In this document: one piece after another, positions 1-64,000 of the stretch
How positions within the stretch are numbered: position 1 is the first letter of the stretch
Layout of the letters: every line of letters begins with the position of its first letter
Source of the DNA: Bdellovibrionales bacterium Ga0074139
GTDB taxonomy: Bacteria; Bdellovibrionota; Bdellovibrionia; Bdellovibrionales; Bdellovibrionaceae
Reading direction: 5' to 3'
Length of the DNA stretch: 64,000 nt
Assembly: GCA_001464795.1 (NCBI GenBank)
Contig: LNEB01000015.1
Span: forward strand, 62,001 to 126,000
Program-made: the position numbers and the translations under genes
The notes under the pieces: generated by a model
Seen by the model: the letters and a program-made list of their open reading frames with translations, nothing else
Told to the model about the DNA's origin: nothing
Database searches by the model: none

Positions 1-549
1 TGCTGCGTAATAATTGTCAGTAATAGGAATCACTGAACCTAAGTACTTTTTCACTAAATCTGGATATTTTTGTACAGCCTCACTGATGGGGCAAAAAACT
101 ACGCCCACTTTTTCAAGATCTTCTTGATGAGTGGTTGCAATGGAAACAGAGTCAAAAACAACGTCCATCGCCACACCAGAAATTCTTTTCTGTTCCTGTA
201 GAGGAATTCCAAGGCGTGCAAATGTTTTTAACAACTCAGGGTCTATTTCTTCTAATGATTTGGGACCCGCTTTTTCATCGGACTTCTTTTTTGGAGCTGC
301 ATAGTAGCGAATGTCTTGAAAATCAATTTTGGGGTACTGAACATGAGCCCATTGAGGTTCTGTCATAGTCAACCAGTGGCGATAAGCTTTGAGGCGATAC
401 TCAAGCATCCATTCAGGTTCATTTTTTTTACCTGATATCAATCGAATGACATCTTCATTTAAACCTTTATCAATGACATCCTGTTCGACTGAAGTGTCAA
501 ATCCATATTTATAGGCATAATCTAATTTTGTTTCTTGTGAATCAGACAT
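1..549 (-). CDS. sufB: Fe-S cluster assembly protein SufB (N-terminal part, cut by window start)
   Basis: Reading the minus strand from the ATG at 549 gives 183 uninterrupted codons to the window edge. The protein has the SufB N-terminal pattern: [16 protein letters not shown] near residue 46, then [18 protein letters not shown], then a [20 protein letters not shown]-like block. SufB is the scaffold subunit of the SufBC2D complex that builds Fe-S clusters in the cytoplasm. Its start overlaps the end of the upstream Rrf2 gene by 8 bp, so the two are co-transcribed and probably translationally coupled. The C-terminal beta-helix core, with the cluster-building residues, lies outside the window. 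Confidence 0.93.
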
Positions 550-955
550 GGTGGATATCCTGAACAAGTTCTTGAATGGTGATGGTTTTATAAAATTGAT
601 TCAATTTTTCATTAAGAATTTTCATCGGTGGAACGATATTGCAGCTGTCTTGGATTTCACAGGCTCCATCATCTGTGATGCATTTTACGATCGATGAAGG
701 ACCTTCAATCATTTCAACAAGTTGATGCAAAGAAAAGCTCTGTAGACTTTGAATCAATCGATATCCACCTGACACCCCTTGTTCCGAGTTCAGAATTCCT
801 TTTTGTGCTAGGACTTGAAGCACACGTGCCACAACATCAAACGAAATATTCAAATGATCGGCCACTTCTTTGGCTGTCACTTTTTCGGGTGATCGCAGGT
901 GGAGATATTTAAGGGCCATAAGTGAGTATTCGACTCGTCGATTCAATTTTGTCAT
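542..955 (-). CDS. Rrf2/IscR-family transcriptional regulator of the suf operon
   Basis: The protein has 137 aa, usual for the Rrf2 family. An N-terminal winged helix-turn-helix (about residues 9-65, with [20 protein letters not shown] and the wing GVSGGYRL) is followed by a helix and three cysteines at positions 92, 99 and 105. IscR binds a [2Fe-2S] cluster with cysteines at nearly the same positions and spacing. The gene directly precedes sufB, so it is most likely the iron-sulfur-responsive regulator of this suf operon (SufR/IscR role). That it regulates itself is an inference, supported by an inverted repeat about 40 bp upstream. The start gives the canonical [16 protein letters not shown]-terminus. 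Confidence 0.9.
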
Positions 956-994
956 CGGGATGCAAACTAATTGAGAATGACACTAAACTCAACA

Positions 995-1021
995 ACAAAT
1001 ACGTTTTTATTTGTCGTATTT
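995..1021. promoter_or_regulatory. Nested inverted repeats, candidate operator upstream of the Rrf2-sufB operon
   Basis: Acaaata (995-1001) and tatttgt (1008-1014) form a perfect inverted repeat. A second one, aaatacg (997-1003) with cgtattt (1015-1021), overlaps it. The element lies 40-66 bp upstream of the Rrf2 start and about 45 bp upstream of the divergent gene at 1066, where an operator would be expected. It does not match the E. coli type 1 IscR box. The regulatory role is inferred. Confidence 0.4.
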
Positions 1022-1065
1022 AAATTGTTCGTGATTTCAATATCTTATGCTGTTATGAAGCCTGT

Positions 1066-1902
1066 ATGAAGTTGTTAGGAATCAGTCTTTTTTGCCTTTT
1101 TGCCACATTGACCATTTGGGTGACCCTTTCTCAGTTTGGGGGTGCCCAAAGCTATCAGGCCTACGATCACGCCCTGATGAAGTTAGAAAGCCCCAGCTAT
1201 GCACTCAGCACAAGCTCACCTGAAGCAGCGGAAAAGTTTCTTTTGCAAAATAAAAAACATGGGCTGCGATTACCGATCCATATCAGTTCTGATGGTAAGC
1301 TTTTTACGGCCCCAAAAGGTGGCTTTGATTTTTTAAAAACTTTAGTCGAAAAAAATCCTGCCATGTTTAAAGGTTTGAAACCGCACCTTTATAGTTTTGA
1401 ATTTTTAAAATCGCAAAATCCAGAGTTTATGACAGCTGAGACTTGGAAAAACCTTAAACCTGCTTTTTGGATTTTCGATATTCAAGATAATGCCACAGAT
1501 GCTGATCGTTACATTGTAGAATGGGTCGAAGCTCACCAATTGGCCGATCAACTGATTATCAGAAGTGATGTTGACCTTGTTGTATCAAGCCTTAAAAGAT
1601 CAAAGCCACTTTGGATCTATGGATCAAGTTTGTCTGACAATACCCAATTTTTAACAATGGCCTCTGCTCACTTAGAAGGACTTCCTAGGTTCTTGCGAGA
1701 TTATTATTTTACAACCTTAACCTATCAAAATCGAGACATGATCAATCCCCGTGTTTTTGATGAAATGCGAAAACGACAAAAAAAAATTGCAATTGGTCCA
1801 GTTTTTTCATTGGAAGAAAAAAATCGCGCTGCTAGCTATCTTCCTGATATTTTAATCTTAGATGAATTACTTCTCGACACTCACAGCCAAAATTCATTGT
1901 AA
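1066..1902 (+). CDS. Secreted or membrane-anchored protein, possible degenerate glycerophosphodiesterase-like barrel
   Basis: The 278-aa product starts with a hydrophobic signal or anchor segment (about residues 3-25). The rest has features reminiscent of the GDPD TIM barrel: GLRLPIHISSDGKLF resembles the 'D-T-D-G' strand, and later blocks (FWIFDIQDNATDADRYIVEW, IAIGPVFSLEEKNRA, LPDILILDE) resemble later barrel strands. The catalytic HRG and E-x-D residues of real GDPDs are not visible, so activity is unlikely or different. Fold assignment is tentative. The gene stands alone, divergent from the suf regulator and 42 bp before tolQ. Confidence 0.55.
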   Translation: MKLLGISLFCLFATLTIWVTLSQFGGAQSYQAYDHALMKLESPSYALSTSSPEAAEKFLLQNKKHGLRLPIHISSDGKLFTAPKGGFDFLKTLVEKNPAMFKGLKPHLYSFEFLKSQNPEFMTAETWKNLKPAFWIFDIQDNATDADRYIVEWVEAHQLADQLIIRSDVDLVVSSLKRSKPLWIYGSSLSDNTQFLTMASAHLEGLPRFLRDYYFTTLTYQNRDMINPRVFDEMRKRQKKIAIGPVFSLEEKNRAASYLPDILILDELLLDTHSQNSL

Positions 1903-1944
1903 TTTTATTTTACTATCAAGACTTTATCTTCTTACAATAGCTCT

Positions 1945-2634
1945 ATGGAAAAAGTAGCTGTTAATACAAATGCATGGGATGCGATACTTCAAGCCAGTCC
2001 AGTGGTCCAACTCACACTGCTATTACTTGTTGTTCTGTCAGTAGTCTGTTGGGGAGTTGGAATCACAAAGTGGCGACACTTTAGAAAAATTGCTGAACAC
2101 AACGAACTTTTTTTAGCCCATTTTTGGAAAGCCACAAGCCTTGATCACTTGTACGAACAAATTGATCAGTATGCTTATAGCACTCTTGCAAGGGTCTACA
2201 GGGCTTCTTACATTGAATTAAAAAAATTGGCAGAAGCCACACAGCAAAACAAAAACACTCAGCTTTCGGGAAGTGATAACCTTGAACGAGTGATTCGCAA
2301 ATCCGTTGAAAATGAAATTTCAAGACTTGAATCAAGATTGAACTGGCTAGCTACAACGGGAAGCACCGGACCCTTTATTGGCCTATTTGGAACAGTCTGG
2401 GGAATAATGGGTTCTTTTCATAAAATTGGTGCCACTGGCAATGCAAGTTTAGCTGTTGTGGCCCCTGGTATTTCCGAGGCTTTAATTGCAACAGCCATAG
2501 GATTAGCCGCTGCTATTCCAGCAGTCATGCTTTACAATCACTTCGTTGCACAAATTCGCAAAGAAGAAATTGAACTCAATAACTTTACGACTGATTTCAT
2601 TAACATTGTTAAGCGAAATTTTTTTAAGGCCTAA
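1945..2634 (+). CDS. tolQ: TolQ/ExbB-family proton channel subunit
   Basis: At 229 aa it is normal TolQ length. Three hydrophobic segments are visible at about residues 16-38, 140-162 and 172-195, and the MotA/TolQ/ExbB signature STGPFIGLFGTVWGIMGSF lies between the first cytoplasmic loop and TM2. With TolR it forms the inner-membrane proton channel that energises TolA. tolR follows after 3 bp and tolA and tolB come next, so this is a tol operon rather than exbBD. A promoter is expected in the 42-bp gap upstream; no clear consensus was picked out. Confidence 0.93.
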   Translation: MEKVAVNTNAWDAILQASPVVQLTLLLLVVLSVVCWGVGITKWRHFRKIAEHNELFLAHFWKATSLDHLYEQIDQYAYSTLARVYRASYIELKKLAEATQQNKNTQLSGSDNLERVIRKSVENEISRLESRLNWLATTGSTGPFIGLFGTVWGIMGSFHKIGATGNASLAVVAPGISEALIATAIGLAAAIPAVMLYNHFVAQIRKEEIELNNFTTDFINIVKRNFFKA

Positions 2635-2637
2635 TCT

Positions 2638-3057
2638 ATGGCAATGAGTTCATCTGGCTCGGGAAAATCAAAAGCTGTTTTAAGCGAAATCAATGTGACT
2701 CCTTTAGTGGATGTCATGCTGGTTTTACTTATTATGTTTATGGTGACCACGCCACTTATGCAGCAGGGAATAGAAGTCGATGTCCCTAAAACAAGTTCAA
2801 CAGGCGTCGAAATGACAGACGAACCTTTTTTAGTCGTTATCCACAAAGATCGACGAATTGAGGCTGGCAAAGCTCAGCTGAATCTTTCCACCATGAGTGA
2901 TAAATTAAAAGCCATTTTTAAGAATAGAAAAAATAAGCAAGTTTTTATTCAAGCCGACCGAAAAGTGGATTACGGAATCGTGGCTGAAGCCATGGCTGAA
3001 ATTCGCGCAGCAGGAATTACTAATATTGGACTCATCACACTGCCTAAGGATCCATGA
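2638..3057 (+). CDS. tolR: TolR/ExbD-family proton channel subunit
   Basis: The 139-aa protein has a short cytoplasmic N-terminus, then SEINVTPLVDVMLVLLIMF. This is the family hallmark, with the essential membrane Asp at the start of the only TM helix (about residues 25-43). A periplasmic ExbD domain follows (VFIQADRKVDYGIVAEAMAE near residues 99-118). It partners TolQ and dimerises in the periplasm. Its last codons overlap the tolA start by 4 bp, indicating translational coupling. Confidence 0.93.
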   Translation: MAMSSSGSGKSKAVLSEINVTPLVDVMLVLLIMFMVTTPLMQQGIEVDVPKTSSTGVEMTDEPFLVVIHKDRRIEAGKAQLNLSTMSDKLKAIFKNRKNKQVFIQADRKVDYGIVAEAMAEIRAAGITNIGLITLPKDP

Positions 3058-3812
3058 GTTCAGAAATACTCAAAGATCCTTTTGATGAAAGCACAGTTTT
3101 CAAAAGCTCTTTAAAGCTTTCACTGGGTGCCCATATTTTTGTTCTTCTGTTTTTTACAGTCAAAGCACTGATTATGCCTGATGCTGCACTTGATTATTCT
3201 TCAGCCATTCGTGTGGATATTGTCGCATTGCCTGAAAAACTTGATCCTAATCAAATTGAACTTGTGAAACCAGAACAGAAAGCAGAAAAACCTCAAGCTC
3301 AACCTCAGCCAAAAGAAGTGGTTCTTCCTAAAAAAGAGCCGGACGCTATTTCTTTAAAAAAATCGAAATCAAAACAAGAAGAAGCATTAGACCGACTCAA
3401 AAAAATGAGTGCTATTGACAGAATTAAGAATGAAGTGGAATCCAGCCAGAAAAAAGCCAATGCTTTAGAAAAGGTTTCACAAGTAAAAGGTAATATTTTA
3501 GCAGCTGGTACATCACTGACTGGACTTAATAAGCTTCAACATGATCAGTATATTTCAGACCTTGATGCAAAAATAAAAAGAAATTGGACAAAGCCACGCT
3601 GGATTGAAAAAGAATTAAAGGCCCGTGTACGAATTAAAATTGATCAAAATGGAACTTTAATTTCAAAGGTTCTTGAAATCAGCAGCGGAGAGCCTGCTTA
3701 TGATGATTTAGTTTTGGAAACAATTGATCGCTCGGCCCCTTTTCCACCACCACCTGAAAAATTTATTAATATTGCTGCGGTACGTGGAATTTTAATAGGC
3801 TTCCCAGATTAA
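3054..3812 (+). CDS. tolA: TolA-like TonB C-terminal domain protein
   Basis: The 252-aa protein has one N-terminal TM helix (about residues 24-44) and a Lys/Pro/Glu/Gln-rich spacer (about 75-145). A TonB/TolA C-terminal domain follows (about 165-250, [18 protein letters not shown], then [20 protein letters not shown] and AVRGILIGF at the end). It would span the periplasm and link TolQR energy to the outer membrane. It is shorter than E. coli TolA (about 420 aa), as is common outside enterobacteria. It is called TolA rather than TonB because it lies between tolR and tolB. Confidence 0.88.
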
Positions 3813-3831
3813 CACCGACAAAAGAGGTTTT

Positions 3832-5208
3832 ATGAAATTATTATTTATCTTTATTCAATTGCTGCTTAGCGCTTCTTTATGGGCTCAAAGCACAACCGGT
3901 GAAGTTTTCATCAAAATGGGAGAAGCACAAACAAAAAAAAGTTTACTTGCACTGCCTGACTTTCAATCCTTGGGTGGGGCCAAACCCACATCCCAAAATA
4001 TTGCTGTTGCTAATGAACTTTTCACAGTCATTAAAAATAACCTAGAGGTCTCGGCTTATTTTCAATTGATGGACAAAGCTGCTTTTCTAGAGGACACAAC
4101 CAAAACAGGACTAAAACCTATTCCCACCGAAGCCAATGGTTTTAATTTTTTGAGCTGGCAGCAGATTGGGACAGAATTTTTAATTCGTGCAGGTTATTCA
4201 GTCATTGGTAATCAAATCAATCTTGAGGCTTACGTTTATCATGTTCCCAAGGCCCGCCTTGTTTTCGGAAAAAAATATTCTGCACCCATTAATGGGGTTA
4301 GAAAAATGGCCCACACTTTTACAAACGATATCTTGGATTCTTTAACTGGAAAAACGGGAATGTATTTGTCACGAATTGTTGTGGCCAGTGATCGTGGCGT
4401 ATCACCCTCAAGAGAAATCTTTGTCATGGACTGGGACGGAGCTAACGTAGAAAGAATTTCGAACCATCGCTCGATTTCTTTGTCACCTGCTTGGTCTAGA
4501 GATGGAAAAAAAGTGGCCTATACATCTTACGTAAAGCGCGGAAGAACCACTTTAAGAAACGCTGATATGTTTATCTATGATTTAGCCACAGCCAAACGCA
4601 ATGTTATTTCTTTTCGCCAAGGTCTTAATTCAGGAGCCAGTTTCTCACCTGATAACTCTATTTTTCTCACGATCTCACAGGGAACCTCTCCTAATATTTA
4701 TCAAATCAATCAAGCCGGTGATATTGTTGCGAAGGTAACTAACGGACCTACGGGAGCCATGAACGTCGAGCCCTCCGTTAGCCCCGATGGAAAAAAAGTG
4801 GCCTTCAGCTCTGACCGTGCAGGACGAACCATGATTTATGTTATGGATTCAAACGGATCCAATGTGAAAAGAGTTACCTTCGCAGGACAATTTAATGCCT
4901 CACCCGCGTGGTCACCTGACGGAAAAAAATTAGCGTTTGCAGGTCAAACTGGGTCCAACTTTGATATTTTTATTATGGATGTTGATGGTCAGAATATGAA
5001 ACGACTGACCTCTGCAAAAAGATCCAACGGAAGACCCGCCAACAACGAAGATCCCACTTGGTCACCTGATGGTCGCTTTGTGATGTACACAAGCGATAGA
5101 ACAGGCAAAAGTCAGATTTATATTTCCACCGAAGATGGTTCCGATGAGCGTCGCATCACGATTGATAGCGCAAACTATTTTAAGCCCAAATGGAGTCAGA
5201 ATTTATAG
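3832..5208 (+). CDS. tolB: Tol-Pal system beta-propeller protein TolB
   Basis: A signal peptide (residues 1-19, cut after LWA) precedes the TolB N-terminal domain (about 20-165). A six-bladed WD40-like propeller with repeated SPDGKK and SDR motifs (about 175-455) completes the protein. TolB is periplasmic and links TolA and Pal. The length, 458 aa, is slightly above the usual 430. No pal or cpoB gene follows in this window; a cyclophilin takes that place, so Pal must be encoded elsewhere. Confidence 0.94.
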
Positions 5209-5280
5209 AATGCGTCATGACTCTGTAGATGTCCCGGTTTAGCTTCCTGGCCGCTATCATAAGCGAAAGGTTTCAAAGCT

Positions 5281-5919
5281 ATGTCGAAGACTCAAGTGAA
5301 AAAAGCAGCCTGGATTTATATAGCTGCTTTTTTATTATTCGTTCTGAATTTTCACGCGGAAGCATCGAACAGCATCGCTTCCAAAAAACTAAAAGCATCA
5401 TCCACTCAAAAAGGGGCAAATATGACAACTGTAATCATGGAAACTTCGCTCGGTAACATTGAAATTGAACTCGATGGTGAAAAAGCGCCTAATACGACTG
5501 CTAATTTTTTAAAGTACGTCGATGACAAATTTTACGATGGCCTAATTTTCCACCGAGTTATCAGCACATTCATGATCCAGGGTGGTGGCATGACTGAAGA
5601 CATGTCTGAAAAGAAAAATGGTTCACCCATTCAAAATGAGGCTTCCAATGGCCTTAAAAATAATGCGGGCACCATTGCGATGGCAAGAACTGGCGACCCC
5701 CACAGCGCCACTTCTCAGTTTTTTATCAACGTGGCTGATAATGGCTTTCTGAATCATACAGCTCCCACACCATCTGGATGGGGCTATGCTGTTTTTGGAA
5801 AAGTCACAAGCGGAATGGATATTGTTAATAAAATTAAAGAAGTTCCAACAGGCCGTAAAGGTCATCATGATGATGTACCTAAAACAGCTGTCGTTATTAA
5901 ATCAGTCAAAAGAAAATAA
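5281..5919 (+). CDS. Cyclophilin-type peptidyl-prolyl cis-trans isomerase with N-terminal signal segment
   Basis: Residues about 48-212 form a complete PpiA/PpiB-like cyclophilin: [14 protein letters not shown] holds the catalytic Arg/Phe site, then [14 protein letters not shown] and [14 protein letters not shown]. The N-terminal 47 residues add a hydrophobic stretch ([18 protein letters not shown]) that looks like a signal peptide, suggesting a periplasmic enzyme acting on envelope proteins. An internal Met at 5422 ([12 protein letters not shown]) matches the start of cytoplasmic cyclophilins, so a shorter cytoplasmic form is possible. The gene follows tolB by 72 bp. Confidence 0.9.
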
Positions 5920-5921
5920 AT

Positions 5922-6494
5922 TTGGAATCAATTATTTCTGCCGATCATGCTTTGTTTAAACTCATTAATCAAAGCTGGTCGAACGGGCTTTTTGATCAGA
6001 TTTTTCCCTTCATCACGGACCTTCACAAAACTCTTTATTTCAAAATTATTTTTCTAGTTCTTATCTTTGGATTCCATTTTTACAAGTTCAGTAAAAAAGG
6101 AATTTTCACGGGTCTTGCTTGTTTGCTTTGTGTAGGCATAACAGATTGGACTGGAAATCAGTTTTTTAAAAAACCAATCGATCGTCAGCGTCCCTTCGAG
6201 TTTGTTCATCTTGAAACCATCCAAAGAACAAATGCGCAGCCAGGCTCTAGTTTTATTTCTAACCATGCAGCCAATATGTTCGCACTAGCCACATTTAGCA
6301 GTTTCATAGTCCCAGCCACGGGAATTATATTAGTTCCATTCGCAGCCCTAGCCGCCTATAGCCGCGTTTATAACGGAGTTCACTTCCCGCTGGATGTTCT
6401 CGGAGGGGCTACTTGGGGAGTGTTACTTGGCTTTATGTTTTCACAAATTGTTATGCGATATTTAATTCAAAGAAAAAGTAAGGCACTGACATGA
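5922..6494 (+). CDS. PAP2-family membrane phosphatase
   Basis: The 190-aa protein has several TM helices and the three phosphatase motifs of the PAP2/undecaprenyl-diphosphatase superfamily: KKPIDRQRPF (C1), SNHAANMFALATF (C2, an SNHA variant of PSGH) and SRVYNGVHFPLDVLGG (C3). These are the His/Arg residues that hydrolyse lipid or polyprenyl phosphates on the periplasmic side. The substrate cannot be told from sequence. The start is TTG, 2 bp after the cyclophilin stop, which implies coupling. The 3' end overlaps the next gene by 4 bp. Confidence 0.87.
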   Translation: MESIISADHALFKLINQSWSNGLFDQIFPFITDLHKTLYFKIIFLVLIFGFHFYKFSKKGIFTGLACLLCVGITDWTGNQFFKKPIDRQRPFEFVHLETIQRTNAQPGSSFISNHAANMFALATFSSFIVPATGIILVPFAALAAYSRVYNGVHFPLDVLGGATWGVLLGFMFSQIVMRYLIQRKSKALT

Positions 6495-7462
6495 AAGTTG
6501 TCGTTACAGGTGCCAATGGCTTTCTTGGCAGTGCATTGACCAAAAGACTGACCACTGAGGGCTACGATGTGCACATTATTTCTAGGCCCAGTAGTGATCT
6601 CAGTGAAATAAAAGATCTAAGATTTCAAAATCATATTGGTGATATTTCAGATCTAACCTCGTTGAATAAGGCTTTTCAGGGCGCAGAAATTATTTTTCAT
6701 CTAGCTGGCGTTGTGGCTTATAAAAAAAGTCAAAGACCACTTATGGATCAAGTCAATGTGGTGGGAACTCAAAATGTGGTAACTGCAATGCAACAACAAA
6801 AAGTGAAAAAGCTTTTACACCTATCTTCTGTTGTTGCAGTCGGAGCTGGTTTTCACTCTGGACAAATTCTTAACGAAGAGTCCGAGTTTAATTTGAAGCA
6901 TCTAAATTTGGGATACTTTGAAACTAAACGCCAAGCAGAAGCCTTAGTTCTGAAAGCCTTTCATGAAGGGCTGATCGAGCCTTATATTGTAAATCCCAGC
7001 ACCATTTACGGACCTGCAGATGCCAAAAAAGGAAGTCGATCTGTTCAATTGAAAGTCGCAAGGGGGAAGTTCCCATTTTACACATCAGGCGGCGTTAACG
7101 TCGTGTCTGTAGAAGATGTCATAGAGGGAATTTTACTTTCTTTAAACAAAGGAAAAGCAGGCCAAAGATATATTCTATCTGGAGAAAATTGGACGATTCG
7201 TAAGCTATTTCAAGAAATTGCCGATTCGGCTCAAGTTGCACCCCCTAAAATATTACTGCCTAACTTTTTACTCCATGCCATAGGAAGCTTAGGTGATCAT
7301 TTTCCAACCATTGGTATCTCAAAAGAGAATGCTTGGACTTCGACCCTTTTTCATTGGTTTGACAACTCAAAGGCTAAAAATGAACTTGGCTTTAATCCCC
7401 GACCTGCCAAATTCGCAATTCAACAATCCGTAGACTGGATGAAGGCACAAGGCTTAATTTAA
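6491..7462 (+). CDS. NAD(P)-dependent sugar epimerase/dehydratase (extended SDR)
   Basis: The 323-aa protein opens with the Rossmann motif GANGFLGSAL (residues 8-17). It has a YFETKRQAEAL-type YxxxK active site near residue 142 and a substrate-binding C-terminal half. Similarity in layout is to dihydroflavonol reductase and hopanoid-associated epimerases (HpnA-like). The exact substrate is unknown. It lies in an envelope-related run between a PAP2 phosphatase and a peptidoglycan glycosyltransferase, so a lipid-linked sugar substrate is plausible but not shown. Confidence 0.85.
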   Translation: MKVVVTGANGFLGSALTKRLTTEGYDVHIISRPSSDLSEIKDLRFQNHIGDISDLTSLNKAFQGAEIIFHLAGVVAYKKSQRPLMDQVNVVGTQNVVTAMQQQKVKKLLHLSSVVAVGAGFHSGQILNEESEFNLKHLNLGYFETKRQAEALVLKAFHEGLIEPYIVNPSTIYGPADAKKGSRSVQLKVARGKFPFYTSGGVNVVSVEDVIEGILLSLNKGKAGQRYILSGENWTIRKLFQEIADSAQVAPPKILLPNFLLHAIGSLGDHFPTIGISKENAWTSTLFHWFDNSKAKNELGFNPRPAKFAIQQSVDWMKAQGLI

Positions 7463-7463
7463 A

Positions 7464-8285
7464 ATGAAAAAAGTTTTTGTTACTTTGCTTTTTTTGTCCG
7501 CATTTCCATTTTTAATATTAATTTATATTTGGATCATGCTTCCAAGTGAAAAAGACATTCGGGGATGCATCACAACAACCATGTTTCAGGTCAAGTTATG
7601 TGACAAATCTCCTGGCCACACAAAACTTAAAAATGTGTCTCCCTATTTAAAAAAAACCATTCTATTAACTGAAGATTCTTTATTTTATCAGCATAAAGGT
7701 TTTGATTGGGAATCGATTCAAAGAAACTACGAAGAGAATAAGAAAGCAGGTCGCTACAAACGTGGTGGATCAACAATTACTCAGCAGTTAGCTAAAAATA
7801 TGTTTCTAAATTCTGACCGAACACTTGTAAGGAAAGGTTTAGAGGCACTCATAACGATCAAAATAGAAAAAACGCTTAGTAAAAATGAAATCTTTGAAAA
7901 GTACCTAAATATTGTTGAGTTCGGAAAAAACATTTACGGCGTTAGGCAAGCCTCCCAACACTATTTTCAAAAATCACCTGGCCAATTAAATGTTGTTGAA
8001 TCAGCTTTCCTAGCAATGCTGCTTCCAAATCCCAAAAAATACTCGGTTTCATTTTACAGAAAAGAACTCACGCCGTTTGCAAGTCAAAGAATTAAGCAAA
8101 TCATTAATAATATGTATCAATATAAAAAGATTAGTGAAGTTGAATACGGCCAAGCACTTGTGGATTTAGAAACTTTCTTTCCCAGCTCAGTTGAAGAACA
8201 ATTATCAAGTGAAATTGATGAGGATCTGAATCGCTTAACACTTGAAAAGCTCGAGCAAGAATCGGAATCTGAAGATCGATTTTAA
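7464..8285 (+). CDS. Monofunctional GT51 peptidoglycan glycosyltransferase (MtgA-like)
   Basis: One N-terminal TM anchor (about residues 5-26) is followed by a complete GT51 domain. ILLTEDSLFYQHKGFDW has the catalytic Glu, and GGSTITQQLAKNMFL, KIEKTLSKNEIFEKYLN and NVVESAFLAMLLPNPKKYS are also present. There is no transpeptidase domain, so this is a monofunctional enzyme that polymerises lipid II glycan strands. The acidic C-terminal tail (about 40 residues) is unusual. The gene runs convergently into the ABC permease with a 4-bp overlap. Confidence 0.9.
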   Translation: MKKVFVTLLFLSAFPFLILIYIWIMLPSEKDIRGCITTTMFQVKLCDKSPGHTKLKNVSPYLKKTILLTEDSLFYQHKGFDWESIQRNYEENKKAGRYKRGGSTITQQLAKNMFLNSDRTLVRKGLEALITIKIEKTLSKNEIFEKYLNIVEFGKNIYGVRQASQHYFQKSPGQLNVVESAFLAMLLPNPKKYSVSFYRKELTPFASQRIKQIINNMYQYKKISEVEYGQALVDLETFFPSSVEEQLSSEIDEDLNRLTLEKLEQESESEDRF

Positions 8286-9034
8286 ATGAATTTTTCTTTA
8301 AATTTTTTGTAGCCTAAAACAAAAACTGCATAAGAAATAATTAATAAATATAAAAAATTAAATACAGAAAAAAGACTTATTATTCCAGACATAACAGAGT
8401 GGCTAAGTTGAATGGAGTGAGTAAATGGCAATAAATAAGAAACAACCCATAATGGTAAGTTAAGAGTCTGGACAGGAAAAAAGATCCCTGAAATCAAAAT
8501 CATAGGAATCAGCAAGACAAGATTAGGAATTTTTTGTTTTCCAAGAAAATTAGAATTTGCAACAATAGATCCCAAAGCAGAAAACAAAAAGATTGAAATA
8601 AATAAAAGCAAAACTAACGGTATAACAAGAAAACTTTCAACAACACCCATTGCAAGACCTACTACACAAGTGATTGCACAACTCAATAGACCTTTAAATG
8701 CAGAAGATAGAGTTTCTCCTAAGTAGATATCGAGCTTCTTGATAGGTGTGATCAACCATGATGCATAAACTTGTTTTTCATTCATGCGATAATTTTGAGT
8801 GTTGAAAGAATCAATAAAGGCAACGACGGCCGATGAAACACTTAAGTATCCAATAAAAAAGTACTCAAGGTAGCTTTGTCCATTGATGCTATTAATGTAT
8901 TGGCCGATTCCATAACCAAAAGCAGACAAGAACAAAAAAGGCTCAAGTAGCATATAAAAAACTTGAGAAATCCAATTTTTCTTAAAAACAAAAAAGTTAT
9001 GAGAAACTATTTTCAAATACCCTTTTTTTGTCAT
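8282..9034 (-). CDS. ABC-2 type transporter permease
   Basis: The 250-aa protein has about six hydrophobic segments and the ABC-2 family layout (FVFKKNWISQVFYMLLEPFL at the N-terminus, ISGIFFPVQTLNLPLWVVSY near the end), like NodJ or polysaccharide/drug exporters. Its start overlaps the ATPase gene by 4 bp, so the two form one exporter. The substrate is unknown. The partner ATPase has lost key catalytic residues, which makes active ATP-driven export doubtful. Confidence 0.85.
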   Translation of the reverse strand: MTKKGYLKIVSHNFFVFKKNWISQVFYMLLEPFLFLSAFGYGIGQYINSINGQSYLEYFFIGYLSVSSAVVAFIDSFNTQNYRMNEKQVYASWLITPIKKLDIYLGETLSSAFKGLLSCAITCVVGLAMGVVESFLVIPLVLLLFISIFLFSALGSIVANSNFLGKQKIPNLVLLIPMILISGIFFPVQTLNLPLWVVSYLLPFTHSIQLSHSVMSGIISLFSVFNFLYLLIISYAVFVLGYKKFKEKFI

Positions 9035-9957
9035 TGAATTTCTCTGAGTTGTTGACCTGTTAATCTGATAAAAGCGTCATTTAAATTCGATTTTCTAAGA
9101 AGAGTTCTTTGGCTTGCAAATAATGATAAAATTTCTTTCACAGAATTTTCATTTTTAAAAAAAATCATAACTGTATTTTTGATGACCTGATAGTCAAGTG
9201 ACAAGTCTTTTAACTTTTTAATATAGTAATTAAGATCTTTTGAGTCACAATCAAACTCAATTACATTTTCCCCGACAAATTCATTTTTAATTAATTCTGT
9301 TGGTCCTATAGAGACAAGTTTTCCTTTATGAATTAAAGTCACTCGGTCACAAATTTTTTGAATCTCAAAGCAGTCGTCCGTGCTTATAATCACTGTCATC
9401 GCTTTATTTTCTTTTAATGAAACTATAAAATTCTGAAGCCATTCTTTTTCTTCAAGATTCAGATTTTCGGTGGGACAATCCAGAATAAGAATTTCAGGAT
9501 CATTGATTAAAGCTATGGCAAAAGAAAGCCTACGTAGAAATCCTGGGTTAAGATCAGACAATAAACTGTCGGCTTTATCTTCCATTTGAAGAAGTCTTAA
9601 AAGTTTAGAAATTTTATCACTAGAAATATTTTTAGGGATATCATATAAACGTGAAAAAAAATTTAGATTTTCAAAAACTGTTAGCTGATCATCAAATAGA
9701 TCGGTTCCACTGACGACTCCAAGGCGAGCTTTAATCTCTGACATATGATCGCGAACATTCAACCCTAAAACGTAAGCATCACCTTCAGAAAGAAAACTGG
9801 CTCCGTAAAGGGTTTTAAGTAAGCTGGATTTGCCTGATCCCAATGGCCCAAGCAAACCAAAGCATTCTGATTTTTTTATTTCCAATGACGTAATATTAAC
9901 AGCCGTAAAGTCATCATACTTTTTAATCAGATTTTTAATCTGAATGACGGCTGACAT
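9031..9957 (-). CDS. ABC transporter ATP-binding protein with degenerate catalytic motifs
   Basis: The 308-aa subunit has a good Walker A (GPLGSGKSS, about residues 36-44). Three catalytic motifs deviate: the signature reads LNPGFLRR instead of LSxGxxRR; Walker B is ILILDCPTENLN, with Cys where the catalytic Glu should be; and the switch region is STDD where STHD is expected, so the H-loop His is lost. A C-terminal domain of about 90 residues follows, as in NodI-type exporters. It pairs with the permease at 8282-9034. Nucleotide binding looks possible, hydrolysis is doubtful. Confidence 0.86.
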   Translation of the reverse strand: MSAVIQIKNLIKKYDDFTAVNITSLEIKKSECFGLLGPLGSGKSSLLKTLYGASFLSEGDAYVLGLNVRDHMSEIKARLGVVSGTDLFDDQLTVFENLNFFSRLYDIPKNISSDKISKLLRLLQMEDKADSLLSDLNPGFLRRLSFAIALINDPEILILDCPTENLNLEEKEWLQNFIVSLKENKAMTVIISTDDCFEIQKICDRVTLIHKGKLVSIGPTELIKNEFVGENVIEFDCDSKDLNYYIKKLKDLSLDYQVIKNTVMIFFKNENSVKEILSLFASQRTLLRKSNLNDAFIRLTGQQLREIQ

Positions 9958-9959
9958 TA

Positions 9960-11783
9960 TTAAGACTCACTGTCTTTCATCACCTTGCCACGCTTATGTG
10001 GATCTAATTCGCGGCAACGTAAACGAATGTGCTTGGGTGTGACCTCAATGAGCTCATCATCCTTAATCCATTCCATGGCCTTTTCCAAAGTCATAGGCTT
10101 CACAGGAACAAGGCGGATCGCTTCGTCACTACCTGAAGCACGTACGTTCGTTAGTTTCTTTTCTCGTGTAATATTCACTTCAAGATTATTTTCTTTCGCG
10201 TGCTCGCCAACGATCATTCCTTCGTAAACGTCCTGACCGTGAGTCACAAACATCACTCCACGCTCTTGAAGATTCCAAATCGCGTAAGCCGTAGCAGTGC
10301 CTTTTCGATCAGAAATCATAGAACCATTCATTCGATTAGAAATTTCACCGCGGTAGTCATCCCAACCATCAAATTGAGTATTGAGAAGCCCTGTACCACG
10401 AGTATCCGTTAGGAATTCAGATCGATATCCGATCAAACCACGTGAAGGAATTCTAAATTCTAAACGAGTACGACCCGTTCCCTTTTGTACCATATTGGTC
10501 ATGATACCTTTACGTAAGCCGATCTTTTCTGTTACGGCACCCACGTAAGGATCTTCAATGTCGATAACTGCGATTTCCATGGGCTCGAGTCTTTTGCTAC
10601 CTTCTTGTTTAAAGATAACTTGAGGTTTTGAAACAAGTAGCTCGAAACCTTCTCGGCGCATTTGCTCAATCAAAACACCAAGCTGTAATTCACCACGGCC
10701 GATCACTTTGAAAGCATCTGTGCTGCTCGTTTTTTCAACTCGAATGGCAACGTTATGAAGAAGTTCTTTATCTAATCGTTCTAAAATTTTTCGTGAGGTC
10801 ACACTTTTACCATCTTGGCCAGCAAACAAACCGTTATTTACAGAGAAGATCATTCCCACTGTGGGCTCTTCGACGCGAATTCTTGGAAGCGGCTTAGGAT
10901 CAAGTGCGGACGTAATGGTGTCACCGATAGTAAAGTCTTCAAGACCCGCAACGATTGCGATGTCCCCTGCACCCACTTCTTGAACTGGAATTTGAGAATT
11001 CACATGGTACTGAAATAAAGCAGAAACTTTCACTTTCTTTTGGGAATTTTCTTGAATGCACAAAACTTCATCGCCCACTTTGATTTTACCTGCGCGAACA
11101 CGGCCAATGGCTAAACGACCTACGTAGTCATTGTAGCTGATATTAGAAACCATCAACTGCAAGGAGCTGTCTTCAACAACCTTTGGTGGTGGAACTAAGT
11201 TTACAATTGCATCGTAAAGAACTTCTAAATTGTCTGTTTTAACATTGGGATCCAATGTGGCCATACCATCACGAGCGACCGAGTAAATCGTGTGAAAATC
11301 ACATTGTTCTTCTGTTGCATCGAGATCGATGAATAAATCGAAAAGTTCGTTATGAACTTCTTGAATACGCGCATCGGGTCTGTCGATTTTGTTGATACAA
11401 ACCATGACTTTTAAATTTTGCTCGAGAGCTTTTTTTAAAACGAAACGAGTTTGTGGCAGTGGGCCTTCTGAAGCATCACACAATAAAATAGCGCCATCCA
11501 CCATGTTTAAAATACGTTCCACTTCACCACCGAAGTCCGAGTGTCCCGGAGTATCAACGATATTAATTTTGTGACCTTTATACGTGAATGAGGCATTTTT
11601 TGCAGCGATTGTGATTCCACGTTCTTTTTCAAGATCCATTGAATCCATGAGTCGCTCTTCAACTTGTTGATTGTCTCGGAATGTTCCCGCTTGCTTGATC
11701 AAGTGATCAACGAGAGTTGTTTTGCCATGATCGACGTGAGCGATTATGGCGATATTGCGCATCATTTTTGGATCTACTATCAT
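9960..11783 (-). CDS. typA: Ribosome-associated GTPase TypA/BipA
   Basis: At 607 aa it is full length. G motifs are intact: AHVDHGKTT (G1), [12 protein letters not shown] (G3) and NKIDRPDAR (G4). They are followed by EF-Tu-type domain 2, EF-G-like domains III and V ([14 protein letters not shown]) and the BipA-specific C-terminal domain. It is a translational GTPase tied to 50S assembly and stress growth. The start has AAGGA about 8 bp upstream. It sits directly before the ABC gene pair (2-bp gap), probably in one transcript. Confidence 0.96.
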
Positions 11784-11833
11784 TTGGTTTTCCTTCGTCT
11801 TCGTTAAATTAAAATCAAATTAACTAAAATCTA

Positions 11834-12865
11834 TTAACCGTGTCCGCCCATAAGAAAGTCTTCCCGACTTGTATCTTCCTGATCATAAACTGAAATGGAA
11901 TCAAAGAATGACAGGGTTTTTTCAAGAGTTTGCTGAACGTCCTGAGATTGAAAGATTTCTTTCCTAAATTGCGAGGCGCCAGGATACCCTGTCGAGTACC
12001 AAGCTGCAAACTTCTTAAGCTGGATTCCGACAAGATGCGGCTGACAGTAGAGGTCTAAGTATTCATAGAGTTTCTTGAAAATCATTGGAAACTGACGATT
12101 TTGTTTTTCTGTGGAGCTTTTGCCCTGCCACAGGCGGTAAGCATCAAAGAAAATATAAGGATTTTTTAAACTACCACGCCCAATAAGAACTCCGTCGCAG
12201 CCTGAATTTTTAAGTCTATCCACCGCCTGCTGAGCCGTGTGAATGTCTCCGTTTCCCAAAACAGGCAAACGAGACTGAGCTTTTACTTCAGTGATATAAT
12301 CCCAATCGGCTAAACCCGAATAGCCTTGCGCTCGAGTGCGACCATGAATGGCCACCCAAGTGATGCCTTCGTCGTGGGCTAAATGACAAACATCGATGGC
12401 GTTTCTTAATGAAGAATCCCAGCCCGTGCGAATTTTGATTGTAACCGGAATTTTCACGGCTTTGACTGTGGCAGATAGCATTTTTTGCATCGCAGGCAGG
12501 TCTTTAAGCATGGCAGAACCTGCACCTTTTTTAACAACTTTAGGCACAGGACAACCAAAATTAAGATCAATAAAATCAGCTCCGTGAGCCTCAGCCACCT
12601 GGGCTGCATGGGCAACAATTTCAGGCTCTTCACCAAATAACTGAATGCCTAATGGCCTTTGAGTTTCATCAAAACTCATCAAACTTAGGGTTCGATCAGA
12701 TTTGTATTGGATGCCGTGCGAACTTACGAGTTCGGTAACAACGACTCCTGCATCAAGAGCTTTCATAAAAGAACGAAAAGCGTGATCTGTGATGCCTGCC
12801 ATGGGAGCAAGAACAAAGGGATTATTTTTAAGGGCCTCTAGGGGGTGAACTCTTTGAAATGACAT
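11834..12865 (-). CDS. dusB: tRNA-dihydrouridine synthase (DusB-like)
   Basis: The 343-aa FMN enzyme has a TIM barrel starting APMAGITDHAFR. The catalytic Cys lies in DLNFGCPVPKVVKKGAGSAM, a phosphate-binding GRTRAQGYSG block in the middle, and VLIGRGSLKNPYIF at the barrel end, typical of DusB/NifR3. It reduces uridines in tRNA D-loops. Assignment to the DusB subfamily is by overall look; DusA or DusC cannot be fully excluded. It is followed by typA in the same direction. Confidence 0.9.
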   Translation of the reverse strand: MSFQRVHPLEALKNNPFVLAPMAGITDHAFRSFMKALDAGVVVTELVSSHGIQYKSDRTLSLMSFDETQRPLGIQLFGEEPEIVAHAAQVAEAHGADFIDLNFGCPVPKVVKKGAGSAMLKDLPAMQKMLSATVKAVKIPVTIKIRTGWDSSLRNAIDVCHLAHDEGITWVAIHGRTRAQGYSGLADWDYITEVKAQSRLPVLGNGDIHTAQQAVDRLKNSGCDGVLIGRGSLKNPYIFFDAYRLWQGKSSTEKQNRQFPMIFKKLYEYLDLYCQPHLVGIQLKKFAAWYSTGYPGASQFRKEIFQSQDVQQTLEKTLSFFDSISVYDQEDTSREDFLMGGHG

Positions 12866-12934
12866 AGGAATTTCAGAGTTGAACCATTTTCGCTGTTACT
12901 GTGCAAGGGGATTGTCAAAGATTGAAAATTTAGC

Positions 12935-13522
12935 CTACTTCAACCATGTAATTCGACCTTCAGTTTGTCTGGGGGCTTTTGGTGGCTGGTGGTCAGGAAC
13001 ACCCACAGTGACTGCACATAGTAATTCAAGATCTTTATTCTGTGAATCGACCCCAAGAAAAGTCCTTACATCTTCTTGAATTTCAAGTGGAGCCCCCATT
13101 GTGCAACAGCCTAAACCCTCGACAAGACAAGCTAAGTTTAAGTTTTCTACAGCCATATACACAGATCCTATACTTGTGTAATGCCTTTCCTCTGGTGAGT
13201 TTTCAGAAAAACAAAAAATAATGACTGGAGCATCACCTAGGGTGAAAAAAAATCTTTCCGTAAATTCATAAAGGGAAGGCTTTAGTTTTTTTTGTAAAAC
13301 ATCTTTGATACCCAACCAAGATTTTTGCGAAAGCTTTAAATACTGCTGTCTTTTTTCACCTTGCACGACGAAAAAGTGCCAATTTTGCCGATTTTTCCCC
13401 GACGGCGCTTGCATAGCCGCATTCAAAATTCGTTGCAGGGTTTCTTTGGGTATCTCATCAGATTTATATTTTCGGATTGAAGTTCGGCTTTCGAGTAATT
13501 TATAAAATTCATCTTTGGTCAT
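12935..13522 (-). CDS. Nitroreductase-family flavoprotein
   Basis: The 195-aa protein begins with the family pattern LLESRTSIRKYKSDEIPKET and NAAMQAPSGKNRQNWHF, the FMN phosphate contacts, and ends with a G-x-P-based C-terminal segment. It should bind FMN and use NAD(P)H to reduce nitro compounds, quinones or a specific metabolite. The physiological substrate is unknown. It lies 69 bp upstream of dus, same strand. Confidence 0.86.
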   Translation of the reverse strand: MTKDEFYKLLESRTSIRKYKSDEIPKETLQRILNAAMQAPSGKNRQNWHFFVVQGEKRQQYLKLSQKSWLGIKDVLQKKLKPSLYEFTERFFFTLGDAPVIIFCFSENSPEERHYTSIGSVYMAVENLNLACLVEGLGCCTMGAPLEIQEDVRTFLGVDSQNKDLELLCAVTVGVPDHQPPKAPRQTEGRITWLK

Positions 13523-13551
13523 AACAAAGATCTTATGGCATCATTTTGGTT

Positions 13552-13995
13552 ATGACAATTCGGCCACTGACAATTTTGCTTTCTTTTTTAACGATCGCCC
13601 TTGCAGTCATTGCAGGAGTTCCCAAATTAAGGGAGACCGTCAGAAATTTTCTTCTTCCTGATAAAAGAATCATTATTGCAAAAGTAGAAGGTCGAATTAC
13701 ACCTGATACCAACTTACTAACTATTCTTAAAGTTAAAACACGGGATCAGTATTTTATTGAAATTTATAAAACCAACGACGAGCTCTCTTTGTTGCAAAGA
13801 ATTTCTTTAGAAGAACCTACGGATGGACAGTTTGAATTTCAAGGTCGATATACTAATTTAGCATTAGCTGATCTTGATACAAATGGAGAATTTGAAATTG
13901 TAAGTCCAATGTACGATAGAAATGGAACTCCAAGGCTTCACATTTATAAATACAACCCAGACATTTTAACTTTCGAAAAGCTCACTCCAGAATAA
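13552..13995 (+). CDS. Hypothetical secreted or membrane-anchored protein with FG-GAP-like motif
   Basis: The protein (about 147 aa) has a hydrophobic N-terminus (about residues 5-22) serving as signal or anchor, then a beta-rich region. It includes LALADLDTNGEFEIVSPMYD, the calcium-binding type DxDxNG loop of FG-GAP/VCBS repeats. A TTG two codons earlier (13546) is an alternative start; the ATG at 13552 is preferred. No Shine-Dalgarno sequence is obvious. Function is unknown. It converges on mltG with 1 bp between. Confidence 0.7.
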   Translation: MTIRPLTILLSFLTIALAVIAGVPKLRETVRNFLLPDKRIIIAKVEGRITPDTNLLTILKVKTRDQYFIEIYKTNDELSLLQRISLEEPTDGQFEFQGRYTNLALADLDTNGEFEIVSPMYDRNGTPRLHIYKYNPDILTFEKLTPE

Positions 13996-13996
13996 T

Positions 13997-15070
13997 TTAT
14001 TTATTTTTATCTAAATCTCGCCAAGATTTACCCTTACGAGCATTGCGGTCCCTTTGAAACCTATCAACAGCACTGTTATGCTCTTGATAAGTTTTTGAAA
14101 AAATATGTGTTCCATCATTTCGGCTAACAAAAAATAGATACTCTGATTCCTCTGGGCTGACAGCTGCCTTTAAAGCCTCTATTCCAGGATTGGCAATGGG
14201 ACCCGGAGGTAATCCAGCACGCGTGTAGGTATTGTAGGGATGATCTGTTCTTAAATCAGAGCCTTTAATGTTGATGGTGATTTTTTTATCTTTTAAAGCA
14301 TTGGCGTAAATCACAGTAGGATCTGTTTGTAGCCGCATTCTTTTTTTAATTCTATTATGAAAAACAGACGATATAACAGGTCTTTCATACTCTGCACCCG
14401 TTTCTTTCTCTATAATACTGGCTAATGTAACCACCTGATGAGCCGTCCAATTAAATGGATAAGGTGGCTGAATTTCAGCAAAATTTTTCTTAAACTGAGA
14501 AACCATAGTTTCTAAAATCTTTTCAGTTTTTGTGTATCTGGTGAATTGATAGCTATCTGGAAATAGGTAGCCTTCTAAACTTGAAAGCGGCTGACCCGTT
14601 AATTGTCTAACGAACTTTTGATCAAAGATCAGGTTTAGAACTTCGTCTTTTTTAGCGAAGCCACCTTGCTCGAGAAGTTCAGCAATTTCAAATACACTGT
14701 ATCCTTCAGGAATTGTGATGACCCTACGAATAGACACTCCAGAGGTCAAAACTTGCATCACTTGACGAGGAGTCATCGTCGTAAAAAACCGATATTCACC
14801 CGCTTTGACTTTAGGAATTGATCTTGTGATTCGAGCATAAAGAGCAAAGGCCTTCGCATTTTTTAATAGCCCTAGGGATTCTAAGTCTTGGGCCACTTGG
14901 GGAAAGGGTTTCCCTACAGGAACTTCGTAAATCACTTCTTTTTTTACAACATCAGCTCCTTCGAAAAGAAACTGTTTTGTTAAAATATAAAAAATCCCAC
15001 CAAATGAAAAAACAAAAAGAAAAAGCACCAGTAGGGTGATTGAAAGTTTTTTTCCTACCATTTCGACCAA
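13997..15070 (-). CDS. mltG: Endolytic transglycosylase MltG (YceG-like)
   Basis: The 357-aa protein has one N-terminal TM helix (about residues 9-30), a LysM-like subdomain and the catalytic YceG domain. VTLASIIEKETGAEYERP contains the catalytic Glu, and RMRLQTDPTVIYA and the NTYTRAGLPPGPIANPG block follow. It cleaves nascent glycan strands at the inner membrane and sets their length. The 5' end overlaps astD by 16 bp, so it is likely translated from the end of the ast-like transcript. Confidence 0.93.
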   Translation of the reverse strand: MVEMVGKKLSITLLVLFLFVFSFGGIFYILTKQFLFEGADVVKKEVIYEVPVGKPFPQVAQDLESLGLLKNAKAFALYARITRSIPKVKAGEYRFFTTMTPRQVMQVLTSGVSIRRVITIPEGYSVFEIAELLEQGGFAKKDEVLNLIFDQKFVRQLTGQPLSSLEGYLFPDSYQFTRYTKTEKILETMVSQFKKNFAEIQPPYPFNWTAHQVVTLASIIEKETGAEYERPVISSVFHNRIKKRMRLQTDPTVIYANALKDKKITINIKGSDLRTDHPYNTYTRAGLPPGPIANPGIEALKAAVSPEESEYLFFVSRNDGTHIFSKTYQEHNSAVDRFQRDRNARKGKSWRDLDKNK

Positions 15071-16572
15071 TCCAAATTCATGCCTGGAAGAGCCTTTGTT
15101 CCATCAAAGGGTGTTTGATCTTCAAGCGAAGAAACAGGGACCGTACAATATTGAATAGCACTATTGCCAGAGGGTCGATCATTTCCAGATTTTCCCATCC
15201 CACCGAAAGGAAGTTTAGAGCTGGCTCCGTTGGTTGTTCTATTAAAATTCAGCAAACCAACTCGAGCTTCAATCAAAGCTCGTTTATAAAGTTGTTCATT
15301 TTTTGAAAATAAGGCCATCACTAATCCATAGCCGCTGGAATTCACAATTTGCAAGGCTTCATCAAAATTCTTAACCGTATAAACGGCAACATTAGGACCA
15401 AAGATTTCAGATTTTTGATAAACAGACTGGGGATCAAATTTATTCACGATGTGAATACTGGGAGTTACATAATAACCTTTATGTTTTAAATCGAGTACTT
15501 TGCCTCGCATCAGACTTTCACAGTTTTCACGATTGGCAATTTCTTGGAAACGTATGTACTTTTCTACAGCGGCTGCATTGATGAGAGGTCCCATAAAGTG
15601 ATTTTCTGACCAATGTCCAATGGAAAGCTTTTTTGCTGCTTGATAAAACTGCTCAATGAATTTTTCTGCAATACTTTCATGCAAAATAATACGACTGGTG
15701 CAAGAACATCTTTGTCCTGAACTCATGTAAGCACCCACTAGAGTTTCATAAAGAGCTTTTGAGAAATCTGCGTCATCCCAAACCACAGTGGCATTTTTTC
15801 CACCCATTTCTAGAGCTAAAATTTTCCAGTAGTGAGCCATGGTTTCTTGTTTAATTTTTAAACCCACTTCATAGCTTCCTGTGAATAGAACTCCGTCTAT
15901 GTTTTCATTAGCTACCAAACGACGTCCACTTTCAGCGTCTCCTTGTACTAAATTAAACACTCCTGGTGGAAATTGTGCTTTTTCAATAAGCTCAGCGTAA
16001 AACTGTCCCACTGCAGGCGTTTGATCCGAGGGTTTAAAAACGATCGTGTTTCCAGTAAGAAGCGCGGGAACAATGTGACCATTAGGAAGGTGGGCTGGAA
16101 AATTAAACGGTCCTAGGACTGCCATTACACCGCGGGGCTTGTAGCGAATAACACCATCAACAGATGGCAATGCATTCACAATTCTTTCTTCCTGAACAAG
16201 CTTAATCGAGTGATCAATTGTAATATCAATTTTATTGGCCAAATTTTTTGCCTCGGCCACCGCATCCCAAAGTGACTTGCCGGTATCACGGGATATCAGT
16301 TCAGCCATTTCAGATTCGTGAGCCACAAAAAATTCTTTTAATCGGCGTAAATATTTTTTTCTTTCTTCGATGTCCAGCGCCGCCCATGCAGGATAGGCCA
16401 CTTTTGCAGCTTCGCAGGCTTCTTCAATATGAGAATGCACAACTGGAAAGTTACCAATGCTGTCACTTAAATCACCCGGGCTAAAATCTTTAATTTCTAA
16501 ACTGGGTCTTTCAACGTGGCGAAAATGGCCGCGAATAAAATCACCACGGACTTTGAAGTTCTGCGTTTTCAT
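15055..16572 (-). CDS. astD: N-succinylglutamate 5-semialdehyde dehydrogenase
   Basis: The 505-aa aldehyde dehydrogenase has the AstD features: GVMAVLGPFNFPAHLPNGHI, the GSYEVGLKI region, the general-base Glu in ILALEMGGKN and the nucleophile Cys in SSGQRCSCTSRI. It would oxidise succinylglutamate semialdehyde to succinylglutamate with NAD+. It directly follows astA (1-bp overlap), which supports this substrate over other ALDH substrates. Confidence 0.92.
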   Translation of the reverse strand: MKTQNFKVRGDFIRGHFRHVERPSLEIKDFSPGDLSDSIGNFPVVHSHIEEACEAAKVAYPAWAALDIEERKKYLRRLKEFFVAHESEMAELISRDTGKSLWDAVAEAKNLANKIDITIDHSIKLVQEERIVNALPSVDGVIRYKPRGVMAVLGPFNFPAHLPNGHIVPALLTGNTIVFKPSDQTPAVGQFYAELIEKAQFPPGVFNLVQGDAESGRRLVANENIDGVLFTGSYEVGLKIKQETMAHYWKILALEMGGKNATVVWDDADFSKALYETLVGAYMSSGQRCSCTSRIILHESIAEKFIEQFYQAAKKLSIGHWSENHFMGPLINAAAVEKYIRFQEIANRENCESLMRGKVLDLKHKGYYVTPSIHIVNKFDPQSVYQKSEIFGPNVAVYTVKNFDEALQIVNSSGYGLVMALFSKNEQLYKRALIEARVGLLNFNRTTNGASSKLPFGGMGKSGNDRPSGNSAIQYCTVPVSSLEDQTPFDGTKALPGMNLDWSKW

Positions 16573-17606
16573 TAGGGCCTCGCTTTCTTTCCGTACTCAA
16601 AAGGAGAAGCAAAAACTTTATCACCGGTTGATAAACCCAGCAAATCTCTTTGCTTGTTAGGAAGTAGAATTTCATCACCTTGAATATTGCACGATGACAA
16701 AGTCATTTTGAAACTTTCATTGGCAGTTGCCACTAACATTCTTGTTGTATATTGGCCCTCGCCCACTTGTCCGACGTTGAAATAACGCCCCTCTTTAATT
16801 GGCAAAATGGCGTCGGTTTCACAACCATAGTGAGGCCCACCGTCAAAAGGGTCCACTTCTTCTAAATATTCAAAACCAATACTTTCAAGCAGATGCTGAG
16901 CAGGCTTTGTTGCCTCACCCACTTGTCCGATGACAACACGTGCTTTGGGATCCAATAAACATAAATAAATGTCTTCCTGAGGAAACATACTTTCAATAAA
17001 TTCTTTGTTGGTCTGACTTAACAAATCGGCTTCATTGTAATTAAGTCCTGTGAATCTTCGGCCTAAGGCTTCCCAAAACTCGCTGCGATGATCATCTGTT
17101 AATGGAGGTGTGAGTTCACACAAGACTTTATCTTTAAAACGCTCGGGATGAGTTGCAATATACAAAAAGCGACTTAATGAAATTTGTTTTCCTAATTTTT
17201 CAGGTCTACGACGATAAATTTTATCAACTAACAATCCGCCGATTTCAGTGGGCCCATCATTATCGGTTTGAAATCTTAATACCTGATGTACAAAACCAAT
17301 TCCTAAAGCTCTTGAAAAGTGATCCTTTTTTAAAATTTTAAAATAACTATGTGGAACATTATCATTACCGTGTTTTGCTAATATCAAAGAACTACCCACG
17401 ACTAACGTTTCCTCAACGTCTTCTAAAACAAATAAATATTCCGATTGATGCTTTGGAAGATCGCCCGCAAAAGATTGAACACTTCTTTCAATCTTGTCGG
17501 TCAAAACTTTTTTATCACCAGGTAAATTAAGCAAATTAAATTGTTTCGCTAAATCCATTAGCTGATGAAGATCATCAAAAGATACAGGTCGCACGATAAA
17601 GCTCAT
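16572..17606 (-). CDS. astA: Arginine (or ornithine) N-succinyltransferase
   Basis: The 344-aa protein matches the AstA family in length and layout: FIVRPVSFDDLHQLMDLA at the start, FWEALGRRFTGLNYNEADL, IGQVGEATKPAQHLLESIGF, then DPFDGGPHYGCETD. It has a two-domain GNAT-like fold and transfers succinyl from succinyl-CoA to the alpha-amino group of arginine (AstA) or ornithine (AruF/AruG type). Which one applies here is unclear because astB is missing from the cluster. It overlaps the M20 gene by 4 bp. Confidence 0.9.
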   Translation of the reverse strand: MSFIVRPVSFDDLHQLMDLAKQFNLLNLPGDKKVLTDKIERSVQSFAGDLPKHQSEYLFVLEDVEETLVVGSSLILAKHGNDNVPHSYFKILKKDHFSRALGIGFVHQVLRFQTDNDGPTEIGGLLVDKIYRRRPEKLGKQISLSRFLYIATHPERFKDKVLCELTPPLTDDHRSEFWEALGRRFTGLNYNEADLLSQTNKEFIESMFPQEDIYLCLLDPKARVVIGQVGEATKPAQHLLESIGFEYLEEVDPFDGGPHYGCETDAILPIKEGRYFNVGQVGEGQYTTRMLVATANESFKMTLSSCNIQGDEILLPNKQRDLLGLSTGDKVFASPFEYGKKARP

Positions 17607-18946
17607 ATAGAAAACCTTTCAATCATTTGCGTGTAAAATTCCTGAGCCTTTTGGAGGTCTTGGAGTTTTACATTTTCTTCGGGCGTATGAATATTGCCTT
17701 CTCGGTGACCAGCACCAAAGCAAAGACAATCCGCACCGACTCGAGAAAATAAACTGGCTTCGTTTGTTGAGGGCTGTGTGGATAAGTCAGGGGAAAGGCC
17801 CAATTCACTTAATAAACTTAATCCACCTCGTAAAAATGCAGACTGATCTGGAGTCCGAAATGGTTTCTTGTAATCTAACACGCGAAAAGCAACACCAAGC
17901 TGATCACACTTATTTTTTAAAAACTCGATCCAGTTTAAATACTCAGCTTGGGTGACCTTAGGAGGGATACAACAATTCCCCATCATCAACACATGATCTT
18001 CAAAAGTTCGAATCAGTCCGATACTTAATGTCGAGTAAGAAGGCTGAAAATCAGGATCAGATATTTTTTTAAAATCCTCTGCTAATTTTTGTATGCTTTC
18101 ATAAACTTTTTTTACCTTACTGGAAACGGGCTGCTGAATGGGGTAAACGTCTATTTCTAATAATGCATGGGCTGGCACAGAGTTGTAATTAATGCCACCG
18201 TCAATTTCCATGGTGGCTAGCCCTTCAGGCATTTGCATCAAATAGTCGAGCATTTTTTTAATGGCGCTTTCGCCGCTTTCGGGGTTAGAGGAATGGGCGG
18301 CTTTTCCCATAAACATTTTTGTCTGGGTCGAAGTGCTTTCACGTAGGTTGTGATCTTGACGGTACTGAATTTCTTCCTGGCTGAAAGGAATTCTAATTTC
18401 TACACAGGCAAAACCTTTAGCAGCAGACACAATTTGTAAATCAGTGGGTTCTGCAATTAAAGCGAATCTGGGTGAAACTAAATTTTTTCTAATCAGTTTC
18501 ATTGCGCCAGTCATTCCCGACTGTTCACCGAAAGTTCCCACTAAAACAGGAGGAAGTTTCCATTGAGTTTGGCCCTTATGGTGAATCATGGCATTCAGCT
18601 TACAAAGAAAATCAAGTTTGGAATCGGCCGATCCCAATCCATAAATTCTTCCCTCTTCAATGGTGGCATCGAAGGGATTAAAACCATTTTTTTTCCACGC
18701 ATGAAAGGGACCTGGATCAGCTGTATCCAAGTGGGCTTGTAATAAAAATTCAAACTCGGCCCTTTGCGCTGAGGGTCTGATAATAATATTCGATTGTTCA
18801 ACGTCTTCAGAGATACAAACTTGGGTCTCAACATGCAAACCATTGGACTCAGCAAGTTGGGACAACCATTGAATCATCGACTGATTCGATTGCCCGGGAC
18901 TTGTATCAAAGCCAATTAAGGTTCTGCAGTTTTCAACAAAATTCAT
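17603..18946 (-). CDS. M20-family metallohydrolase, probable deacylase in the arginine-succinyl pathway
   Basis: The 447-aa enzyme has the two-zinc M20 pattern: LLQAHLDTADPG (metal His, Asp), GLGSADSKLDFL, TFGEQSGMTGA (Glu pair variant) and FGAGHREGNIHTPEE near the end (metal His). A dimerisation domain lies in between. M20 relatives include ArgE and DapE, which remove acetyl or succinyl groups from amino acids. In this operon it most likely replaces AstE, which is an unrelated M14-type desuccinylase. That role is inferred from context only. Confidence 0.82.
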   Translation of the reverse strand: MNFVENCRTLIGFDTSPGQSNQSMIQWLSQLAESNGLHVETQVCISEDVEQSNIIIRPSAQRAEFEFLLQAHLDTADPGPFHAWKKNGFNPFDATIEEGRIYGLGSADSKLDFLCKLNAMIHHKGQTQWKLPPVLVGTFGEQSGMTGAMKLIRKNLVSPRFALIAEPTDLQIVSAAKGFACVEIRIPFSQEEIQYRQDHNLRESTSTQTKMFMGKAAHSSNPESGESAIKKMLDYLMQMPEGLATMEIDGGINYNSVPAHALLEIDVYPIQQPVSSKVKKVYESIQKLAEDFKKISDPDFQPSYSTLSIGLIRTFEDHVLMMGNCCIPPKVTQAEYLNWIEFLKNKCDQLGVAFRVLDYKKPFRTPDQSAFLRGGLSLLSELGLSPDLSTQPSTNEASLFSRVGADCLCFGAGHREGNIHTPEENVKLQDLQKAQEFYTQMIERFSI

Positions 18947-20325
18947 TCAACCCCTTCAAGAATTGTTTTTTCAATGACGTTTAACGCAAGATCAAGATCT
19001 TCATCTAAAATGATCGCTGGCACTAAAAACCTAGCACGGTAAGGACCTTTACCGCATGGAAACGCGATGACTCCATTTTGAAAAAGTTTTTTCAAAAATA
19101 AATCCACTTGCTCTTTTTTTCCTTCAAACGGAGTAAAGGCCATCATCAAACCCATACCACCAGCATCATTGATTTTGCCTTTGCACGTGGTTTCATTCAG
19201 GTGATTAAGACCATTAATAAACTTCTGATGAATTTTTTGAATACGTCCTGATTTTCCCATGTAGCCACCGTTAACGAGCTCGTCAACAATCGCCATTCCT
19301 GTTGTCATGGAAACAGTCGCACCAGAAAATGTACCCGCAATAAGCCCTGGTTTGGGATTATACTCTTCTGTGTAAAGAGTGGCTCCCAATTGGGCTGTTT
19401 TAGCAATGGTCACAATATCAACTAAATGACCCAGTTCAAGAGTTTCAAATGCAAAAAGTTCTCCGGTTCTAGCAAAGGTTTGAACTTCATCTGCACAGGT
19501 TGCAATTTTCTGCTCACGGCAGAATTCTAAAAGCGGTAGAAAAAATTCCCGAGTGGCCGGCGTGTAACCGCCTTCACCCAACATGGGTTCGAACCAAAAA
19601 CAGCAAATATTTTTATCATGATTGGCGACGTGCTCTTTGATAGCTCTTAGAGTTTTTTCAGTGCTTTGTGGATCCGCTTTGTCGTACCAAGGAATTCTTA
19701 AAACTTCGTTATAGTCAGGAAGTCCTTGTTTGTAAGCCACATTGTCAGTGACTTCAGCCATCATCGTCGAGCGACCAGCAAAAGCATTTTTAAAAGCTAA
19801 AATCATTCGTGCTGGTGTGTTTTTTTGTCTTGCGATTTTAATAGCATTTTCATTGGCCATGGTTCCACATGTTGCAAACCATGCGTATTTGATGGCACTT
19901 TTTCTGGCTGCTAACTTCACTAGTTTTTCTGAAAACTGAATGTATTCTTTATTAGGTTCTAGGTTTCCCTGCATGATCACATCAGATAAAGCACCGCGAA
20001 CGGCCGCTTCCATGACCAATGGATGACCATGACCAAAAATATGAATTCCAATTCCGTTGATAAGATCCAATTTCACACTACCATCTTCGAGCTCAACATA
20101 GACACCGCGACCAGAACCGGATCCCACAAAAGGGTAAGCCAAAGGGCGTCCACGAAATTGAGCCGCTCGATCAAAAAGATTTTTTGCATGATCTTTGAGT
20201 TCGGGTGCTGATGGTTGAATGGAGTGAATATTCGAGTTTAAGGTTTGAACTTCTCCAACCAGTTGCTTGATTAAAGATTTTACCTTTTCAGATTCTGCGA
20301 TTTGATGGCCGACAAGTGCTGACAT
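18943..20325 (-). CDS. Class III aminotransferase, probable succinylornithine transaminase
   Basis: The start is set at the ATG at 20325, preceded by GGAGATTAAC, a clear ribosome-binding site. The open frame extends upstream to 20553, but that part runs through the divergent gene's promoter. The 460-aa product is a fold-type I PLP enzyme: GSGRGVYVELEDG, WFATCGTMANENAIKIAR, FEPMLGEGG, DEVQTFARTG and the PLP-lysine candidate in VTIAKTAQLGATL. It is longer than AstC (about 406 aa). Position in the operon suggests it transaminates N2-succinylornithine. A lysine-type aminotransferase is an alternative. Confidence 0.82.
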   Translation of the reverse strand: MSALVGHQIAESEKVKSLIKQLVGEVQTLNSNIHSIQPSAPELKDHAKNLFDRAAQFRGRPLAYPFVGSGSGRGVYVELEDGSVKLDLINGIGIHIFGHGHPLVMEAAVRGALSDVIMQGNLEPNKEYIQFSEKLVKLAARKSAIKYAWFATCGTMANENAIKIARQKNTPARMILAFKNAFAGRSTMMAEVTDNVAYKQGLPDYNEVLRIPWYDKADPQSTEKTLRAIKEHVANHDKNICCFWFEPMLGEGGYTPATREFFLPLLEFCREQKIATCADEVQTFARTGELFAFETLELGHLVDIVTIAKTAQLGATLYTEEYNPKPGLIAGTFSGATVSMTTGMAIVDELVNGGYMGKSGRIQKIHQKFINGLNHLNETTCKGKINDAGGMGLMMAFTPFEGKKEQVDLFLKKLFQNGVIAFPCGKGPYRARFLVPAIILDEDLDLALNVIEKTILEGVE

Positions 20326-20413
20326 GTTAATCTCCACATGTATTTGATTTCTTTCTAGATTACTCTCCGCATAACACCAAGACAAGGCGAGACGCGGACA
20401 GTAGTCTAATTCC

Positions 20414-21124
20414 ATGTCAATACAGGTTTTATTCGACGAGGGAGCGCAAGCTTTCGCCCAAAAAGATTTTGCAAAAGCTTCTGACGCCTTTTCCAAGGCT
20501 TTAGACCTGCAACCCAACAACGTAACGCTTCTTGTTAATTTGGGTTTGTCCAAGTTTGAACTCGGGCAAAAAATCGAGGCCTTTGCTTTGTTTAAAAAAG
20601 CCGAGCATTTGGATGCAAAATCGGAAGCCGTTCAGCAAGGACTCGCGTTTTTAAAAAGCCAGGTACAAATTCAAGAGGTTCCAAGAAACTTAGAACTTTA
20701 CGAACAAGCCCGTACATTCATGATTCAACCATTTACCATCACGACACCCTTAACTTTTTTGTGGATTCTGATTTTGGTTTTTGGCACTTACTTCATTCGC
20801 TTTCTTGCTAATAAAAAAAAGGCCTTCCTTGCAGGGGAAGATCCTCAGCCTTTGGGTGTTCCAGCATGGATAAGTTTTTTATTATTGCTAATAAGCTTGT
20901 TTTGGCTGGGACTTTTCCAGTGGGATTCACAAATTTCACGAGGTTTTATCAAGCAAGAGGTTTTATCTTTACGAAGTGCCCCTGAAAACAATGCACCTAC
21001 GATCTTACAATTAAATGGTGGACTTGAAGTCAAGATCCTTAGAAAAAATGAGGGTTGGCTGCAGATTCAATATCCTGGCACCTTTTCGGGGTGGGTTGAA
21101 AAAGAATCAGTTCTAGAACTTTAG
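20414..21124 (+). CDS. TPR protein with two TM helices and C-terminal SH3 domain (BatE-like)
   Basis: The 236-aa protein has a TPR hairpin pair at the N-terminus (about residues 5-75, AFAQKDFAKASDAFSKALDL). Two hydrophobic helices follow (about 113-132 and 148-168), then a bacterial SH3 domain (about 180-235, VLSLRSAPENNAPTILQLNG). This order is that of BatE from Bacteroides aerotolerance operons, but no batABCD genes are nearby. It probably sits in the inner membrane with SH3 in the periplasm. It is divergent from the ast-like operon, with an 88-bp promoter region between. Confidence 0.78.
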   Translation: MSIQVLFDEGAQAFAQKDFAKASDAFSKALDLQPNNVTLLVNLGLSKFELGQKIEAFALFKKAEHLDAKSEAVQQGLAFLKSQVQIQEVPRNLELYEQARTFMIQPFTITTPLTFLWILILVFGTYFIRFLANKKKAFLAGEDPQPLGVPAWISFLLLLISLFWLGLFQWDSQISRGFIKQEVLSLRSAPENNAPTILQLNGGLEVKILRKNEGWLQIQYPGTFSGWVEKESVLEL

Positions 21125-21166
21125 TTGACTTACCATTTTCGAACTTGTTTAAATGGGTCCGTGAAG

Positions 21167-21898
21167 ATGCTACGAGTCATTCCCCTCTTTCTATTCTGTT
21201 TGTCTTTTTTTGGCTGCTCGTCTGCGGAAAAAGATGCGCCTACAGCGCAAGCCCTTTTTGATATTGCACGTGAATACGAAGACGATGATCGCTTTGAAGA
21301 AGCCATCAGGCGCTACTCTGAAGTGAGATCAAAATTTCCCTACAGTTCTCAGGCCGTAGAAGCCGAGCTTGCAGTGGCAGATGTTTACTATAAACAAGAA
21401 TCTTATCCTGAGGCCCAAGCGGCCTATCAATCATTTTTAGATTTGCACCCTAAACACAGCAAAGTCCCCTATGTGACCTTTCGCTATGCCTTAAGTTTAT
21501 TTATGCAAGTTCCAGAAACCATCGACCGTGATTTGGCCGTAGCGCCTGAAGCGATTCTTGCTTTTAATGATTTGATAAAAAAATTTCCTCAGTCTGAATA
21601 CGTTAAAGAGTCTCAAGAAAAACGCACAGAATTAATAAAAAAATTAGCTGAGAAAGAAATTTATATCGGAGATTTTTATTTTAGAAAAAAAATGTACACC
21701 TCATCTGTTAAAAGATTTGAAGTGGCCGCCAACGAATACCTAGGACTTGGCTATGATGAAAAAATATTATCTCGCCTTGTGATTAGTGCCGCCAAGTCCG
21801 GCGACCTTGTTAAAGCCAGACAGTTTGCAAAAAAATTAGAAGGCTTAGCATCCCTTGGTAGCGAAGGAAAAGAAGCTCTTCGTGAGGCTCAAAAATGA
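21167..21898 (+). CDS. bamD: BamD-like outer-membrane lipoprotein
   Basis: Starting at the ATG at 21167 the product has a lipoprotein signal ending in LSFFGC, with the lipidated Cys about residue 17. A TTG at 21125 would place 14 non-signal residues before it. Mature sequence has TPR units in the BamD order: LFDIAREYEDDDRFEEAIRR, YKQESYPEAQAAYQSFLDLH, and the late IYIGDFYFRKKMYTSSVKR. BamD is the essential TPR subunit of the BAM complex for outer-membrane protein assembly. The gene overlaps the next TPR gene by 4 bp. Confidence 0.84.
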   Translation: MLRVIPLFLFCLSFFGCSSAEKDAPTAQALFDIAREYEDDDRFEEAIRRYSEVRSKFPYSSQAVEAELAVADVYYKQESYPEAQAAYQSFLDLHPKHSKVPYVTFRYALSLFMQVPETIDRDLAVAPEAILAFNDLIKKFPQSEYVKESQEKRTELIKKLAEKEIYIGDFYFRKKMYTSSVKRFEVAANEYLGLGYDEKILSRLVISAAKSGDLVKARQFAKKLEGLASLGSEGKEALREAQK

Positions 21899-22623
21899 GT
21901 GCTTTATCCAATGAGCTTTTAAAAGAAGCTCGTCAGTATTTTATTGAAGGTCAGTATAAATTGGCTGAGCCCTTACTCGAGCAATTGTTATTACAAAATC
22001 TTCGTAGTCCTGAAATTTATCAGATGCTAGCGACGCTTTATTACGACCGTGGCCAATTTAATAAAGCCATTAAGACATTCAAAAAAGCCCTTGAAATTGA
22101 TCCTGGATATACCGACGCAAGCGTTGGCCTATCAATCATCTTAAATGATTTAGGTCGCTACGATGAAGGCAAAAAAGTTTTCACAGAAGCTCGTGAAATT
22201 TTAGATCAAAAGAAAAAACCAAGTCTTGGTTTTTTAGATGAAAGTATATCTAAAAAACACGAAGAACTGGCGGATCTTTATTCACAATCAAAACAGTGGA
22301 CAGAAAGCCTAGAGAACTTACTTAAAGCGCAAAAAGTGATGCCACAAAGAAGACGTGATTTAGGGATTAAACTGGCTGATTGTTACAGCCGCCTAGGGGA
22401 ATCACAAAAAGCGATTCGTGAACTCAAAGAAGTTTTATTTATTGATGGTGACTATCAAGCGGCCAGGTTGAAGTTAGCACAGTTGTTGTTTTCTAATAGC
22501 CGAGTTTCAGAAGCCCTCGAGCAATGGGAGCTTGTGCTACTTCGTGATCCCACTAACTTTGAAGCTCGTGATGGCTTACTAAAAGCAAAAAAATCAAAAT
22601 CAGCATTAACTGTTCAATTTTAA
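21895..22623 (+). CDS. Tetratricopeptide repeat protein
   Basis: The 242-aa protein is built almost entirely of TPR helices (for example LYYDRGQFNKAIKTFKKALE at about residues 47-66, KLADCYSRLGESQKAIREL near 160, KLAQLLFSNSRVSEALEQWE near 190). No signal peptide is visible, so it is probably cytoplasmic and mediates protein contacts. It overlaps bamD by 4 bp. A TadD-like role in the pilus locus 770 bp downstream is possible but unsupported. Confidence 0.8.
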   Translation: MSALSNELLKEARQYFIEGQYKLAEPLLEQLLLQNLRSPEIYQMLATLYYDRGQFNKAIKTFKKALEIDPGYTDASVGLSIILNDLGRYDEGKKVFTEAREILDQKKKPSLGFLDESISKKHEELADLYSQSKQWTESLENLLKAQKVMPQRRRDLGIKLADCYSRLGESQKAIRELKEVLFIDGDYQAARLKLAQLLFSNSRVSEALEQWELVLLRDPTNFEARDGLLKAKKSKSALTVQF

Positions 22624-22638
22624 TAAAAGGTGTTTTTT

Positions 22639-23148
22639 ATGATGAAAGATAAAATGGTTTCCTTCCTATCCAGAGAAGAAATCTCTGATCTTGTTAAAAA
22701 ATTAGCCCGAGAAATTGAAGCGGATTATGCTGGCCAAGAAGTCATCATGATTTGTCCGCTGAAGGGTTCCGTTCACTTTACAGCCGACCTGATGCGCGAA
22801 GTGAACCTGTCTCAGCAAGTGGATTTTGTCTACATCACGACAAGTAAATACGAAGGCACTAAAATCGTGAAAGACATTTCCATCGACATCGCAGGAAAAC
22901 ACGTTCTGATCGTGGAAGAAATTATTGATGCCGGAAGAACATTAAGCTTTTTAAGAAACAGACTTATTTCTTCACATCCTTCAACTTTAAGAATTGTTAC
23001 TTTACTTGATAAACCCGCCCGCCGGGAACTTCCCATCCGTGCTGATTACATTGGAAAAACCATCGATGATCGTTATGTCGTAGGCTACGGAATGGATTCA
23101 GAAGAAATTGGAAGAAATTATCCTGATATTTACAATCTTCAGAATTAG
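22639..23148 (+). CDS. hpt: Hypoxanthine phosphoribosyltransferase
   Basis: The 169-aa enzyme has the PRPP-binding loop VLIVEEIIDAGRTLSFL (about residues 92-108, usual form VEDIIDTGxT), VIMICPLKGSVHFTADL with the cis-peptide loop, and YVVGYGMD near the end for purine binding. It salvages hypoxanthine or guanine with PRPP. The start is ATG 22639, 8 bp after AAAAGG; a GTG at 22630 is in the ribosome-binding site itself and is rejected. The substitutions Asp to Glu and Thr to Ala in the PRPP loop are mild deviations. Confidence 0.88.
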   Translation: MMKDKMVSFLSREEISDLVKKLAREIEADYAGQEVIMICPLKGSVHFTADLMREVNLSQQVDFVYITTSKYEGTKIVKDISIDIAGKHVLIVEEIIDAGRTLSFLRNRLISSHPSTLRIVTLLDKPARRELPIRADYIGKTIDDRYVVGYGMDSEEIGRNYPDIYNLQN

Positions 23149-23150
23149 TA

Positions 23151-23225
23151 TTAGCTAACGATCACGTTTACTAAAAAGTACGCAATCACACACACTACAT
23201 AAAGAACAATAAGCTGTTTAGACAT
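23151..23225 (-). CDS. Putative 24-aa single-span membrane protein
   Basis: An ORF of 25 codons reads on the minus strand from ATG 23225 to TAA. It has a good ribosome-binding site (GAGGGTGACTC just before the ATG) and encodes MSKQLIVLYVVCVIAYFLVN followed by VIVS. A Lys/Gln N-terminus followed by about 19 hydrophobic residues is the pattern of bacterial small membrane proteins. It lies between hpt and the pilin gene and is convergent with hpt. It is supported only by the ribosome-binding site and composition. Confidence 0.5.
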   Translation of the reverse strand: MSKQLIVLYVVCVIAYFLVNVIVS

Positions 23226-23391
23226 GAGTCACCCTCGACTTTCGATAGACTAAGGTCTGTCAAAGCTTTGGTCAACTGCTGTCTAGACTTTAGTTGATCT
23301 CAATTTGAAACACGACATTCTGATTTTTTCGCCTTCACCACTGTGAAGTTCTATACTGAAGTGACCGATAGTAAGAATGTAGGGGGTCATT

Positions 23392-23589
23392 ATGTTGAAG
23401 ACTTTTATTAAAAAATTTCGAAAAAATTCAAAAATCAATAATGAAAAAGGACAGGGAATGCTTGAGTACATTCTACTTGTTGTAGTTCTTGTCGGCATCA
23501 TTGTTGTATCGGGTCCATTTCTTAAAGATAAAGTGGGTGAAATTCGTGATAATTTAGGTGGCCAAATAGGCGAAGTTTTAGGCCAATAA
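23392..23589 (+). CDS. flp: Flp/Tad-type major pilin
   Basis: The 65-aa precursor has a basic leader (about residues 1-22) ending in GQG, then MLEYILLVVVLVGIIVVSGP, the hydrophobic pilin N-terminus with the conserved Glu near +4/+5. Flp pilins are this short. A prepilin peptidase would cut before the Met-Leu-Glu segment; none is in the window. AGGGGG lies 8 bp upstream of the ATG. It is the first gene of the Tad locus. Confidence 0.88.
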   Translation: MLKTFIKKFRKNSKINNEKGQGMLEYILLVVVLVGIIVVSGPFLKDKVGEIRDNLGGQIGEVLGQ

Positions 23590-23593
23590 CCAA

Positions 23594-23767
23594 ATGACTC
23601 TCGAATATATTTTGCTTTTAGTTTGTGTATTCATGTTCGCGCTGAAAGTTTTTATTTCAGCGCCCATGACTGCCTTTAAAGAATCAAGCCCCCGTTTGGG
23701 TGCAAGAATCGAGAAGCAAATATCAACAGGAACAGGATTTCAGAATGAATGGGAACAACCCAGGTAG
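23594..23767 (+). CDS. Tiny pilin-like protein without leader (57 aa)
   Basis: Four bp after the pilin gene an ATG opens a 58-codon frame ending at 23767. The product begins MTLEYILLLVCVFMFALKVF, which closely imitates the mature N-terminus of the pilin (MLEYILLVV), then a 35-residue hydrophilic tail. A processed-like N-terminus without a leader peptide is odd: either it is inserted in the membrane by itself or it acts as an accessory to the pilus. Its 3' end overlaps the next gene by 23 bp. Confidence 0.62.
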   Translation: MTLEYILLLVCVFMFALKVFISAPMTAFKESSPRLGARIEKQISTGTGFQNEWEQPR

Positions 23768-24008
23768 ATTAAAAAATCGAAGTGGTCAGGTGGCCATGGA
23801 GGCTCTACTTCTAGCCGTCGTCTCGTTGGGGTTGCTTGGAGCAACCCTTCGTTATTTTAGAGAGGACAGGACTTTAGACAAGCTGACAAACGCAGCTTGG
23901 TCGGGCGTGGCTCAAATGGCTGAGTACGGAGCCTGGCCCAATGGAACCACTCGACCTGTTCATCCTAACAATTCAGACCGGGTCCGAACATTGAACCCGC
24001 AACCTTAA
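23745..24008 (+). CDS. Pseudopilin-like Tad locus protein
   Basis: The start is the ATG at 23745 (AACAGGA upstream), giving 87 aa. A basic leader with RSGQ precedes VAMEALLLAVVSLGLLGATL, a class IV pilin-like hydrophobic segment with Glu at about +4. The hydrophilic remainder (REDRTLDKLTNAAWSGVAQM and after) matches no family I recognise. A minor pilin or TadE-like pseudopilin is the likely role. Confidence 0.68.
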   Translation: MNGNNPGRLKNRSGQVAMEALLLAVVSLGLLGATLRYFREDRTLDKLTNAAWSGVAQMAEYGAWPNGTTRPVHPNNSDRVRTLNPQP

Positions 24009-24037
24009 AGGCATACTTAACAAAGAAGGAGGTCAAA

Positions 24038-24664
24038 ATGAAAACTAAAAAGATTCTAAATACCTCCTCTGGTTTTGTAACAGCTGACTTTGTGTTTTCT
24101 TTTCTACTTTCAGCAATGATGACAGTTTTGCTATTTGCCCTTTGCTTTTCCTTTACCGTGATCGAAATTTCTCAGTACATCGCATATTCAAGTGTCCGAG
24201 CTGCCATTCCTGGCAGAAGAAACTTTGATGAACAACGAACCCGTGTGAATGACAAATTCCTACAGCTCACAACTAATCCGGTACTTAGACCCTTGTTAAC
24301 CAACGGCTGGTTCAGTTTAGGCCTTCGAGACGTAAGACTTTATGAAACCCCCGACGACAGCTACCAAGAGTATGATGAAGGGGGAACAATTGTTCCCACA
24401 GCCGGCGTCAGACTGACTTTGACTGCTAATATTTTAAATTTAAATCTAGGGCCCTTTGGCCGCATTGAAAGTGAAACTGGAAATGGTTTTAGCTTAACCA
24501 TTGGAAGCTTACTGTTTCGTGAGCCCACGCAAGTGGAGTGTCAGGAATTAATCACTACCAGATACAACAGAATTTTAGATCTCAGTGATGCCTACCCAAC
24601 CCTTGGAAGAGCTGGCGCCAGCGGAGACAACGGCTATTACCGTATGGAGGACAACGGATGTTAA
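24038..24664 (+). CDS. TadE-like minor pilin/pseudopilin
   Basis: The 208-aa protein has a GFVTADFVFSFLLSAMMTVL N-terminal hydrophobic helix after a short basic leader, with Asp where TadE usually has Glu. A globular part of about 160 residues contains two cysteines late (VECQEL and NGC at the end) that may form a disulfide. Size and order fit TadE/TadF proteins. AAGGAGG lies 8 bp before the ATG. Confidence 0.68.
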   Translation: MKTKKILNTSSGFVTADFVFSFLLSAMMTVLLFALCFSFTVIEISQYIAYSSVRAAIPGRRNFDEQRTRVNDKFLQLTTNPVLRPLLTNGWFSLGLRDVRLYETPDDSYQEYDEGGTIVPTAGVRLTLTANILNLNLGPFGRIESETGNGFSLTIGSLLFREPTQVECQELITTRYNRILDLSDAYPTLGRAGASGDNGYYRMEDNGC

Positions 24665-25191
24665 AAATATCAAGTTGTCTTAAAAATCAAAAAGGGATGG
24701 CTGTTTTTGAGTTACTGCCCACTTTATTTGTGTATATGTTGCTGATTAATTTTTCGTTGGGATTTTTTGGTATCGTTCACAGTGGTATTTTACATAGTAT
24801 TGCTGCAAGAAATTATACTTTTGAAACTTTCTTCTTTAAACCAAATCTTAATTATCATATTCGTGCTGATCCCTCCACACTTGCCACCAATAACTATGAA
24901 ATCAGAGGCTTTCGATACTCAGGAATTGTGTCCGCTGGTGTGACTGACGGAACAGCTTGGGTGGCGCCATCAAGACCCATTGCTTTTACATCACAGTTTG
25001 GTGGAACTGATAATGATGGTGTGGATTTGGCTAACAGAAGTCCTTCGGGCGTTCCTGGCGAAGCCAGTGTTCATAATGTTGGGGTTTTAAATTTAGATGA
25101 AGCCAGAAGAAATGAAACAGTCGCTGTTAAATCAGTTTGGATAAAATCAATTTACGGAATTTGTATGAACTCACAATGTGGGGATCCTTAG
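24658..25191 (+). CDS. TadE/TadF-like minor pilin
   Basis: The 177-aa product starts with a leader ending NQKGMAVFELLPTLFVYMLL, with Glu at about +5 and a strong TM helix. This resembles a prepilin cleavage site (KG/MAVFE). The remainder is hydrophilic with two Cys near the C-terminus (YGICMNSQCGDP). It overlaps the previous gene by 7 bp and has a matching hydrophobic-plus-Cys layout, so both are probably minor pilins of the same apparatus. Confidence 0.68.
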   Translation: MLKISSCLKNQKGMAVFELLPTLFVYMLLINFSLGFFGIVHSGILHSIAARNYTFETFFFKPNLNYHIRADPSTLATNNYEIRGFRYSGIVSAGVTDGTAWVAPSRPIAFTSQFGGTDNDGVDLANRSPSGVPGEASVHNVGVLNLDEARRNETVAVKSVWIKSIYGICMNSQCGDP

Positions 25192-25203
25192 TAAGGGGCA
25201 ACT

Positions 25204-26079
25204 ATGGGAAATGATACTCGAAATCTTTGGCTTAGTATTGGAGCAGCTTTATTTGCTGTGTTCCTTATTTATTCCTATTCACAGGAAAAAAAAGCCGAGT
25301 ATGACAAAATGTTTGGTGCTAAAAAAACAGTCGTTCGAGTGAAAGAAGACATCCCAGAAATGTCCACGATCTATGATACGATGCTGGAAACTGTCGAGGT
25401 TCCATCTAATTATGTTTACCCTGATACCGTTTCAATTCCAGATGATATCATTGGCCATGTGGCAGCTGTTCCTTTAAAAAAGGGTCAGATCATTTTAAAG
25501 AATATGCTTTTCACTCCGGGCCCTGACACAGGAATTTCACTTCAGGTGGCTCCTAATAAGCGAGCTGTATCTATTCCCATCGATGATATCAGAGGCGTTT
25601 CCAAGTTAATTCGCCCTGGTGATAGGGTTGATATTGTAACAGCTATTGATGTAGGAAAAGGCCAAACAGCTAGACGTGAAGCCGTGGTTTTAATGGAAGA
25701 CGTACCGATCCTTGCGACCGGTGTCTCAATTGTAAACAACATCCCTCGCCTAATGGAATTAGATGCTTCTGGAAAAAATCTGACTCAAACGTCTCTCACG
25801 GGAGATACAAAATATAGTACAGTGACAATAGAGGCTTCACCGAAGGAGGCTCAGGATCTTATTTATTTGTTGTCCACATCGCCGGGAAACATTTTCTTTA
25901 CTTTAAGAAATCCCAACGATCGAACAACAAGATTAAGACTTCCTAGTTCTACAGCGGAATCAATATTGAACCGCGGTGGATTTGATCAAGGAAGAACAGG
26001 ATTGCCAGGTTTCCAGCCCACACCTGGATTATTGGGTAATCCTGCCGGCCAACCTCAGGTTGTGCCGAGGTCAAGGTAG
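25204..26079 (+). CDS. cpaB: Tad pilus assembly protein CpaB/RcpC
   Basis: The 291-aa protein has an N-terminal TM helix (about residues 8-24), an SAF domain (EDIPEMSTIYDTMLETVEVP and VAAVPLKKGQIILKNML) and the RcpC region (NKRAVSIPIDDIRGVSKLIR, then PGDRVDIVTAI). CpaB is the periplasmic assembly factor that works with the secretin. The order cpaB-cpaC is standard for tad loci. The Gly/Pro-rich tail is of low complexity. Confidence 0.9.
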   Translation: MGNDTRNLWLSIGAALFAVFLIYSYSQEKKAEYDKMFGAKKTVVRVKEDIPEMSTIYDTMLETVEVPSNYVYPDTVSIPDDIIGHVAAVPLKKGQIILKNMLFTPGPDTGISLQVAPNKRAVSIPIDDIRGVSKLIRPGDRVDIVTAIDVGKGQTARREAVVLMEDVPILATGVSIVNNIPRLMELDASGKNLTQTSLTGDTKYSTVTIEASPKEAQDLIYLLSTSPGNIFFTLRNPNDRTTRLRLPSSTAESILNRGGFDQGRTGLPGFQPTPGLLGNPAGQPQVVPRSR

Positions 26080-26105
26080 TTGATATGAATTTAGGGGGAG
26101 CTTAC

Positions 26106-27620
26106 ATGTTTCGAATGGTCCTGGCAGCGACGATGCTATTTTTATTCTCGTCAATGTCATTAGCACAGTCTGAACCATCAGAAGACATGCAAGAGATTAA
26201 CTCCTCTGAAGAATTTCGCTCACGCCAATTTTTAAATCTGACCGTTGGAATCGATGAAGATATCAAACTTCCCCCTCTTCCAAAAAATGTTGAGTTCGGT
26301 GGAACCTTTCGTGATTTTGTGAAAGCTTCAATTTCAAGAGAACTGAACGTATTACGGTTTTCTCCGAAAAAAGAAGGTAGTGCAGTTTTAACTGTAATCG
26401 ATCAAAAATCAAAAAAAGTGGTTGCTGAATATAATGTAACAATTAAGAAAAGTCGCCTAGACGGAGTCGCCAACGAAATGCGCGCTTTATTAGGTGACAT
26501 CGAAGGTATCGTAATCAAAGTCATCAACAACCGTGTCGTGGTGGATGGACAGGTTCTTTTACCCAAAGACATGAGCCGCATTTACGGTGTCGTGATGCAA
26601 TTCGGAGAACAAGCGGCTTCTTTGGTCACATTAAGTCCGTTGGCTTTGAAAAAAATCACAGAGTATATTTCACGAGATATTAATAATCCTGAAATCGAAG
26701 TTCGCGCCATCAATGACAAACTTATCTTACAAGGCTATGCAAACAGTGAAGATGAAAAGGCTCGAGCTGAAATCATTGCAAAAACTTACATGCCTGACTT
26801 AATTGTTGATGCAGCAGAGGAAAAGGGAATCGTAAAAAAACGAAAACCCGCCAATGACGGAGTCATCAACTTAATCAATATTAAAGAAGCACCTTCAGCT
26901 CCACCACCAAAGATGGTTCAGCTTGTTGTGCATTATGTGGAACTCAAAAAGGATTACAGTAAAGCTTTCCAATTTGATTGGCGCCCAGGAATTACAGATG
27001 GCAGTAACTTAAGTTTTTCTGCTGGTGAAAGTGGAAGCAGTGTAGTTTCTGCTATCACTGGAACCATTTCAAGTTTAATTCCAAAACTCAATTGGCTTAA
27101 AACTCATGGTTACGGACGTGTTCTAGAAAGCACAAGTCTGATTGTTCAAGACAGTAAAAAAGGTGAAATTAAACAGGTCACCAATCAACCTTATGCCGTG
27201 TTAGGACAAGAAGGAACTCAAGGCACAGCTTTCGCAGAGGTCGGAATTAATTCTATTATCACTCCTAGTATTTTGGGTGATAAATCGGGATCCATCCAAC
27301 TCGAAATGGCTTTTTCTATTTCCTCTATGGCAGGACGTGGTGCTGGCGGAGCTCCGATCACATCAAAAAATGAAATCAATACTCAGGTGACAGTCAGAGA
27401 CCGACAAAGTGCTGCTGTTGGTGGTCTTGTAAGAAACTCTTCGACCACTGCTTTCAATCGTCCATCTAGCGGGGTTGCTAACCCGATTATCAGTCTTTAT
27501 GCTTCGAAAGATTTCCAACGGGACCAAAGTCAGTTTGTTGTTTTTATTACACCCGTCATTAAAACATCAGCCAGCCAAGGCTCTGAGCAAATCAAAAAGA
27601 AGTTCCGCTTAAGAGAGTAA
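26106..27620 (+). CDS. cpaC: Tad pilus secretin CpaC/RcpA
   Basis: The start is the ATG at 26106 (GGGGAG 5 bp upstream) rather than one seven codons earlier. A signal peptide ends near SLAQ (residue 21). An N-terminal N0-like region (about 30-130) and BON-type strands (VRAINDKLILQGYANSEDEK) precede the secretin core, which ends VRDRQSAAVGGLVRNSSTTA and FVVFITPVI. The protein would form the outer-membrane ring through which the pilus passes. Length is usual for RcpA. Confidence 0.9.
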   Translation: MFRMVLAATMLFLFSSMSLAQSEPSEDMQEINSSEEFRSRQFLNLTVGIDEDIKLPPLPKNVEFGGTFRDFVKASISRELNVLRFSPKKEGSAVLTVIDQKSKKVVAEYNVTIKKSRLDGVANEMRALLGDIEGIVIKVINNRVVVDGQVLLPKDMSRIYGVVMQFGEQAASLVTLSPLALKKITEYISRDINNPEIEVRAINDKLILQGYANSEDEKARAEIIAKTYMPDLIVDAAEEKGIVKKRKPANDGVINLINIKEAPSAPPPKMVQLVVHYVELKKDYSKAFQFDWRPGITDGSNLSFSAGESGSSVVSAITGTISSLIPKLNWLKTHGYGRVLESTSLIVQDSKKGEIKQVTNQPYAVLGQEGTQGTAFAEVGINSIITPSILGDKSGSIQLEMAFSISSMAGRGAGGAPITSKNEINTQVTVRDRQSAAVGGLVRNSSTTAFNRPSSGVANPIISLYASKDFQRDQSQFVVFITPVIKTSASQGSEQIKKKFRLRE

Positions 27621-27693
27621 AATCCATTAAGCTAAGACCTTTGGCCCGTACACAAAACATCCCTATTTTCCGACAAGTCTTTGAGGTCAATTG

Positions 27694-29868
27694 ATGGCAT
27701 TGCATCCAAGTTGTAATTTAATTGGTGTTATTGGTGGTAAAGGCGGCGTGGGGAAAAGTGTCTTCGCGGCGAACCTTGCCTGTTCGTTGCTTGTGGAAAT
27801 GCGAGCCAAAGTTCTTTTAATCGATGCTGATTCAAAGTCGGTTGGTGATCAAAATATTATCACAGGTCTTAAACCTTTAAAAATTTTAAAAGATCTTGCT
27901 ACCTATACTGGATCACTCGCACAAGCACCCATTCAAAACTTTGTAACACCTCACCCATCCGGATTATCTTTTATTGGTGCTGTTAGAAGTCCTGATGAAA
28001 AATTAGATGTTCCGGTTGAAAACTTACTAAAATCATTAGATTACGTTTCAAGGCATTTTCAATATATCGTTGTGGATTTAGGAAATGATATCGGTCCTTT
28101 GCAAATGGCCATCTTACAAGAGGCCACAACAGCAATGCTTATTACAACTCCTGAAATTTTAGTGGTCACACAAACTCAGCGAATTTTAAACGAGATGATG
28201 TCGGCCACTTTTCCGAAAGATATGTTTCAACTTGTACTTAATAAATTTGCATCCGGTGGCGTGTCCGCTCAGGCCATATCAACACAGCTACAAATGCCGA
28301 TCATCGGAGCCATTCCTCAAGATGACATGACGACAATGAACGCCTTACAAAGATTAACACCTTTTGTCTTAAGCCAACCGAAAAGTCCGATTTCAGCTGC
28401 TTACACAGAAATTACTCGTAAGTTGACCGGTGGAATTTTACAGCGACTCAAAACTATCAACAGACCCAAGGCTCCTGTTGTTGCAACCCCTGCCAATCAA
28501 GTTGCCAAAACTGATTCATCGGATACAAGTTTGGATCCTAAGACTCAGCTTAAACTTAGAGTTCACAACGAGCTCATTCGCACTTCAGATATTAATAAAT
28601 TAATGGCTGAAGCCAAAGGTGATGATTCAAAACAAAATGAACTTCGTGAGCGAGTTAAACGAGACATCACGCAAATTCTTGACCGTGAAGCTCCTGAACT
28701 TGCCAGAGATGACAGATCAAAAGTGATCAAAGAAGTATTAGAAGAATCTCTAGGCCTTGGACCCCTTGAAGACTTGCTAGCTGATGCGGCTGTCTCAGAA
28801 ATTATGGTTAATGGCGCAAAGAAAATATTTGTAGAAAAAGCCGGAAAAGTTCAGCTCTCAGGAACAACATTTACCTCCAATGATCACCTAAGAAGAATCA
28901 TCGAAAGAATCGTTCTTCCCTTGGGTCGACAAATTAACAATATGACTCCTTATGTGGACGCTCGTCTAAAAGATGGAAGTCGTGTGAACGCTGTGATCGA
29001 ACCTCTAGCTATTGATGGTCCTGCACTGACCATTCGAAAATTTAAAAAAGGGGGCGTGAGCCCTGAAAAATACATCGAATACGGTTCCATGAATCACAAC
29101 ATGGTCCAATTTTTAAGAATCTGCGTGGAAAACGGTCTTAATATTGTGATCAGTGGTGGTACTGGTTCTGGTAAAACGACTTTGCTTAATATGCTTTCCT
29201 CTTTTATTCCTTCCAATGAAAGAATTATCACAGTGGAAGACGCAGCAGAGCTGCAGCTTCAGCAGGAGCATGTTGTTAGACTGGAAACTCGACCTGGAGT
29301 GGGTGATGGTTCTCACTCGATCACGATCAGAGATCTAATTAAAAATGCTCTTCGTATGAGACCTAATAGAATTGTTGTGGGAGAGTGCCGTGACGGCGCT
29401 GCTTTAGATATGCTTCAAGCCATGAACACGGGCCACGATGGTTCCATGACAACCACCCACGCGAATTCAGCCAGAGAATGTTTATCACGAATAGAAACCC
29501 TATGCATGATGGCAGGTATGGATTTACCGATGAAGGCCATCCGTGAACAAGTGGCCAGCGCTGTTCATTTAATTGTTCAAGTTTCAAGGCTATCAGATGG
29601 CAGTCGAAGAATTTTAGGAATTACAGAGGTTACAGGCATTCAAGGTGAAGGCATTACGCTTGGTGAAATTTTTAAATTTAAAGAAACAGGCATGGATAAA
29701 AATAGAAAAATACTAGGCCAGTTTCAAGCCGTCGGTTACATTCCTAGTTTTATTCAAAAACTAGCTGACAGGGGTGTTATCGTTCCCCGAGATCTTTTCT
29801 CTAATGAACAAAAACCAGCTGCTCAACAGCCCAATCCTACCAACACTCAAGTGAAGAAGGTGGGCTGA
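27694..29868 (+). CDS. TadZ (CpaE)-TadA (CpaF) fusion ATPase
   Basis: A single frame of 724 aa joins two proteins that are normally separate. Residues 1-260 form a ParA/MinD-type domain (VIGGKGGVGKSVFAANLA, ILVVTQTQRIL, FQLVLNKFAS) as in CpaE/TadZ, but without an N-terminal receiver domain. After a linker (about 260-290), residues 290-700 are a secretion ATPase of the CpaF/TadA family (GLGPLEDLLADAAVSEIMVN, Walker A ISGGTGSGKTTLLNML near 487, DAAELQLQQEHVVRLETRPG, MRPNRIVVGECRDGAALDML). TadA powers pilin assembly and TadZ places the machine at the cell pole. No stop or frameshift lies between the domains. Confidence 0.9.
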   Translation: MALHPSCNLIGVIGGKGGVGKSVFAANLACSLLVEMRAKVLLIDADSKSVGDQNIITGLKPLKILKDLATYTGSLAQAPIQNFVTPHPSGLSFIGAVRSPDEKLDVPVENLLKSLDYVSRHFQYIVVDLGNDIGPLQMAILQEATTAMLITTPEILVVTQTQRILNEMMSATFPKDMFQLVLNKFASGGVSAQAISTQLQMPIIGAIPQDDMTTMNALQRLTPFVLSQPKSPISAAYTEITRKLTGGILQRLKTINRPKAPVVATPANQVAKTDSSDTSLDPKTQLKLRVHNELIRTSDINKLMAEAKGDDSKQNELRERVKRDITQILDREAPELARDDRSKVIKEVLEESLGLGPLEDLLADAAVSEIMVNGAKKIFVEKAGKVQLSGTTFTSNDHLRRIIERIVLPLGRQINNMTPYVDARLKDGSRVNAVIEPLAIDGPALTIRKFKKGGVSPEKYIEYGSMNHNMVQFLRICVENGLNIVISGGTGSGKTTLLNMLSSFIPSNERIITVEDAAELQLQQEHVVRLETRPGVGDGSHSITIRDLIKNALRMRPNRIVVGECRDGAALDMLQAMNTGHDGSMTTTHANSARECLSRIETLCMMAGMDLPMKAIREQVASAVHLIVQVSRLSDGSRRILGITEVTGIQGEGITLGEIFKFKETGMDKNRKILGQFQAVGYIPSFIQKLADRGVIVPRDLFSNEQKPAAQQPNPTNTQVKKVG

Positions 29869-29870
29869 TA

Positions 29871-30746
29871 ATGTCTTTTTTATTTAAAGATATTATTTTT
29901 ATCCCGCTAATTGCAATTTGCACATTACTTTTCGTTTACCAATTTGCAGATCCTTTTATTGATTATCTGTCTAAAAAAAGTCTTGGTAAAAAAGATGATG
30001 TCATTAAGTACATGAAGCTTATGACTGGAAAAGCAGATGAGAAAAAAATTACTCTCATGATGCTACTCATGAGTTTTGGACTTGGTTCCATGTTTTTTTT
30101 ACTTCTATGGCCCAATTTTGTTATGGGTTTAGTTTTTGGTGGAGCCATCACAATTGTTGGCTGGACGATTCCACTTATTTTAGTAAAAGCTCTGTATGAA
30201 AAACGCTGTGATCAATTTGTTGATCAACTTGTTGATGGATTGACAATTATGTCCAACGGAATAAAAAGTCAGACCAATGTTGCACAAACCATGGAGCGAG
30301 TGATTGAAATCATGGGCAATCCATTGAGATCAGAATTTGAACAGGTTTTAACACAGCATCAATTAGGTCAAAGTTTTGAAGATGCACTGCTTGATTTGGG
30401 AAATCGAATTCCAAGACCCGATGTGCAAATGCTAGTGACTTCAATTAATATTTTAAAAGAAACGGGCGGAGATTTAAGCCAAACTTTTGATAGTATTGTT
30501 TACACAATTCGTGAGCGTCAAAAACTCGAAAAGAAAATTCAAGCACTGACGGCCATGGGAAGATTTCAGGGTCTAGTCGTGACACTCATACCTTTCGTCC
30601 TGGCACTTGTATTTTTTATAGCCGACCCCAATCTTATGATTCCCATGTTTACCACGACATTGGGCTTGTTCCTTATTTTTATCATGTTATCTCTGCAAGT
30701 TATTGGTGGATTCCTCATCCGCAAAATTGTTACAATAAAAGTCTAA
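29871..30746 (+). CDS. tadB: Tad pilus inner-membrane platform protein (TadB/TadC, T2SSF)
   Basis: The 291-aa protein has TM segments near residues 1-25, 55-105 and 235-285, around a GspF/T2SSF cytoplasmic domain (DQFVDQLVDGLTIMSNGIKS, NIPRPDVQML-like block, ILKETGGDLSQTFDSIVYTI, IRERQKLEKKIQALTAMGRF). Canonical tad loci have two such proteins, TadB and TadC. Only one lies here, directly after the fusion ATPase (2-bp gap), so the second is elsewhere or absent. Confidence 0.88.
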   Translation: MSFLFKDIIFIPLIAICTLLFVYQFADPFIDYLSKKSLGKKDDVIKYMKLMTGKADEKKITLMMLLMSFGLGSMFFLLLWPNFVMGLVFGGAITIVGWTIPLILVKALYEKRCDQFVDQLVDGLTIMSNGIKSQTNVAQTMERVIEIMGNPLRSEFEQVLTQHQLGQSFEDALLDLGNRIPRPDVQMLVTSINILKETGGDLSQTFDSIVYTIRERQKLEKKIQALTAMGRFQGLVVTLIPFVLALVFFIADPNLMIPMFTTTLGLFLIFIMLSLQVIGGFLIRKIVTIKV

Positions 30747-30782
30747 CAATCAAAATTCGCTTCACGGATGAGGTGCTAAAAA

Positions 30783-32438
30783 ATGAAGTTCTTTATATTT
30801 GCATGGATTGCAATTCTATTCTCACTCCCTTCTTTTGCTGTCGTCGATATGAAAAATGCAAACTTCAGTCAGTCATGGATTGATATTGAAGTTCCCGGAT
30901 CAGGCTACGACCTCCGTGTTCAAAGAACCTACAACAGCAGGTCTTTGTTCAATGGAATGTTTGGCTTTGGTTGGTGCTCAGATTTCGAAACGAAAATGGT
31001 GATCACGGCAGAAGGTAACCTAAAAATTACAGAGTGCGGTGCAGGACAAGAGTTGTTTTTTTCTCCTCGGGAAATTTCAAAAGGAGAAGTCGAGAAAACC
31101 ATTCAAGGCATTATAGCAAAAATGAAAGAAGAAAAAGTTGTTGGAAGAAACGACGTTTTTTATAAAAAATTAGCTGCTGAACTTTTTGAGCAAGATGTTA
31201 GACGTTCGCAAATGGCACAACAATATAAAATCATTGTTCCCATCAAGGCTGGAACTCGATTTTTTGCCAACGGCCGTGAAGTTGAAAATATCATTTTACA
31301 AAAGGATGTCTACACCCGAACTTTGCAAGATGGCAGCAGTCAAAGGTTTGATAAACTGGGTCGGCTGACTCATATGTACGATAAAAACGGTAACTTTTTA
31401 AAATTTGATTATGATAAAGAAAATATGATCATGGTCACTGATAATAATTCCAGAAAGTTATCATTCAAATATTATCCCAATAGAAAAGTAAAAGAAATCA
31501 CAGGTCCCAACAGTGTGAAGGCCGAGTACACTTATAAAAATTTAGATGATCTTACATTAGTTAAAAATGGCTGGAAGAATACTTACTCTTATGAGTATGA
31601 CGAACTTCATAATATGACTAAGGCCACTTGGCCTGATAAAACATCGATTGCCATTAAATATGATCTGAAAAAAGATTGGGTAACATCTTTCACAGATAGA
31701 AAAAAGTGCAACGAGTCCTACACTTACGAACTTTCCAAAGAAAATCCTAAGGGTAATTACTGGTCCACTGTTAAGAAAGTTTGTGGAAAAGAAATAGTTG
31801 CCAATAATCGCTATGAATTTTGGTACAAACAGCGAGCTGATGGTGAGTGGATTTTGAACCGCGTTCAGTCTGATGTCCAAGGTAATGTGACTGATATTAC
31901 TTATGATGATGTGACAGGAAAACCAACGGCCATCAGAAAAAATCAAGAACGAATTGCCTATGAATATTATTCTAACGGACTGGTTAAAACCAAGGCCAGC
32001 GGGATCTTTAAACAAAACTTCAAGTATGATTCTGCTCTTAATAAAGTAACCGAAGTCTCCACTGATTTTTACAACGACAAAGCTCAAAAAGTCGGAACTC
32101 GTATAACTAAGTTTTCTTATGATAAAAAAGGAAATTTAATTTTTGCACAAAACAGTGACGGGCAAAAAGTAAATATGACCTATGATGCACGAGGAAGAAT
32201 TGCTTCAATAACCGATCAGGCTAAGAAACTTGTCAAAATTCAGTATGAAGAACGTTACGGTAAGCCTGCTGTTGTAACAAGACCTGGATTAGGCACCATT
32301 AAGGTTCTTTACAAGCCAACTGGTGAAATTGACCGTGTTGACAGCAAAGACGGGCCTGCTGTGGCTTTACAAGTGGCTTCTACATTTAACAATATGCTAG
32401 ATATTATCGCACCTGCGACCAACGATGTTTATTTATAA
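30783..32438 (+). CDS. Secreted RHS/YD-repeat protein
   Basis: A signal peptide (residues 1-18, cut after SFA) leads into a DUF6531-like start (SWIDIEVPGSGYDLRVQRTY, then GMFGFGWCSDFET) and a run of about a dozen YD repeats (for example LTHMYDKNGNFLKFDYDKEN, YSYEYDELHNMTKATWPDKT). No RHS core cleavage site (PxxxxDPxG) and no C-terminal toxin domain are seen; the protein stops at residue 551. It may be a secreted or surface beta-cage, delivered or exposed with the Tad pilus, but that link is by position only. Confidence 0.82.
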   Translation: MKFFIFAWIAILFSLPSFAVVDMKNANFSQSWIDIEVPGSGYDLRVQRTYNSRSLFNGMFGFGWCSDFETKMVITAEGNLKITECGAGQELFFSPREISKGEVEKTIQGIIAKMKEEKVVGRNDVFYKKLAAELFEQDVRRSQMAQQYKIIVPIKAGTRFFANGREVENIILQKDVYTRTLQDGSSQRFDKLGRLTHMYDKNGNFLKFDYDKENMIMVTDNNSRKLSFKYYPNRKVKEITGPNSVKAEYTYKNLDDLTLVKNGWKNTYSYEYDELHNMTKATWPDKTSIAIKYDLKKDWVTSFTDRKKCNESYTYELSKENPKGNYWSTVKKVCGKEIVANNRYEFWYKQRADGEWILNRVQSDVQGNVTDITYDDVTGKPTAIRKNQERIAYEYYSNGLVKTKASGIFKQNFKYDSALNKVTEVSTDFYNDKAQKVGTRITKFSYDKKGNLIFAQNSDGQKVNMTYDARGRIASITDQAKKLVKIQYEERYGKPAVVTRPGLGTIKVLYKPTGEIDRVDSKDGPAVALQVASTFNNMLDIIAPATNDVYL

Positions 32439-32448
32439 GGGGTTTCAA

Positions 32449-32754
32449 ATGAAATTTATTTTGTTTTCAATTTTAGTCAGCTTTAGCTTTTCCTACGCAA
32501 ATGACTTCAATTCTGATGATTCAAATATGCGTACAGCTGAAAGTACATTTGAAGGTGATTTCGCCGATGTCACTGGTATCAATCAAAACGCCATGAGATC
32601 TGCCGGTATAACTCCTGCTGCCAATTGCCCCGCCTGTGCCTTTGCTCAGCAGCTAGGGGCTCATGAATTAAATGCCGTTGAACTGGGTGCCGAGCCTGGA
32701 ACTTACGGCAAAGAACCTGCAAAACCTGAAGCTTCAGCTAAAGAGCAAAAGTAA
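32449..32754 (+). CDS. Small secreted protein with CPAC motif (about 101 aa)
   Basis: The ATG at 32449 gives a product with a signal peptide (MKFILFSILVSFSFSYA). A 32425 start would add eight non-signal residues that lie inside the RHS gene. The mature part is acidic and has the pair NCPACAFAQQLGAHELNAVE. The CxxC has no thioredoxin-like surroundings, so redox function is not supported. It lies 10 bp after the RHS gene in the same operon. No family is recognised. Confidence 0.65.
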   Translation: MKFILFSILVSFSFSYANDFNSDDSNMRTAESTFEGDFADVTGINQNAMRSAGITPAANCPACAFAQQLGAHELNAVELGAEPGTYGKEPAKPEASAKEQK

Positions 32755-32769
32755 TCTCAAATTGAGACA

Positions 32770-32791
32770 GGGAAGCCTTTTTCGGCTTCCC
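32770..32791. terminator. Hairpin downstream of the Tad/RHS operon (weak terminator)
   Basis: Gggaagcc (32770-32777) and ggcttccc (32784-32791) form a perfect 8-bp GC-rich stem with a TTTTTC loop. It lies 15 bp after the last gene of the operon. The tract that follows on the plus strand is TTAGAAAAAA, lacking a U-run, so it may be a 3' stabilising or weak terminator structure. Confidence 0.5.
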
Positions 32792-32937
32792 TTAGAAAAA
32801 ATCAGACATATCAAACTGATACAATCTGCAACCTCTTGATATCTCAAATGATTCAATGATGATTTCCATCATAAGCCTGGCATCCTCTTCGCATAGTACT
32901 TAAGTAGGTAGAAATACGTCTACCACTGGAGGTACCA

Positions 32938-33111
32938 ATGAAAGTTCTAATTCTATTCTCATTTTTTATAAGCGTGATCGCTTTTGGAAAAACAGAGCTG
33001 AATTGCACGGCCAAATCAAGCGTGTCACTACACGATGATACAGCTAAATTAAACTCACTGGCCGCACATAAAGCTTTAGCAAAAGCTAAAAAAGAAAAGC
33101 ATCAGAAGTAA
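32938..33111 (+). CDS. Putative secreted basic peptide (57 aa)
   Basis: An ATG at 32938, with GGAGG 6 bp upstream, opens 58 codons to TAA. A clear signal peptide (MKVLILFSFFISVIAFG) is followed by a 40-residue, Lys-rich, strongly helical tail that ends AKKEKHQK and holds one Cys. Before the start there is a hairpin (GGTAGA at 32907-32912 with TCTACC at 32919-32924). The small size and mature basic peptide resemble secreted effector or bacteriocin-like peptides; function is unknown. Confidence 0.6.
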   Translation: MKVLILFSFFISVIAFGKTELNCTAKSSVSLHDDTAKLNSLAAHKALAKAKKEKHQK

Positions 33112-33114
33112 TTG

Positions 33115-33384
33115 TTACTGATTATTAGTCTTTGAATCATCACTGAACACTGGCTTTACATAAGCCAGTGCATCTTTCGTTAAGCCAATGATTGTGTCTT
33201 TTGATTTTTGAAAAGCCAATGCCCCACCCTTAGCAGCTAACTGCAGCTGGTCTTGAATTTCAGATCGACCTGCCAAACGAAAAAGATGGGTTTCCACTGT
33301 GGACTCTCCCACTTTCATCTGCAGCAAAACAGCAGCAATAAAAGTAAGAACTAAGCACTTAATGATAAAAATCACATCAGACAT
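33115..33384 (-). CDS. Small membrane-anchored hypothetical protein
   Basis: The 89-aa product has one N-terminal TM helix (about residues 4-22, VIFIIKCLVLTFIAAVLL). The hydrophilic helical tail contains ESTVETHLFRLAGRSEIQDQ and ends with charged residues. It overlaps the response-regulator gene by 8 bp, so they are co-transcribed; a role in signalling is possible only from this context. No family recognised. Confidence 0.62.
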   Translation of the reverse strand: MSDVIFIIKCLVLTFIAAVLLQMKVGESTVETHLFRLAGRSEIQDQLQLAAKGGALAFQKSKDTIIGLTKDALAYVKPVFSDDSKTNNQ

Positions 33385-33760
33385 TTTTGGACTCCCTAGC
33401 CGTCATTTCTTTTTTTAACAGCTCTTCAATCTCTATTTTTGAAAATGGTTTTGTAATATAGCCAGTCACTGATTTTTCACTTAATTTTTTCATAATATCT
33501 GGCTGATCCAAGGTCGAGCAAATCACGATTTTCATTTCTGGCCAAATTTCTTTTAGCTCATCTATGATCTCAAGCCCATTTTTCAAAGGCATTACTAAAT
33601 CTAAAAAGGCTAAGTCTGGCAAAGTTCGACGTACAAGTTCAAGTGCATCCCGTCCGTTTTCTGCTTCACCAACGCATTGGCCGCCCACACCTTCAGTGAT
33701 ATTTTTTAATATCTCTCGAATAAAGACTGCATCATCAATCACAACAAAGCGAAACTTCAT
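33377..33760 (-). CDS. Stand-alone CheY-like response regulator
   Basis: The 127-aa protein is a single receiver domain. Acidic pocket D9/D10 (FVVIDDAVF), phospho-acceptor D54 (LAFLDLVMPLKNG) and conserved Lys104 (GYITKPFSKI) are all present. There is no output domain, so it acts by protein-protein contact like CheY. No histidine kinase lies in the window. The 117-bp gap to the divergent gene at 33878 should hold both promoters. Confidence 0.9.
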   Translation of the reverse strand: MKFRFVVIDDAVFIREILKNITEGVGGQCVGEAENGRDALELVRRTLPDLAFLDLVMPLKNGLEIIDELKEIWPEMKIVICSTLDQPDIMKKLSEKSVTGYITKPFSKIEIEELLKKEMTARESKNV

Positions 33761-33877
33761 AGCTCATCTTAAGATTGATTTCTTCACACAGCTATTGAAG
33801 ATCAACAAACTAGACGAAAGCTTATGAACTTCTTATGAGTTCTTTACCTGTTAAAGAAAACTTACGACAATAAGTGT

Positions 33878-35410
33878 ATGAAACTCTTTTGTTTTTTTAT
33901 AATTTCCATCATGGTTCCAATTCTTGCCGAAGCTCAAGCCGGAACCCAAGCTCAGTATTTAAGTGAAACCGATGAGGCTTTGCGGATTCAAAGTGTTGTT
34001 GTTGCTCCAATTGTTGATAACGTCAATGGCATCTATTCTAAACCCATAACTGAAAAACTGATTGAACAAATTAATTTAGAAAAACAATGGTTTGTTAAAA
34101 CTTTAACGCAAAATCAAGACTCTGATTTTTATGAACCCGATCAGGCTTTAAAAATTATCAACTCTAATCAAGTGGATTGTTTGTTAAGTTCTCGTGTGCT
34201 GCGCGGGCCTAACGGCATCAGCCTTAGAGTCAATTTGTTTACTAAGCCTTACGGGGAAGCTTTAATTCAAGAATCAAAAAATTTAGCCAAGACAGATTCT
34301 TTAGAAGAAATTCAAAATGAATTCACAAAACTTTATCAGCTGGCTTTGACCCGGCTGCCTTTTGATGGGCAAATTTTAAGTCGAAGAGGCCTGGATGTCA
34401 CACTCGATGTGGGAAGCCTTAAAGGTGTTAAACAAGGTCAAACCATTGAGGTCTTACAAGTTCTAAAAATTGACCGCCATCCAAAACATAAATTTATTAT
34501 TTCCTCAGATAAAACAATCACTGGAAAAATCCTAATTTCAAAAGTTGAGCCCACGCTAAGTTTTGGAAAAGTTATTTTTGAAAAAGAACGTGGTGTCGTT
34601 GTGGTGGGATCTAAAATCATCACCAACAGATCTGTGACCTACGCTTCTTCAAGTGCTGTTCCTCAGGATCCCGCCTTTGGTGACAATCCAAAAGAGTGGC
34701 GCGACGAAACCCGTCCCCAGTTTGGCAGACTTTCAATTTTAGCAGGAATTGGTCAGTACAACCAATCCGCTAACCTGGTGGGCCTTAATGATGTTAGTGC
34801 TAACAGCCCTACTTCACCTACCATCAAAGTTGAGGGTGAGCTTTGGCTAAGTAGTGAGTGGTTTTTATCTGTGGCTTTGATGCAATCGGCATTAACTCTA
34901 TCAAATCCGATCAACGGCGATAGTCCAAAAAATCTTAATACTACACTCAGTTCTTACACTTTGTCAGGTGGGTACAATTGGTTGCTGGATCAAGATTTCT
35001 ATGGTCCTAAAATACAAATCTCTGGAGGTCTTCATCAGTGGACTTCAGATCCTGCACGGTCAACGCAAGTGGCATTCACACGAATGCAATTTGGTGGCAT
35101 GTATTTGGGCTTTGATGGAAGTTTTACTTTAGATCCTGAATCTTTGTGGTCCATGGGAACACAGTTTAAATTTTATTTATCAAAAAATGTATCTGACAGT
35201 CCTAAATCAGGAGATTCTTCCAACGAAACCATCAATGATTTTGGTGTGTATGTTAGAAAGAAAAAATCAGAAAGACTTAGTTATGTGGGTCGGCTTAATT
35301 TTGAAAATTATAGCTCCTCTTATTCAGGTGCTTCAAGCCGTCCCAATGCTGCCAGAAAAATCTCTCATCGCAATCAACTTATTTTATTAGGAATCGAATA
35401 TGGTTTCTAA
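33878..35410 (+). CDS. Secreted protein with probable C-terminal outer-membrane barrel
   Basis: The 510-aa product has a signal peptide (residues 1-19, cut after AEA). The N-terminal half (about 20-270) is alpha/beta and soluble-looking (QSVVVAPIVDNVNGIYSKPI). The C-terminal half (about 280-510) is rich in alternating hydrophobic strands and ends with a Tyr/Gly/Phe residue pattern (ILLGIEYGF), as in barrels recognised by BAM. No family is recognised. It is followed after 9 bp by a second barrel-like protein of the same style. Confidence 0.7.
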   Translation: MKLFCFFIISIMVPILAEAQAGTQAQYLSETDEALRIQSVVVAPIVDNVNGIYSKPITEKLIEQINLEKQWFVKTLTQNQDSDFYEPDQALKIINSNQVDCLLSSRVLRGPNGISLRVNLFTKPYGEALIQESKNLAKTDSLEEIQNEFTKLYQLALTRLPFDGQILSRRGLDVTLDVGSLKGVKQGQTIEVLQVLKIDRHPKHKFIISSDKTITGKILISKVEPTLSFGKVIFEKERGVVVVGSKIITNRSVTYASSSAVPQDPAFGDNPKEWRDETRPQFGRLSILAGIGQYNQSANLVGLNDVSANSPTSPTIKVEGELWLSSEWFLSVALMQSALTLSNPINGDSPKNLNTTLSSYTLSGGYNWLLDQDFYGPKIQISGGLHQWTSDPARSTQVAFTRMQFGGMYLGFDGSFTLDPESLWSMGTQFKFYLSKNVSDSPKSGDSSNETINDFGVYVRKKKSERLSYVGRLNFENYSSSYSGASSRPNAARKISHRNQLILLGIEYGF

Positions 35411-35419
35411 GGAGTTTAA

Positions 35420-36082
35420 ATGAAATCACTGCTATTATTTTTACTTTTTTTATCCCCAATAAGCTGGTCTGCAGAAACCGGTACCGTCCAGCAAATAAAA
35501 GGGCAAAGAGCCATCGTGATTTTTGATGAAGGAATTCCTTTTAGTGTGGGACAAAAACTTTATATCAATAGTGCAGAAGGCACTGAAATTGGAAACATCA
35601 AAACAACACGCAACCTATTAGAGAAAAAAAATTCGATTAATCTATCCGGAGAATTCTCATCCCTTCAAGAAGAAGGAGAGGATCAGCAAATGATTTTCTC
35701 GATTGCAGGATCTTATGCATGGAACAAAACCGTGTACGAGTTCGGACCTGAACTGACTTACAGTTTCGTTGATTCGGGTTCAACTTCTACTTTTATACGT
35801 ATCGGTGGTTATTTCGATTACAATTTGAAACCCAATGATGGGGCGAACGATCAGATTTATGGCGGAGTGGGGCGTGCTAGCTTTGGAACTGTTTCCACAA
35901 AAAGTGGAAATAATACTAATAATTCTGAAATCATAAACTTTGAAGTGGGCGGACAGGCTAAATTTTTTATGCTGTCTCAGGTGCTCGCATTAAGAACAGA
36001 GTTGGTTTATCGCTACTCTACGGTTGAAAAAGATAGTACTTCGGGAATCGTTTTGAACCTGGGTCTTCAGCACTACTTCTAA
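35420..36082 (+). CDS. Outer-membrane beta-barrel-like protein
   Basis: A signal peptide (about residues 1-17, PISWSA) is followed by a barrel-type sequence of 200 residues with alternating strands (IAGSYAWNKTVYEFGPELTY, FIRIGGYFDYNL) and a C-terminal aromatic ending (LNLGLQHYF), the BAM-recognised signature. It forms a pair with the gene at 33878 and is followed by a strong terminator. No specific family recognised. Confidence 0.72.
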   Translation: MKSLLLFLLFLSPISWSAETGTVQQIKGQRAIVIFDEGIPFSVGQKLYINSAEGTEIGNIKTTRNLLEKKNSINLSGEFSSLQEEGEDQQMIFSIAGSYAWNKTVYEFGPELTYSFVDSGSTSTFIRIGGYFDYNLKPNDGANDQIYGGVGRASFGTVSTKSGNNTNNSEIINFEVGGQAKFFMLSQVLALRTELVYRYSTVEKDSTSGIVLNLGLQHYF

Positions 36083-36108
36083 ACTTTCTTCATTATATAT
36101 AAAAATAA

Positions 36109-36138
36109 AAAAGGCTGACTTTTTCAAGCCAGCCTTTT
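36109..36138. terminator. Bidirectional rho-independent terminator between 35420-36082 and groL
   Basis: Aaaaggctg (36109-36117) pairs with cagcctttt (36130-36138), with a 12-nt loop. On the minus strand the stem is followed by TTATTTTT, a good U-tract for the groESL transcript. On the plus strand it is followed by a short T-run and CG. It lies 27 bp after the barrel gene stop and 35 bp beyond the groL stop. Confidence 0.8.
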
Positions 36139-36172
36139 CGTAAGCTAAGTTATGTAAGCTTGGATCAGATGA

Positions 36173-38163
<1,991 letters not shown>

Positions 38164-38217
38164 TCGAAATATCCTCCTAAATAATTTTGAGTTTCACTTA
38201 ATAAATAAGTTAATTGG

Positions 38218-38254
38218 GACGTCCGTAATATGGATCAGCCCTTACGGATGTCAA
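38218..38254 (-). promoter_or_regulatory. groESL promoter embedded in an inverted-repeat candidate operator
   Basis: On the minus strand TTGACA (38249-38254, perfect -35) is followed after 16 bp by CATATT (38227-38232, -10-like). Gacgtccgtaa (38218-38228) and ttacggatgtc (38242-38252) form an inverted repeat, 10 of 11 bp matching with a 13-bp spacer. It covers both promoter boxes. It is not the CIRCE element (TTAGCACTC-N9-GAGTGCTAA). A repressor other than HrcA/CIRCE is inferred. Confidence 0.6.
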
Positions 38255-38305
38255 GTCAGCCTCGTAAATAAGCTGCTTTTGCCTCGTGTTATTTAGAAAT
38301 TTCAA

Positions 38306-38749
38306 TTATTTAGAAGCTTCGGCCGGCTGGGAATCAGCGGCCGTTGAGATCCCACTTCCACTGGTCTTAAGTAAGGAATCCGCGTAGGCCACCATGATTT
38401 CAGACACCTCTTGGGCCGCTAACTTATCGATAGCAGACTGAAATACTGCTTTATTGGTTTTATACTGAGATAAGTAGCCAATAAAATAGTCCGTGACACT
38501 TAAGTCGCTTAACTCAGAAATATTCGCTTTTGCGTCTTTCAACTCTGTATAAAGACCACGAAGAACGGGGCTTTGCGGAGTGGCCTTCTTTTTTGTTAAA
38601 TAATCAGACTCTAAGGATGAGTAATGAATCTGCGCAGATTTAATCTTTTGCGACTTCCAATCCTGAAATGAAAGGACCGAGCTTTCGGTGGCTGAGAAAG
38701 CCACAAAAGACATCAACTGTAGAACTAAAAATAGACTCAAGGCTTTCAC
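38306..38749 (-). CDS. Hypothetical secreted protein
   Basis: The start is taken as GTG 38749, preceded by GGAGG six bases away; a TTG two codons earlier gives a worse fit. The product, about 147 aa, has a signal peptide (MKALSLFLVLQLMSFVAFSA). A helical, polar mature chain (LSFQDWKSQKIKSAQIHYSS and following) ends in a Ser/Ala-rich low-complexity tail. No family recognised. Groups with groESL on the same strand, 143 bp upstream of groS, but has its own position upstream of the groESL promoter. Confidence 0.62.
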   Translation of the reverse strand: MKALSLFLVLQLMSFVAFSATESSVLSFQDWKSQKIKSAQIHYSSLESDYLTKKKATPQSPVLRGLYTELKDAKANISELSDLSVTDYFIGYLSQYKTNKAVFQSAIDKLAAQEVSEIMVAYADSLLKTSGSGISTAADSQPAEASK

Positions 38750-38935
38750 CGACAACCTCCAACAACAAAGATTAACATTACAAGGTCTGTGCCGGTGCCA
38801 ACTTCAATGGATTTCAAGGCGCACCGAAAGCACTGACAAAAATGCGTATAAGGATGCCAAAATTGTTATTAGTTTCAATAACTTAGGTATTATTTCCATG
38901 TTGAATGTTTGGTCAAGAATGAAAAAAAGTGAGGG

Positions 38936-40420
38936 CTACCAAACTCTTTTTCTTAATTTTTGTGCTGCCTTCAGAATGGTGTTTTTTCGCTCGGCATTCA
39001 TTTTATCAAAGGTTCTGACCATCATCGAAGTTCTTGGGTTTTTAAGTAAGAAGGTGCGGTGTTTATCCACAAACCCCCAATAAAGTCCGTCCACTTCATC
39101 GCACCAATCGCCCTTGGGGTAATCGCCCATTTTACGGTAAAAATTAGAGCCACAAATGTAGGGTTTAGTCGCAAAGATTCCACCATCACTGAATATAGCC
39201 ATGCCGTAAACGTTAGGTCCCATCACCCAATCCGATGAATCCACATACATTTCCATAAACCATCGATGGGCTTCTGTTGGTTCAATTTCTAATAAGGTCA
39301 TCATGTTGCCAATGACCATCAGTCTTTCGATGTGGTGATTGTAAGCTAATCGGTCCACTTTTTTAATGGCCGCATCCAGTGGCGGTATGCCCGTTGTTCC
39401 CTCATACCAGTGCTTGGTGATTTTTTGATTATGCTTTAAAAAATTAGTGGATTCTTGTTTTTCACTAAACTGCTGATAAATTCCGCGGATGAATTCTCGC
39501 CATCCGATCACCTGCCTAACGAATCCCTCAATTGAGGCCAATGACATTTTTTTCTTTAAACCCACGCTGGTTACTTCTTTAATGACTTCTTCAGGCGTAA
39601 GCAGTCCGACGTTAATAAGCGGACTTAAAGCCGAGTGAAAGACAAAGTCACTGCGATCTGTCATCGCATCTTCATAGGGACCAAATTCATTTAATCGTTT
39701 CTCAACGAAATCTTTCAGATGAGCTCGGGCCTCGGCCCGTGTTGTGGGAATCCAATAATGCTTGTGATCACCCGGGTGAGAGGCAAAGTTTTGCTCGATC
39801 AATTTTTGCACATCTTTGATGTGAGGGTTGGCTTTTAACGTTGGAAGATCAGGAATTTTCACATCATCTGGAAGGGAGAGGCGATTTTCAGTATCAAAAC
39901 TCCACTTACCACCTAAAGGTTCACCCTCTTTGGTTAGTAGCAATTTTAAATCCTTTCGCCTTTTTTCATAAAAAGTCTTCATGAAGGGTTTTTTGCTACT
40001 GGTGATCTCTTTGAATTGTTGTCTGGATGTTAAAAACAAAGAGGATCTGACTTCTACAGCTTCTACATCAAGATTGGATAAACATTTTTTGATTCGAGTT
40101 TCAAAAAACTTATCTTCGATTTCAAAATAAAAAACCTTTTTAATTTTTTTCGCTTTTATAAATTGAGTCAGAGCCTTTTCATATGTTTCACTGCTTTTTG
40201 TATTCATTTTTTCATAATGAACCTTTGTGAAATCAGAAAGCTCATCAGCGTAAGAGCGCATGGCAGACAAAAAGAATGTAATTTTATGCTTATGAAACTT
40301 AAAATAAGTGCAAAGCTCTTGGTCTTCTCTCATAAAAATATAGTCAACTGAGTCTTTCACTCGCTCTTTGATAACAGCTTCACTGAAAAGTTGATTACCT
40401 AAAACCAATAAAAGATTCAC
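38936..40420 (-). CDS. Cryptochrome/photolyase-related protein (FeS-BCP-type fold)
   Basis: The start is set at GTG 40420, which overlaps the upstream stop (GTGA) with GGGAG six bases before it and gives VNLLLVLGNQL, the family N-terminus. An in-frame ATG at 40474 lies inside the upstream gene. The 494-aa protein has the photolyase-related N-terminal domain, then the FAD-binding half (FVRQVIGWREFIRGIY, HHIERLMVIGNMMTLLEIEP, WVMGPNVYGMAIFSDGG). The segment KMGDYPKGDWCDEVDGLYW lacks the CxxC seen in [4Fe-4S] members. It belongs to the DNA photorepair family, but cofactor loss makes the exact role uncertain. Confidence 0.85.
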   Translation of the reverse strand: MNLLLVLGNQLFSEAVIKERVKDSVDYIFMREDQELCTYFKFHKHKITFFLSAMRSYADELSDFTKVHYEKMNTKSSETYEKALTQFIKAKKIKKVFYFEIEDKFFETRIKKCLSNLDVEAVEVRSSLFLTSRQQFKEITSSKKPFMKTFYEKRRKDLKLLLTKEGEPLGGKWSFDTENRLSLPDDVKIPDLPTLKANPHIKDVQKLIEQNFASHPGDHKHYWIPTTRAEARAHLKDFVEKRLNEFGPYEDAMTDRSDFVFHSALSPLINVGLLTPEEVIKEVTSVGLKKKMSLASIEGFVRQVIGWREFIRGIYQQFSEKQESTNFLKHNQKITKHWYEGTTGIPPLDAAIKKVDRLAYNHHIERLMVIGNMMTLLEIEPTEAHRWFMEMYVDSSDWVMGPNVYGMAIFSDGGIFATKPYICGSNFYRKMGDYPKGDWCDEVDGLYWGFVDKHRTFLLKNPRTSMMVRTFDKMNAERKNTILKAAQKLRKRVW

Positions 40421-40845
40421 TTCAAGCTCCCGTTTGAAAATATCCATAACAACAGACCTGATCTTAAGGTCCATAAAATGGTTCTGGGCCAGTTGGTCAA
40501 AATCAATTTTTCAATCACAAGATCGTCACGCATGACAGACAGCTTCATGTGCAGCGGCACACTTATGAAAAAGGTACTGGCCCACAACAATAGAATTAGA
40601 AAAAAATTAACAGAGAAAAAAAAGTTTTTGAAATAATAGACCAAAAATAAACCTGTAAACAGTTCTAGCACCATAGGAAGAGCTGTAATTGGCGTGATAC
40701 TGGTCCCGTGAAATTGAGTGAAATCGGTGAACTTTGATAAATCGATATAACGAAAGGCCGGGTAATGAACAAGTTGGACTGTCCAAATTAACCCCGTCAT
40801 AAAAAGACAGAGTGCAAGATGCGCGAGTAACAATTTGTTAATCAT
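40417..40845 (-). CDS. Four-helix membrane protein of the photolyase cluster
   Basis: The 142-aa protein has four TM helices (about residues 5-25, 50-72, 78-97, 120-138) and conserved-looking polar bits in between (QLVHYPAFRYIDLSKFTDF, FISVPLHMKLSVM). It resembles the DUF1772-like small membrane proteins that accompany photolyase-related genes. It overlaps the photolyase gene by 4 bp, so both are one transcript. Function is unknown. Confidence 0.7.
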   Translation of the reverse strand: MINKLLLAHLALCLFMTGLIWTVQLVHYPAFRYIDLSKFTDFTQFHGTSITPITALPMVLELFTGLFLVYYFKNFFFSVNFFLILLLWASTFFISVPLHMKLSVMRDDLVIEKLILTNWPRTILWTLRSGLLLWIFSNGSLK

Positions 40846-40884
40846 GGAGTTTAAGGTATATTAAACCATTAGGAGATTCAAACT

Positions 40885-41409
40885 ATGTTTAAAATTCTGT
40901 CCCTCTCAATTCTGGTTTCATTTCTTGCGGGCTGCTCGTCTGTACAAGTGTCAGATTACAAAAATGAAAAACCCATTTTAAAATTGGAAGAGTACTTAAA
41001 TGGAAGTTTGATCGCTCATGGTTTTTTTCAAGACCGTAAAGGTCTCATCAAGCAAAGATTCACAGTGGACCTTAGGGGAACTTGGGTGGGTGACACCGGA
41101 ACCCTCGAAGAAGATTTTATTTATTCCGATGGCAAAAAAAGTCGTAGGGTTTGGACGATTAAAAAACAAACCGATGGCAGCTACACTGGTACCGCCAGCG
41201 ATGTGGTCGGTGAAGCCAAAGGTGAAATTGCAGGTAATGCTCTTCAGTGGAAATACACTTTAGCGTTGGATGTGGACGGATCTGTTTATAATGTGAAGTT
41301 TGATGATTGGATGTATTTAATGGATGAAAAGGTTATGATAAATAAATCAAAAATGTATAAATTTGGAATTTATTTGGGGGAAGTGACATTGTCATTTTAT
41401 AAAAAATGA
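40885..41409 (+). CDS. DUF3833 lipoprotein
   Basis: The 174-aa protein has a lipobox (LVSFLAGC, Cys about residue 17) and the DUF3833 pattern: KPILKLEEYLNGSLIAHGFF, GLIKQRFTVDLRGTWVGDTG, TLEEDFIYSDGKKSRRVWTI. DUF3833 genes commonly accompany photolyase/cryptochrome, DUF2878 and cyclopropane-synthase genes in light-response clusters. It is divergent from the photolyase operon. It overlaps the next gene by 4 bp. Confidence 0.82.
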   Translation: MFKILSLSILVSFLAGCSSVQVSDYKNEKPILKLEEYLNGSLIAHGFFQDRKGLIKQRFTVDLRGTWVGDTGTLEEDFIYSDGKKSRRVWTIKKQTDGSYTGTASDVVGEAKGEIAGNALQWKYTLALDVDGSVYNVKFDDWMYLMDEKVMINKSKMYKFGIYLGEVTLSFYKK

Positions 41410-42098
41410 AAAAAATAATTTTAATTGCTCTCCTTTTTTCTGTGTCTGGTTATTCTTTAGAATTCACTGGCAAGGCCTACAAGCCTGGTACCACTGAATT
41501 GCTTTATATTGAAAAACATAAAACCCAAGACGATGAAAAGGGTTTCAATAAGGTCATTGAAACAGAATATGTCACTCCTGACGGTAAAGTTTTTGCCAAA
41601 ATTAAATCTGATTTTTCTAAAGATCTCATCATTCCTGATAAGGTTTTCGAGGATTTCCGATTGGGCATCAAAGACACTTTGGTTTTTAATCCCGAAAATC
41701 GAAACGTTAAAATCACCAGAACAGATGAAAAAACCAAAAAAGAAAAATCAAATGATTTTAAGGCAAAGAAGAACTCTTTAGCTGGGCAGGGATTTAATAA
41801 TTATTTACTGCAGAATTTTGCAACACTTGAAAAAGGTAAATCTTTACCGGTTAATTTTATCGTTTTAACAAATCAAGACTATTTTGAATTTGATATTAAA
41901 AAGAAATCTGAAAAAGAAGGTGATATTATTTTTGGCCTTAATATTAGTAGCCTTTTATTTAAAGCTTTCATCAGCGAAATTCGCACCACCTACGAAATCG
42001 CAAGCAAAAGATTACTTGTGTTTTTTGGATTATCGAACATTGCTGATGCAAAGGGGAAAGCACAAAACGTAGAAATCAAATACGAGTATCCAAAATGA
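41406..42098 (+). CDS. Hypothetical secreted protein of the light-response-type cluster
   Basis: The 230-aa product has a signal peptide (residues 1-18, SGYSLEF) and a beta-rich mature chain (TTELLYIEKHKTQDDEKGFN, ITRTDEKTKKEKSNDFKAKK). Layout and position between DUF3833 and DUF2878 genes suggest a periplasmic partner of the same system, but no family name can be given with confidence. It overlaps both neighbours by 4 bp. Confidence 0.68.
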   Translation: MKKIILIALLFSVSGYSLEFTGKAYKPGTTELLYIEKHKTQDDEKGFNKVIETEYVTPDGKVFAKIKSDFSKDLIIPDKVFEDFRLGIKDTLVFNPENRNVKITRTDEKTKKEKSNDFKAKKNSLAGQGFNNYLLQNFATLEKGKSLPVNFIVLTNQDYFEFDIKKKSEKEGDIIFGLNISSLLFKAFISEIRTTYEIASKRLLVFFGLSNIADAKGKAQNVEIKYEYPK

Positions 42099-42631
42099 TT
42101 ACAAAAAAGCAACAATCCCTGCTTTTTGCCATTTCTTACTTAGGTTGGTTCGGTTGCGTATTTTCAGGAAAATTTGAACTGGGGCTTCTTTCTTATCTAA
42201 TTCCTGCGTCTTTTTTGTTCGTTTACAGTCGTGTTGAAAAGTTAAGCCTGTCTTTAGCACTTGTGTTCGGCATTGTTTCTGTTGTGGGCTTAGCTTTCGA
42301 TGCTTTGGCCATGGCAAAGGGATGGATTGTTATGCTTCAGCCTCACTCGGGCTGGGTTCCACCCCACTGGCTGATTTCGTTGTGGCTACTTTTTGCTTTT
42401 TCCATTCCTATGTATAATTCGTGGCTCAAACAAAAATATTTGCTTTCTGCCGTTCTTGGCTTTTTTCTTGGGCCTGTCACTTATTTTTCTGGAGTGAAAC
42501 TGGGCGTTTTACAAATGGAAAAAACGGAAGCCTTTTTATTTTACGCAATCTTCTGGGGCTTTTTCTTTCCGGCCTGTTTTGCTTTGTATGAAGCTCATTT
42601 GAAAGCCAACAACACAGTGCCAAAGTTATAG
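42095..42631 (+). CDS. DUF2878 integral membrane protein
   Basis: The 178-aa protein has about five TM helices and the DUF2878 pattern: VVGLAFDALAMAKGW, GWVPPHWLISLWLLFAFS, LSAVLGFFLGPVTYFSGVKL. DUF2878 proteins occur together with DUF3833 lipoproteins and photolyase-like proteins; molecular function is unknown. It overlaps the previous gene by 4 bp. The next gene starts 1 bp after its stop. Confidence 0.8.
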   Translation: MITKKQQSLLFAISYLGWFGCVFSGKFELGLLSYLIPASFLFVYSRVEKLSLSLALVFGIVSVVGLAFDALAMAKGWIVMLQPHSGWVPPHWLISLWLLFAFSIPMYNSWLKQKYLLSAVLGFFLGPVTYFSGVKLGVLQMEKTEAFLFYAIFWGFFFPACFALYEAHLKANNTVPKL

Positions 42632-42632
42632 T

Positions 42633-43979
42633 ATGATTGATTCACTATCTAAAGGAAACCCAGAACAGAGCGCTTGTTTGCAAAGATGGGCTTATCCTGT
42701 CATCAAATACAGTGGTGGACAAGTTCGTACCTGTTGCCGAACATTTCCAAACGAAGTGATTTCTGACGAAATGCTTTTAGAGCTTGGTATTAATGCATTT
42801 ATCAACTCGCCAGAACTTCAACAAAGACGTCTTGAAATGTTAAGCGGGATCAGACACCCTTCTTGCAAATCCTGCTGGAAGCTTGAAGTGACCGGAGTTA
42901 AAAGCTTTCGCAGCAAAGTCGAAGATTTCACTCGGTACATTCATGAACGTGAGGGTGGGCCCAATGACTTTTCTGAAATTGTTCGCAACAAAGAAAAGTA
43001 CTTAATGTCGACAAAGCCCCAAATGTTAGAAATTCAAATTGATAACATTTGTGACTTAAAATGCATTTATTGTAACGAAGAGTACTCATCACGTTGGGAA
43101 TCCGAAAATAAGATGGATGCAGGCTATACCCCTTCTGCTCATACGATGACGAAAGACTCGTCGCCCCTTTTTAAGAAAACCTTCTGGAGTTGGTTTCAAT
43201 CGATTAGCAGTGATCTTAAATGTCTTAATCTTATTGGTGGTGAGCCAACCCTAAGCCCTAAGTTTTATGAAATATTAGACAAGCTTTTATCGGATGAAAT
43301 CCAATGCAGTCCTCACCTTGTCATTAGTATTGTTTCTAATTTTAATTCCAATGAGTCTCGTTTTAATAAATTCACATCCTATCTTTCTCGACTATCAAAA
43401 AAATACACTCTGTCTATCGATGCCTCCTGTGAGGCTCTCTCAAAAAGGGGTGAGTTCATACGCCAAGGATTAGACTGGGAAATTTTCCAAAAAAACGTAA
43501 ACTCCATGGTGGATGTGATGCGTTCAATTCCATCTGAAAATAGAAATCATAATTTTGGAATTCAAGTTACAAATAATATTTTAAGTGTTTCAAGTATAAA
43601 TGACTTCCTTAATTGGGTTCATTCGATAGTAGAATTAAAAAAACACCCCATCCATCTAAGGCAAAATATCGTTTCATATCCTGATTATCTGTCGCCGATT
43701 ATATTAACATCTCATTTTTCAAACTATTATTTCGACACTGCAAAACTCATAAGACATAAGGCAGATCAGGCCATTGACTATGGTCACATCAGTAACTGGT
43801 TATCCTTTGCAGACTTTCTAGATTCCATTGGGAAAAGTATTCTTACTCAACAACCCAATAAAAACTCTCAAAAGAGATTCTTAGATTTTGTGCAAAAAAG
43901 TGAGCTCAAAAGAGGCATCAATTTTATCGAGATTTATCCCGAATATTCTGATTTTATAGATTACTGTAAAAGACTTTAA
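42633..43979 (+). CDS. Twitch-domain radical SAM protein
   Basis: The 448-aa protein has the radical SAM CxxxCxxC motif in DNICDLKCIYCNEE (Cys 140, 144, 147), binding the [4Fe-4S] cluster, followed by a barrel with LNLIGGEPTLSPKFYEIL. The N-terminal part holds more Cys (VRTCCRTF, HPSCKSCWKLE), probably extra metal or cluster ligands. These twitch-type enzymes modify peptides or small molecules. The second enzyme at 48052 shares this plan. It begins 1 bp after the DUF2878 gene. Substrate is unknown. Confidence 0.82.
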   Translation: MIDSLSKGNPEQSACLQRWAYPVIKYSGGQVRTCCRTFPNEVISDEMLLELGINAFINSPELQQRRLEMLSGIRHPSCKSCWKLEVTGVKSFRSKVEDFTRYIHEREGGPNDFSEIVRNKEKYLMSTKPQMLEIQIDNICDLKCIYCNEEYSSRWESENKMDAGYTPSAHTMTKDSSPLFKKTFWSWFQSISSDLKCLNLIGGEPTLSPKFYEILDKLLSDEIQCSPHLVISIVSNFNSNESRFNKFTSYLSRLSKKYTLSIDASCEALSKRGEFIRQGLDWEIFQKNVNSMVDVMRSIPSENRNHNFGIQVTNNILSVSSINDFLNWVHSIVELKKHPIHLRQNIVSYPDYLSPIILTSHFSNYYFDTAKLIRHKADQAIDYGHISNWLSFADFLDSIGKSILTQQPNKNSQKRFLDFVQKSELKRGINFIEIYPEYSDFIDYCKRL

Positions 43980-44011
43980 GATTTGAATTCGTAAGGGTTT
44001 AAAAAACTAAA

Positions 44012-44087
44012 TGGCTCAGAAGGAGGGACTCGAACCCCCGACCCAGCGGTTAACAGCCGCTTGCTCTACCAACTGAGCTACTTCTGA
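44012..44087 (-). tRNA. tRNA-Asn(GTT)
   Basis: The minus strand gives a 76-nt cloverleaf: acceptor TCAGAAG pairs with CTTCTGA, D-arm GCTCAGTTGGTAGAGC, anticodon loop CTGTTAA with GTT, T-arm GGGGGTTCGAGTCCC, discriminator G and encoded CCA (44012-44014). All invariant bases (T8, A14, TTC) are in place. Confidence 0.95.
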
Positions 44088-44137
44088 ACTGGAAGATTGA
44101 AATTATGTTTGAGCACGCTTCTTGTCAAGACCTCACC

Positions 44138-44581
44138 CTACTTTTGAGGGGCTTCGGACTTTAATTTTTGTATTAACTCAGTCAGCACTTGGGATTTAAA
44201 TGGAAGTCCATCAATGCGAAAGAAGTCAAAATTCGCACTTGCTTCCAGCACTCGTGGTCCAGTTGAAGAGATGGCTTGAATAACTGGACTCCACTGCAGA
44301 TCTTGAATCTCTTCGGTCACAGGCCCTAACTCAACTCGGCAGATGCGAACCATAGTAGCAGCATCATTGATTTCGCCACCCTCTGACCATTCTAGCTTAG
44401 AGGTTTGCTCGGGGCACCAGTTCCAGTTTTTTTGACTGTAGGGATTAAAAAGCAGATCCAAAGAGGCTTGAAACTGAGATGTCTGGGTGTACCGCATGGC
44501 GTAAAACAGGCCTACCAAGGCCGCAATCATACACCCGATAATGATGGCTGACTTTAGAAGAGTGATTTGCGGCTTTTTCAT
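44138..44581 (-). CDS. Hypothetical protein with one TM helix
   Basis: The start is ATG 44581; a longer frame begins inside tRNA-Arg and is excluded. The 147-aa product starts MKKPQITLLKSAIIIGCMIA, with an anchor helix at about residues 10-30. A soluble domain of about 110 residues follows (KNWNWCPEQTSKLEWSEGGE, VRICRVELGPVTEEIQDLQW, with two Cys). No family recognised. It lies between two tRNA genes on the same strand and may share their transcription. Confidence 0.65.
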   Translation of the reverse strand: MKKPQITLLKSAIIIGCMIAALVGLFYAMRYTQTSQFQASLDLLFNPYSQKNWNWCPEQTSKLEWSEGGEINDAATMVRICRVELGPVTEEIQDLQWSPVIQAISSTGPRVLEASANFDFFRIDGLPFKSQVLTELIQKLKSEAPQK

Positions 44582-44601
44582 TGCACCATAAAAATTGAAG
44601 T

Positions 44602-44678
44602 TGGTGCACCCGGAAGGATTTGAACCTCCGACCACCTGATTCGTAGTCAGGTACTCTATCCAGCTGAGCTACGGGTGC
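44602..44678 (-). tRNA. tRNA-Arg(ACG)
   Basis: The minus strand gives a 77-nt cloverleaf: acceptor GCACCCG pairs with CGGGTGC, D-arm GCTCAGCTGGATAGAGT, anticodon loop with ACG (CTGACTACGAATCAG), T-arm GGAGGTTCAAATCCTTCC, discriminator A and encoded CCA. The ACG wobble base is expected to be deaminated to inosine by TadA. Confidence 0.95.
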
Positions 44679-44841
44679 ACTAGATAATATTGAAGAATCT
44701 CAAACTTCTAAACTGTTCAAGGGGGGAAATCAAGCGAGGAGAGTTTTTTTAAAGGCCTTTTGCTTTCAAAACTTGATCTTAGCGTCCTCTGTGTGGCAGT
44801 TTAAGAAAGATTTTCAGACTAAGCCTTTGTAAATCTTAAGT

Positions 44842-44934
44842 GGAGAAGTGGGTGAGTGGCTTAAACCAAGCGTTTGCTAAATGCTCGAACTTCCAAAAGA
44901 GGTTCCGTGGGTTCAAATCCCACCTTCTCCGCCA
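44842..44934 (+). tRNA. tRNA-Ser(GCT)
   Basis: The 93-nt plus-strand gene has acceptor GGAGAAG pairing with CTTCTCC, an anticodon loop TTGCTAA (GCT), a long variable arm (about TCGAACTTCCAAAAGAGGTTC), T-arm GTGGGTTCAAATCCCAC and CCA. The last 7 bases plus following 4 recur beyond the fic gene (see direct repeat), a typical integration-site signature. Confidence 0.94.
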
Positions 44935-44938
44935 ATTT
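44928..44938 (+). repeat. Direct repeat at tRNA-Ser 3' end (attL-like)
   Basis: Tccgccaattt occurs here, covering the end of the tRNA-Ser gene including its CCA, and again at 46461-46471, right at the stop of the lipase-maturation-factor gene. The two copies enclose exactly the fic gene and its operator region (about 1.5 kb). Integrases use tRNA 3' ends as attachment sites and leave such direct repeats. No integrase is present, so this could be a relic. Confidence 0.55.
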
Positions 44939-44949
44939 CTTTTATACCC

Positions 44950-46278
44950 TTAATTTTTACTAGTAGGAAACTTAGCTCCCCTTACGAAAACGTACTTCTT
45001 ACCTTTTTTTACTTTTTCTAAAATACTTTTCTCCTCAAGGCTCGTCAAATCTGATCTTGCAGTTTCATATGCTACTTTATTTCTATTTTTATAAGTTTGC
45101 AGATCAATTTCCATCGAAGGACTTTTTTGTAATAAAGAAATTATGTCTAATTGCCGGGAATTTATTTCCTGAGAACTTACTAATTTTTCTTTTAAGGAAT
45201 TAGCTTCTTTTTGTTTTCGTTTTAAATATTTAATAAAATCTTCGATGGCATTTTTAGCTAATTTCAATTTGTAAGAAAGAAAGTATGTGATGTCTCCTTC
45301 GTCGCTTTCAACATACTTAAAAGCCCTATAATAGCCAGGTTTCCATTCCTGCTTTTTTATCTGTAGTGATATGGGCAAAAATTTAAACATCCAATAATTT
45401 TTTTTAATTAGAAACCAATAAAATAAAGCCCTTGCAAGCCTTCCGTTTCCATCTACAAATGGATGAATATATCCAATTAAAAAATGTAATATTGAAGCTT
45501 TTACGAATGGATGGGTATAGCTATCCTCATCCCCCTCATTAATAAATTTGTAAAGCTGTTTTAGTTGAACTTTCGCCTCGCTTATTTTGGGTGGAATATG
45601 CACTAGTTCCCCTGTAGGATTTTCTACTACTACAACCTCATCTTCATCTGTTCGAAAGCAACCCTCATCTTCTTTTTGCTCTAACGTATCAACAGTTAAA
45701 ATTTTATGAAGCTCAAACAGGAACTCATCTGACAATTCTCTATTTTTCCAATTTTCTAGTTGGGCCATGGCCACATAGTTATTTAGTATCATTTGCTCAT
45801 GTTTGTTTTTGGGCTTTAATTGTTGCTCAATCATATTTTTGGCAACTTTTCTCGTGGTATTAGCGCCCTCGATTTGGCTAGATGATATTGCTTCTTCAAT
45901 TAATCCATTAATAACCAGTCTATCCTTAGACGTATCATCCGGCATACCTTCGCCCGTTACAATGGTACCTGAAGAATGAGAGTCTATGAAACTTAATTGC
46001 TTCATATGTTCTTTTGTTAAAAAGATTGAGAAATGATTGGCATTTTCATCTACTACACCAATATTTTCTCTTCCTGTCATTCGAGCCATTTTGAGAAAAG
46101 TCCAGGCCGCCTCGGGCGTTATATTTTGTGGCATAGGCTGGTACCTAAATCTTTCCCAATGCAGATATTCAGAATTAGCCTTTTTAACTAACTCTTGCAT
46201 CTCTTTAGACGAAAATAGCTCTATAAGCTCTCTTGGGTTCTGTAAGGATTTTTTCCAATCTGGTAACTTCTTACTCAT
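44950..46278 (-). CDS. Fic-domain protein with N-terminal inhibitory motif
   Basis: The 442-aa protein has an intact Fic motif HPFVDGNGRLAR (residues 272-283; catalytic His 272) and is likely an AMP-transferase. Residues 133-138 (SSQIEG) match the [S/T]xxxE[G/N] inhibitory helix placed before the Fic core, which marks class II, self-inhibited Fic proteins. A C-terminal winged-helix-like segment (DIISLLQKSPSMEIDLQTYK, EEKSILEKVKKGKKYVFV) suggests DNA binding. Two inverted repeats cover the region just upstream of its start. It sits inside the putative insertion at tRNA-Ser. Confidence 0.9.
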   Translation of the reverse strand: MSKKLPDWKKSLQNPRELIELFSSKEMQELVKKANSEYLHWERFRYQPMPQNITPEAAWTFLKMARMTGRENIGVVDENANHFSIFLTKEHMKQLSFIDSHSSGTIVTGEGMPDDTSKDRLVINGLIEEAISSSQIEGANTTRKVAKNMIEQQLKPKNKHEQMILNNYVAMAQLENWKNRELSDEFLFELHKILTVDTLEQKEDEGCFRTDEDEVVVVENPTGELVHIPPKISEAKVQLKQLYKFINEGDEDSYTHPFVKASILHFLIGYIHPFVDGNGRLARALFYWFLIKKNYWMFKFLPISLQIKKQEWKPGYYRAFKYVESDEGDITYFLSYKLKLAKNAIEDFIKYLKRKQKEANSLKEKLVSSQEINSRQLDIISLLQKSPSMEIDLQTYKNRNKVAYETARSDLTSLEEKSILEKVKKGKKYVFVRGAKFPTSKN

Positions 46279-46284
46279 ATACTA

Positions 46285-46311
46285 CTAATTACTACTAATA
46301 GTAGTAATTAG
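46285..46311. promoter_or_regulatory. 12-bp perfect inverted repeat directly before fic (operator)
   Basis: Ctaattactact (46285-46296) and agtagtaattag (46300-46311) form perfect arms with a 3-bp spacer (AAT). The element lies 7-33 bp upstream of the fic start, over the ribosome-binding region, where no Shine-Dalgarno is seen. Auto-repression by the Fic protein's winged helix is inferred. Confidence 0.7.
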
Positions 46312-46351
46312 CAATCAAATTAGTTTGTCGCAACGTAAGTCATTGAAACTT

Positions 46352-46387
46352 CTCAACTACTAATGCTAGTAGGTATTAGTAGTTGAG
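46352..46387. promoter_or_regulatory. 13-bp perfect inverted repeat upstream of fic (second operator)
   Basis: Ctcaactactaat (46352-46364) and attagtagttgag (46375-46387) are perfect arms with a 10-bp spacer. The inner 8 bases (ACTACTAA) recur in the site at 46285-46311, indicating that one protein binds both. A shorter copy, cagtagtagg, follows at about 46388. Confidence 0.65.
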
Positions 46388-46460
46388 CAGTAGTAGGACA
46401 AATTAATGGTTCTGGACATTAGTTTGTTTTAGGCAGACGTTTGAAACTCAGCTACTTCCG

Positions 46461-46471
46461 TCCGCCAATTT
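46461..46471. repeat. Direct repeat downstream of fic region (attR-like)
   Basis: This is the second copy of tccgccaattt, the end of tRNA-Ser(GCT) at 44928-44938. It abuts the stop codon of the lipase-maturation-factor gene. By chance an 11-bp match within 2 kb is unlikely. Confidence 0.55.
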
Positions 46472-47979
46472 TAATCTAAAATCCGAACAACTTCATTTCT
46501 CCACCATCGACCCGTACTTTTCAGCTCATCTACGTTTGTAAACTCTTGCTTTACTAGCTGCAGTCTTACGAATTTTGGTGGGGCTTCAGGAAATGGATTT
46601 TCTTTTAATAAATTTAAGACCGCTTGATTACCTTCCAGTAATTTTTGTGGAAGATCTTGAACGCTTAAACGACGTGCAAAAAAAGCCAAAGCAGATCGAT
46701 CTATTTTATCAATTGGATTAGCTGCAAACGCTTGCACAAGACCCAGGTAAAATATTTGGTGATCAATTCTGGACTGAAAAGGAGCGTAGTTCCCTGCTAT
46801 TTGAGTCTCACTTGAAGGCTTATAAATAAATTCGTAGTTTTTCCAATTTTCATTATCGTTGGATCCTTGAACCACAACATCATGGCGATTTTTGGGTAAG
46901 TGACTAAAAAGATCGTAAGGAAAACTCAATTTTGCCATCAACGCAAGACGAGTGGCTTTTATAAACAAATCAGGAAGAACAGGATGAGTTTTTTTAAAGG
47001 TCCAAGTCACATCACAAAAACTAGCTTGTGGTGGTCTAGTTACCATATTCACTATCCAAAAACTTCCAATTAGACTCAGAAAAATCATCGCCGGATAAAT
47101 AATTATTTTTTTTGCTCTTAGATTCTGAGGACCATAAAATTTTTCTCGAGGCTTTATTTTTTTTAAGACAGGAAACGTTTTAAGATCCAAATCGTTTAAA
47201 ATCGCAAGACACATCACAATCACTAGGAATTGAAAATATCCATAATTGCCAGAAAAAAATAATCCCAGCATAAACAAGGTTAATATATAAAAAATAGCCT
47301 TTCTAAAAGCTGTTAACTTTTTGGGTATAAAAATAAAGAAGGGAATCAAGCACTCCACAACAAGAGTTATGATAGCAAAAATCTGATGAAATAAATCAGG
47401 AAGCTGATACAACCACCAAGAGATTCGGTTGGGCATGGGCTGATTCAGTAAATAATTTTTTACAAAAAGCAGGTTCTGCCAACTTGGATCATCACTGACT
47501 AATTTTACATAACCCATCATGAAAAAAAGCCGAAACACTAGAAACTGAATGAACAGTAAAACGTATTTGCTGTCGGTGCGTAAGCAAGTCAGAAGAATGG
47601 TGCAAAAGCCCATTTCCATTAGCAGAAGATCCCAGATATAGTGAAAGTAACTTAATCCCACTGCACAAATGGAAGTAAATAAGATCCAAGTACATAATGA
47701 TATCCAGGTTTTGTGAACTCCTAGCAGCATTAAAGACGAAAAGACGACTCCTAGTAAACAAAGAATCTGTATAAAAATATTGGAATCATTCAACCACAGC
47801 AAAGTAAATGGATAAAGTTTTAGAGTTTTTGCAGCGACAGCTAACCCATCGGGCCCAATGATTCCAGGCAACTGGTAAAATAGGCTAATAAATGCAATGA
47901 GGTAGATCAGTCCTATTCCGCGAATTATCAGCTGAGCCAATTGAGTGTTAGAATAAGGATTGATTTGCATTGCTGTCAT
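46471..47979 (-). CDS. Lipase maturation factor family protein
   Basis: The 502-aa membrane protein has about eight TM helices in the first 330 residues and the family hallmark block MMGYVKLVSDDPSWQNLLFV, NQPMPNRISWWLYQLPDLFH. A soluble C-terminal domain (NYAPFQSRIDHQIFYLGLVQ, VRLQLVKQEFTNVDELKSTG) is also typical of LMF proteins. LMF1 in animals is a chaperone for lipases; the role of bacterial members is unknown. It runs towards the fic cassette. Confidence 0.86.
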   Translation of the reverse strand: MTAMQINPYSNTQLAQLIIRGIGLIYLIAFISLFYQLPGIIGPDGLAVAAKTLKLYPFTLLWLNDSNIFIQILCLLGVVFSSLMLLGVHKTWISLCTWILFTSICAVGLSYFHYIWDLLLMEMGFCTILLTCLRTDSKYVLLFIQFLVFRLFFMMGYVKLVSDDPSWQNLLFVKNYLLNQPMPNRISWWLYQLPDLFHQIFAIITLVVECLIPFFIFIPKKLTAFRKAIFYILTLFMLGLFFSGNYGYFQFLVIVMCLAILNDLDLKTFPVLKKIKPREKFYGPQNLRAKKIIIYPAMIFLSLIGSFWIVNMVTRPPQASFCDVTWTFKKTHPVLPDLFIKATRLALMAKLSFPYDLFSHLPKNRHDVVVQGSNDNENWKNYEFIYKPSSETQIAGNYAPFQSRIDHQIFYLGLVQAFAANPIDKIDRSALAFFARRLSVQDLPQKLLEGNQAVLNLLKENPFPEAPPKFVRLQLVKQEFTNVDELKSTGRWWRNEVVRILD

Positions 47980-48051
47980 GCCAGAGCCTCATCTTGACCC
48001 CAATCCGAGAAGTGGTAAAGATTATTGCAAACCTAACAAATAAAGGTCCTG

Positions 48052-49500
48052 ATGCGTTCAAAAATGCCTGATCTCAATAAAATCTCTCCCAGCTTTTGTG
48101 CCGCCAAATGGTTAAACGTGACTATTAGGTTACAAAATGGCCATAACCATTCTTGTCATCATCCTGTCCCTCATAAAATAGATCTCGAAGAAGTTAAGAA
48201 AAATCCAGGTGCCCTTCATGATACTCAATTCAAAAAAGAACAGCGAAAGCTAATGCTCGAAGGCACTCGCCCACCCGAGTGTGTTTATTGCTGGAAAGTA
48301 GAAGATCTACCAGGCGATCAGATCAGTGATCGTTTTATAAAATCAAATGAGTTCTGGGCTCGACCCTATATCAATGAAATAGCAAAAAAAACCTGGGATC
48401 AGGCCTCACCTCCGACTTACTTAGAAGTGTCTTTTTCAAATCTGTGTAATTTTAAATGTGCCTATTGCTTTCCTGACTCTTCATCAAAATGGATGAGCGA
48501 GATTCAAGAGTTTGGTCCCTACCCCACTTCCGATCAATACGGAACTATGAAATACGAAGGTAAAGATAGTAACATTCCTTTGCCGGATGATAATAATCCT
48601 TACGTTGATGCTTTTTGGAAATGGATTCCAGATGTATTTACAAATCTGAAGGTCCTTAGGGTTACTGGTGGAGAGCCTTTGTTATCTAAAGATTGTTTGA
48701 AGCTGATTGATTTTATCAAACAAAATCCAAACCCTGATTTGAACTTTTCGCTGAATTCTAATCTTGGTGTTCCCAGTCACTTAGTTGAAAAAATGATGCT
48801 GAATTTAACAGGGCTTATATCAGAGAAAAAAATTAAAAACAGCCAGATATTTACAAGCCTGGACACATGGGGATCGCATGCCGAGTATCTTCGATTCGGA
48901 CTGGATCTGGATTTGTGGAAAAAAAATCTCGATATCGTGCTTCAACATTCTGCAAAACTAGAAGTCAGAATTATGGTGGCCTTTAATGCTTTAAGCGTAT
49001 TTCGTTTTAAAGAGTTCTTAAAGTTCGTAATGAAAAAAAGAAAGCAGTACAAAACAGCTCCACTTGTAGACATTTCTATTTTGCAATTTCCTGATTTTTT
49101 AAATCTTCTTCTTCTTGAAGAAAAAGACAAAGAGCACATTTATGAATGTGTTCAGTATATGGAAGCTCATTCCGATAAAAATGTTCCCTATGGATTTAAA
49201 ATGATGGAAATTCTAAAACTAAAAAGAATATGGGAATATTCAAAAATAAAAAAATCAGACGAAGAACTTTTAAGACTTCGAAAAGATTTTATGAAATATG
49301 TAACTGAATACGACCGAAGAAAAAAAGTGGATATTTTTGAAATGATCCCAGAAATTTATCCAGCCATGAAAAAATGGCAGCAAGAACAAAACCTAGCTTT
49401 AAAAACGATGGATTTTAAAAAGAACATCGATTGGCAATTGCGACACAATCTTCCAGTTCGATTCAGAAATTTAACTTCTAAAGTGCTTGATACCTTTTAA
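48052..49500 (+). CDS. Twitch-domain radical SAM protein
   Basis: The 482-aa protein has the radical SAM motif SNLCNFKCAYCF (Cys 132, 136, 139) and an N-terminal CVYCW (Cys 77, 80) plus C16 and C35 that probably ligate further metal or clusters. The barrel shows LRVTGGEPLLSKDCLKLIDF. It shares the plan of the enzyme at 42633 (N-terminal CxxCW, then CxxxCxxC) and is probably a paralogue with a different substrate. Its 3' end overlaps the convergent gene at 49471 by 30 bp. Confidence 0.82.
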   Translation: MRSKMPDLNKISPSFCAAKWLNVTIRLQNGHNHSCHHPVPHKIDLEEVKKNPGALHDTQFKKEQRKLMLEGTRPPECVYCWKVEDLPGDQISDRFIKSNEFWARPYINEIAKKTWDQASPPTYLEVSFSNLCNFKCAYCFPDSSSKWMSEIQEFGPYPTSDQYGTMKYEGKDSNIPLPDDNNPYVDAFWKWIPDVFTNLKVLRVTGGEPLLSKDCLKLIDFIKQNPNPDLNFSLNSNLGVPSHLVEKMMLNLTGLISEKKIKNSQIFTSLDTWGSHAEYLRFGLDLDLWKKNLDIVLQHSAKLEVRIMVAFNALSVFRFKEFLKFVMKKRKQYKTAPLVDISILQFPDFLNLLLLEEKDKEHIYECVQYMEAHSDKNVPYGFKMMEILKLKRIWEYSKIKKSDEELLRLRKDFMKYVTEYDRRKKVDIFEMIPEIYPAMKKWQQEQNLALKTMDFKKNIDWQLRHNLPVRFRNLTSKVLDTF

Positions 49501-50364
49501 GGTCGAATTTTGTAGCATTTCTCTGTATTGTTTTTGCACCTCTGGCTTGGCATTAAAGTCATTCACCAATCGGGCGACCTGGACAGAACCAAGAGCGATT
49601 CGAGGGTCATTAATTTTGATCGGCCAGCGATCTTCACCAAACTCGTGGTAGAAATTTTTAAATTGAGTATCAAATTTTGATAGCTCTTCTTCTGTGGATC
49701 TCAATGTGGATCCAAAGTGAAACAAACTATCGGCTGCAATTTCGTACTGACTTAGAATTTGGTTATTGGGAACATTTCTATCATTGGCCCAAAAAATTTC
49801 TAGTGGATGCCGACCCACGTGGGGATAGTGGCTAACCACCTCACCAAAAAATTGGCTTTTGGAAAATAAATTCCATTCTTCATCTTTGATATTGTACCGG
49901 GGGCTACTTTTAAAACATAAAGCCAAGTGAGCCAATTCAATGCCCCACTTTTTTCGGCACTCTTCCTGGCCATAGTAAGATTCTAGATAATGAATAAGAT
50001 CATTGTATTCACTGAGTGCTAAAATTCTATCTTTTCTGCTTTCAGATCTTTCGTGTTCAGGAAAATGCACATGCAGCTTGTTCACACTTTCCTTGGGTTT
50101 TTCTGGATTGAAGTGATCTGTGATTTTGGGTGATACAAACGTATTTAAGAAATCGATGAGTTCTTGAAGCCTAGCAATTTTTTGAGACAGTTGTTCTTTT
50201 GAAATATTAAAATTATTAAAAATGTCCCGGCCTGGCCTTAGATCATTTAACTCCTGGGACTGAAAGCTTTTGTACCATTTGTTGGCAAAACTATGATTAT
50301 TCAGCTCATAACAGACAGAAAAGTTTTCTTCTTTAGAACTCACTAAATTTAATTCAAATCTCAT
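49471..50364 (-). CDS. Hypothetical protein next to radical SAM gene
   Basis: The 297-aa product is hydrophilic, with no signal peptide and no TM helix. Features seen are HFPEHERSESRKDRILALSE, SSPRYNIKDEEWNLFSK and DPRIALGSVQVARLVNDFN. I do not recognise the family. It overlaps the radical SAM gene convergently by 30 bp and is divergent from the FemAB-like gene with only 37 bp between. Both neighbours may share its pathway, but that is inference. Confidence 0.62.
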   Translation of the reverse strand: MRFELNLVSSKEENFSVCYELNNHSFANKWYKSFQSQELNDLRPGRDIFNNFNISKEQLSQKIARLQELIDFLNTFVSPKITDHFNPEKPKESVNKLHVHFPEHERSESRKDRILALSEYNDLIHYLESYYGQEECRKKWGIELAHLALCFKSSPRYNIKDEEWNLFSKSQFFGEVVSHYPHVGRHPLEIFWANDRNVPNNQILSQYEIAADSLFHFGSTLRSTEEELSKFDTQFKNFYHEFGEDRWPIKINDPRIALGSVQVARLVNDFNAKPEVQKQYREMLQNSTLKGIKHFRS

Positions 50365-50401
50365 TTCGCTAAATAATCATGTATTTAACGCTTCTGTCAA
50401 A

Positions 50402-51439
50402 GTGAGCTCAATGCGTAATTGGGCCCCATTAAGCCTAAGGTCTTATTTCAACTTAATCACCCCTGGACTGTTCAAAATCCCAGATCTGTTAGACAATTAT
50501 AAGATGCAAATTGATCTTTCACTTAGGACCCTTCACGAATGGCAAGAGCTTTTAAAAAACTCAAGCTCTGCCAACTGGATGCAAACCTGGGCCTACGCTC
50601 AAGCCAGTCTTAAGAAAGATTTTATACCCTCTCGAATGGCGACTGTTAATGACGATCAAAATCAAGTGATCGCACTTTTTGCTTTTCAAAGAATTAAGCT
50701 GGGACCCTTTCAATATGTCAGGATTAATCGTGGTCCTTTGTGGCTTCACCGAAAACCCACGGAAGATGATCTTCTTAATTTTGCTAAAGCCCTTCGTCAG
50801 CACTTTCCAAAATCCTTTTTTTCAAGAATCAAGTGGCTTGCCGAATTTGAGCCCACACCTCAAGGCTATGAAAAATTATCAGAATTGCAGTTTCAACTAA
50901 CAACACAAAAATTTGAAACCTCATGGGTGAACTTAAAGATCCCCCAAGATCAATTGAGAAAAAAGCTAAGGCAAAAATGGCGCAACAGTCTGAACAAATT
51001 TGAAAAATCAGATGTGGTTATTCGTGTGGATTCATCGCTTGATCACTTAGATCCTTTTCTCAATTTTTATGAGCTTTATAAAAAGCAAAAAAATTATAAA
51101 GGTCCCACAAGAGATTTTCTTAGAATTGAACTGGCCAATGCTTTTAGGCAAAAAGAAGCCACTTTATTTTGGGCTCTGCAAGATGGCCTTCCTATCGCGG
51201 GTCTTGCTATTCACCATCACGGAAAAAATGTTTCCTACCGGGCCAGCTTTAATTCAGAACAAGGCAAAATAACCAACGCCCATTATGGATTGATCTGGAA
51301 AGTGATCACTCACTATCAAACTCTGGGCTTTGAGCGCTTTGATTTAGGTGGACTGTTACCTGATGAGGCCGATGGTCTGACCCATTTTAAAATGGGTCTC
51401 AATGGTGAGTATCAAAAATCACCGATCTTGATTGGCTAA
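50402..51439 (+). CDS. FemAB/GNAT-family aminoacyl- or acyltransferase-like protein
   Basis: The product of 345 aa (GTG start) or 311 aa (ATG 50504) has the FemAB-like twin GNAT layout: LHEWQELLKNSSSANWMQTW at the first fold, QLRKKLRQKWRNSLNKFEKS joining the folds, and FWALQDGLPIAGLAIHHHGK, YHGLIWKVI-type and FDLGGLLPDEADGLTHFKMG in the second. FemAB enzymes add amino acids to the peptidoglycan stem or move acyl groups from aminoacyl-tRNA. Which start is used is unsettled; no strong ribosome-binding site supports either. Confidence 0.75.
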   Translation: MSSMRNWAPLSLRSYFNLITPGLFKIPDLLDNYKMQIDLSLRTLHEWQELLKNSSSANWMQTWAYAQASLKKDFIPSRMATVNDDQNQVIALFAFQRIKLGPFQYVRINRGPLWLHRKPTEDDLLNFAKALRQHFPKSFFSRIKWLAEFEPTPQGYEKLSELQFQLTTQKFETSWVNLKIPQDQLRKKLRQKWRNSLNKFEKSDVVIRVDSSLDHLDPFLNFYELYKKQKNYKGPTRDFLRIELANAFRQKEATLFWALQDGLPIAGLAIHHHGKNVSYRASFNSEQGKITNAHYGLIWKVITHYQTLGFERFDLGGLLPDEADGLTHFKMGLNGEYQKSPILIG

Positions 51440-51445
51440 TTTAAT

Positions 51446-51919
51446 TTAGTAAAGCGTTCTATCGCCCTTAGCGGTCCAGGCTTTAAAAACCTTTAAAGCT
51501 TCGTCGTGGGAAATTTGTGTCATTGTGATTTTACGCTGCTCGATGGGTTTCGGAACCTCTTGATAAATAAAATCATCATCGAAGTCGATATCAGCAGCAT
51601 CTTTTCGAGTGTTCGCATAATAAATTTTATCAAGCCTGGCCCAGTAGATAGCAGCTAAACACATGGGGCAGGGTTCACAGCTTGTGTAAATCTCGGCTCC
51701 ACTTAAATCAAAGCAGCCTAAATTTTGTGAAGCTTTTCTGATGGCCTGAACTTCGGCATGGGCTGTGGGATCATTGGTGGATAAAACCTGATTCCAACCT
51801 TCACTGATGATTTTTCCGTCTTTGACGATCACAGCCCCGAAAGGACCTCCGTGACCGGCGGTCATATGTTCATGGGAAAGGTCGATGGCTTTTTTCATAA
51901 AATCAGCTGGCTTTTTCAT
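51446..51919 (-). CDS. guaD: Guanine-deaminase-type nucleoside deaminase
   Basis: The 157-aa zinc enzyme has the CDA motifs HAEVQAI (metal His and catalytic Glu) and CEPCPMC (two metal Cys). DFDDDFIYQEV and a C-terminal KGDRTLY ending match the guanine deaminase subfamily. It converts guanine to xanthine and ammonia. tRNA-specific adenosine deaminase TadA is the alternative, but the YANTRKDAADIDFDD region and C-terminus favour guanine deaminase. Confidence 0.85.
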   Translation of the reverse strand: MKKPADFMKKAIDLSHEHMTAGHGGPFGAVIVKDGKIISEGWNQVLSTNDPTAHAEVQAIRKASQNLGCFDLSGAEIYTSCEPCPMCLAAIYWARLDKIYYANTRKDAADIDFDDDFIYQEVPKPIEQRKITMTQISHDEALKVFKAWTAKGDRTLY

Positions 51920-51957
51920 AGGCCCGTCAGATTCCTGCAGCTAGAGTAAAGAGTCAA

Positions 51958-54900
51958 CTACTGAGGGACCCACTTTTTTGCTTCATCAGGGCTGATTTTA
52001 CGAATTTTTGCATATTCTTCTAGTTGATCATCACCGATGGGACCTACGTGAAAATACTTCGAATCTGCGTGATGAAAATAAATTCCACTGACAGAACTGG
52101 CCGGTGACATCGCTAAGTTTTCTGTCAACTGAATGCCCGTTCGTTTTTCCACATCCAAATGTTTCCAGATTTGTAGTTTTGTTGTGTGATCAGGACAGGC
52201 CGGATACCCGGGCGCAGGCCTTAGACCCCTATACTTTTCTAAAATTAAATCAGTGGGCGATAAATCTTCTTTAAGTCCGTAACCATGAGAAACTCGAACT
52301 TTTTTATGAGTCCACTCGGCTAAGCTTTCAGCCAATCGATCCGAAATGGCTTTTAGCATGATGCAGTTGTAGTCATCATTTTTTTCTTTTAAGTCATTGG
52401 CCATATTTTCTAATTCAAAGCCACTGGTCACGGCAAAAAATCCGATGCTATCAAACAGGCCTGTACTTTTAGGTGCAATAAAATCAGCTAAACAATAATA
52501 CATGCCAGAGCTTGCATTTTTTTGCTTTTGTTGACGAAGAAAAACCAACTGATCAATGGGTTTATTTTTTTCATCAAACAAAGTGACTGTTTCATATTCA
52601 CTTTGTGCTTTAAAAAAGCCCACACAAACTTTGGGTTGAAAAATTCTTAGCTTTTGAATTTTATCTAACCACTCATTGGCCTCTTGAAACAATTGCTTGG
52701 CTTGCTCGCTAGAATTTTTATTTTCTAAAATCTGTGGGTAGGTTCCTTTAAGGCCCCAAGTCCAAAAAAACGGAGACCAATCAATCAGCTCACGGATTTC
52801 ATGAAAACTAGGTCTTAAATCAAAAACGCCGTACTCGTGAGGTCTTGCAATTGCACTTTCAGAGAATTGAAGTTTCGGTTTTTTCTCTCGGGCAGTTAAT
52901 AGCGGAACTAAAGGGTCACTGACTTTATTTAAATAGCTTTCGCGGATCTCATCGTACTGCTTTTTATAATCAATTCTGTGCTGAGTTTTTTTCTCGCTTA
53001 ATAACTTCGAGCAAGCCTCAATCACCAATGAAGCATCTGACACATGCACCACGGGCCCCGTGTAATGCGGAGAAATTTTAACAGCCGTGTGCACAAGTGA
53101 AGTGGTCGCTCCACCAATCAGCAGTGGAATATCAAAGCCCTGATCAGTCATGGCTTTTGCGTTAATCATCATCTCATCCAAAGATGGAGTGATCAGTCCA
53201 CTTAAGCCAATCATATCAGCCTTTTCATCCAATGCTGATTGCAAAATCTTTTGCACTGGTACCATCACACCTAAATCCACAACACGGTAACCGTTACAAG
53301 CCAGCACCACGCCTACGATATTTTTTCCAATGTCATGCACATCACCTTTCACCGTCGCTAAAACCACGGTGCCTTGATTTTGTGTCTCCCCTTTGTTTTT
53401 TTCCATATAGGGCTCAAGATGTGCAACAGCTTTTTTCATGACCCGGGCGCTTTTCACCACTTGTGGTAAAAACATTTTACCTTGACCAAACAAGTCACCC
53501 ACAACTCGCATGCCGTCCATTAAGGGGCCTTCGATAATATCGAGTGGCCTTGGAATATTTTGTCTGACCTCTTCCACATCAGTTTCGATAAATTCATCAA
53601 TTCCTTTAACAAGAGCGTATTTGATTCGCTCATGGGCACTTTGTTTACGCCACTCATTTTGATTGTCTAATTTTTTTAAAGTCGAACCTTGAGAGGCATG
53701 GGCCTGCGACCATAAAATTAAAGCATCCGTGGCTTGAGCATGCTTGTTCCAAATAACATCTTCACATAATTTTTTAAGCTCAGGATCAATTTGGTCATAC
53801 ACTTGTAGCATTCCAGCATTGACGATACCCATATCAAGGCCCGCTTGAATCGAGTGATACAAAAATACGGTGTGCAAGGCTTCACGGACTTGATTTTGAC
53901 CACGAAAACTAAAAGACAAATTAGAAATTCCACCAGAAGTTAAAACTCCCGGGCACAAAGTTTTTAAATCTCTTAAAGATTCAATAAAGTCTTTGGCGTA
54001 ATCGTTGTGCTCACTCATGCCAGTTGCGATGGCTAAAACGTTCAAGTCAAAAATAATATCTGTGGGTGAAAAGCCCACTTGATTAACCAATAAATCATAG
54101 GCTCTTTTACAAATTTGAAGTCTGTGATCTTTTGTGACCGCTTGGCCTGTTTCATCAAAGGCCATAATGACAACAGAGGCACCCAATTTATAAACTTCCC
54201 GGGCTTGTTGTAGAAATAATTCTTCGCCTTCTTTAAGTGACAGTGAATTCACCACACTTCGGCCTTGGGTGACTTTCAGGCCTTGCACAATCACATCAAA
54301 TTTAGATGAGTCCACCATCATGGGAACTTTTGAGATATCAGGCTCACTTGCGATCAGATTCAAAAACTCTTTCATCAAGTGTTTGGAATCCATCATGCCT
54401 TCATCAAAATTTACGTCCAGGATGTTCGCTCCACCTTCGACTTGTTGGCGAGCCACTTTTAAAGCCTCATCCAGTTTATTTTCTTGAATCAATTTTAAAA
54501 ACTTTGGGGAACCCGTCACATTCGTTCGCTCGCCCACCATGATGAAGGACCTGTCGCCAGTCCACTTTAAGTTAAGAGGCTCTAAGCCTGATAGATTCAT
54601 GGTTTGCTCTTCGATACTGGGAAGTTTCGGCAATTTTCGAGGTTTTTGCGGACGAATTTTATCAACGATGGCTTTTAAATGTGTCGGTGTACTTCCGCAG
54701 CAACCACCGATAATACTTAAATGTCCTTTTTCAGACATTTTGGAAATGGTGCTGGCCATACTTTCAGGCGTTTCATCGTAGCCCGTGGGACTTAAAGGGT
54801 TGGGAAGTCCAGCATTGGGGTAGCAGCTGACATGGCAATTGGCGATACGTGATAGGTCTGCCACATGAGGCGCCATCAAATCTGCACCCAGGGCGCAGTT

Positions 54901-55644
54901 GATGCCTACACTTAGGGGTTTTGCGTGTCTGACGGCATTCCAAAAAGCTTCAACGGTTTGGCCTGATAAAGTTCTTCCCGATTGATCTGTGATGGTCACA
55001 GAAATCATCAAAGGAATTTTTTCTTTTCTTTTTTCTTCTAGATTTTGGATCGCATACAAACAGGCTTTTAAATTCAAAGTGTCAAAAACAGTTTCGGGTA
55101 AAAGAAGATCGGCTCCACCTAGAAGTAAATTTTCAGCTTGTTCATAGTAGGCTTGTACCAATTCATCAAAATCAACCGCACGGTAGCCTGGTCTATTCAC
55201 ATCTGGGGAAAGTGAGGCTGTTCTGTTGGTGGGCCCGATGGCGCCGGCGACGTAACATTTTCTACCAGGATTTTTTTTCATAAAATCCACACAAGCTTTT
55301 TTAGCCAAAGCTGCTGCTTTTTGATTCAGTTCGGGGATGATATGTTCCAGGCCGTAATCCGCTTGTGCGATGGTAGTGCTATTAAAAGTATTGGTTTCAA
55401 TAATGTCACAGCCCGCTTCTAAGTACTGGGTGTGAATTTCATAAATTACTTCTGGTTTAGTAATAACTAGTAAATCATTATTGCCTTTTAGGTCTTTATT
55501 GTGATTTTGAAATCGATCCCCACGAAAATCTTTTTCATTCAGGTGGTACTGCTGAACCATGGTGCCCATGGCACCATCAAGAAATAGGATTTCAGTTTCC
55601 AGGCGCTTTTGAATTTCAAGGGTGATGGCCGATTCTTTAATCAT
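51958..55644 (-). CDS. metH: Cobalamin-dependent methionine synthase MetH
   Basis: The 1228-aa protein has all four modules. The homocysteine-binding barrel (about 1-335) has GINCALG and [10 protein letters not shown] zinc ligands. The pterin domain (about 345-640) has [11 protein letters not shown]12-cap and B12-binding domains (about 650-890) contain [10 protein letters not shown] with the cobalt His. The activation domain (about 910-1228) has [13 protein letters not shown] and [11 protein letters not shown]. It moves the methyl group of methyltetrahydrofolate to homocysteine. metF, which makes that methyl donor, is 250 bp upstream. Confidence 0.97.
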
Positions 55645-55692
55645 GACATAGTGATAACGAGTTCAAGGGCTCACCACAAGTTGAAAATGCAA

Positions 55693-55723
55693 AGAGCGAG
55701 TAGGCCCCTGGCACACTCGCTCT
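55693..55723. promoter_or_regulatory. Leader hairpin 1 of the small-peptide unit (or minus-strand terminator)
   Basis: Agagcgagt (55693-55701) and actcgctct (55715-55723) make a perfect 9-bp stem with a C-rich loop, about 40 bp before the 39-aa gene. On the minus strand the stem is followed by TTTGCATTTT, so it could also end metF or an antisense RNA. The unit at 56992-57023 repeats this structure and the TTTGCATTTT. Confidence 0.65.
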
Positions 55724-55732
55724 TAATGAGTC

Positions 55733-55765
55733 TTCATCTGTCCCTAAAAAGGAGCTTCAGATGAA
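55733..55765 (+). promoter_or_regulatory. Start-codon-occluding hairpin of the 39-aa peptide
   Basis: Ttcatctg (55733-55740) pairs perfectly with cagatgaa (55758-55765), which contains the ATG of the 39-aa gene. TCC/GGA pairing inside would also cover the GGAG ribosome-binding site. The mRNA would need to be opened or cut to be translated, as in type I toxin mRNAs. Activity is inferred. Confidence 0.55.
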
Positions 55766-55880
55766 AAATCTTTCCCTACCAAGTAAGGGACTGATCGGAA
55801 AGTTACTCAAAATTTTGAGTGAAATTTTGAAATTAGTTCTGCTAATTTTAGAAATTCTCAAAAAGATACGCGATTTCTAA
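55761..55880 (+). CDS. Cationic amphipathic peptide 1 (39 aa), TisB-like candidate
   Basis: An ATG with AAAAAGGAG 6 bp upstream opens 40 codons to TAA. The product includes IGKLLKILSEILKLVLLILE (residues 12-31). It has 8 basic and 3 acidic residues and charged positions every 3-4 residues along one helix face (K14, K17, E21, K24, E31, K35). The paralogue at 57063 aligns without gaps: 19 of 30 residues are identical, while 6 of 11 identical core codons differ synonymously. That signals real coding selection. It resembles the SOS toxin TisB (ILKLIVAALQLLDAVLKYL). The target membrane role is inferred. Strand is opposite to metH and metF. Confidence 0.72.
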   Translation: MKNLSLPSKGLIGKLLKILSEILKLVLLILEILKKIRDF

Positions 55881-55897
55881 GGGCTTAAGGATCTTAC

Positions 55898-56854
55898 CTA
55901 AATCCCCAATTTACCGAAAATATTTTTCACTTGAGTGGTGTCATTCATAATATAAAAATGTAAAGCCGGTACACCGAAGCTTAACAGTTGCTCGCATTGT
56001 TTTAATGACCAACGCATGCCTATTTCTTCCACGTGACTGGGGTTTTCCACTAGTTCATCCACAAGCGGAGTCGGCAAATCCACATGAAAAGTTTTCGGCA
56101 AAGACGTCATCTGAGCCATCGACTTAATGACTTTTAAACCAGGAATGATGGGCACTTGAATACCGATATCACGGCAGGATTTAACAAATTCAAAATATTT
56201 TTCGTTATCAAAAAACATCTGTGTCACAACGTAATCCGCACCGGCATCCACTTTGGCTTTTAAGGCTTGCAGATCCATTTTCATATTAGCGGCTTCAAAA
56301 TGTTTTTCAGGATAGCCTGCCACGCCCACACAAAAATCCAGTGGGGCCGAGTCAGAGATGTCTTCCAAAAAGTGACCACGACGAAGCTCGCAGGTTTGTT
56401 TCACAAGGTCAGAGGCATGTTGATTCACAGATCTGGATTTTGAAATTTCTTTGGCGTAATTGGGACCGTCACCGCGCAAAGCTAAAACATTATGAATTCC
56501 CAAATAATGAAGCTCGATCAGTGCATCTTCAGTTTCTTCCCGGGAATAACCCTTACATAAAATATGGGCCACAGTGTCGATCTTAAAGCGGTTTTGAATA
56601 ATGCCGCAAATTCCTAAGGTGCCTGGGCGCTTTTTATAAATTCTTTTCTCGACGGTGCCGTCCGATTTTTCATGATAGTAGGCCATCGAAGAGTGCGACG
56701 TCACATCGATCCATGCAGGATTTAGCGGAGCCAGCACTTCCACTGATTCGATGATTTCCTGAGCTGATTTACCTCGTGGTGGAGGCACGATTTCACAGGA
56801 AAACAGGGGTTGTTTTTGACTTTGCGCTTTTGCGATGTGTTCGATGACTTTCAT
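55898..56854 (-). CDS. metF: Methylenetetrahydrofolate reductase
   Basis: ATG 56854 gives a 318-aa protein; a TTG at 56890 would add twelve residues with no support. The MetF barrel shows FSCEIVPPPRGKSAQEII (catalytic Glu), VLALRGDGPNYAKEI, FCVGVAGYPEKHFEA, ADYVVTQMFFDNEKYFEFVK and GLKVIKSMAQM. With FAD it reduces methylene-THF to methyl-THF for MetH. It is separated from metH by 253 bp that hold the peptide 1 gene on the other strand, so metF and metH may not be one transcript. Confidence 0.92.
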   Translation of the reverse strand: MKVIEHIAKAQSQKQPLFSCEIVPPPRGKSAQEIIESVEVLAPLNPAWIDVTSHSSMAYYHEKSDGTVEKRIYKKRPGTLGICGIIQNRFKIDTVAHILCKGYSREETEDALIELHYLGIHNVLALRGDGPNYAKEISKSRSVNQHASDLVKQTCELRRGHFLEDISDSAPLDFCVGVAGYPEKHFEAANMKMDLQALKAKVDAGADYVVTQMFFDNEKYFEFVKSCRDIGIQVPIIPGLKVIKSMAQMTSLPKTFHVDLPTPLVDELVENPSHVEEIGMRWSLKQCEQLLSFGVPALHFYIMNDTTQVKNIFGKLGI

Positions 56855-56991
56855 AATCTTTGTTGTAGGGCCTTGCAGTGAGCGGGGCAACGAGAATTTT
56901 TAGAGCTGGTGCTCGAGCATCCGACATCCGTTTTGAAAAAGATGTATCAAAGTAACAAAATCATATTGGGCTAGGTTCTCAAAATGCAAAA

Positions 56992-57023
56992 AGCAAGTTT
57001 GCCCCCCCAGGCCTGAACTTGCT
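56992..57023. promoter_or_regulatory. Leader hairpin 2 of the small-peptide unit (or minus-strand terminator)
   Basis: Agcaagtt (56992-56999) and aacttgct (57016-57023) form an 8-bp stem with a C-rich loop. Like hairpin 1 it is preceded by AAAATGCAAA on the plus strand, and on the minus strand it is followed by TTTTTGCATTTT, a good terminator tract. It would end transcripts of wecB or of an antisense RNA. Confidence 0.65.
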
Positions 57024-57042
57024 CTTTGAAATTCCCACAAGC

Positions 57043-57056
57043 CTCCTTTAAAGGAG
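57043..57056 (+). promoter_or_regulatory. Ribosome-binding site of peptide 2 inside a perfect palindrome
   Basis: Ctcctttaaaggag is a perfect 14-bp palindrome whose right half is the Shine-Dalgarno sequence AAAGGAG, 7 bp before the ATG at 57063. CTCC can pair with GGAG around a TTTAAA loop and mask the site. Translational silencing is inferred. Confidence 0.5.
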
Positions 57057-57062
57057 ATCTAA

Positions 57063-57179
57063 ATGAAGAAATATCCTACACGTAAGGATAATATCGGAAT
57101 TTTGTTACGAATCTTGAGAGAAATCTTGAAGCTGGTTTTACTGGCTTTAGAAATCTGGAAAAGATTTAAAGACAGCTAA
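57063..57179 (+). CDS. Cationic amphipathic peptide 2 (38 aa), paralogue of peptide 1
   Basis: The 39-codon frame with AAAGGAG before its ATG encodes a basic N-terminus (MKKYPTRKDN) and the helix IGILLRILREILKLVLLALE (residues 11-30), then IWKRFKDS. It carries 10 basic and 4 acidic residues. The shared plan with the peptide at 55761 is I-G-x-L-L-x-I-L-x-E-I-L-K-L-V-L-L-x-L-E-I. Leader and ribosome-binding site are structured in both. It lies between wecB and metF on the opposite strand. The role (type I toxin, membrane peptide or secreted peptide) is unproven. Confidence 0.72.
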   Translation: MKKYPTRKDNIGILLRILREILKLVLLALEIWKRFKDS

Positions 57180-57265
57180 AGGTTAATTGATTTGAGAGGG
57201 TCTTCAACGTGTTTACTGGCCCATGGTTGGGTCACAAATCAAGGGCTTGTGAGCGAATTATGGGT

Positions 57266-57293
57266 AGAGCGACAAAGGCTTTGTGGGGGCTCT
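57266..57293. other. Compound hairpin between peptide 2 and wecB
   Basis: Agagc (57266-57270) pairs with gctct (57289-57293), and inside it acaaag (57272-57277) with ctttgt (57279-57284). It lies 25 bp beyond the wecB stop. The rest of 57180-57317 shows no supported gene; the hairpin may be a transcript end for wecB or peptide 2, without a strong T-tract on either side. Confidence 0.35.
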
Positions 57294-57317
57294 ATTTCTG
57301 TAGCAGCTCTCAAGAAT

Positions 57318-58430
57318 CTAAACCATTTTTCTCCATACAAAGCGGTCCACATAGTGTTTGTAGCTTTGAATCAACTTCACAACATGTTCGGAAACAAGGT
57401 CCACATCATAATCAGGAATCATTGGCGCACGCTTAGTGCTAACTGCAATTTTCACAGCGGCTAAAATGTCCTCGGGATTAGTGCCTGACATAATGATCGT
57501 TCCCACATCCATACCTTCGGGTCGCTCGTGGGCATTACGAATAGTAATGGCTGGAACATTCAGTAAGCAGGATTCTTCTGTAATGGTCCCACTGTCAGAC
57601 ACCACACAGTAAGCATGCTTTTGCAGTTTATTGTAATCCAAAAAGCCAAAGGGTTTTAAAAATTGCACATTTTGATTGGAGTTTTTAAATCCCATAGCAT
57701 CCATTCGCTTTTGAGTTCTGGGATGGGTGGACACAAAAACTTTTTTCTTCAACTGAGTGGCCAGCATATCAAAAGATTTTAATATGTTGTTCAAGTTATC
57801 ATCAAAATCCACATTTTCTTCACGGTGAAGACTTACGATAATATATTCGCCGGCTGCCACTTGAAGCTGAGTTAAAATCTGGCTTTTATCAATTTTAGGC
57901 ATGTAGTAGTTCAGAACTTCCTTCATGCAACTACCGGTTTTAATAATTTGCTCGGGCGGTAAACCTTCGTTTTCTAAATATTTTCTGGCATGTTCAGATA
58001 AAGGCATATTGATGTCAGATAAGTGATCGACAATTTTTCTATTAATTTCTTCTGGCACTCGCTGATCAAAACTTCGATTGCCCGCTTCCATATGAAAAAT
58101 AGGAATTTTACGGCGTTTTGCTGCAATCACAGCCAAGCAGGAATTAGTATCACCGTATAATAGTAATGCATCTGGTTTATGGGTTTCCATCAATCGATCA
58201 GACTCGACTAGAACTTTTGCGATTGTCTCAATGGGCGTGTCACCGGCAGCATTTAAAAAATAATCAGGCTTACGAACTTCAAGTTCTTTAAAAAAGATTT
58301 CGTTTAGTTCAAAATCATAGTTTTGACCGGTATGAACCAAGATATGCTGCATATGTTGATCAAGAGCCGTGATCACACGACTAAGTTTTATAATTTCAGG
58401 ACGAGTTCCAACAATAGTCATGACTTTCAC
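57318..58430 (-). CDS. wecB: UDP-GlcNAc-type 2-epimerase (WecB/FnlC/WbvD-like)
   Basis: The 370-aa protein has the family pattern: VGTRPEIIKLSRVI, LVHTGQNYDFELNEIFF, LLYGDTNSCLA, FHMEAGNRSFDQRVPEEINR, VSLHREENVD and VSDSGTITEESCLL (catalytic Asp/Glu sites). With the neighbouring dehydratase and RmlD-type reductase it resembles the trio that makes UDP-L-QuiNAc/L-FucNAc (WbvB, WbvR, WbvD), acting last as 2-epimerase. The symbol wecB describes the family, not a proven substrate. Confidence 0.88.
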   Translation of the reverse strand: MKVMTIVGTRPEIIKLSRVITALDQHMQHILVHTGQNYDFELNEIFFKELEVRKPDYFLNAAGDTPIETIAKVLVESDRLMETHKPDALLLYGDTNSCLAVIAAKRRKIPIFHMEAGNRSFDQRVPEEINRKIVDHLSDINMPLSEHARKYLENEGLPPEQIIKTGSCMKEVLNYYMPKIDKSQILTQLQVAAGEYIIVSLHREENVDFDDNLNNILKSFDMLATQLKKKVFVSTHPRTQKRMDAMGFKNSNQNVQFLKPFGFLDYNKLQKHAYCVVSDSGTITEESCLLNVPAITIRNAHERPEGMDVGTIIMSGTNPEDILAAVKIAVSTKRAPMIPDYDVDLVSEHVVKLIQSYKHYVDRFVWRKMV

Positions 58431-58473
58431 AAAAACCTCTTGATCATAAAAATTCTTTGTTCATAAAAATCCA

Positions 58474-59547
58474 TTAGCGAATAAGTTCATCGTCCCCGAA
58501 GCTTGCGTTATCATCCACCATTAATTTATGGCGTTTTAATAAAGCAACAGTTCCTGCGTAATCCAGCAACGTATCAGCCGACGAGAATTCTTTTTTCAAA
58601 ATGGATTTAGTAATATCAATGTCCCCGCCGTTAAGTTCAGGAAGCATGGATCTGATCGCAAAATATTCGCCCTTAGCAACCGCATAAGGAGCTTCTTCAT
58701 CAGAGATCATAATTTCATGAAGCTTTTCACCAGGTCTGATGCCAGTGACTTTGATTTCAATTTTTCTGTCCCCCACCAGGGCTTTTGCCACATCGGTCAT
58801 CAGTGAACTGGGTGCACGGGGAACAAAAATCTCTCCGGCACTTCCGTGCAGTAAAGCGTTGAAAACGGTATCAACCGCCACATCAAGGCTAAGTAAAAAG
58901 CGACTCATGCGCTCGTCAGTAATTGTGACGGGTCCACCTGATTTAATTTGATCATGGAACAAAGGAACCACAGAACCCCTGGAAGCTAAAACATTTCCGT
59001 AGCGTACACACATGAACCGAGTTTTTGGAGCTGAGATATTAGCTGAAATAAAAACTCGCTCTTGCATGGCTTTGGACATTCCCATGGCGTTAATGGGCTT
59101 ACAGGCTTTATCGGTCGATATTCCCATGACCGTGTGAACGGGATAGCCATGCTCTCGGATGGCACGAACGATATTATAAGCACCCAAACAATTCGTCATA
59201 ATGGCTTGTTCAGGGAAATACTCACAAGTAGGCACTTGTTTTAAAGCGGCTGCATTGATCACAAAGTCTGCGTTTTTAACAGACGAGCAAACATCAGCGT
59301 AATCACGAACATCACCGATGCGAAATTCTAATAAATTTTTAAAATTATTGTAAACTACTTCGTCTGTTGAAACTTGCTTATGCAAATAAGAAAGCCTCAT
59401 GTAGTGCTGCTTTCCTTCATCTCGGGACATCACGATGATTTTTTTAGGTGTTCCCATTTCACCTGTTAGAACTCGTCTAACAAAAGTGCGGCCCATGGAT
59501 CCCGTTCCGCCGGTCACAAGAATGGTTTTATTATCAAATATTTTCAT
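58474..59547 (-). CDS. CapE/FnlA-type UDP-GlcNAc 4,6-dehydratase/5-epimerase
   Basis: The 357-aa extended SDR starts with the Rossmann motif VTGGTGSMGRTFVRR. It contains NAAALKQVPTCEYFP, the Met-rather-than-Tyr active-site variant MGMSKAMQERVF (MxxxK), DERMSRFLLSLD and the C-terminal VTGIRPGEKLHE. The MxxxK motif is typical of CapE, WbjB and FnlA, which start UDP-FucNAc and UDP-QuiNAc formation. It overlaps the reductase gene by 14 bp. Confidence 0.89.
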   Translation of the reverse strand: MKIFDNKTILVTGGTGSMGRTFVRRVLTGEMGTPKKIIVMSRDEGKQHYMRLSYLHKQVSTDEVVYNNFKNLLEFRIGDVRDYADVCSSVKNADFVINAAALKQVPTCEYFPEQAIMTNCLGAYNIVRAIREHGYPVHTVMGISTDKACKPINAMGMSKAMQERVFISANISAPKTRFMCVRYGNVLASRGSVVPLFHDQIKSGGPVTITDERMSRFLLSLDVAVDTVFNALLHGSAGEIFVPRAPSSLMTDVAKALVGDRKIEIKVTGIRPGEKLHEIMISDEEAPYAVAKGEYFAIRSMLPELNGGDIDITKSILKKEFSSADTLLDYAGTVALLKRHKLMVDDNASFGDDELIR

Positions 59548-60418
59548 AGCTCACCTTTTCTTCTTTTTTCATATCTTCGATCATGGTCTTCCATGATGGC
59601 TTTTGAAATCCCGTAGTTTTTGTATACAAATCACAGTTCAAGGATTTATCAGAAACATAATCGGGGTTATCTTGAATAGCAGTCTTGGTTTGATAAACGT
59701 CATTCATAATTTTGAGTAATTCAAATTTACTGATCTTTTCACTGGCCAGCTGATAAACACCGGACAATTGGGGATAATCTTTTAATACACGAAGGACTTC
59801 ACTGGCCACAAAGTTAGTTGTAAGGCCTGAATAGAGGGCCTTTGAAAAACCTTTTACTGATTTTCCTTTTTGCGACAAAAACCACTCGATCAGTTCTGTT
59901 TTTCCCTCAAGTTCTCGGCCCACGATGGATAACCTGAAAGTTAAAGAATTCGCGTAACCAATTTCACCTAAAAATTTAGATTGGCCATACAAATCACCAG
60001 CGTTCGGTACATCAGATTCTAAGTAACCACCTCGGGCACCATCAAAAACACAATCCGTACTAAAATGTATGATTCGACAATTATTGGTCATTCCCCATTT
60101 TGCTAATTGATGAGGAAGCATGGAATTCACCTGAATGCATTTTTCAAGATCAGAAAGTTCGGGTTTACGTAAAGTCAGACCAATGCAATTGATAATCACT
60201 TGAGGTTGAAATTTTTCTAGAGTTTTTTTTAGGCTTGAAAAATCCAGCACATTCACATTTTCAAAAACTAAAGAGTCTTTAAATATTTGAAATCGATCGT
60301 AATGACTTTTTGCTTTACGAAGGGTGCAGGCGACGTTTTCTACGCCGAAAGAGTGTTTTAATTTTAAAAAGATCTGATGGCCCAGCATGCCGGCTCCACC
60401 AAGGATTAATACTTTCAC
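59534..60418 (-). CDS. RmlD-type 4-keto sugar reductase (WbvR-like)
   Basis: The 294-aa protein has a Rossmann start MKVLILGGAGMLGHQIFLKL, a FSTDCVFDGARGGY block, YGQSKFLGEIG with the YxxxK active site and FRLSIVGRELEGK, as in dTDP-4-dehydrorhamnose reductases. In place of the two-domain CapF/FnlB, this single-domain type fits WbvR, giving L-QuiNAc rather than L-FucNAc. It is the first gene of the three-gene operon. Confidence 0.85.
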   Translation of the reverse strand: MKVLILGGAGMLGHQIFLKLKHSFGVENVACTLRKAKSHYDRFQIFKDSLVFENVNVLDFSSLKKTLEKFQPQVIINCIGLTLRKPELSDLEKCIQVNSMLPHQLAKWGMTNNCRIIHFSTDCVFDGARGGYLESDVPNAGDLYGQSKFLGEIGYANSLTFRLSIVGRELEGKTELIEWFLSQKGKSVKGFSKALYSGLTTNFVASEVLRVLKDYPQLSGVYQLASEKISKFELLKIMNDVYQTKTAIQDNPDYVSDKSLNCDLYTKTTGFQKPSWKTMIEDMKKEEKVSYENI

Positions 60419-60517
60419 TGAATCACTACCTCAATTGAGCTCTAAATTGCCTGAATTTAATGCGTGAATCAAACACTAAGACCCAGCTATAAAACCAGGA
60501 CTCAAAACCCACCAATG

Positions 60518-60547
60518 TTGACATGTGCTTATAAATGGACGTAAAAT
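60518..60547 (+). promoter_or_regulatory. Promoter of the AAA_14 ATPase, leaderless transcript likely
   Basis: TTGACA (60518-60523, perfect -35) and TAAAAT (60542-60547, 5 of 6) are 18 bp apart. Transcription would begin close to 60554, exactly at the ATG of the ATPase gene, and there is no Shine-Dalgarno before it. Confidence 0.6.
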
Positions 60548-60553
60548 GAGCAC

Positions 60554-61693
60554 ATGCTAACAAAGCGAATTTTGCATAACAATATCAAGGGTTTAAATAA
60601 GTCTTTACTGCTTCTTGGACCCCGTCAAACAGGAAAATCAACCCTTATTAAGGCTTTGAAGCCAGATCTCGAAATTAACTTTGCAGATCAAGAAAGCTTT
60701 CTTCAGCATATTAGTGATCCTTCACTTATAAAAAACGAAATAAAAGGCTACAAAAAAATTTTTATTGATGAGGTTCAAAGAATTCCATCAATACTGAACA
60801 CGATACAGGTCATTATCGACAATGATAAAACGAAGCAGTTTTTTTTAACTGGATCAAGTGCAAGAAAACTTAAAAAAGGACAGGCTAATTTACTACCCGG
60901 TCGAATACTAAGTTATGAGCTAGGGCCTTTGACCCATGAAGAGCTGCAAGATCATTTTAATTTATCAAAAGCGCTTACGCTGGGATTGTTACCTGGAATT
61001 TATCATGAAGAATCAGAGCCTTTGGCAGAAAAACTACTGACCACATATGCTGCAACTTACCTGAAAGAAGAAGTGCAAGCGGAAGCGTTGACTCGTAATC
61101 TCGAAGGTTTTTCAAGATTTTTTCAAGTGATCGCAAGCCGCAGCGGGGACTTCACCGATTTTTCTAAGTTTGCTTCAACTGCAATGATAGAAAGAACGAC
61201 GGCAAAAAGATATTTTGATGTACTCGTTGATACTTTAATTGTTCATCCTGTCGAGGCATTTGTGAAAAGCTCTCGAAGAAGGCTGATTCAACACCCTAAG
61301 TTTTATTTTTTTGATGTGGGCGTTTTGAATGGTTGCTTGAATAATTTCAAAGCATCAGCAGACCGTATTGGCAATTTATTTGAACATTTATTTCTTCAAT
61401 TGGTTTTATCTTCTGCGAAGGCCCATGACGATAACATTCGGGTTTCTGTTTTCAGAACCGAAGCTGGTTCTGAGGTTGATTTCATAATTGAAAAAGACGA
61501 TCAGGTTTTCGCTGTTGAAGTCAAAGCTTCAAAAAACATTGGTAAGCATGACTTAAAAGGACTCAAAAGTTTTGCAGATTTCTACGGAAAAAAACACATA
61601 CCGATGGTGGCTTACGTGGGAGATAAAAATCTTCAAATTGATGGGATCAATATCTATCCGCTTCAAGCGGCTTTAAAGGTGCTTGGGTATTAA
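60554..61693 (+). CDS. AAA_14/DUF4143 ATPase
   Basis: The 379-aa protein has Walker A LLGPRQTGKSTLIK (residues 20-33), Walker B IFIDEVQRIPS, a sensor FLTGSSARKLKK and a C-terminal DUF4143 region (EAGSEVDFIIEKDDQVFAVE, with D-x-E-x-K of a PD-(D/E)XK nuclease-like fold: VDFII-AVEVKAS). Such ATPases are frequent in mobile and accessory regions and have no agreed function. It interrupts the minus-strand sugar block, reading the other way, with its own promoter. The segment appears to be an insertion, but no flanking repeats were seen. Confidence 0.85.
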   Translation: MLTKRILHNNIKGLNKSLLLLGPRQTGKSTLIKALKPDLEINFADQESFLQHISDPSLIKNEIKGYKKIFIDEVQRIPSILNTIQVIIDNDKTKQFFLTGSSARKLKKGQANLLPGRILSYELGPLTHEELQDHFNLSKALTLGLLPGIYHEESEPLAEKLLTTYAATYLKEEVQAEALTRNLEGFSRFFQVIASRSGDFTDFSKFASTAMIERTTAKRYFDVLVDTLIVHPVEAFVKSSRRRLIQHPKFYFFDVGVLNGCLNNFKASADRIGNLFEHLFLQLVLSSAKAHDDNIRVSVFRTEAGSEVDFIIEKDDQVFAVEVKASKNIGKHDLKGLKSFADFYGKKHIPMVAYVGDKNLQIDGINIYPLQAALKVLGY

Positions 61694-61709
61694 TGGTTCA
61701 GAAAATTGC

Positions 61710-62093
61710 TTATAAACTGGAGTCTAACTTTTTCTCGATACGCTCTTGGCGCTCGAACAATTGAGAAAGACCGTCTAAGACAATTTTATTACGATTGTTT
61801 TGTTCTTCAACTAGTAATGCGATTTTGTGAACTGATTTTTCCAACTGTGAAATTTGAGCCTTAACTCCGTGGATCTCAGCCTTGAGCTCGTGGATCTCAG
61901 CCCGAACCTCATGAATTTCAGCTTTAAGCTCATTGAATCTGACTTCAGTTTGTTGAAACTTCTTTTCTGTGTGTGCTATCAGCTCATCACGAACACTATA
62001 AAGCATCTTTTGCGACGCAAAAGCATCCCCAGCTGTGCGCGGGTAAGATTTCGCTTTTTTAACTGTTTTGACCACTTTTTTGGTTTTTTTCAT
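61710..62093 (-). CDS. Small coiled-coil protein with Lys-rich N-terminus
   Basis: Starting at ATG 62093 the product has 127 aa: a basic stretch (MKKTKKVVKTVKKAKSYP), then a coiled coil with near-perfect 7-residue repeats (FNELKAEIHEVRAEIHELKA, EIHGVKAQISQLEKSVHK) and an EEQNNRNKIVLDGLSQLFER tail. Repeating Glu-Ile-His/Val units point to an internal 21-bp DNA repeat. A TTG start at 62132 would overlap the glycosyltransferase gene. Function unknown; a DNA-binding or polar scaffold role is possible. Confidence 0.65.
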   Translation of the reverse strand: MKKTKKVVKTVKKAKSYPRTAGDAFASQKMLYSVRDELIAHTEKKFQQTEVRFNELKAEIHEVRAEIHELKAEIHGVKAQISQLEKSVHKIALLVEEQNNRNKIVLDGLSQLFERQERIEKKLDSSL

Positions 62094-62103
62094 CGAAGGT
62101 GAG

Positions 62104-63306
62104 TCATAACCTATGATCTTCGAGGTAGCCAATAATTTGCTTAATGATGTGATCTTTTCGGTAATGGGCTTGAAAATATTGCTGCGCCTTTTGGCCCAGC
62201 CCAGCTCGCTGTTCAGTTGAAAGCTCCGACATTTTCTGAACCGCTGCGGCTAGGCCCTGGGCGTCTTCGGCCTCGGCATGAAAACCACAACCGGCTTGCT
62301 CTAAAATTTGACCCCCCACGCCATCAAAACTTCCGATGATGGGTTTTCCAGCTGCCATATAGGCTTGAATTTTAGAAGGAATCGTAAGTGAAAATATGGG
62401 ATCTTTTTTAAGCGTAACCAGCAGTGCATCGCTTGCTTTAAAAAGCCCAGGCATATCACTTAAGGGTTTTCGGCCAAAAAAATGAATATTCTTAAGCCCC
62501 AAGTTCATAGCTTTTTGCTTAGTCGCCCCAAGTTCCGAGCCATCACCCACGATTAAAAACTCGATCGAGGAATTATTTTTTAAAATTTCACAGGCTGATA
62601 AGATGGTCTCAATGCTTTGGGCAATTCCAATATTTCCAGCAAAGGTGACCTTAAAAGTGCCCGGCTTTAAATTTAGCCATTCAGGGGTAGTGACCTTTTC
62701 AAAATCTAAATCTGGAGCCCAGTTCGGGACAACAAAAGCAGGGCCCGTGTAGCCAAACTCTTTTAAGTTATCTGTAAAACCTGGAGACTGAATCAGCATC
62801 AGATCTGTTCGCTTGTAGATCCATTTCACAACAAGACCCAAAATTTTATAAATAAAGGATTTTCGATTCATGGCTCCTACGGCCGCCACGCTATCGGGCC
62901 ATAGATCTTGTAGCCATATACACACTTTAGCTTTGTTGAATCTGGCCCACAATATAGCAGGAATTGCTGTTGTGATGGGGGATGTGGCAAAAACTAAGGC
63001 CCAATCGGCGGGGGGAAGTTTTTTTTGAGCCAAGCTTGCACCCAAAATGTGGCTTAAGTAGTTCAGTGCTAGGCGAAGAAAACCTTTTTTTCTTGGTAGA
63101 ATGGGGTAGCGGATGATTTTAACTTGGTTCAATTGCTCTTGGTAAGGGCCACTTTGTAGCGAGTAGCCTGGGTAGAATTCCCCTTTGGGGTAATTGGGGA
63201 GGCCGGTTAGGACTGTGGTTTCATTTACTTTAGAGAGCTCTTGGGATAGCTCGTTAATCAAAAAGGGTTCGGGGTGGTAGACGTAGGTGAAGATGTTGAG
63301 TTTCAT
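62104..63306 (-). CDS. WbuB-type glycosyltransferase (GT4)
   Basis: The 400-aa GT-B enzyme has YVYHPEPFLINELSQELSK at the start, VCIWLQDLWPDSVAAVG, VTFAGNIGIAQSIETIL, FIVGDGSELGATKQKAMN and FKASDALLVTLKKDPIFSLT with the C-terminal sugar-nucleotide site. It is like WbuB, an L-FucNAc transferase for O-antigen. This fits the nearby UDP-L-amino-sugar pathway. Its start overlaps the oxygenase gene by 4 bp. Confidence 0.87.
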   Translation of the reverse strand: MKLNIFTYVYHPEPFLINELSQELSKVNETTVLTGLPNYPKGEFYPGYSLQSGPYQEQLNQVKIIRYPILPRKKGFLRLALNYLSHILGASLAQKKLPPADWALVFATSPITTAIPAILWARFNKAKVCIWLQDLWPDSVAAVGAMNRKSFIYKILGLVVKWIYKRTDLMLIQSPGFTDNLKEFGYTGPAFVVPNWAPDLDFEKVTTPEWLNLKPGTFKVTFAGNIGIAQSIETILSACEILKNNSSIEFLIVGDGSELGATKQKAMNLGLKNIHFFGRKPLSDMPGLFKASDALLVTLKKDPIFSLTIPSKIQAYMAAGKPIIGSFDGVGGQILEQAGCGFHAEAEDAQGLAAAVQKMSELSTEQRAGLGQKAQQYFQAHYRKDHIIKQIIGYLEDHRL

Positions 63307-64000
63307 TTAGATTGAAAAACATCCTTTTTACCAAATCCGGTGGGCTTAATGTTTCTAAGGTTAGACCTGATAAAATTATCGACTTTGCAAAAAGCACGCT
63401 TGATAGTTTGACCAGGCCGAGCACTAAAGGCCGTGATGTGAAAGTAATCGTGACCCAGTGGGGACTCTTTAGAAAAATAATAATTCGATACGCATTTTCT
63501 TAGACCATTTGGTTTTTTAATCGGAGAAACCGAATGCCATGATAAATTATGCGTCTCCATTAAAACTAATCGATTAAAACGACTTTCAATGACCAGATTT
63601 TGACTTACCGTTTTATCCCATAGTTCTAGGTGTCCACCATCTTCTAGTTTCCAATCCGGCGTCACATAATACAGTAGATTTAATCTTCTGTACGTTTGCC
63701 GACCTAAATCATGAGAATTATCGATATGTGGGTCTAAAAAATCACCAGGTCGCATCATGCTTAACCCACCAGCATAAAGCTTGGGATCACCAATTTGATT
63801 CTTAATTCCAGTGATTTCCTCAAAAGCCCTAATGACCTCAGGATCTTGAAATGCGAAGGTAATTTCTCCGAGGATAGAGTTGAATTGATCGTACTGTTTA
63901 GTCGTAAGCTTTCGCTCTCGAAAACTGTCCATTTCACGCCAAGAGGGATTAGATTTATCAAAAGATTCACTAATCTTCAGAGCTAAATCATTAGGTAAAA
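63303..64000 (-). CDS. 2OG-Fe(II) oxygenase, 5' part cut by window end
   Basis: The minus-strand frame stays open past the internal ATG at 63932 to the window edge, where residues LPNDLALKISESFDKSNPSW match the expected N-terminal extension. So the true start lies outside. The core has LSMMRPGDFLDPHIDNSHD (metal His, Asp), RRLNLLYYVTPDWKLEDGGH, ETHNLSWHSVSPI (metal His) and RKCVSNYYFS (Arg for 2-oxoglutarate). It probably hydroxylates a sugar, a peptide or a lipid in this surface-polysaccharide locus. Confidence 0.82.
   Translation of the reverse strand, partial: LPNDLALKISESFDKSNPSWREMDSFRERKLTTKQYDQFNSILGEITFAFQDPEVIRAFEEITGIKNQIGDPKLYAGGLSMMRPGDFLDPHIDNSHDLGRQTYRRLNLLYYVTPDWKLEDGGHLELWDKTVSQNLVIESRFNRLVLMETHNLSWHSVSPIKKPNGLRKCVSNYYFSKESPLGHDYFHITAFSARPGQTIKRAFCKVDNFIRSNLRNIKPTGFGKKDVFQSK

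What the first reader, a model, noticed from the sequence alone, without database searches (positions are those of the whole stretch)
44928..46471. Fic cassette apparently inserted at the 3' end of tRNA-Ser, flanked by an 11-bp direct repeat
Seen: tccgccaattt covers the 3' end of tRNA-Ser at 44928-44938 and recurs at 46461-46471, at the stop of the next gene. Only the Fic gene and its operator repeats lie between. Known: tRNA 3' ends are usual integrase attachment sites. Inference: a minimal 1.5-kb mobile cassette carrying a single AMP-transferase with no integrase, moved in trans or by a lost integrase.
Basis: partly seen in the sequence, partly recalled or inferred. Interest (0 to 1): 0.6.

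Follow-up and report, generated by a model that had tools for sequence, protein, structure and literature searches.

The report
Lone Fic defence gene beside tRNA
A single gene for a protein-modifying enzyme related to known anti-virus defence genes sits alone between two copies of the end of a transfer-RNA gene; related bacteria carry similar lone genes beside other transfer-RNA genes, which suggests that this gene travels by itself and uses those sites as landing places.

Summary
The repeat alone is modest evidence: 5 of about 105 other tRNA 3' ends also have a repeat of at least 11 bp nearby.

Comparative evidence adds more. The tRNA-Ser/tadA interval is an integration hotspot: adjacent in genus g2, but holding different inserts in each genus mate, one with a tyrosine integrase beside this tRNA. 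Neither genus mate has this fic. In a sister Fic subfamily 6 of 24 genes in the phylum face a tRNA 3' end (about 1% expected). One is a fic-only insertion with a same-genus empty site. Two fic-only units carry 42-bp and about 55-bp flanking repeats. DNA similarity between copies at unrelated sites covers only operator plus fic.

"Insertion at a tRNA hotspot" is well supported. "Mobile cassette moved in trans" is plausible but not separated from "remnant of a larger element": no exact empty site for the window was found, and no excision data exist. Closest known kind: integrase-less, att-flanked (cis-mobilizable-like) elements, here reduced to one defence-type gene.

The parts
44842..44934 (+). 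tRNA-Ser(GCT), target site
   Evidence: ARAGORN
44928..44938 (+). proximal copy of tccgccaattt: last 7 nt of the tRNA plus 4 nt (putative attachment site)
   Evidence: the same 11 bp follows the fic-free tRNA-Ser of genus mate G002
44950..46278 (-). Fic gene, 442 aa, SoFic-like, class II (inhibitory motif SSSQIEGA, catalytic motif HPFVDGNGRLAR); stop codon 11 nt from the proximal repeat
   Evidence: Pfam Fic 2.9e-18; PADLOC SoFic 3.3e-48
46272..46392 (.). palindromic ACTACTAAT repeats at the fic promoter (putative operators)
   Evidence: inverted repeats I1, I9; direct repeat D15
46461..46471 (+). distal copy of tccgccaattt (putative attachment site)
46471..47979 (-). lipase-maturation-factor-like (LMF1) gene; its stop codon touches the distal repeat; first gene of the old flank
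   Evidence: absent from both genus mates
51446..51919 (-). tadA-like deaminase, far border of the variable interval (next to tRNA-Ser in G003)

Best explanation
The 1.5-kb unit is a horizontally acquired, solitary SoFic-type gene with its own promoter and operators, inserted at the 3' end of tRNA-Ser(GCT), an integration hotspot. The 11-bp repeats are most likely the two hybrid attachment sites of a tyrosine-recombinase event whose enzyme was supplied in trans by an element using the same tRNA end. The unit supplies a copy of the tRNA 3' end, so insertion leaves the tRNA intact. The Fic protein is probably an autoinhibited AMP-transferase that turns toxic on phage infection (abortive infection), its level held down by an autoregulated promoter. 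Shown: anatomy, hotspot, absence from genus mates, sister fic-only insertions at tRNA ends. Inferred: the recombinase, movement in trans, the defence role, autoregulation.
For: Hotspot: tRNA-Ser adjacent to tadA in G003 but separated by 6.5 kb here and 11.7 kb in G002; integrase beside the same tRNA in G001. Own genome uses tRNA ends in the same register: tRNA-Pro(GGG) element with integrase and 14-bp repeat ccgaccaatttttt. Sister Fic subfamily: 6 of 24 face a tRNA 3' end, tail about 2e-7 at 1.1%. Empty/occupied pair G004/G023. Fic-only units with 42-bp (G037) and about 55-bp repeats (G096). The fic stop lies 4-16 nt from the tRNA end or repeat in four tRNA cases. DNA similarity between copies at unrelated loci covers only operators plus fic; host families interleave in the Fic tree.
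Against: No exact empty site for the window. The repeat is only 11 bp, and 5 of about 105 other tRNA ends have one as long. 21 other members of the window's own Fic subfamily are not at tRNAs. Cassettes at different sites share no terminal sequence, so no single recombinase is indicated. tRNA-end duplications without any gene occur in relatives.
Confidence: 0.45

Rival explanations
1. Remnant: a larger integrase-bearing element (prophage, satellite or mobilizable island) integrated at tRNA-Ser with fic at its edge; all but fic and the two att sites was later deleted. The repeats are genuine att sites, but the present unit is a leftover and not a mobile cassette.
For: G001 carries such an element at the same tRNA. 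In G047 a close Fic abuts a tyrosine integrase. The nearest relative of the window Fic (L097) sits near the far end of a multi-gene segment bounded by copies of tRNA-Arg. CIMEs are described as decayed elements (PMC5704250). Streptococcus satellite phages carry Fic-like genes near their ends.
Against: Several independent sites hold fic alone, with the junction 4-16 nt from the fic stop, which repeated decay would not be expected to give; the 42-bp repeat of G037 is still exact; no trace of integrase or phage genes in the window unit.
Confidence: 0.3
2. Coincidence or tRNA-end duplication: fic came in by another route (homologous or illegitimate recombination at a permissive site), and the 11-bp repeat is chance or an older tyrT/rtT-like duplication of the tRNA 3' end.
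For: Repeat only 11 bp; tRNA 3' ends are duplicated without gene insertion behind tRNA-Gln in G033, G036 and G045 and behind tRNA-Ser in G027; cassettes share no end sequence; the whole interval up to tadA is variable.
Against: Both copies lie at the functional borders of the unit (11 nt from the fic stop, and at the stop of the next gene); sister fic genes are strongly enriched at tRNA 3' ends; G096 shows an about 55-bp repeat at a CDS 3' end.
Confidence: 0.2

Closest known systems
Cis-mobilizable elements (CIMEs) and integrase-less islands, e.g. ICESt1-related CIMEs and the 15 Dehalococcoides ssrA islands without an integration module (PMC5704250, PMC3146451)
   Same: flanked by att-like direct repeats at an RNA gene 3' end; no integrase or transfer genes; neighbours of integrase-bearing elements at the same site
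   Different: one gene only; the repeat is short; the same gene type recurs alone at several different tRNA genes; no parent element identified
SoFic (Sofic) anti-phage gene (PMC12249575; PADLOC model SoFic)
   Same: Fic core, catalytic and inhibitory motifs, PADLOC SoFic match over most of the C-terminal 300 residues
   Different: 442 aa against a 361-position model; far below the NCBIfam SoFic equivalog cut-off; no downstream AS1-like small gene
Integron gene cassettes
   Same: single gene moved by a recombinase encoded elsewhere (from general knowledge)
   Different: no integron platform or cassette array seen; insertion at tRNA 3' ends; carries its own promoter
tRNA-targeting prophages, satellites and integrative elements
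   Same: target site and duplicated tRNA 3' end
   Different: no integrase, replication or packaging genes

Membership tests
Cis-mobilizable element (CIME) | flanked by attL and attR direct repeats at a site used by an integrase | tested here: inconclusive
   11-bp repeat at the tRNA-Ser 3' end; the site carries an integrase element in G001; the core itself is not proven
Cis-mobilizable element (CIME) | no integration or transfer genes inside | tested here: met
   only fic between the repeats
Cis-mobilizable element (CIME) | excision or transfer with help of a resident element | not testable with these tools
   needs excision PCR or an integrase assay
SoFic (class II Fic AMP-transferase) | catalytic motif HPFx[D/E]GNGR and N-terminal inhibitory motif [S/T]xxxE[G/N] | tested here: met
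   HPFVDGNGRLAR and SSSQIEGA in the translation; Pfam Fic
SoFic (class II Fic AMP-transferase) | match to SoFic family models | tested here: inconclusive
   PADLOC SoFic 163 bits, but NCBIfam SoFic equivalog 64.7 bits against a cut-off of 550
SoFic (class II Fic AMP-transferase) | small antitoxin gene AS1 downstream (reported for EcSofic) | tested here: not met
   15 bp between the fic stop and the tRNA; no small ORF
SoFic (class II Fic AMP-transferase) | protects against phage | not testable with these tools
   needs a phage challenge
Phage satellite or prophage | encodes an integrase and phage-related genes | tested here: not met
   only fic is present
Integron gene cassette | attC site and an integron platform | not tested
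   no attC search was run; no array of cassettes is visible in the neighbouring genes

The most novel reading that the evidence does not exclude
SoFic-like genes form a class of solitary gene cassettes (operator plus one defence gene, 1.1-1.5 kb, no recombinase) that spread between bacterial families and land preferentially at tRNA 3' ends, moved by the integrases of resident elements: a free-riding defence cassette outside integrons.
Probability: 0.3. Interest if true: 0.72.

Novelty: new variant of a known kind. Interest (0 to 1): 0.5.

Why it matters
If lone defence genes can move as one-gene units using other elements' integrases, they spread more cheaply than island-based models assume and would be missed by searches that require an integrase. 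The bacteria here appear to be Bdellovibrio relatives. The pattern gives concrete, testable loci: one empty/occupied pair within a genus and two units with long flanking repeats.

Tried and rejected
E. coli genomes hold no DNA relative of a plasmid fic of this type, so no strain-level empty-site test was possible there. Viral-contig scans with both Fic subfamilies found no relative. The 12-bp repeat at tRNA-Asp in G035 was at first counted as att, but it lies in the TGGCGGA operator array at the fic start and is not used as evidence. The 14-bp repeat in G080 lies inside a glyoxalase-like gene and does not extend: treated as chance. The 16-bp repeat in G295 extends into diverged repeated coding DNA and is not cleanly att-like. 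The 42-bp repeat of G037 was challenged: a relative of the same family (G045) has repeats of tRNA-Gln 3' end plus terminator without fic, so that repeat could predate the fic insertion. A third copy of the core near tadA was looked for and not found. No paper linking Fic genes with tRNA insertion sites was found in the held library.

Full report
OBSERVATION. ARAGORN places tRNA-Ser(GCT) at 44842-44934 +. tccgccaattt covers its last seven bases plus four (44928-44938) and recurs at 46461-46471; these are the only two copies in the window, with 0.06 expected. The genome has five copies and ARAGORN finds no tRNA around the other three. Between them lie the Fic ORF 44950-46278 (-), whose stop codon is 11 nt from the proximal copy, and a palindrome-rich promoter region. 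The distal copy touches the stop codon of the LMF1-like gene 46471-47979 (-). A control limits the weight of the repeat alone: none of 26 other tRNAs of this genome has an 11-bp repeat overlapping its 3' end within 2 kb, but 5 of about 105 other tRNA ends in this and related genomes do (the 106 ends counted there include the window's own, whose locus copy was cut before the distal repeat).

THE SITE IS A HOTSPOT. Synteny with genus mate G002 is lost right after the tRNA and resumes at the tadA-like gene (window 51446-51919). The interval is 6.5 kb here and 11.7 kb of unrelated genes in G002. In G003 (genus g2) tRNA-Ser is about 40 bp from tadA; in G022 the contig ends 85 bp after the tRNA in what looks like the end of the same gene (by eye). 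In genus mate G001 the same tRNA is followed by a tyrosine integrase, an HTH_17 gene and a family A DNA polymerase gene. Neither genus mate has this Fic (G001 is only 67% complete). G002 keeps tccgccaattt as a single copy behind its fic-free tRNA. The window's genome also carries an integrase-bearing element at tRNA-Pro(GGG), flanked by a 14-bp repeat in the same register (ccgaccaatttttt), with the integrase next to the distal copy. So tRNA-end integration with short repeats is at work in this genome. An exact empty site (tRNA directly followed by LMF1) was not found; LMF1 itself is absent from the genus mates, so the LMF1-FemAB block is probably an older insert at the same place (inference).

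SISTER CASES. Several Fic homologues sat against tRNA 3' ends. A survey of the order (141 genomes) and the phylum (369 genomes) gave 24 close members of a 350-aa Fic subfamily. Six face a tRNA 3' end: tRNA-Gln in G037, G023 and G073, tRNA-Asp in G035, tRNA-His in G095 and G042. None faces a 5' end, and none of 14 less similar Fic genes is near a tRNA. With 31 tRNA 3' ends per roughly 2,800 genes (estimated) the expected fraction is about 1%, so the binomial tail is about 2e-7. Not all six are certainly independent, but both orientations and three tRNA species are involved. In genus g3, G004 has tRNA-Gln directly followed by a small VF530-like gene (named by recall), while G023 has tRNA-Gln, then fic alone, then the homologue of that gene: an empty/occupied pair. 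In G037 a 42-bp exact repeat (TCCA of the tRNA plus its whole terminator) flanks a unit of about 1.27 kb holding only fic. In G096 an imperfect repeat of about 55 bp, one copy being the 3' end of a coding gene, flanks fic alone. In four tRNA cases the fic stop is 4-16 nt from the repeat or tRNA end. Between copies at unrelated loci the DNA similarity covers only the operators (about 50-155 bp upstream) and fic up to about its stop, and host families are interleaved in the Fic tree. The closest relative of the window's own Fic (43%, L097) lies between tRNA-Arg(ACG) and a 39-bp, 97% copy of that tRNA's 3' half. Against this, 21 other members of the window's Fic subfamily were not at tRNAs, so the enrichment is shown for the sister subfamily only.

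FUNCTION. The protein has the class-II inhibitory motif (SSSQIEGA) and the catalytic motif HPFVDGNGRLAR, matches Pfam Fic and the PADLOC SoFic model (3e-48), but is far below the NCBIfam SoFic equivalog cut-off. Solved relatives by sequence are FICD and other Fic proteins. EcSofic is reported to act by AMPylation-driven abortive infection, with a small downstream antitoxin AS1 (PMC12249575); there is no room for such a gene here. The promoter repeats (ACTACTAAT palindromes) suggest autoregulation; the sister subfamily has an equally placed but different operator (TCCGCCA..TTGACA..TGGCGGA). Defence function and autoregulation are inference.

MECHANISM. Two readings keep the repeats as att sites: insertion of a fic-only unit by an integrase in trans, and decay of a larger element. 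Recurrence of fic-only units with the junction at the fic stop favours the first; an integrase next to a close Fic in G047 and the known path of CIME formation (PMC5704250) favour the second. The lack of any shared terminal sequence among cassettes argues against a single dedicated recombinase. A third reading, coincidence or a tyrT-like tRNA-end duplication, is kept alive by repeats without genes behind tRNA-Gln and tRNA-Ser in relatives.

PLACE AMONG KNOWN SYSTEMS. Integrase-less, att-flanked islands at RNA genes are known (CIMEs; 15 Dehalococcoides ssrA islands without an integration module, PMC3146451). What is unusual is reduction to one defence-type gene and recurrence of that gene type at several tRNA genes. 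From contig lengths I believe G004, G007 and G036 are Bdellovibrio exovorus JSS, B. bacteriovorus Tiberius and HD100 (recalled from memory, not looked up), so the window would come from another genus of that family.

Noticed in passing
L176, L178, L179 (tRNA-Gln, genus g6), L017 (tRNA-Ser), L187 (tRNA-Gln, G045), about 20-240 bp downstream of the tRNA: A stretch of about 170-240 bp behind the tRNA ends in a copy of the tRNA's 3' end; in L178 and L017 it folds unusually well (z -4.2 and -3.2) and includes the complement of the tRNA T-arm side; in G045 tRNA end plus terminator is repeated. It recalls the E. coli tyrT/rtT repeats (from memory); L176, L178 and L187 gave no Rfam hit except the tRNA.
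   Followed up: partly
upstream of fic in L126-L141 and L156-L163: Strongly conserved promoter/operator of the sister Fic subfamily: TCCGCCA-TTGACA-TGGCGGA-TGGCGGATAAT just before the start codon, often in two sets.
   Followed up: partly
G000:C12:2000-11002 (L206), integrase 3647-4762 (-), tRNA-Pro(GGG) 8927-9003 (-): Integrase-bearing element of about 5.3 kb in the window's own genome with 14-bp direct repeats at the tRNA 3' end; four further related integrases in the genome.
   Followed up: partly
L083 595-4538 (genus mate G001): Prophage-like genes (tyrosine integrase, HTH_17, family A DNA polymerase) directly behind the same tRNA-Ser.
   Followed up: partly
L097 9204-9242 and 9346-9367: Two successive copies of the 3' part of tRNA-Arg(ACG) behind a Fic gene in a Deltaproteobacteria MAG, suggesting stacked insertions at that tRNA.
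   Followed up: partly
L213 7275-9498 (G047): A close Fic gene stands tail to tail with a tyrosine integrase, about 40 bp apart; no att repeats found around the pair.
   Followed up: partly
window 42633-43979 and 48052-49500: Two radical-SAM-like genes on the + strand, one on either side of the tRNA-Ser/fic region; both only weakly match Radical_SAM.
   Followed up: no
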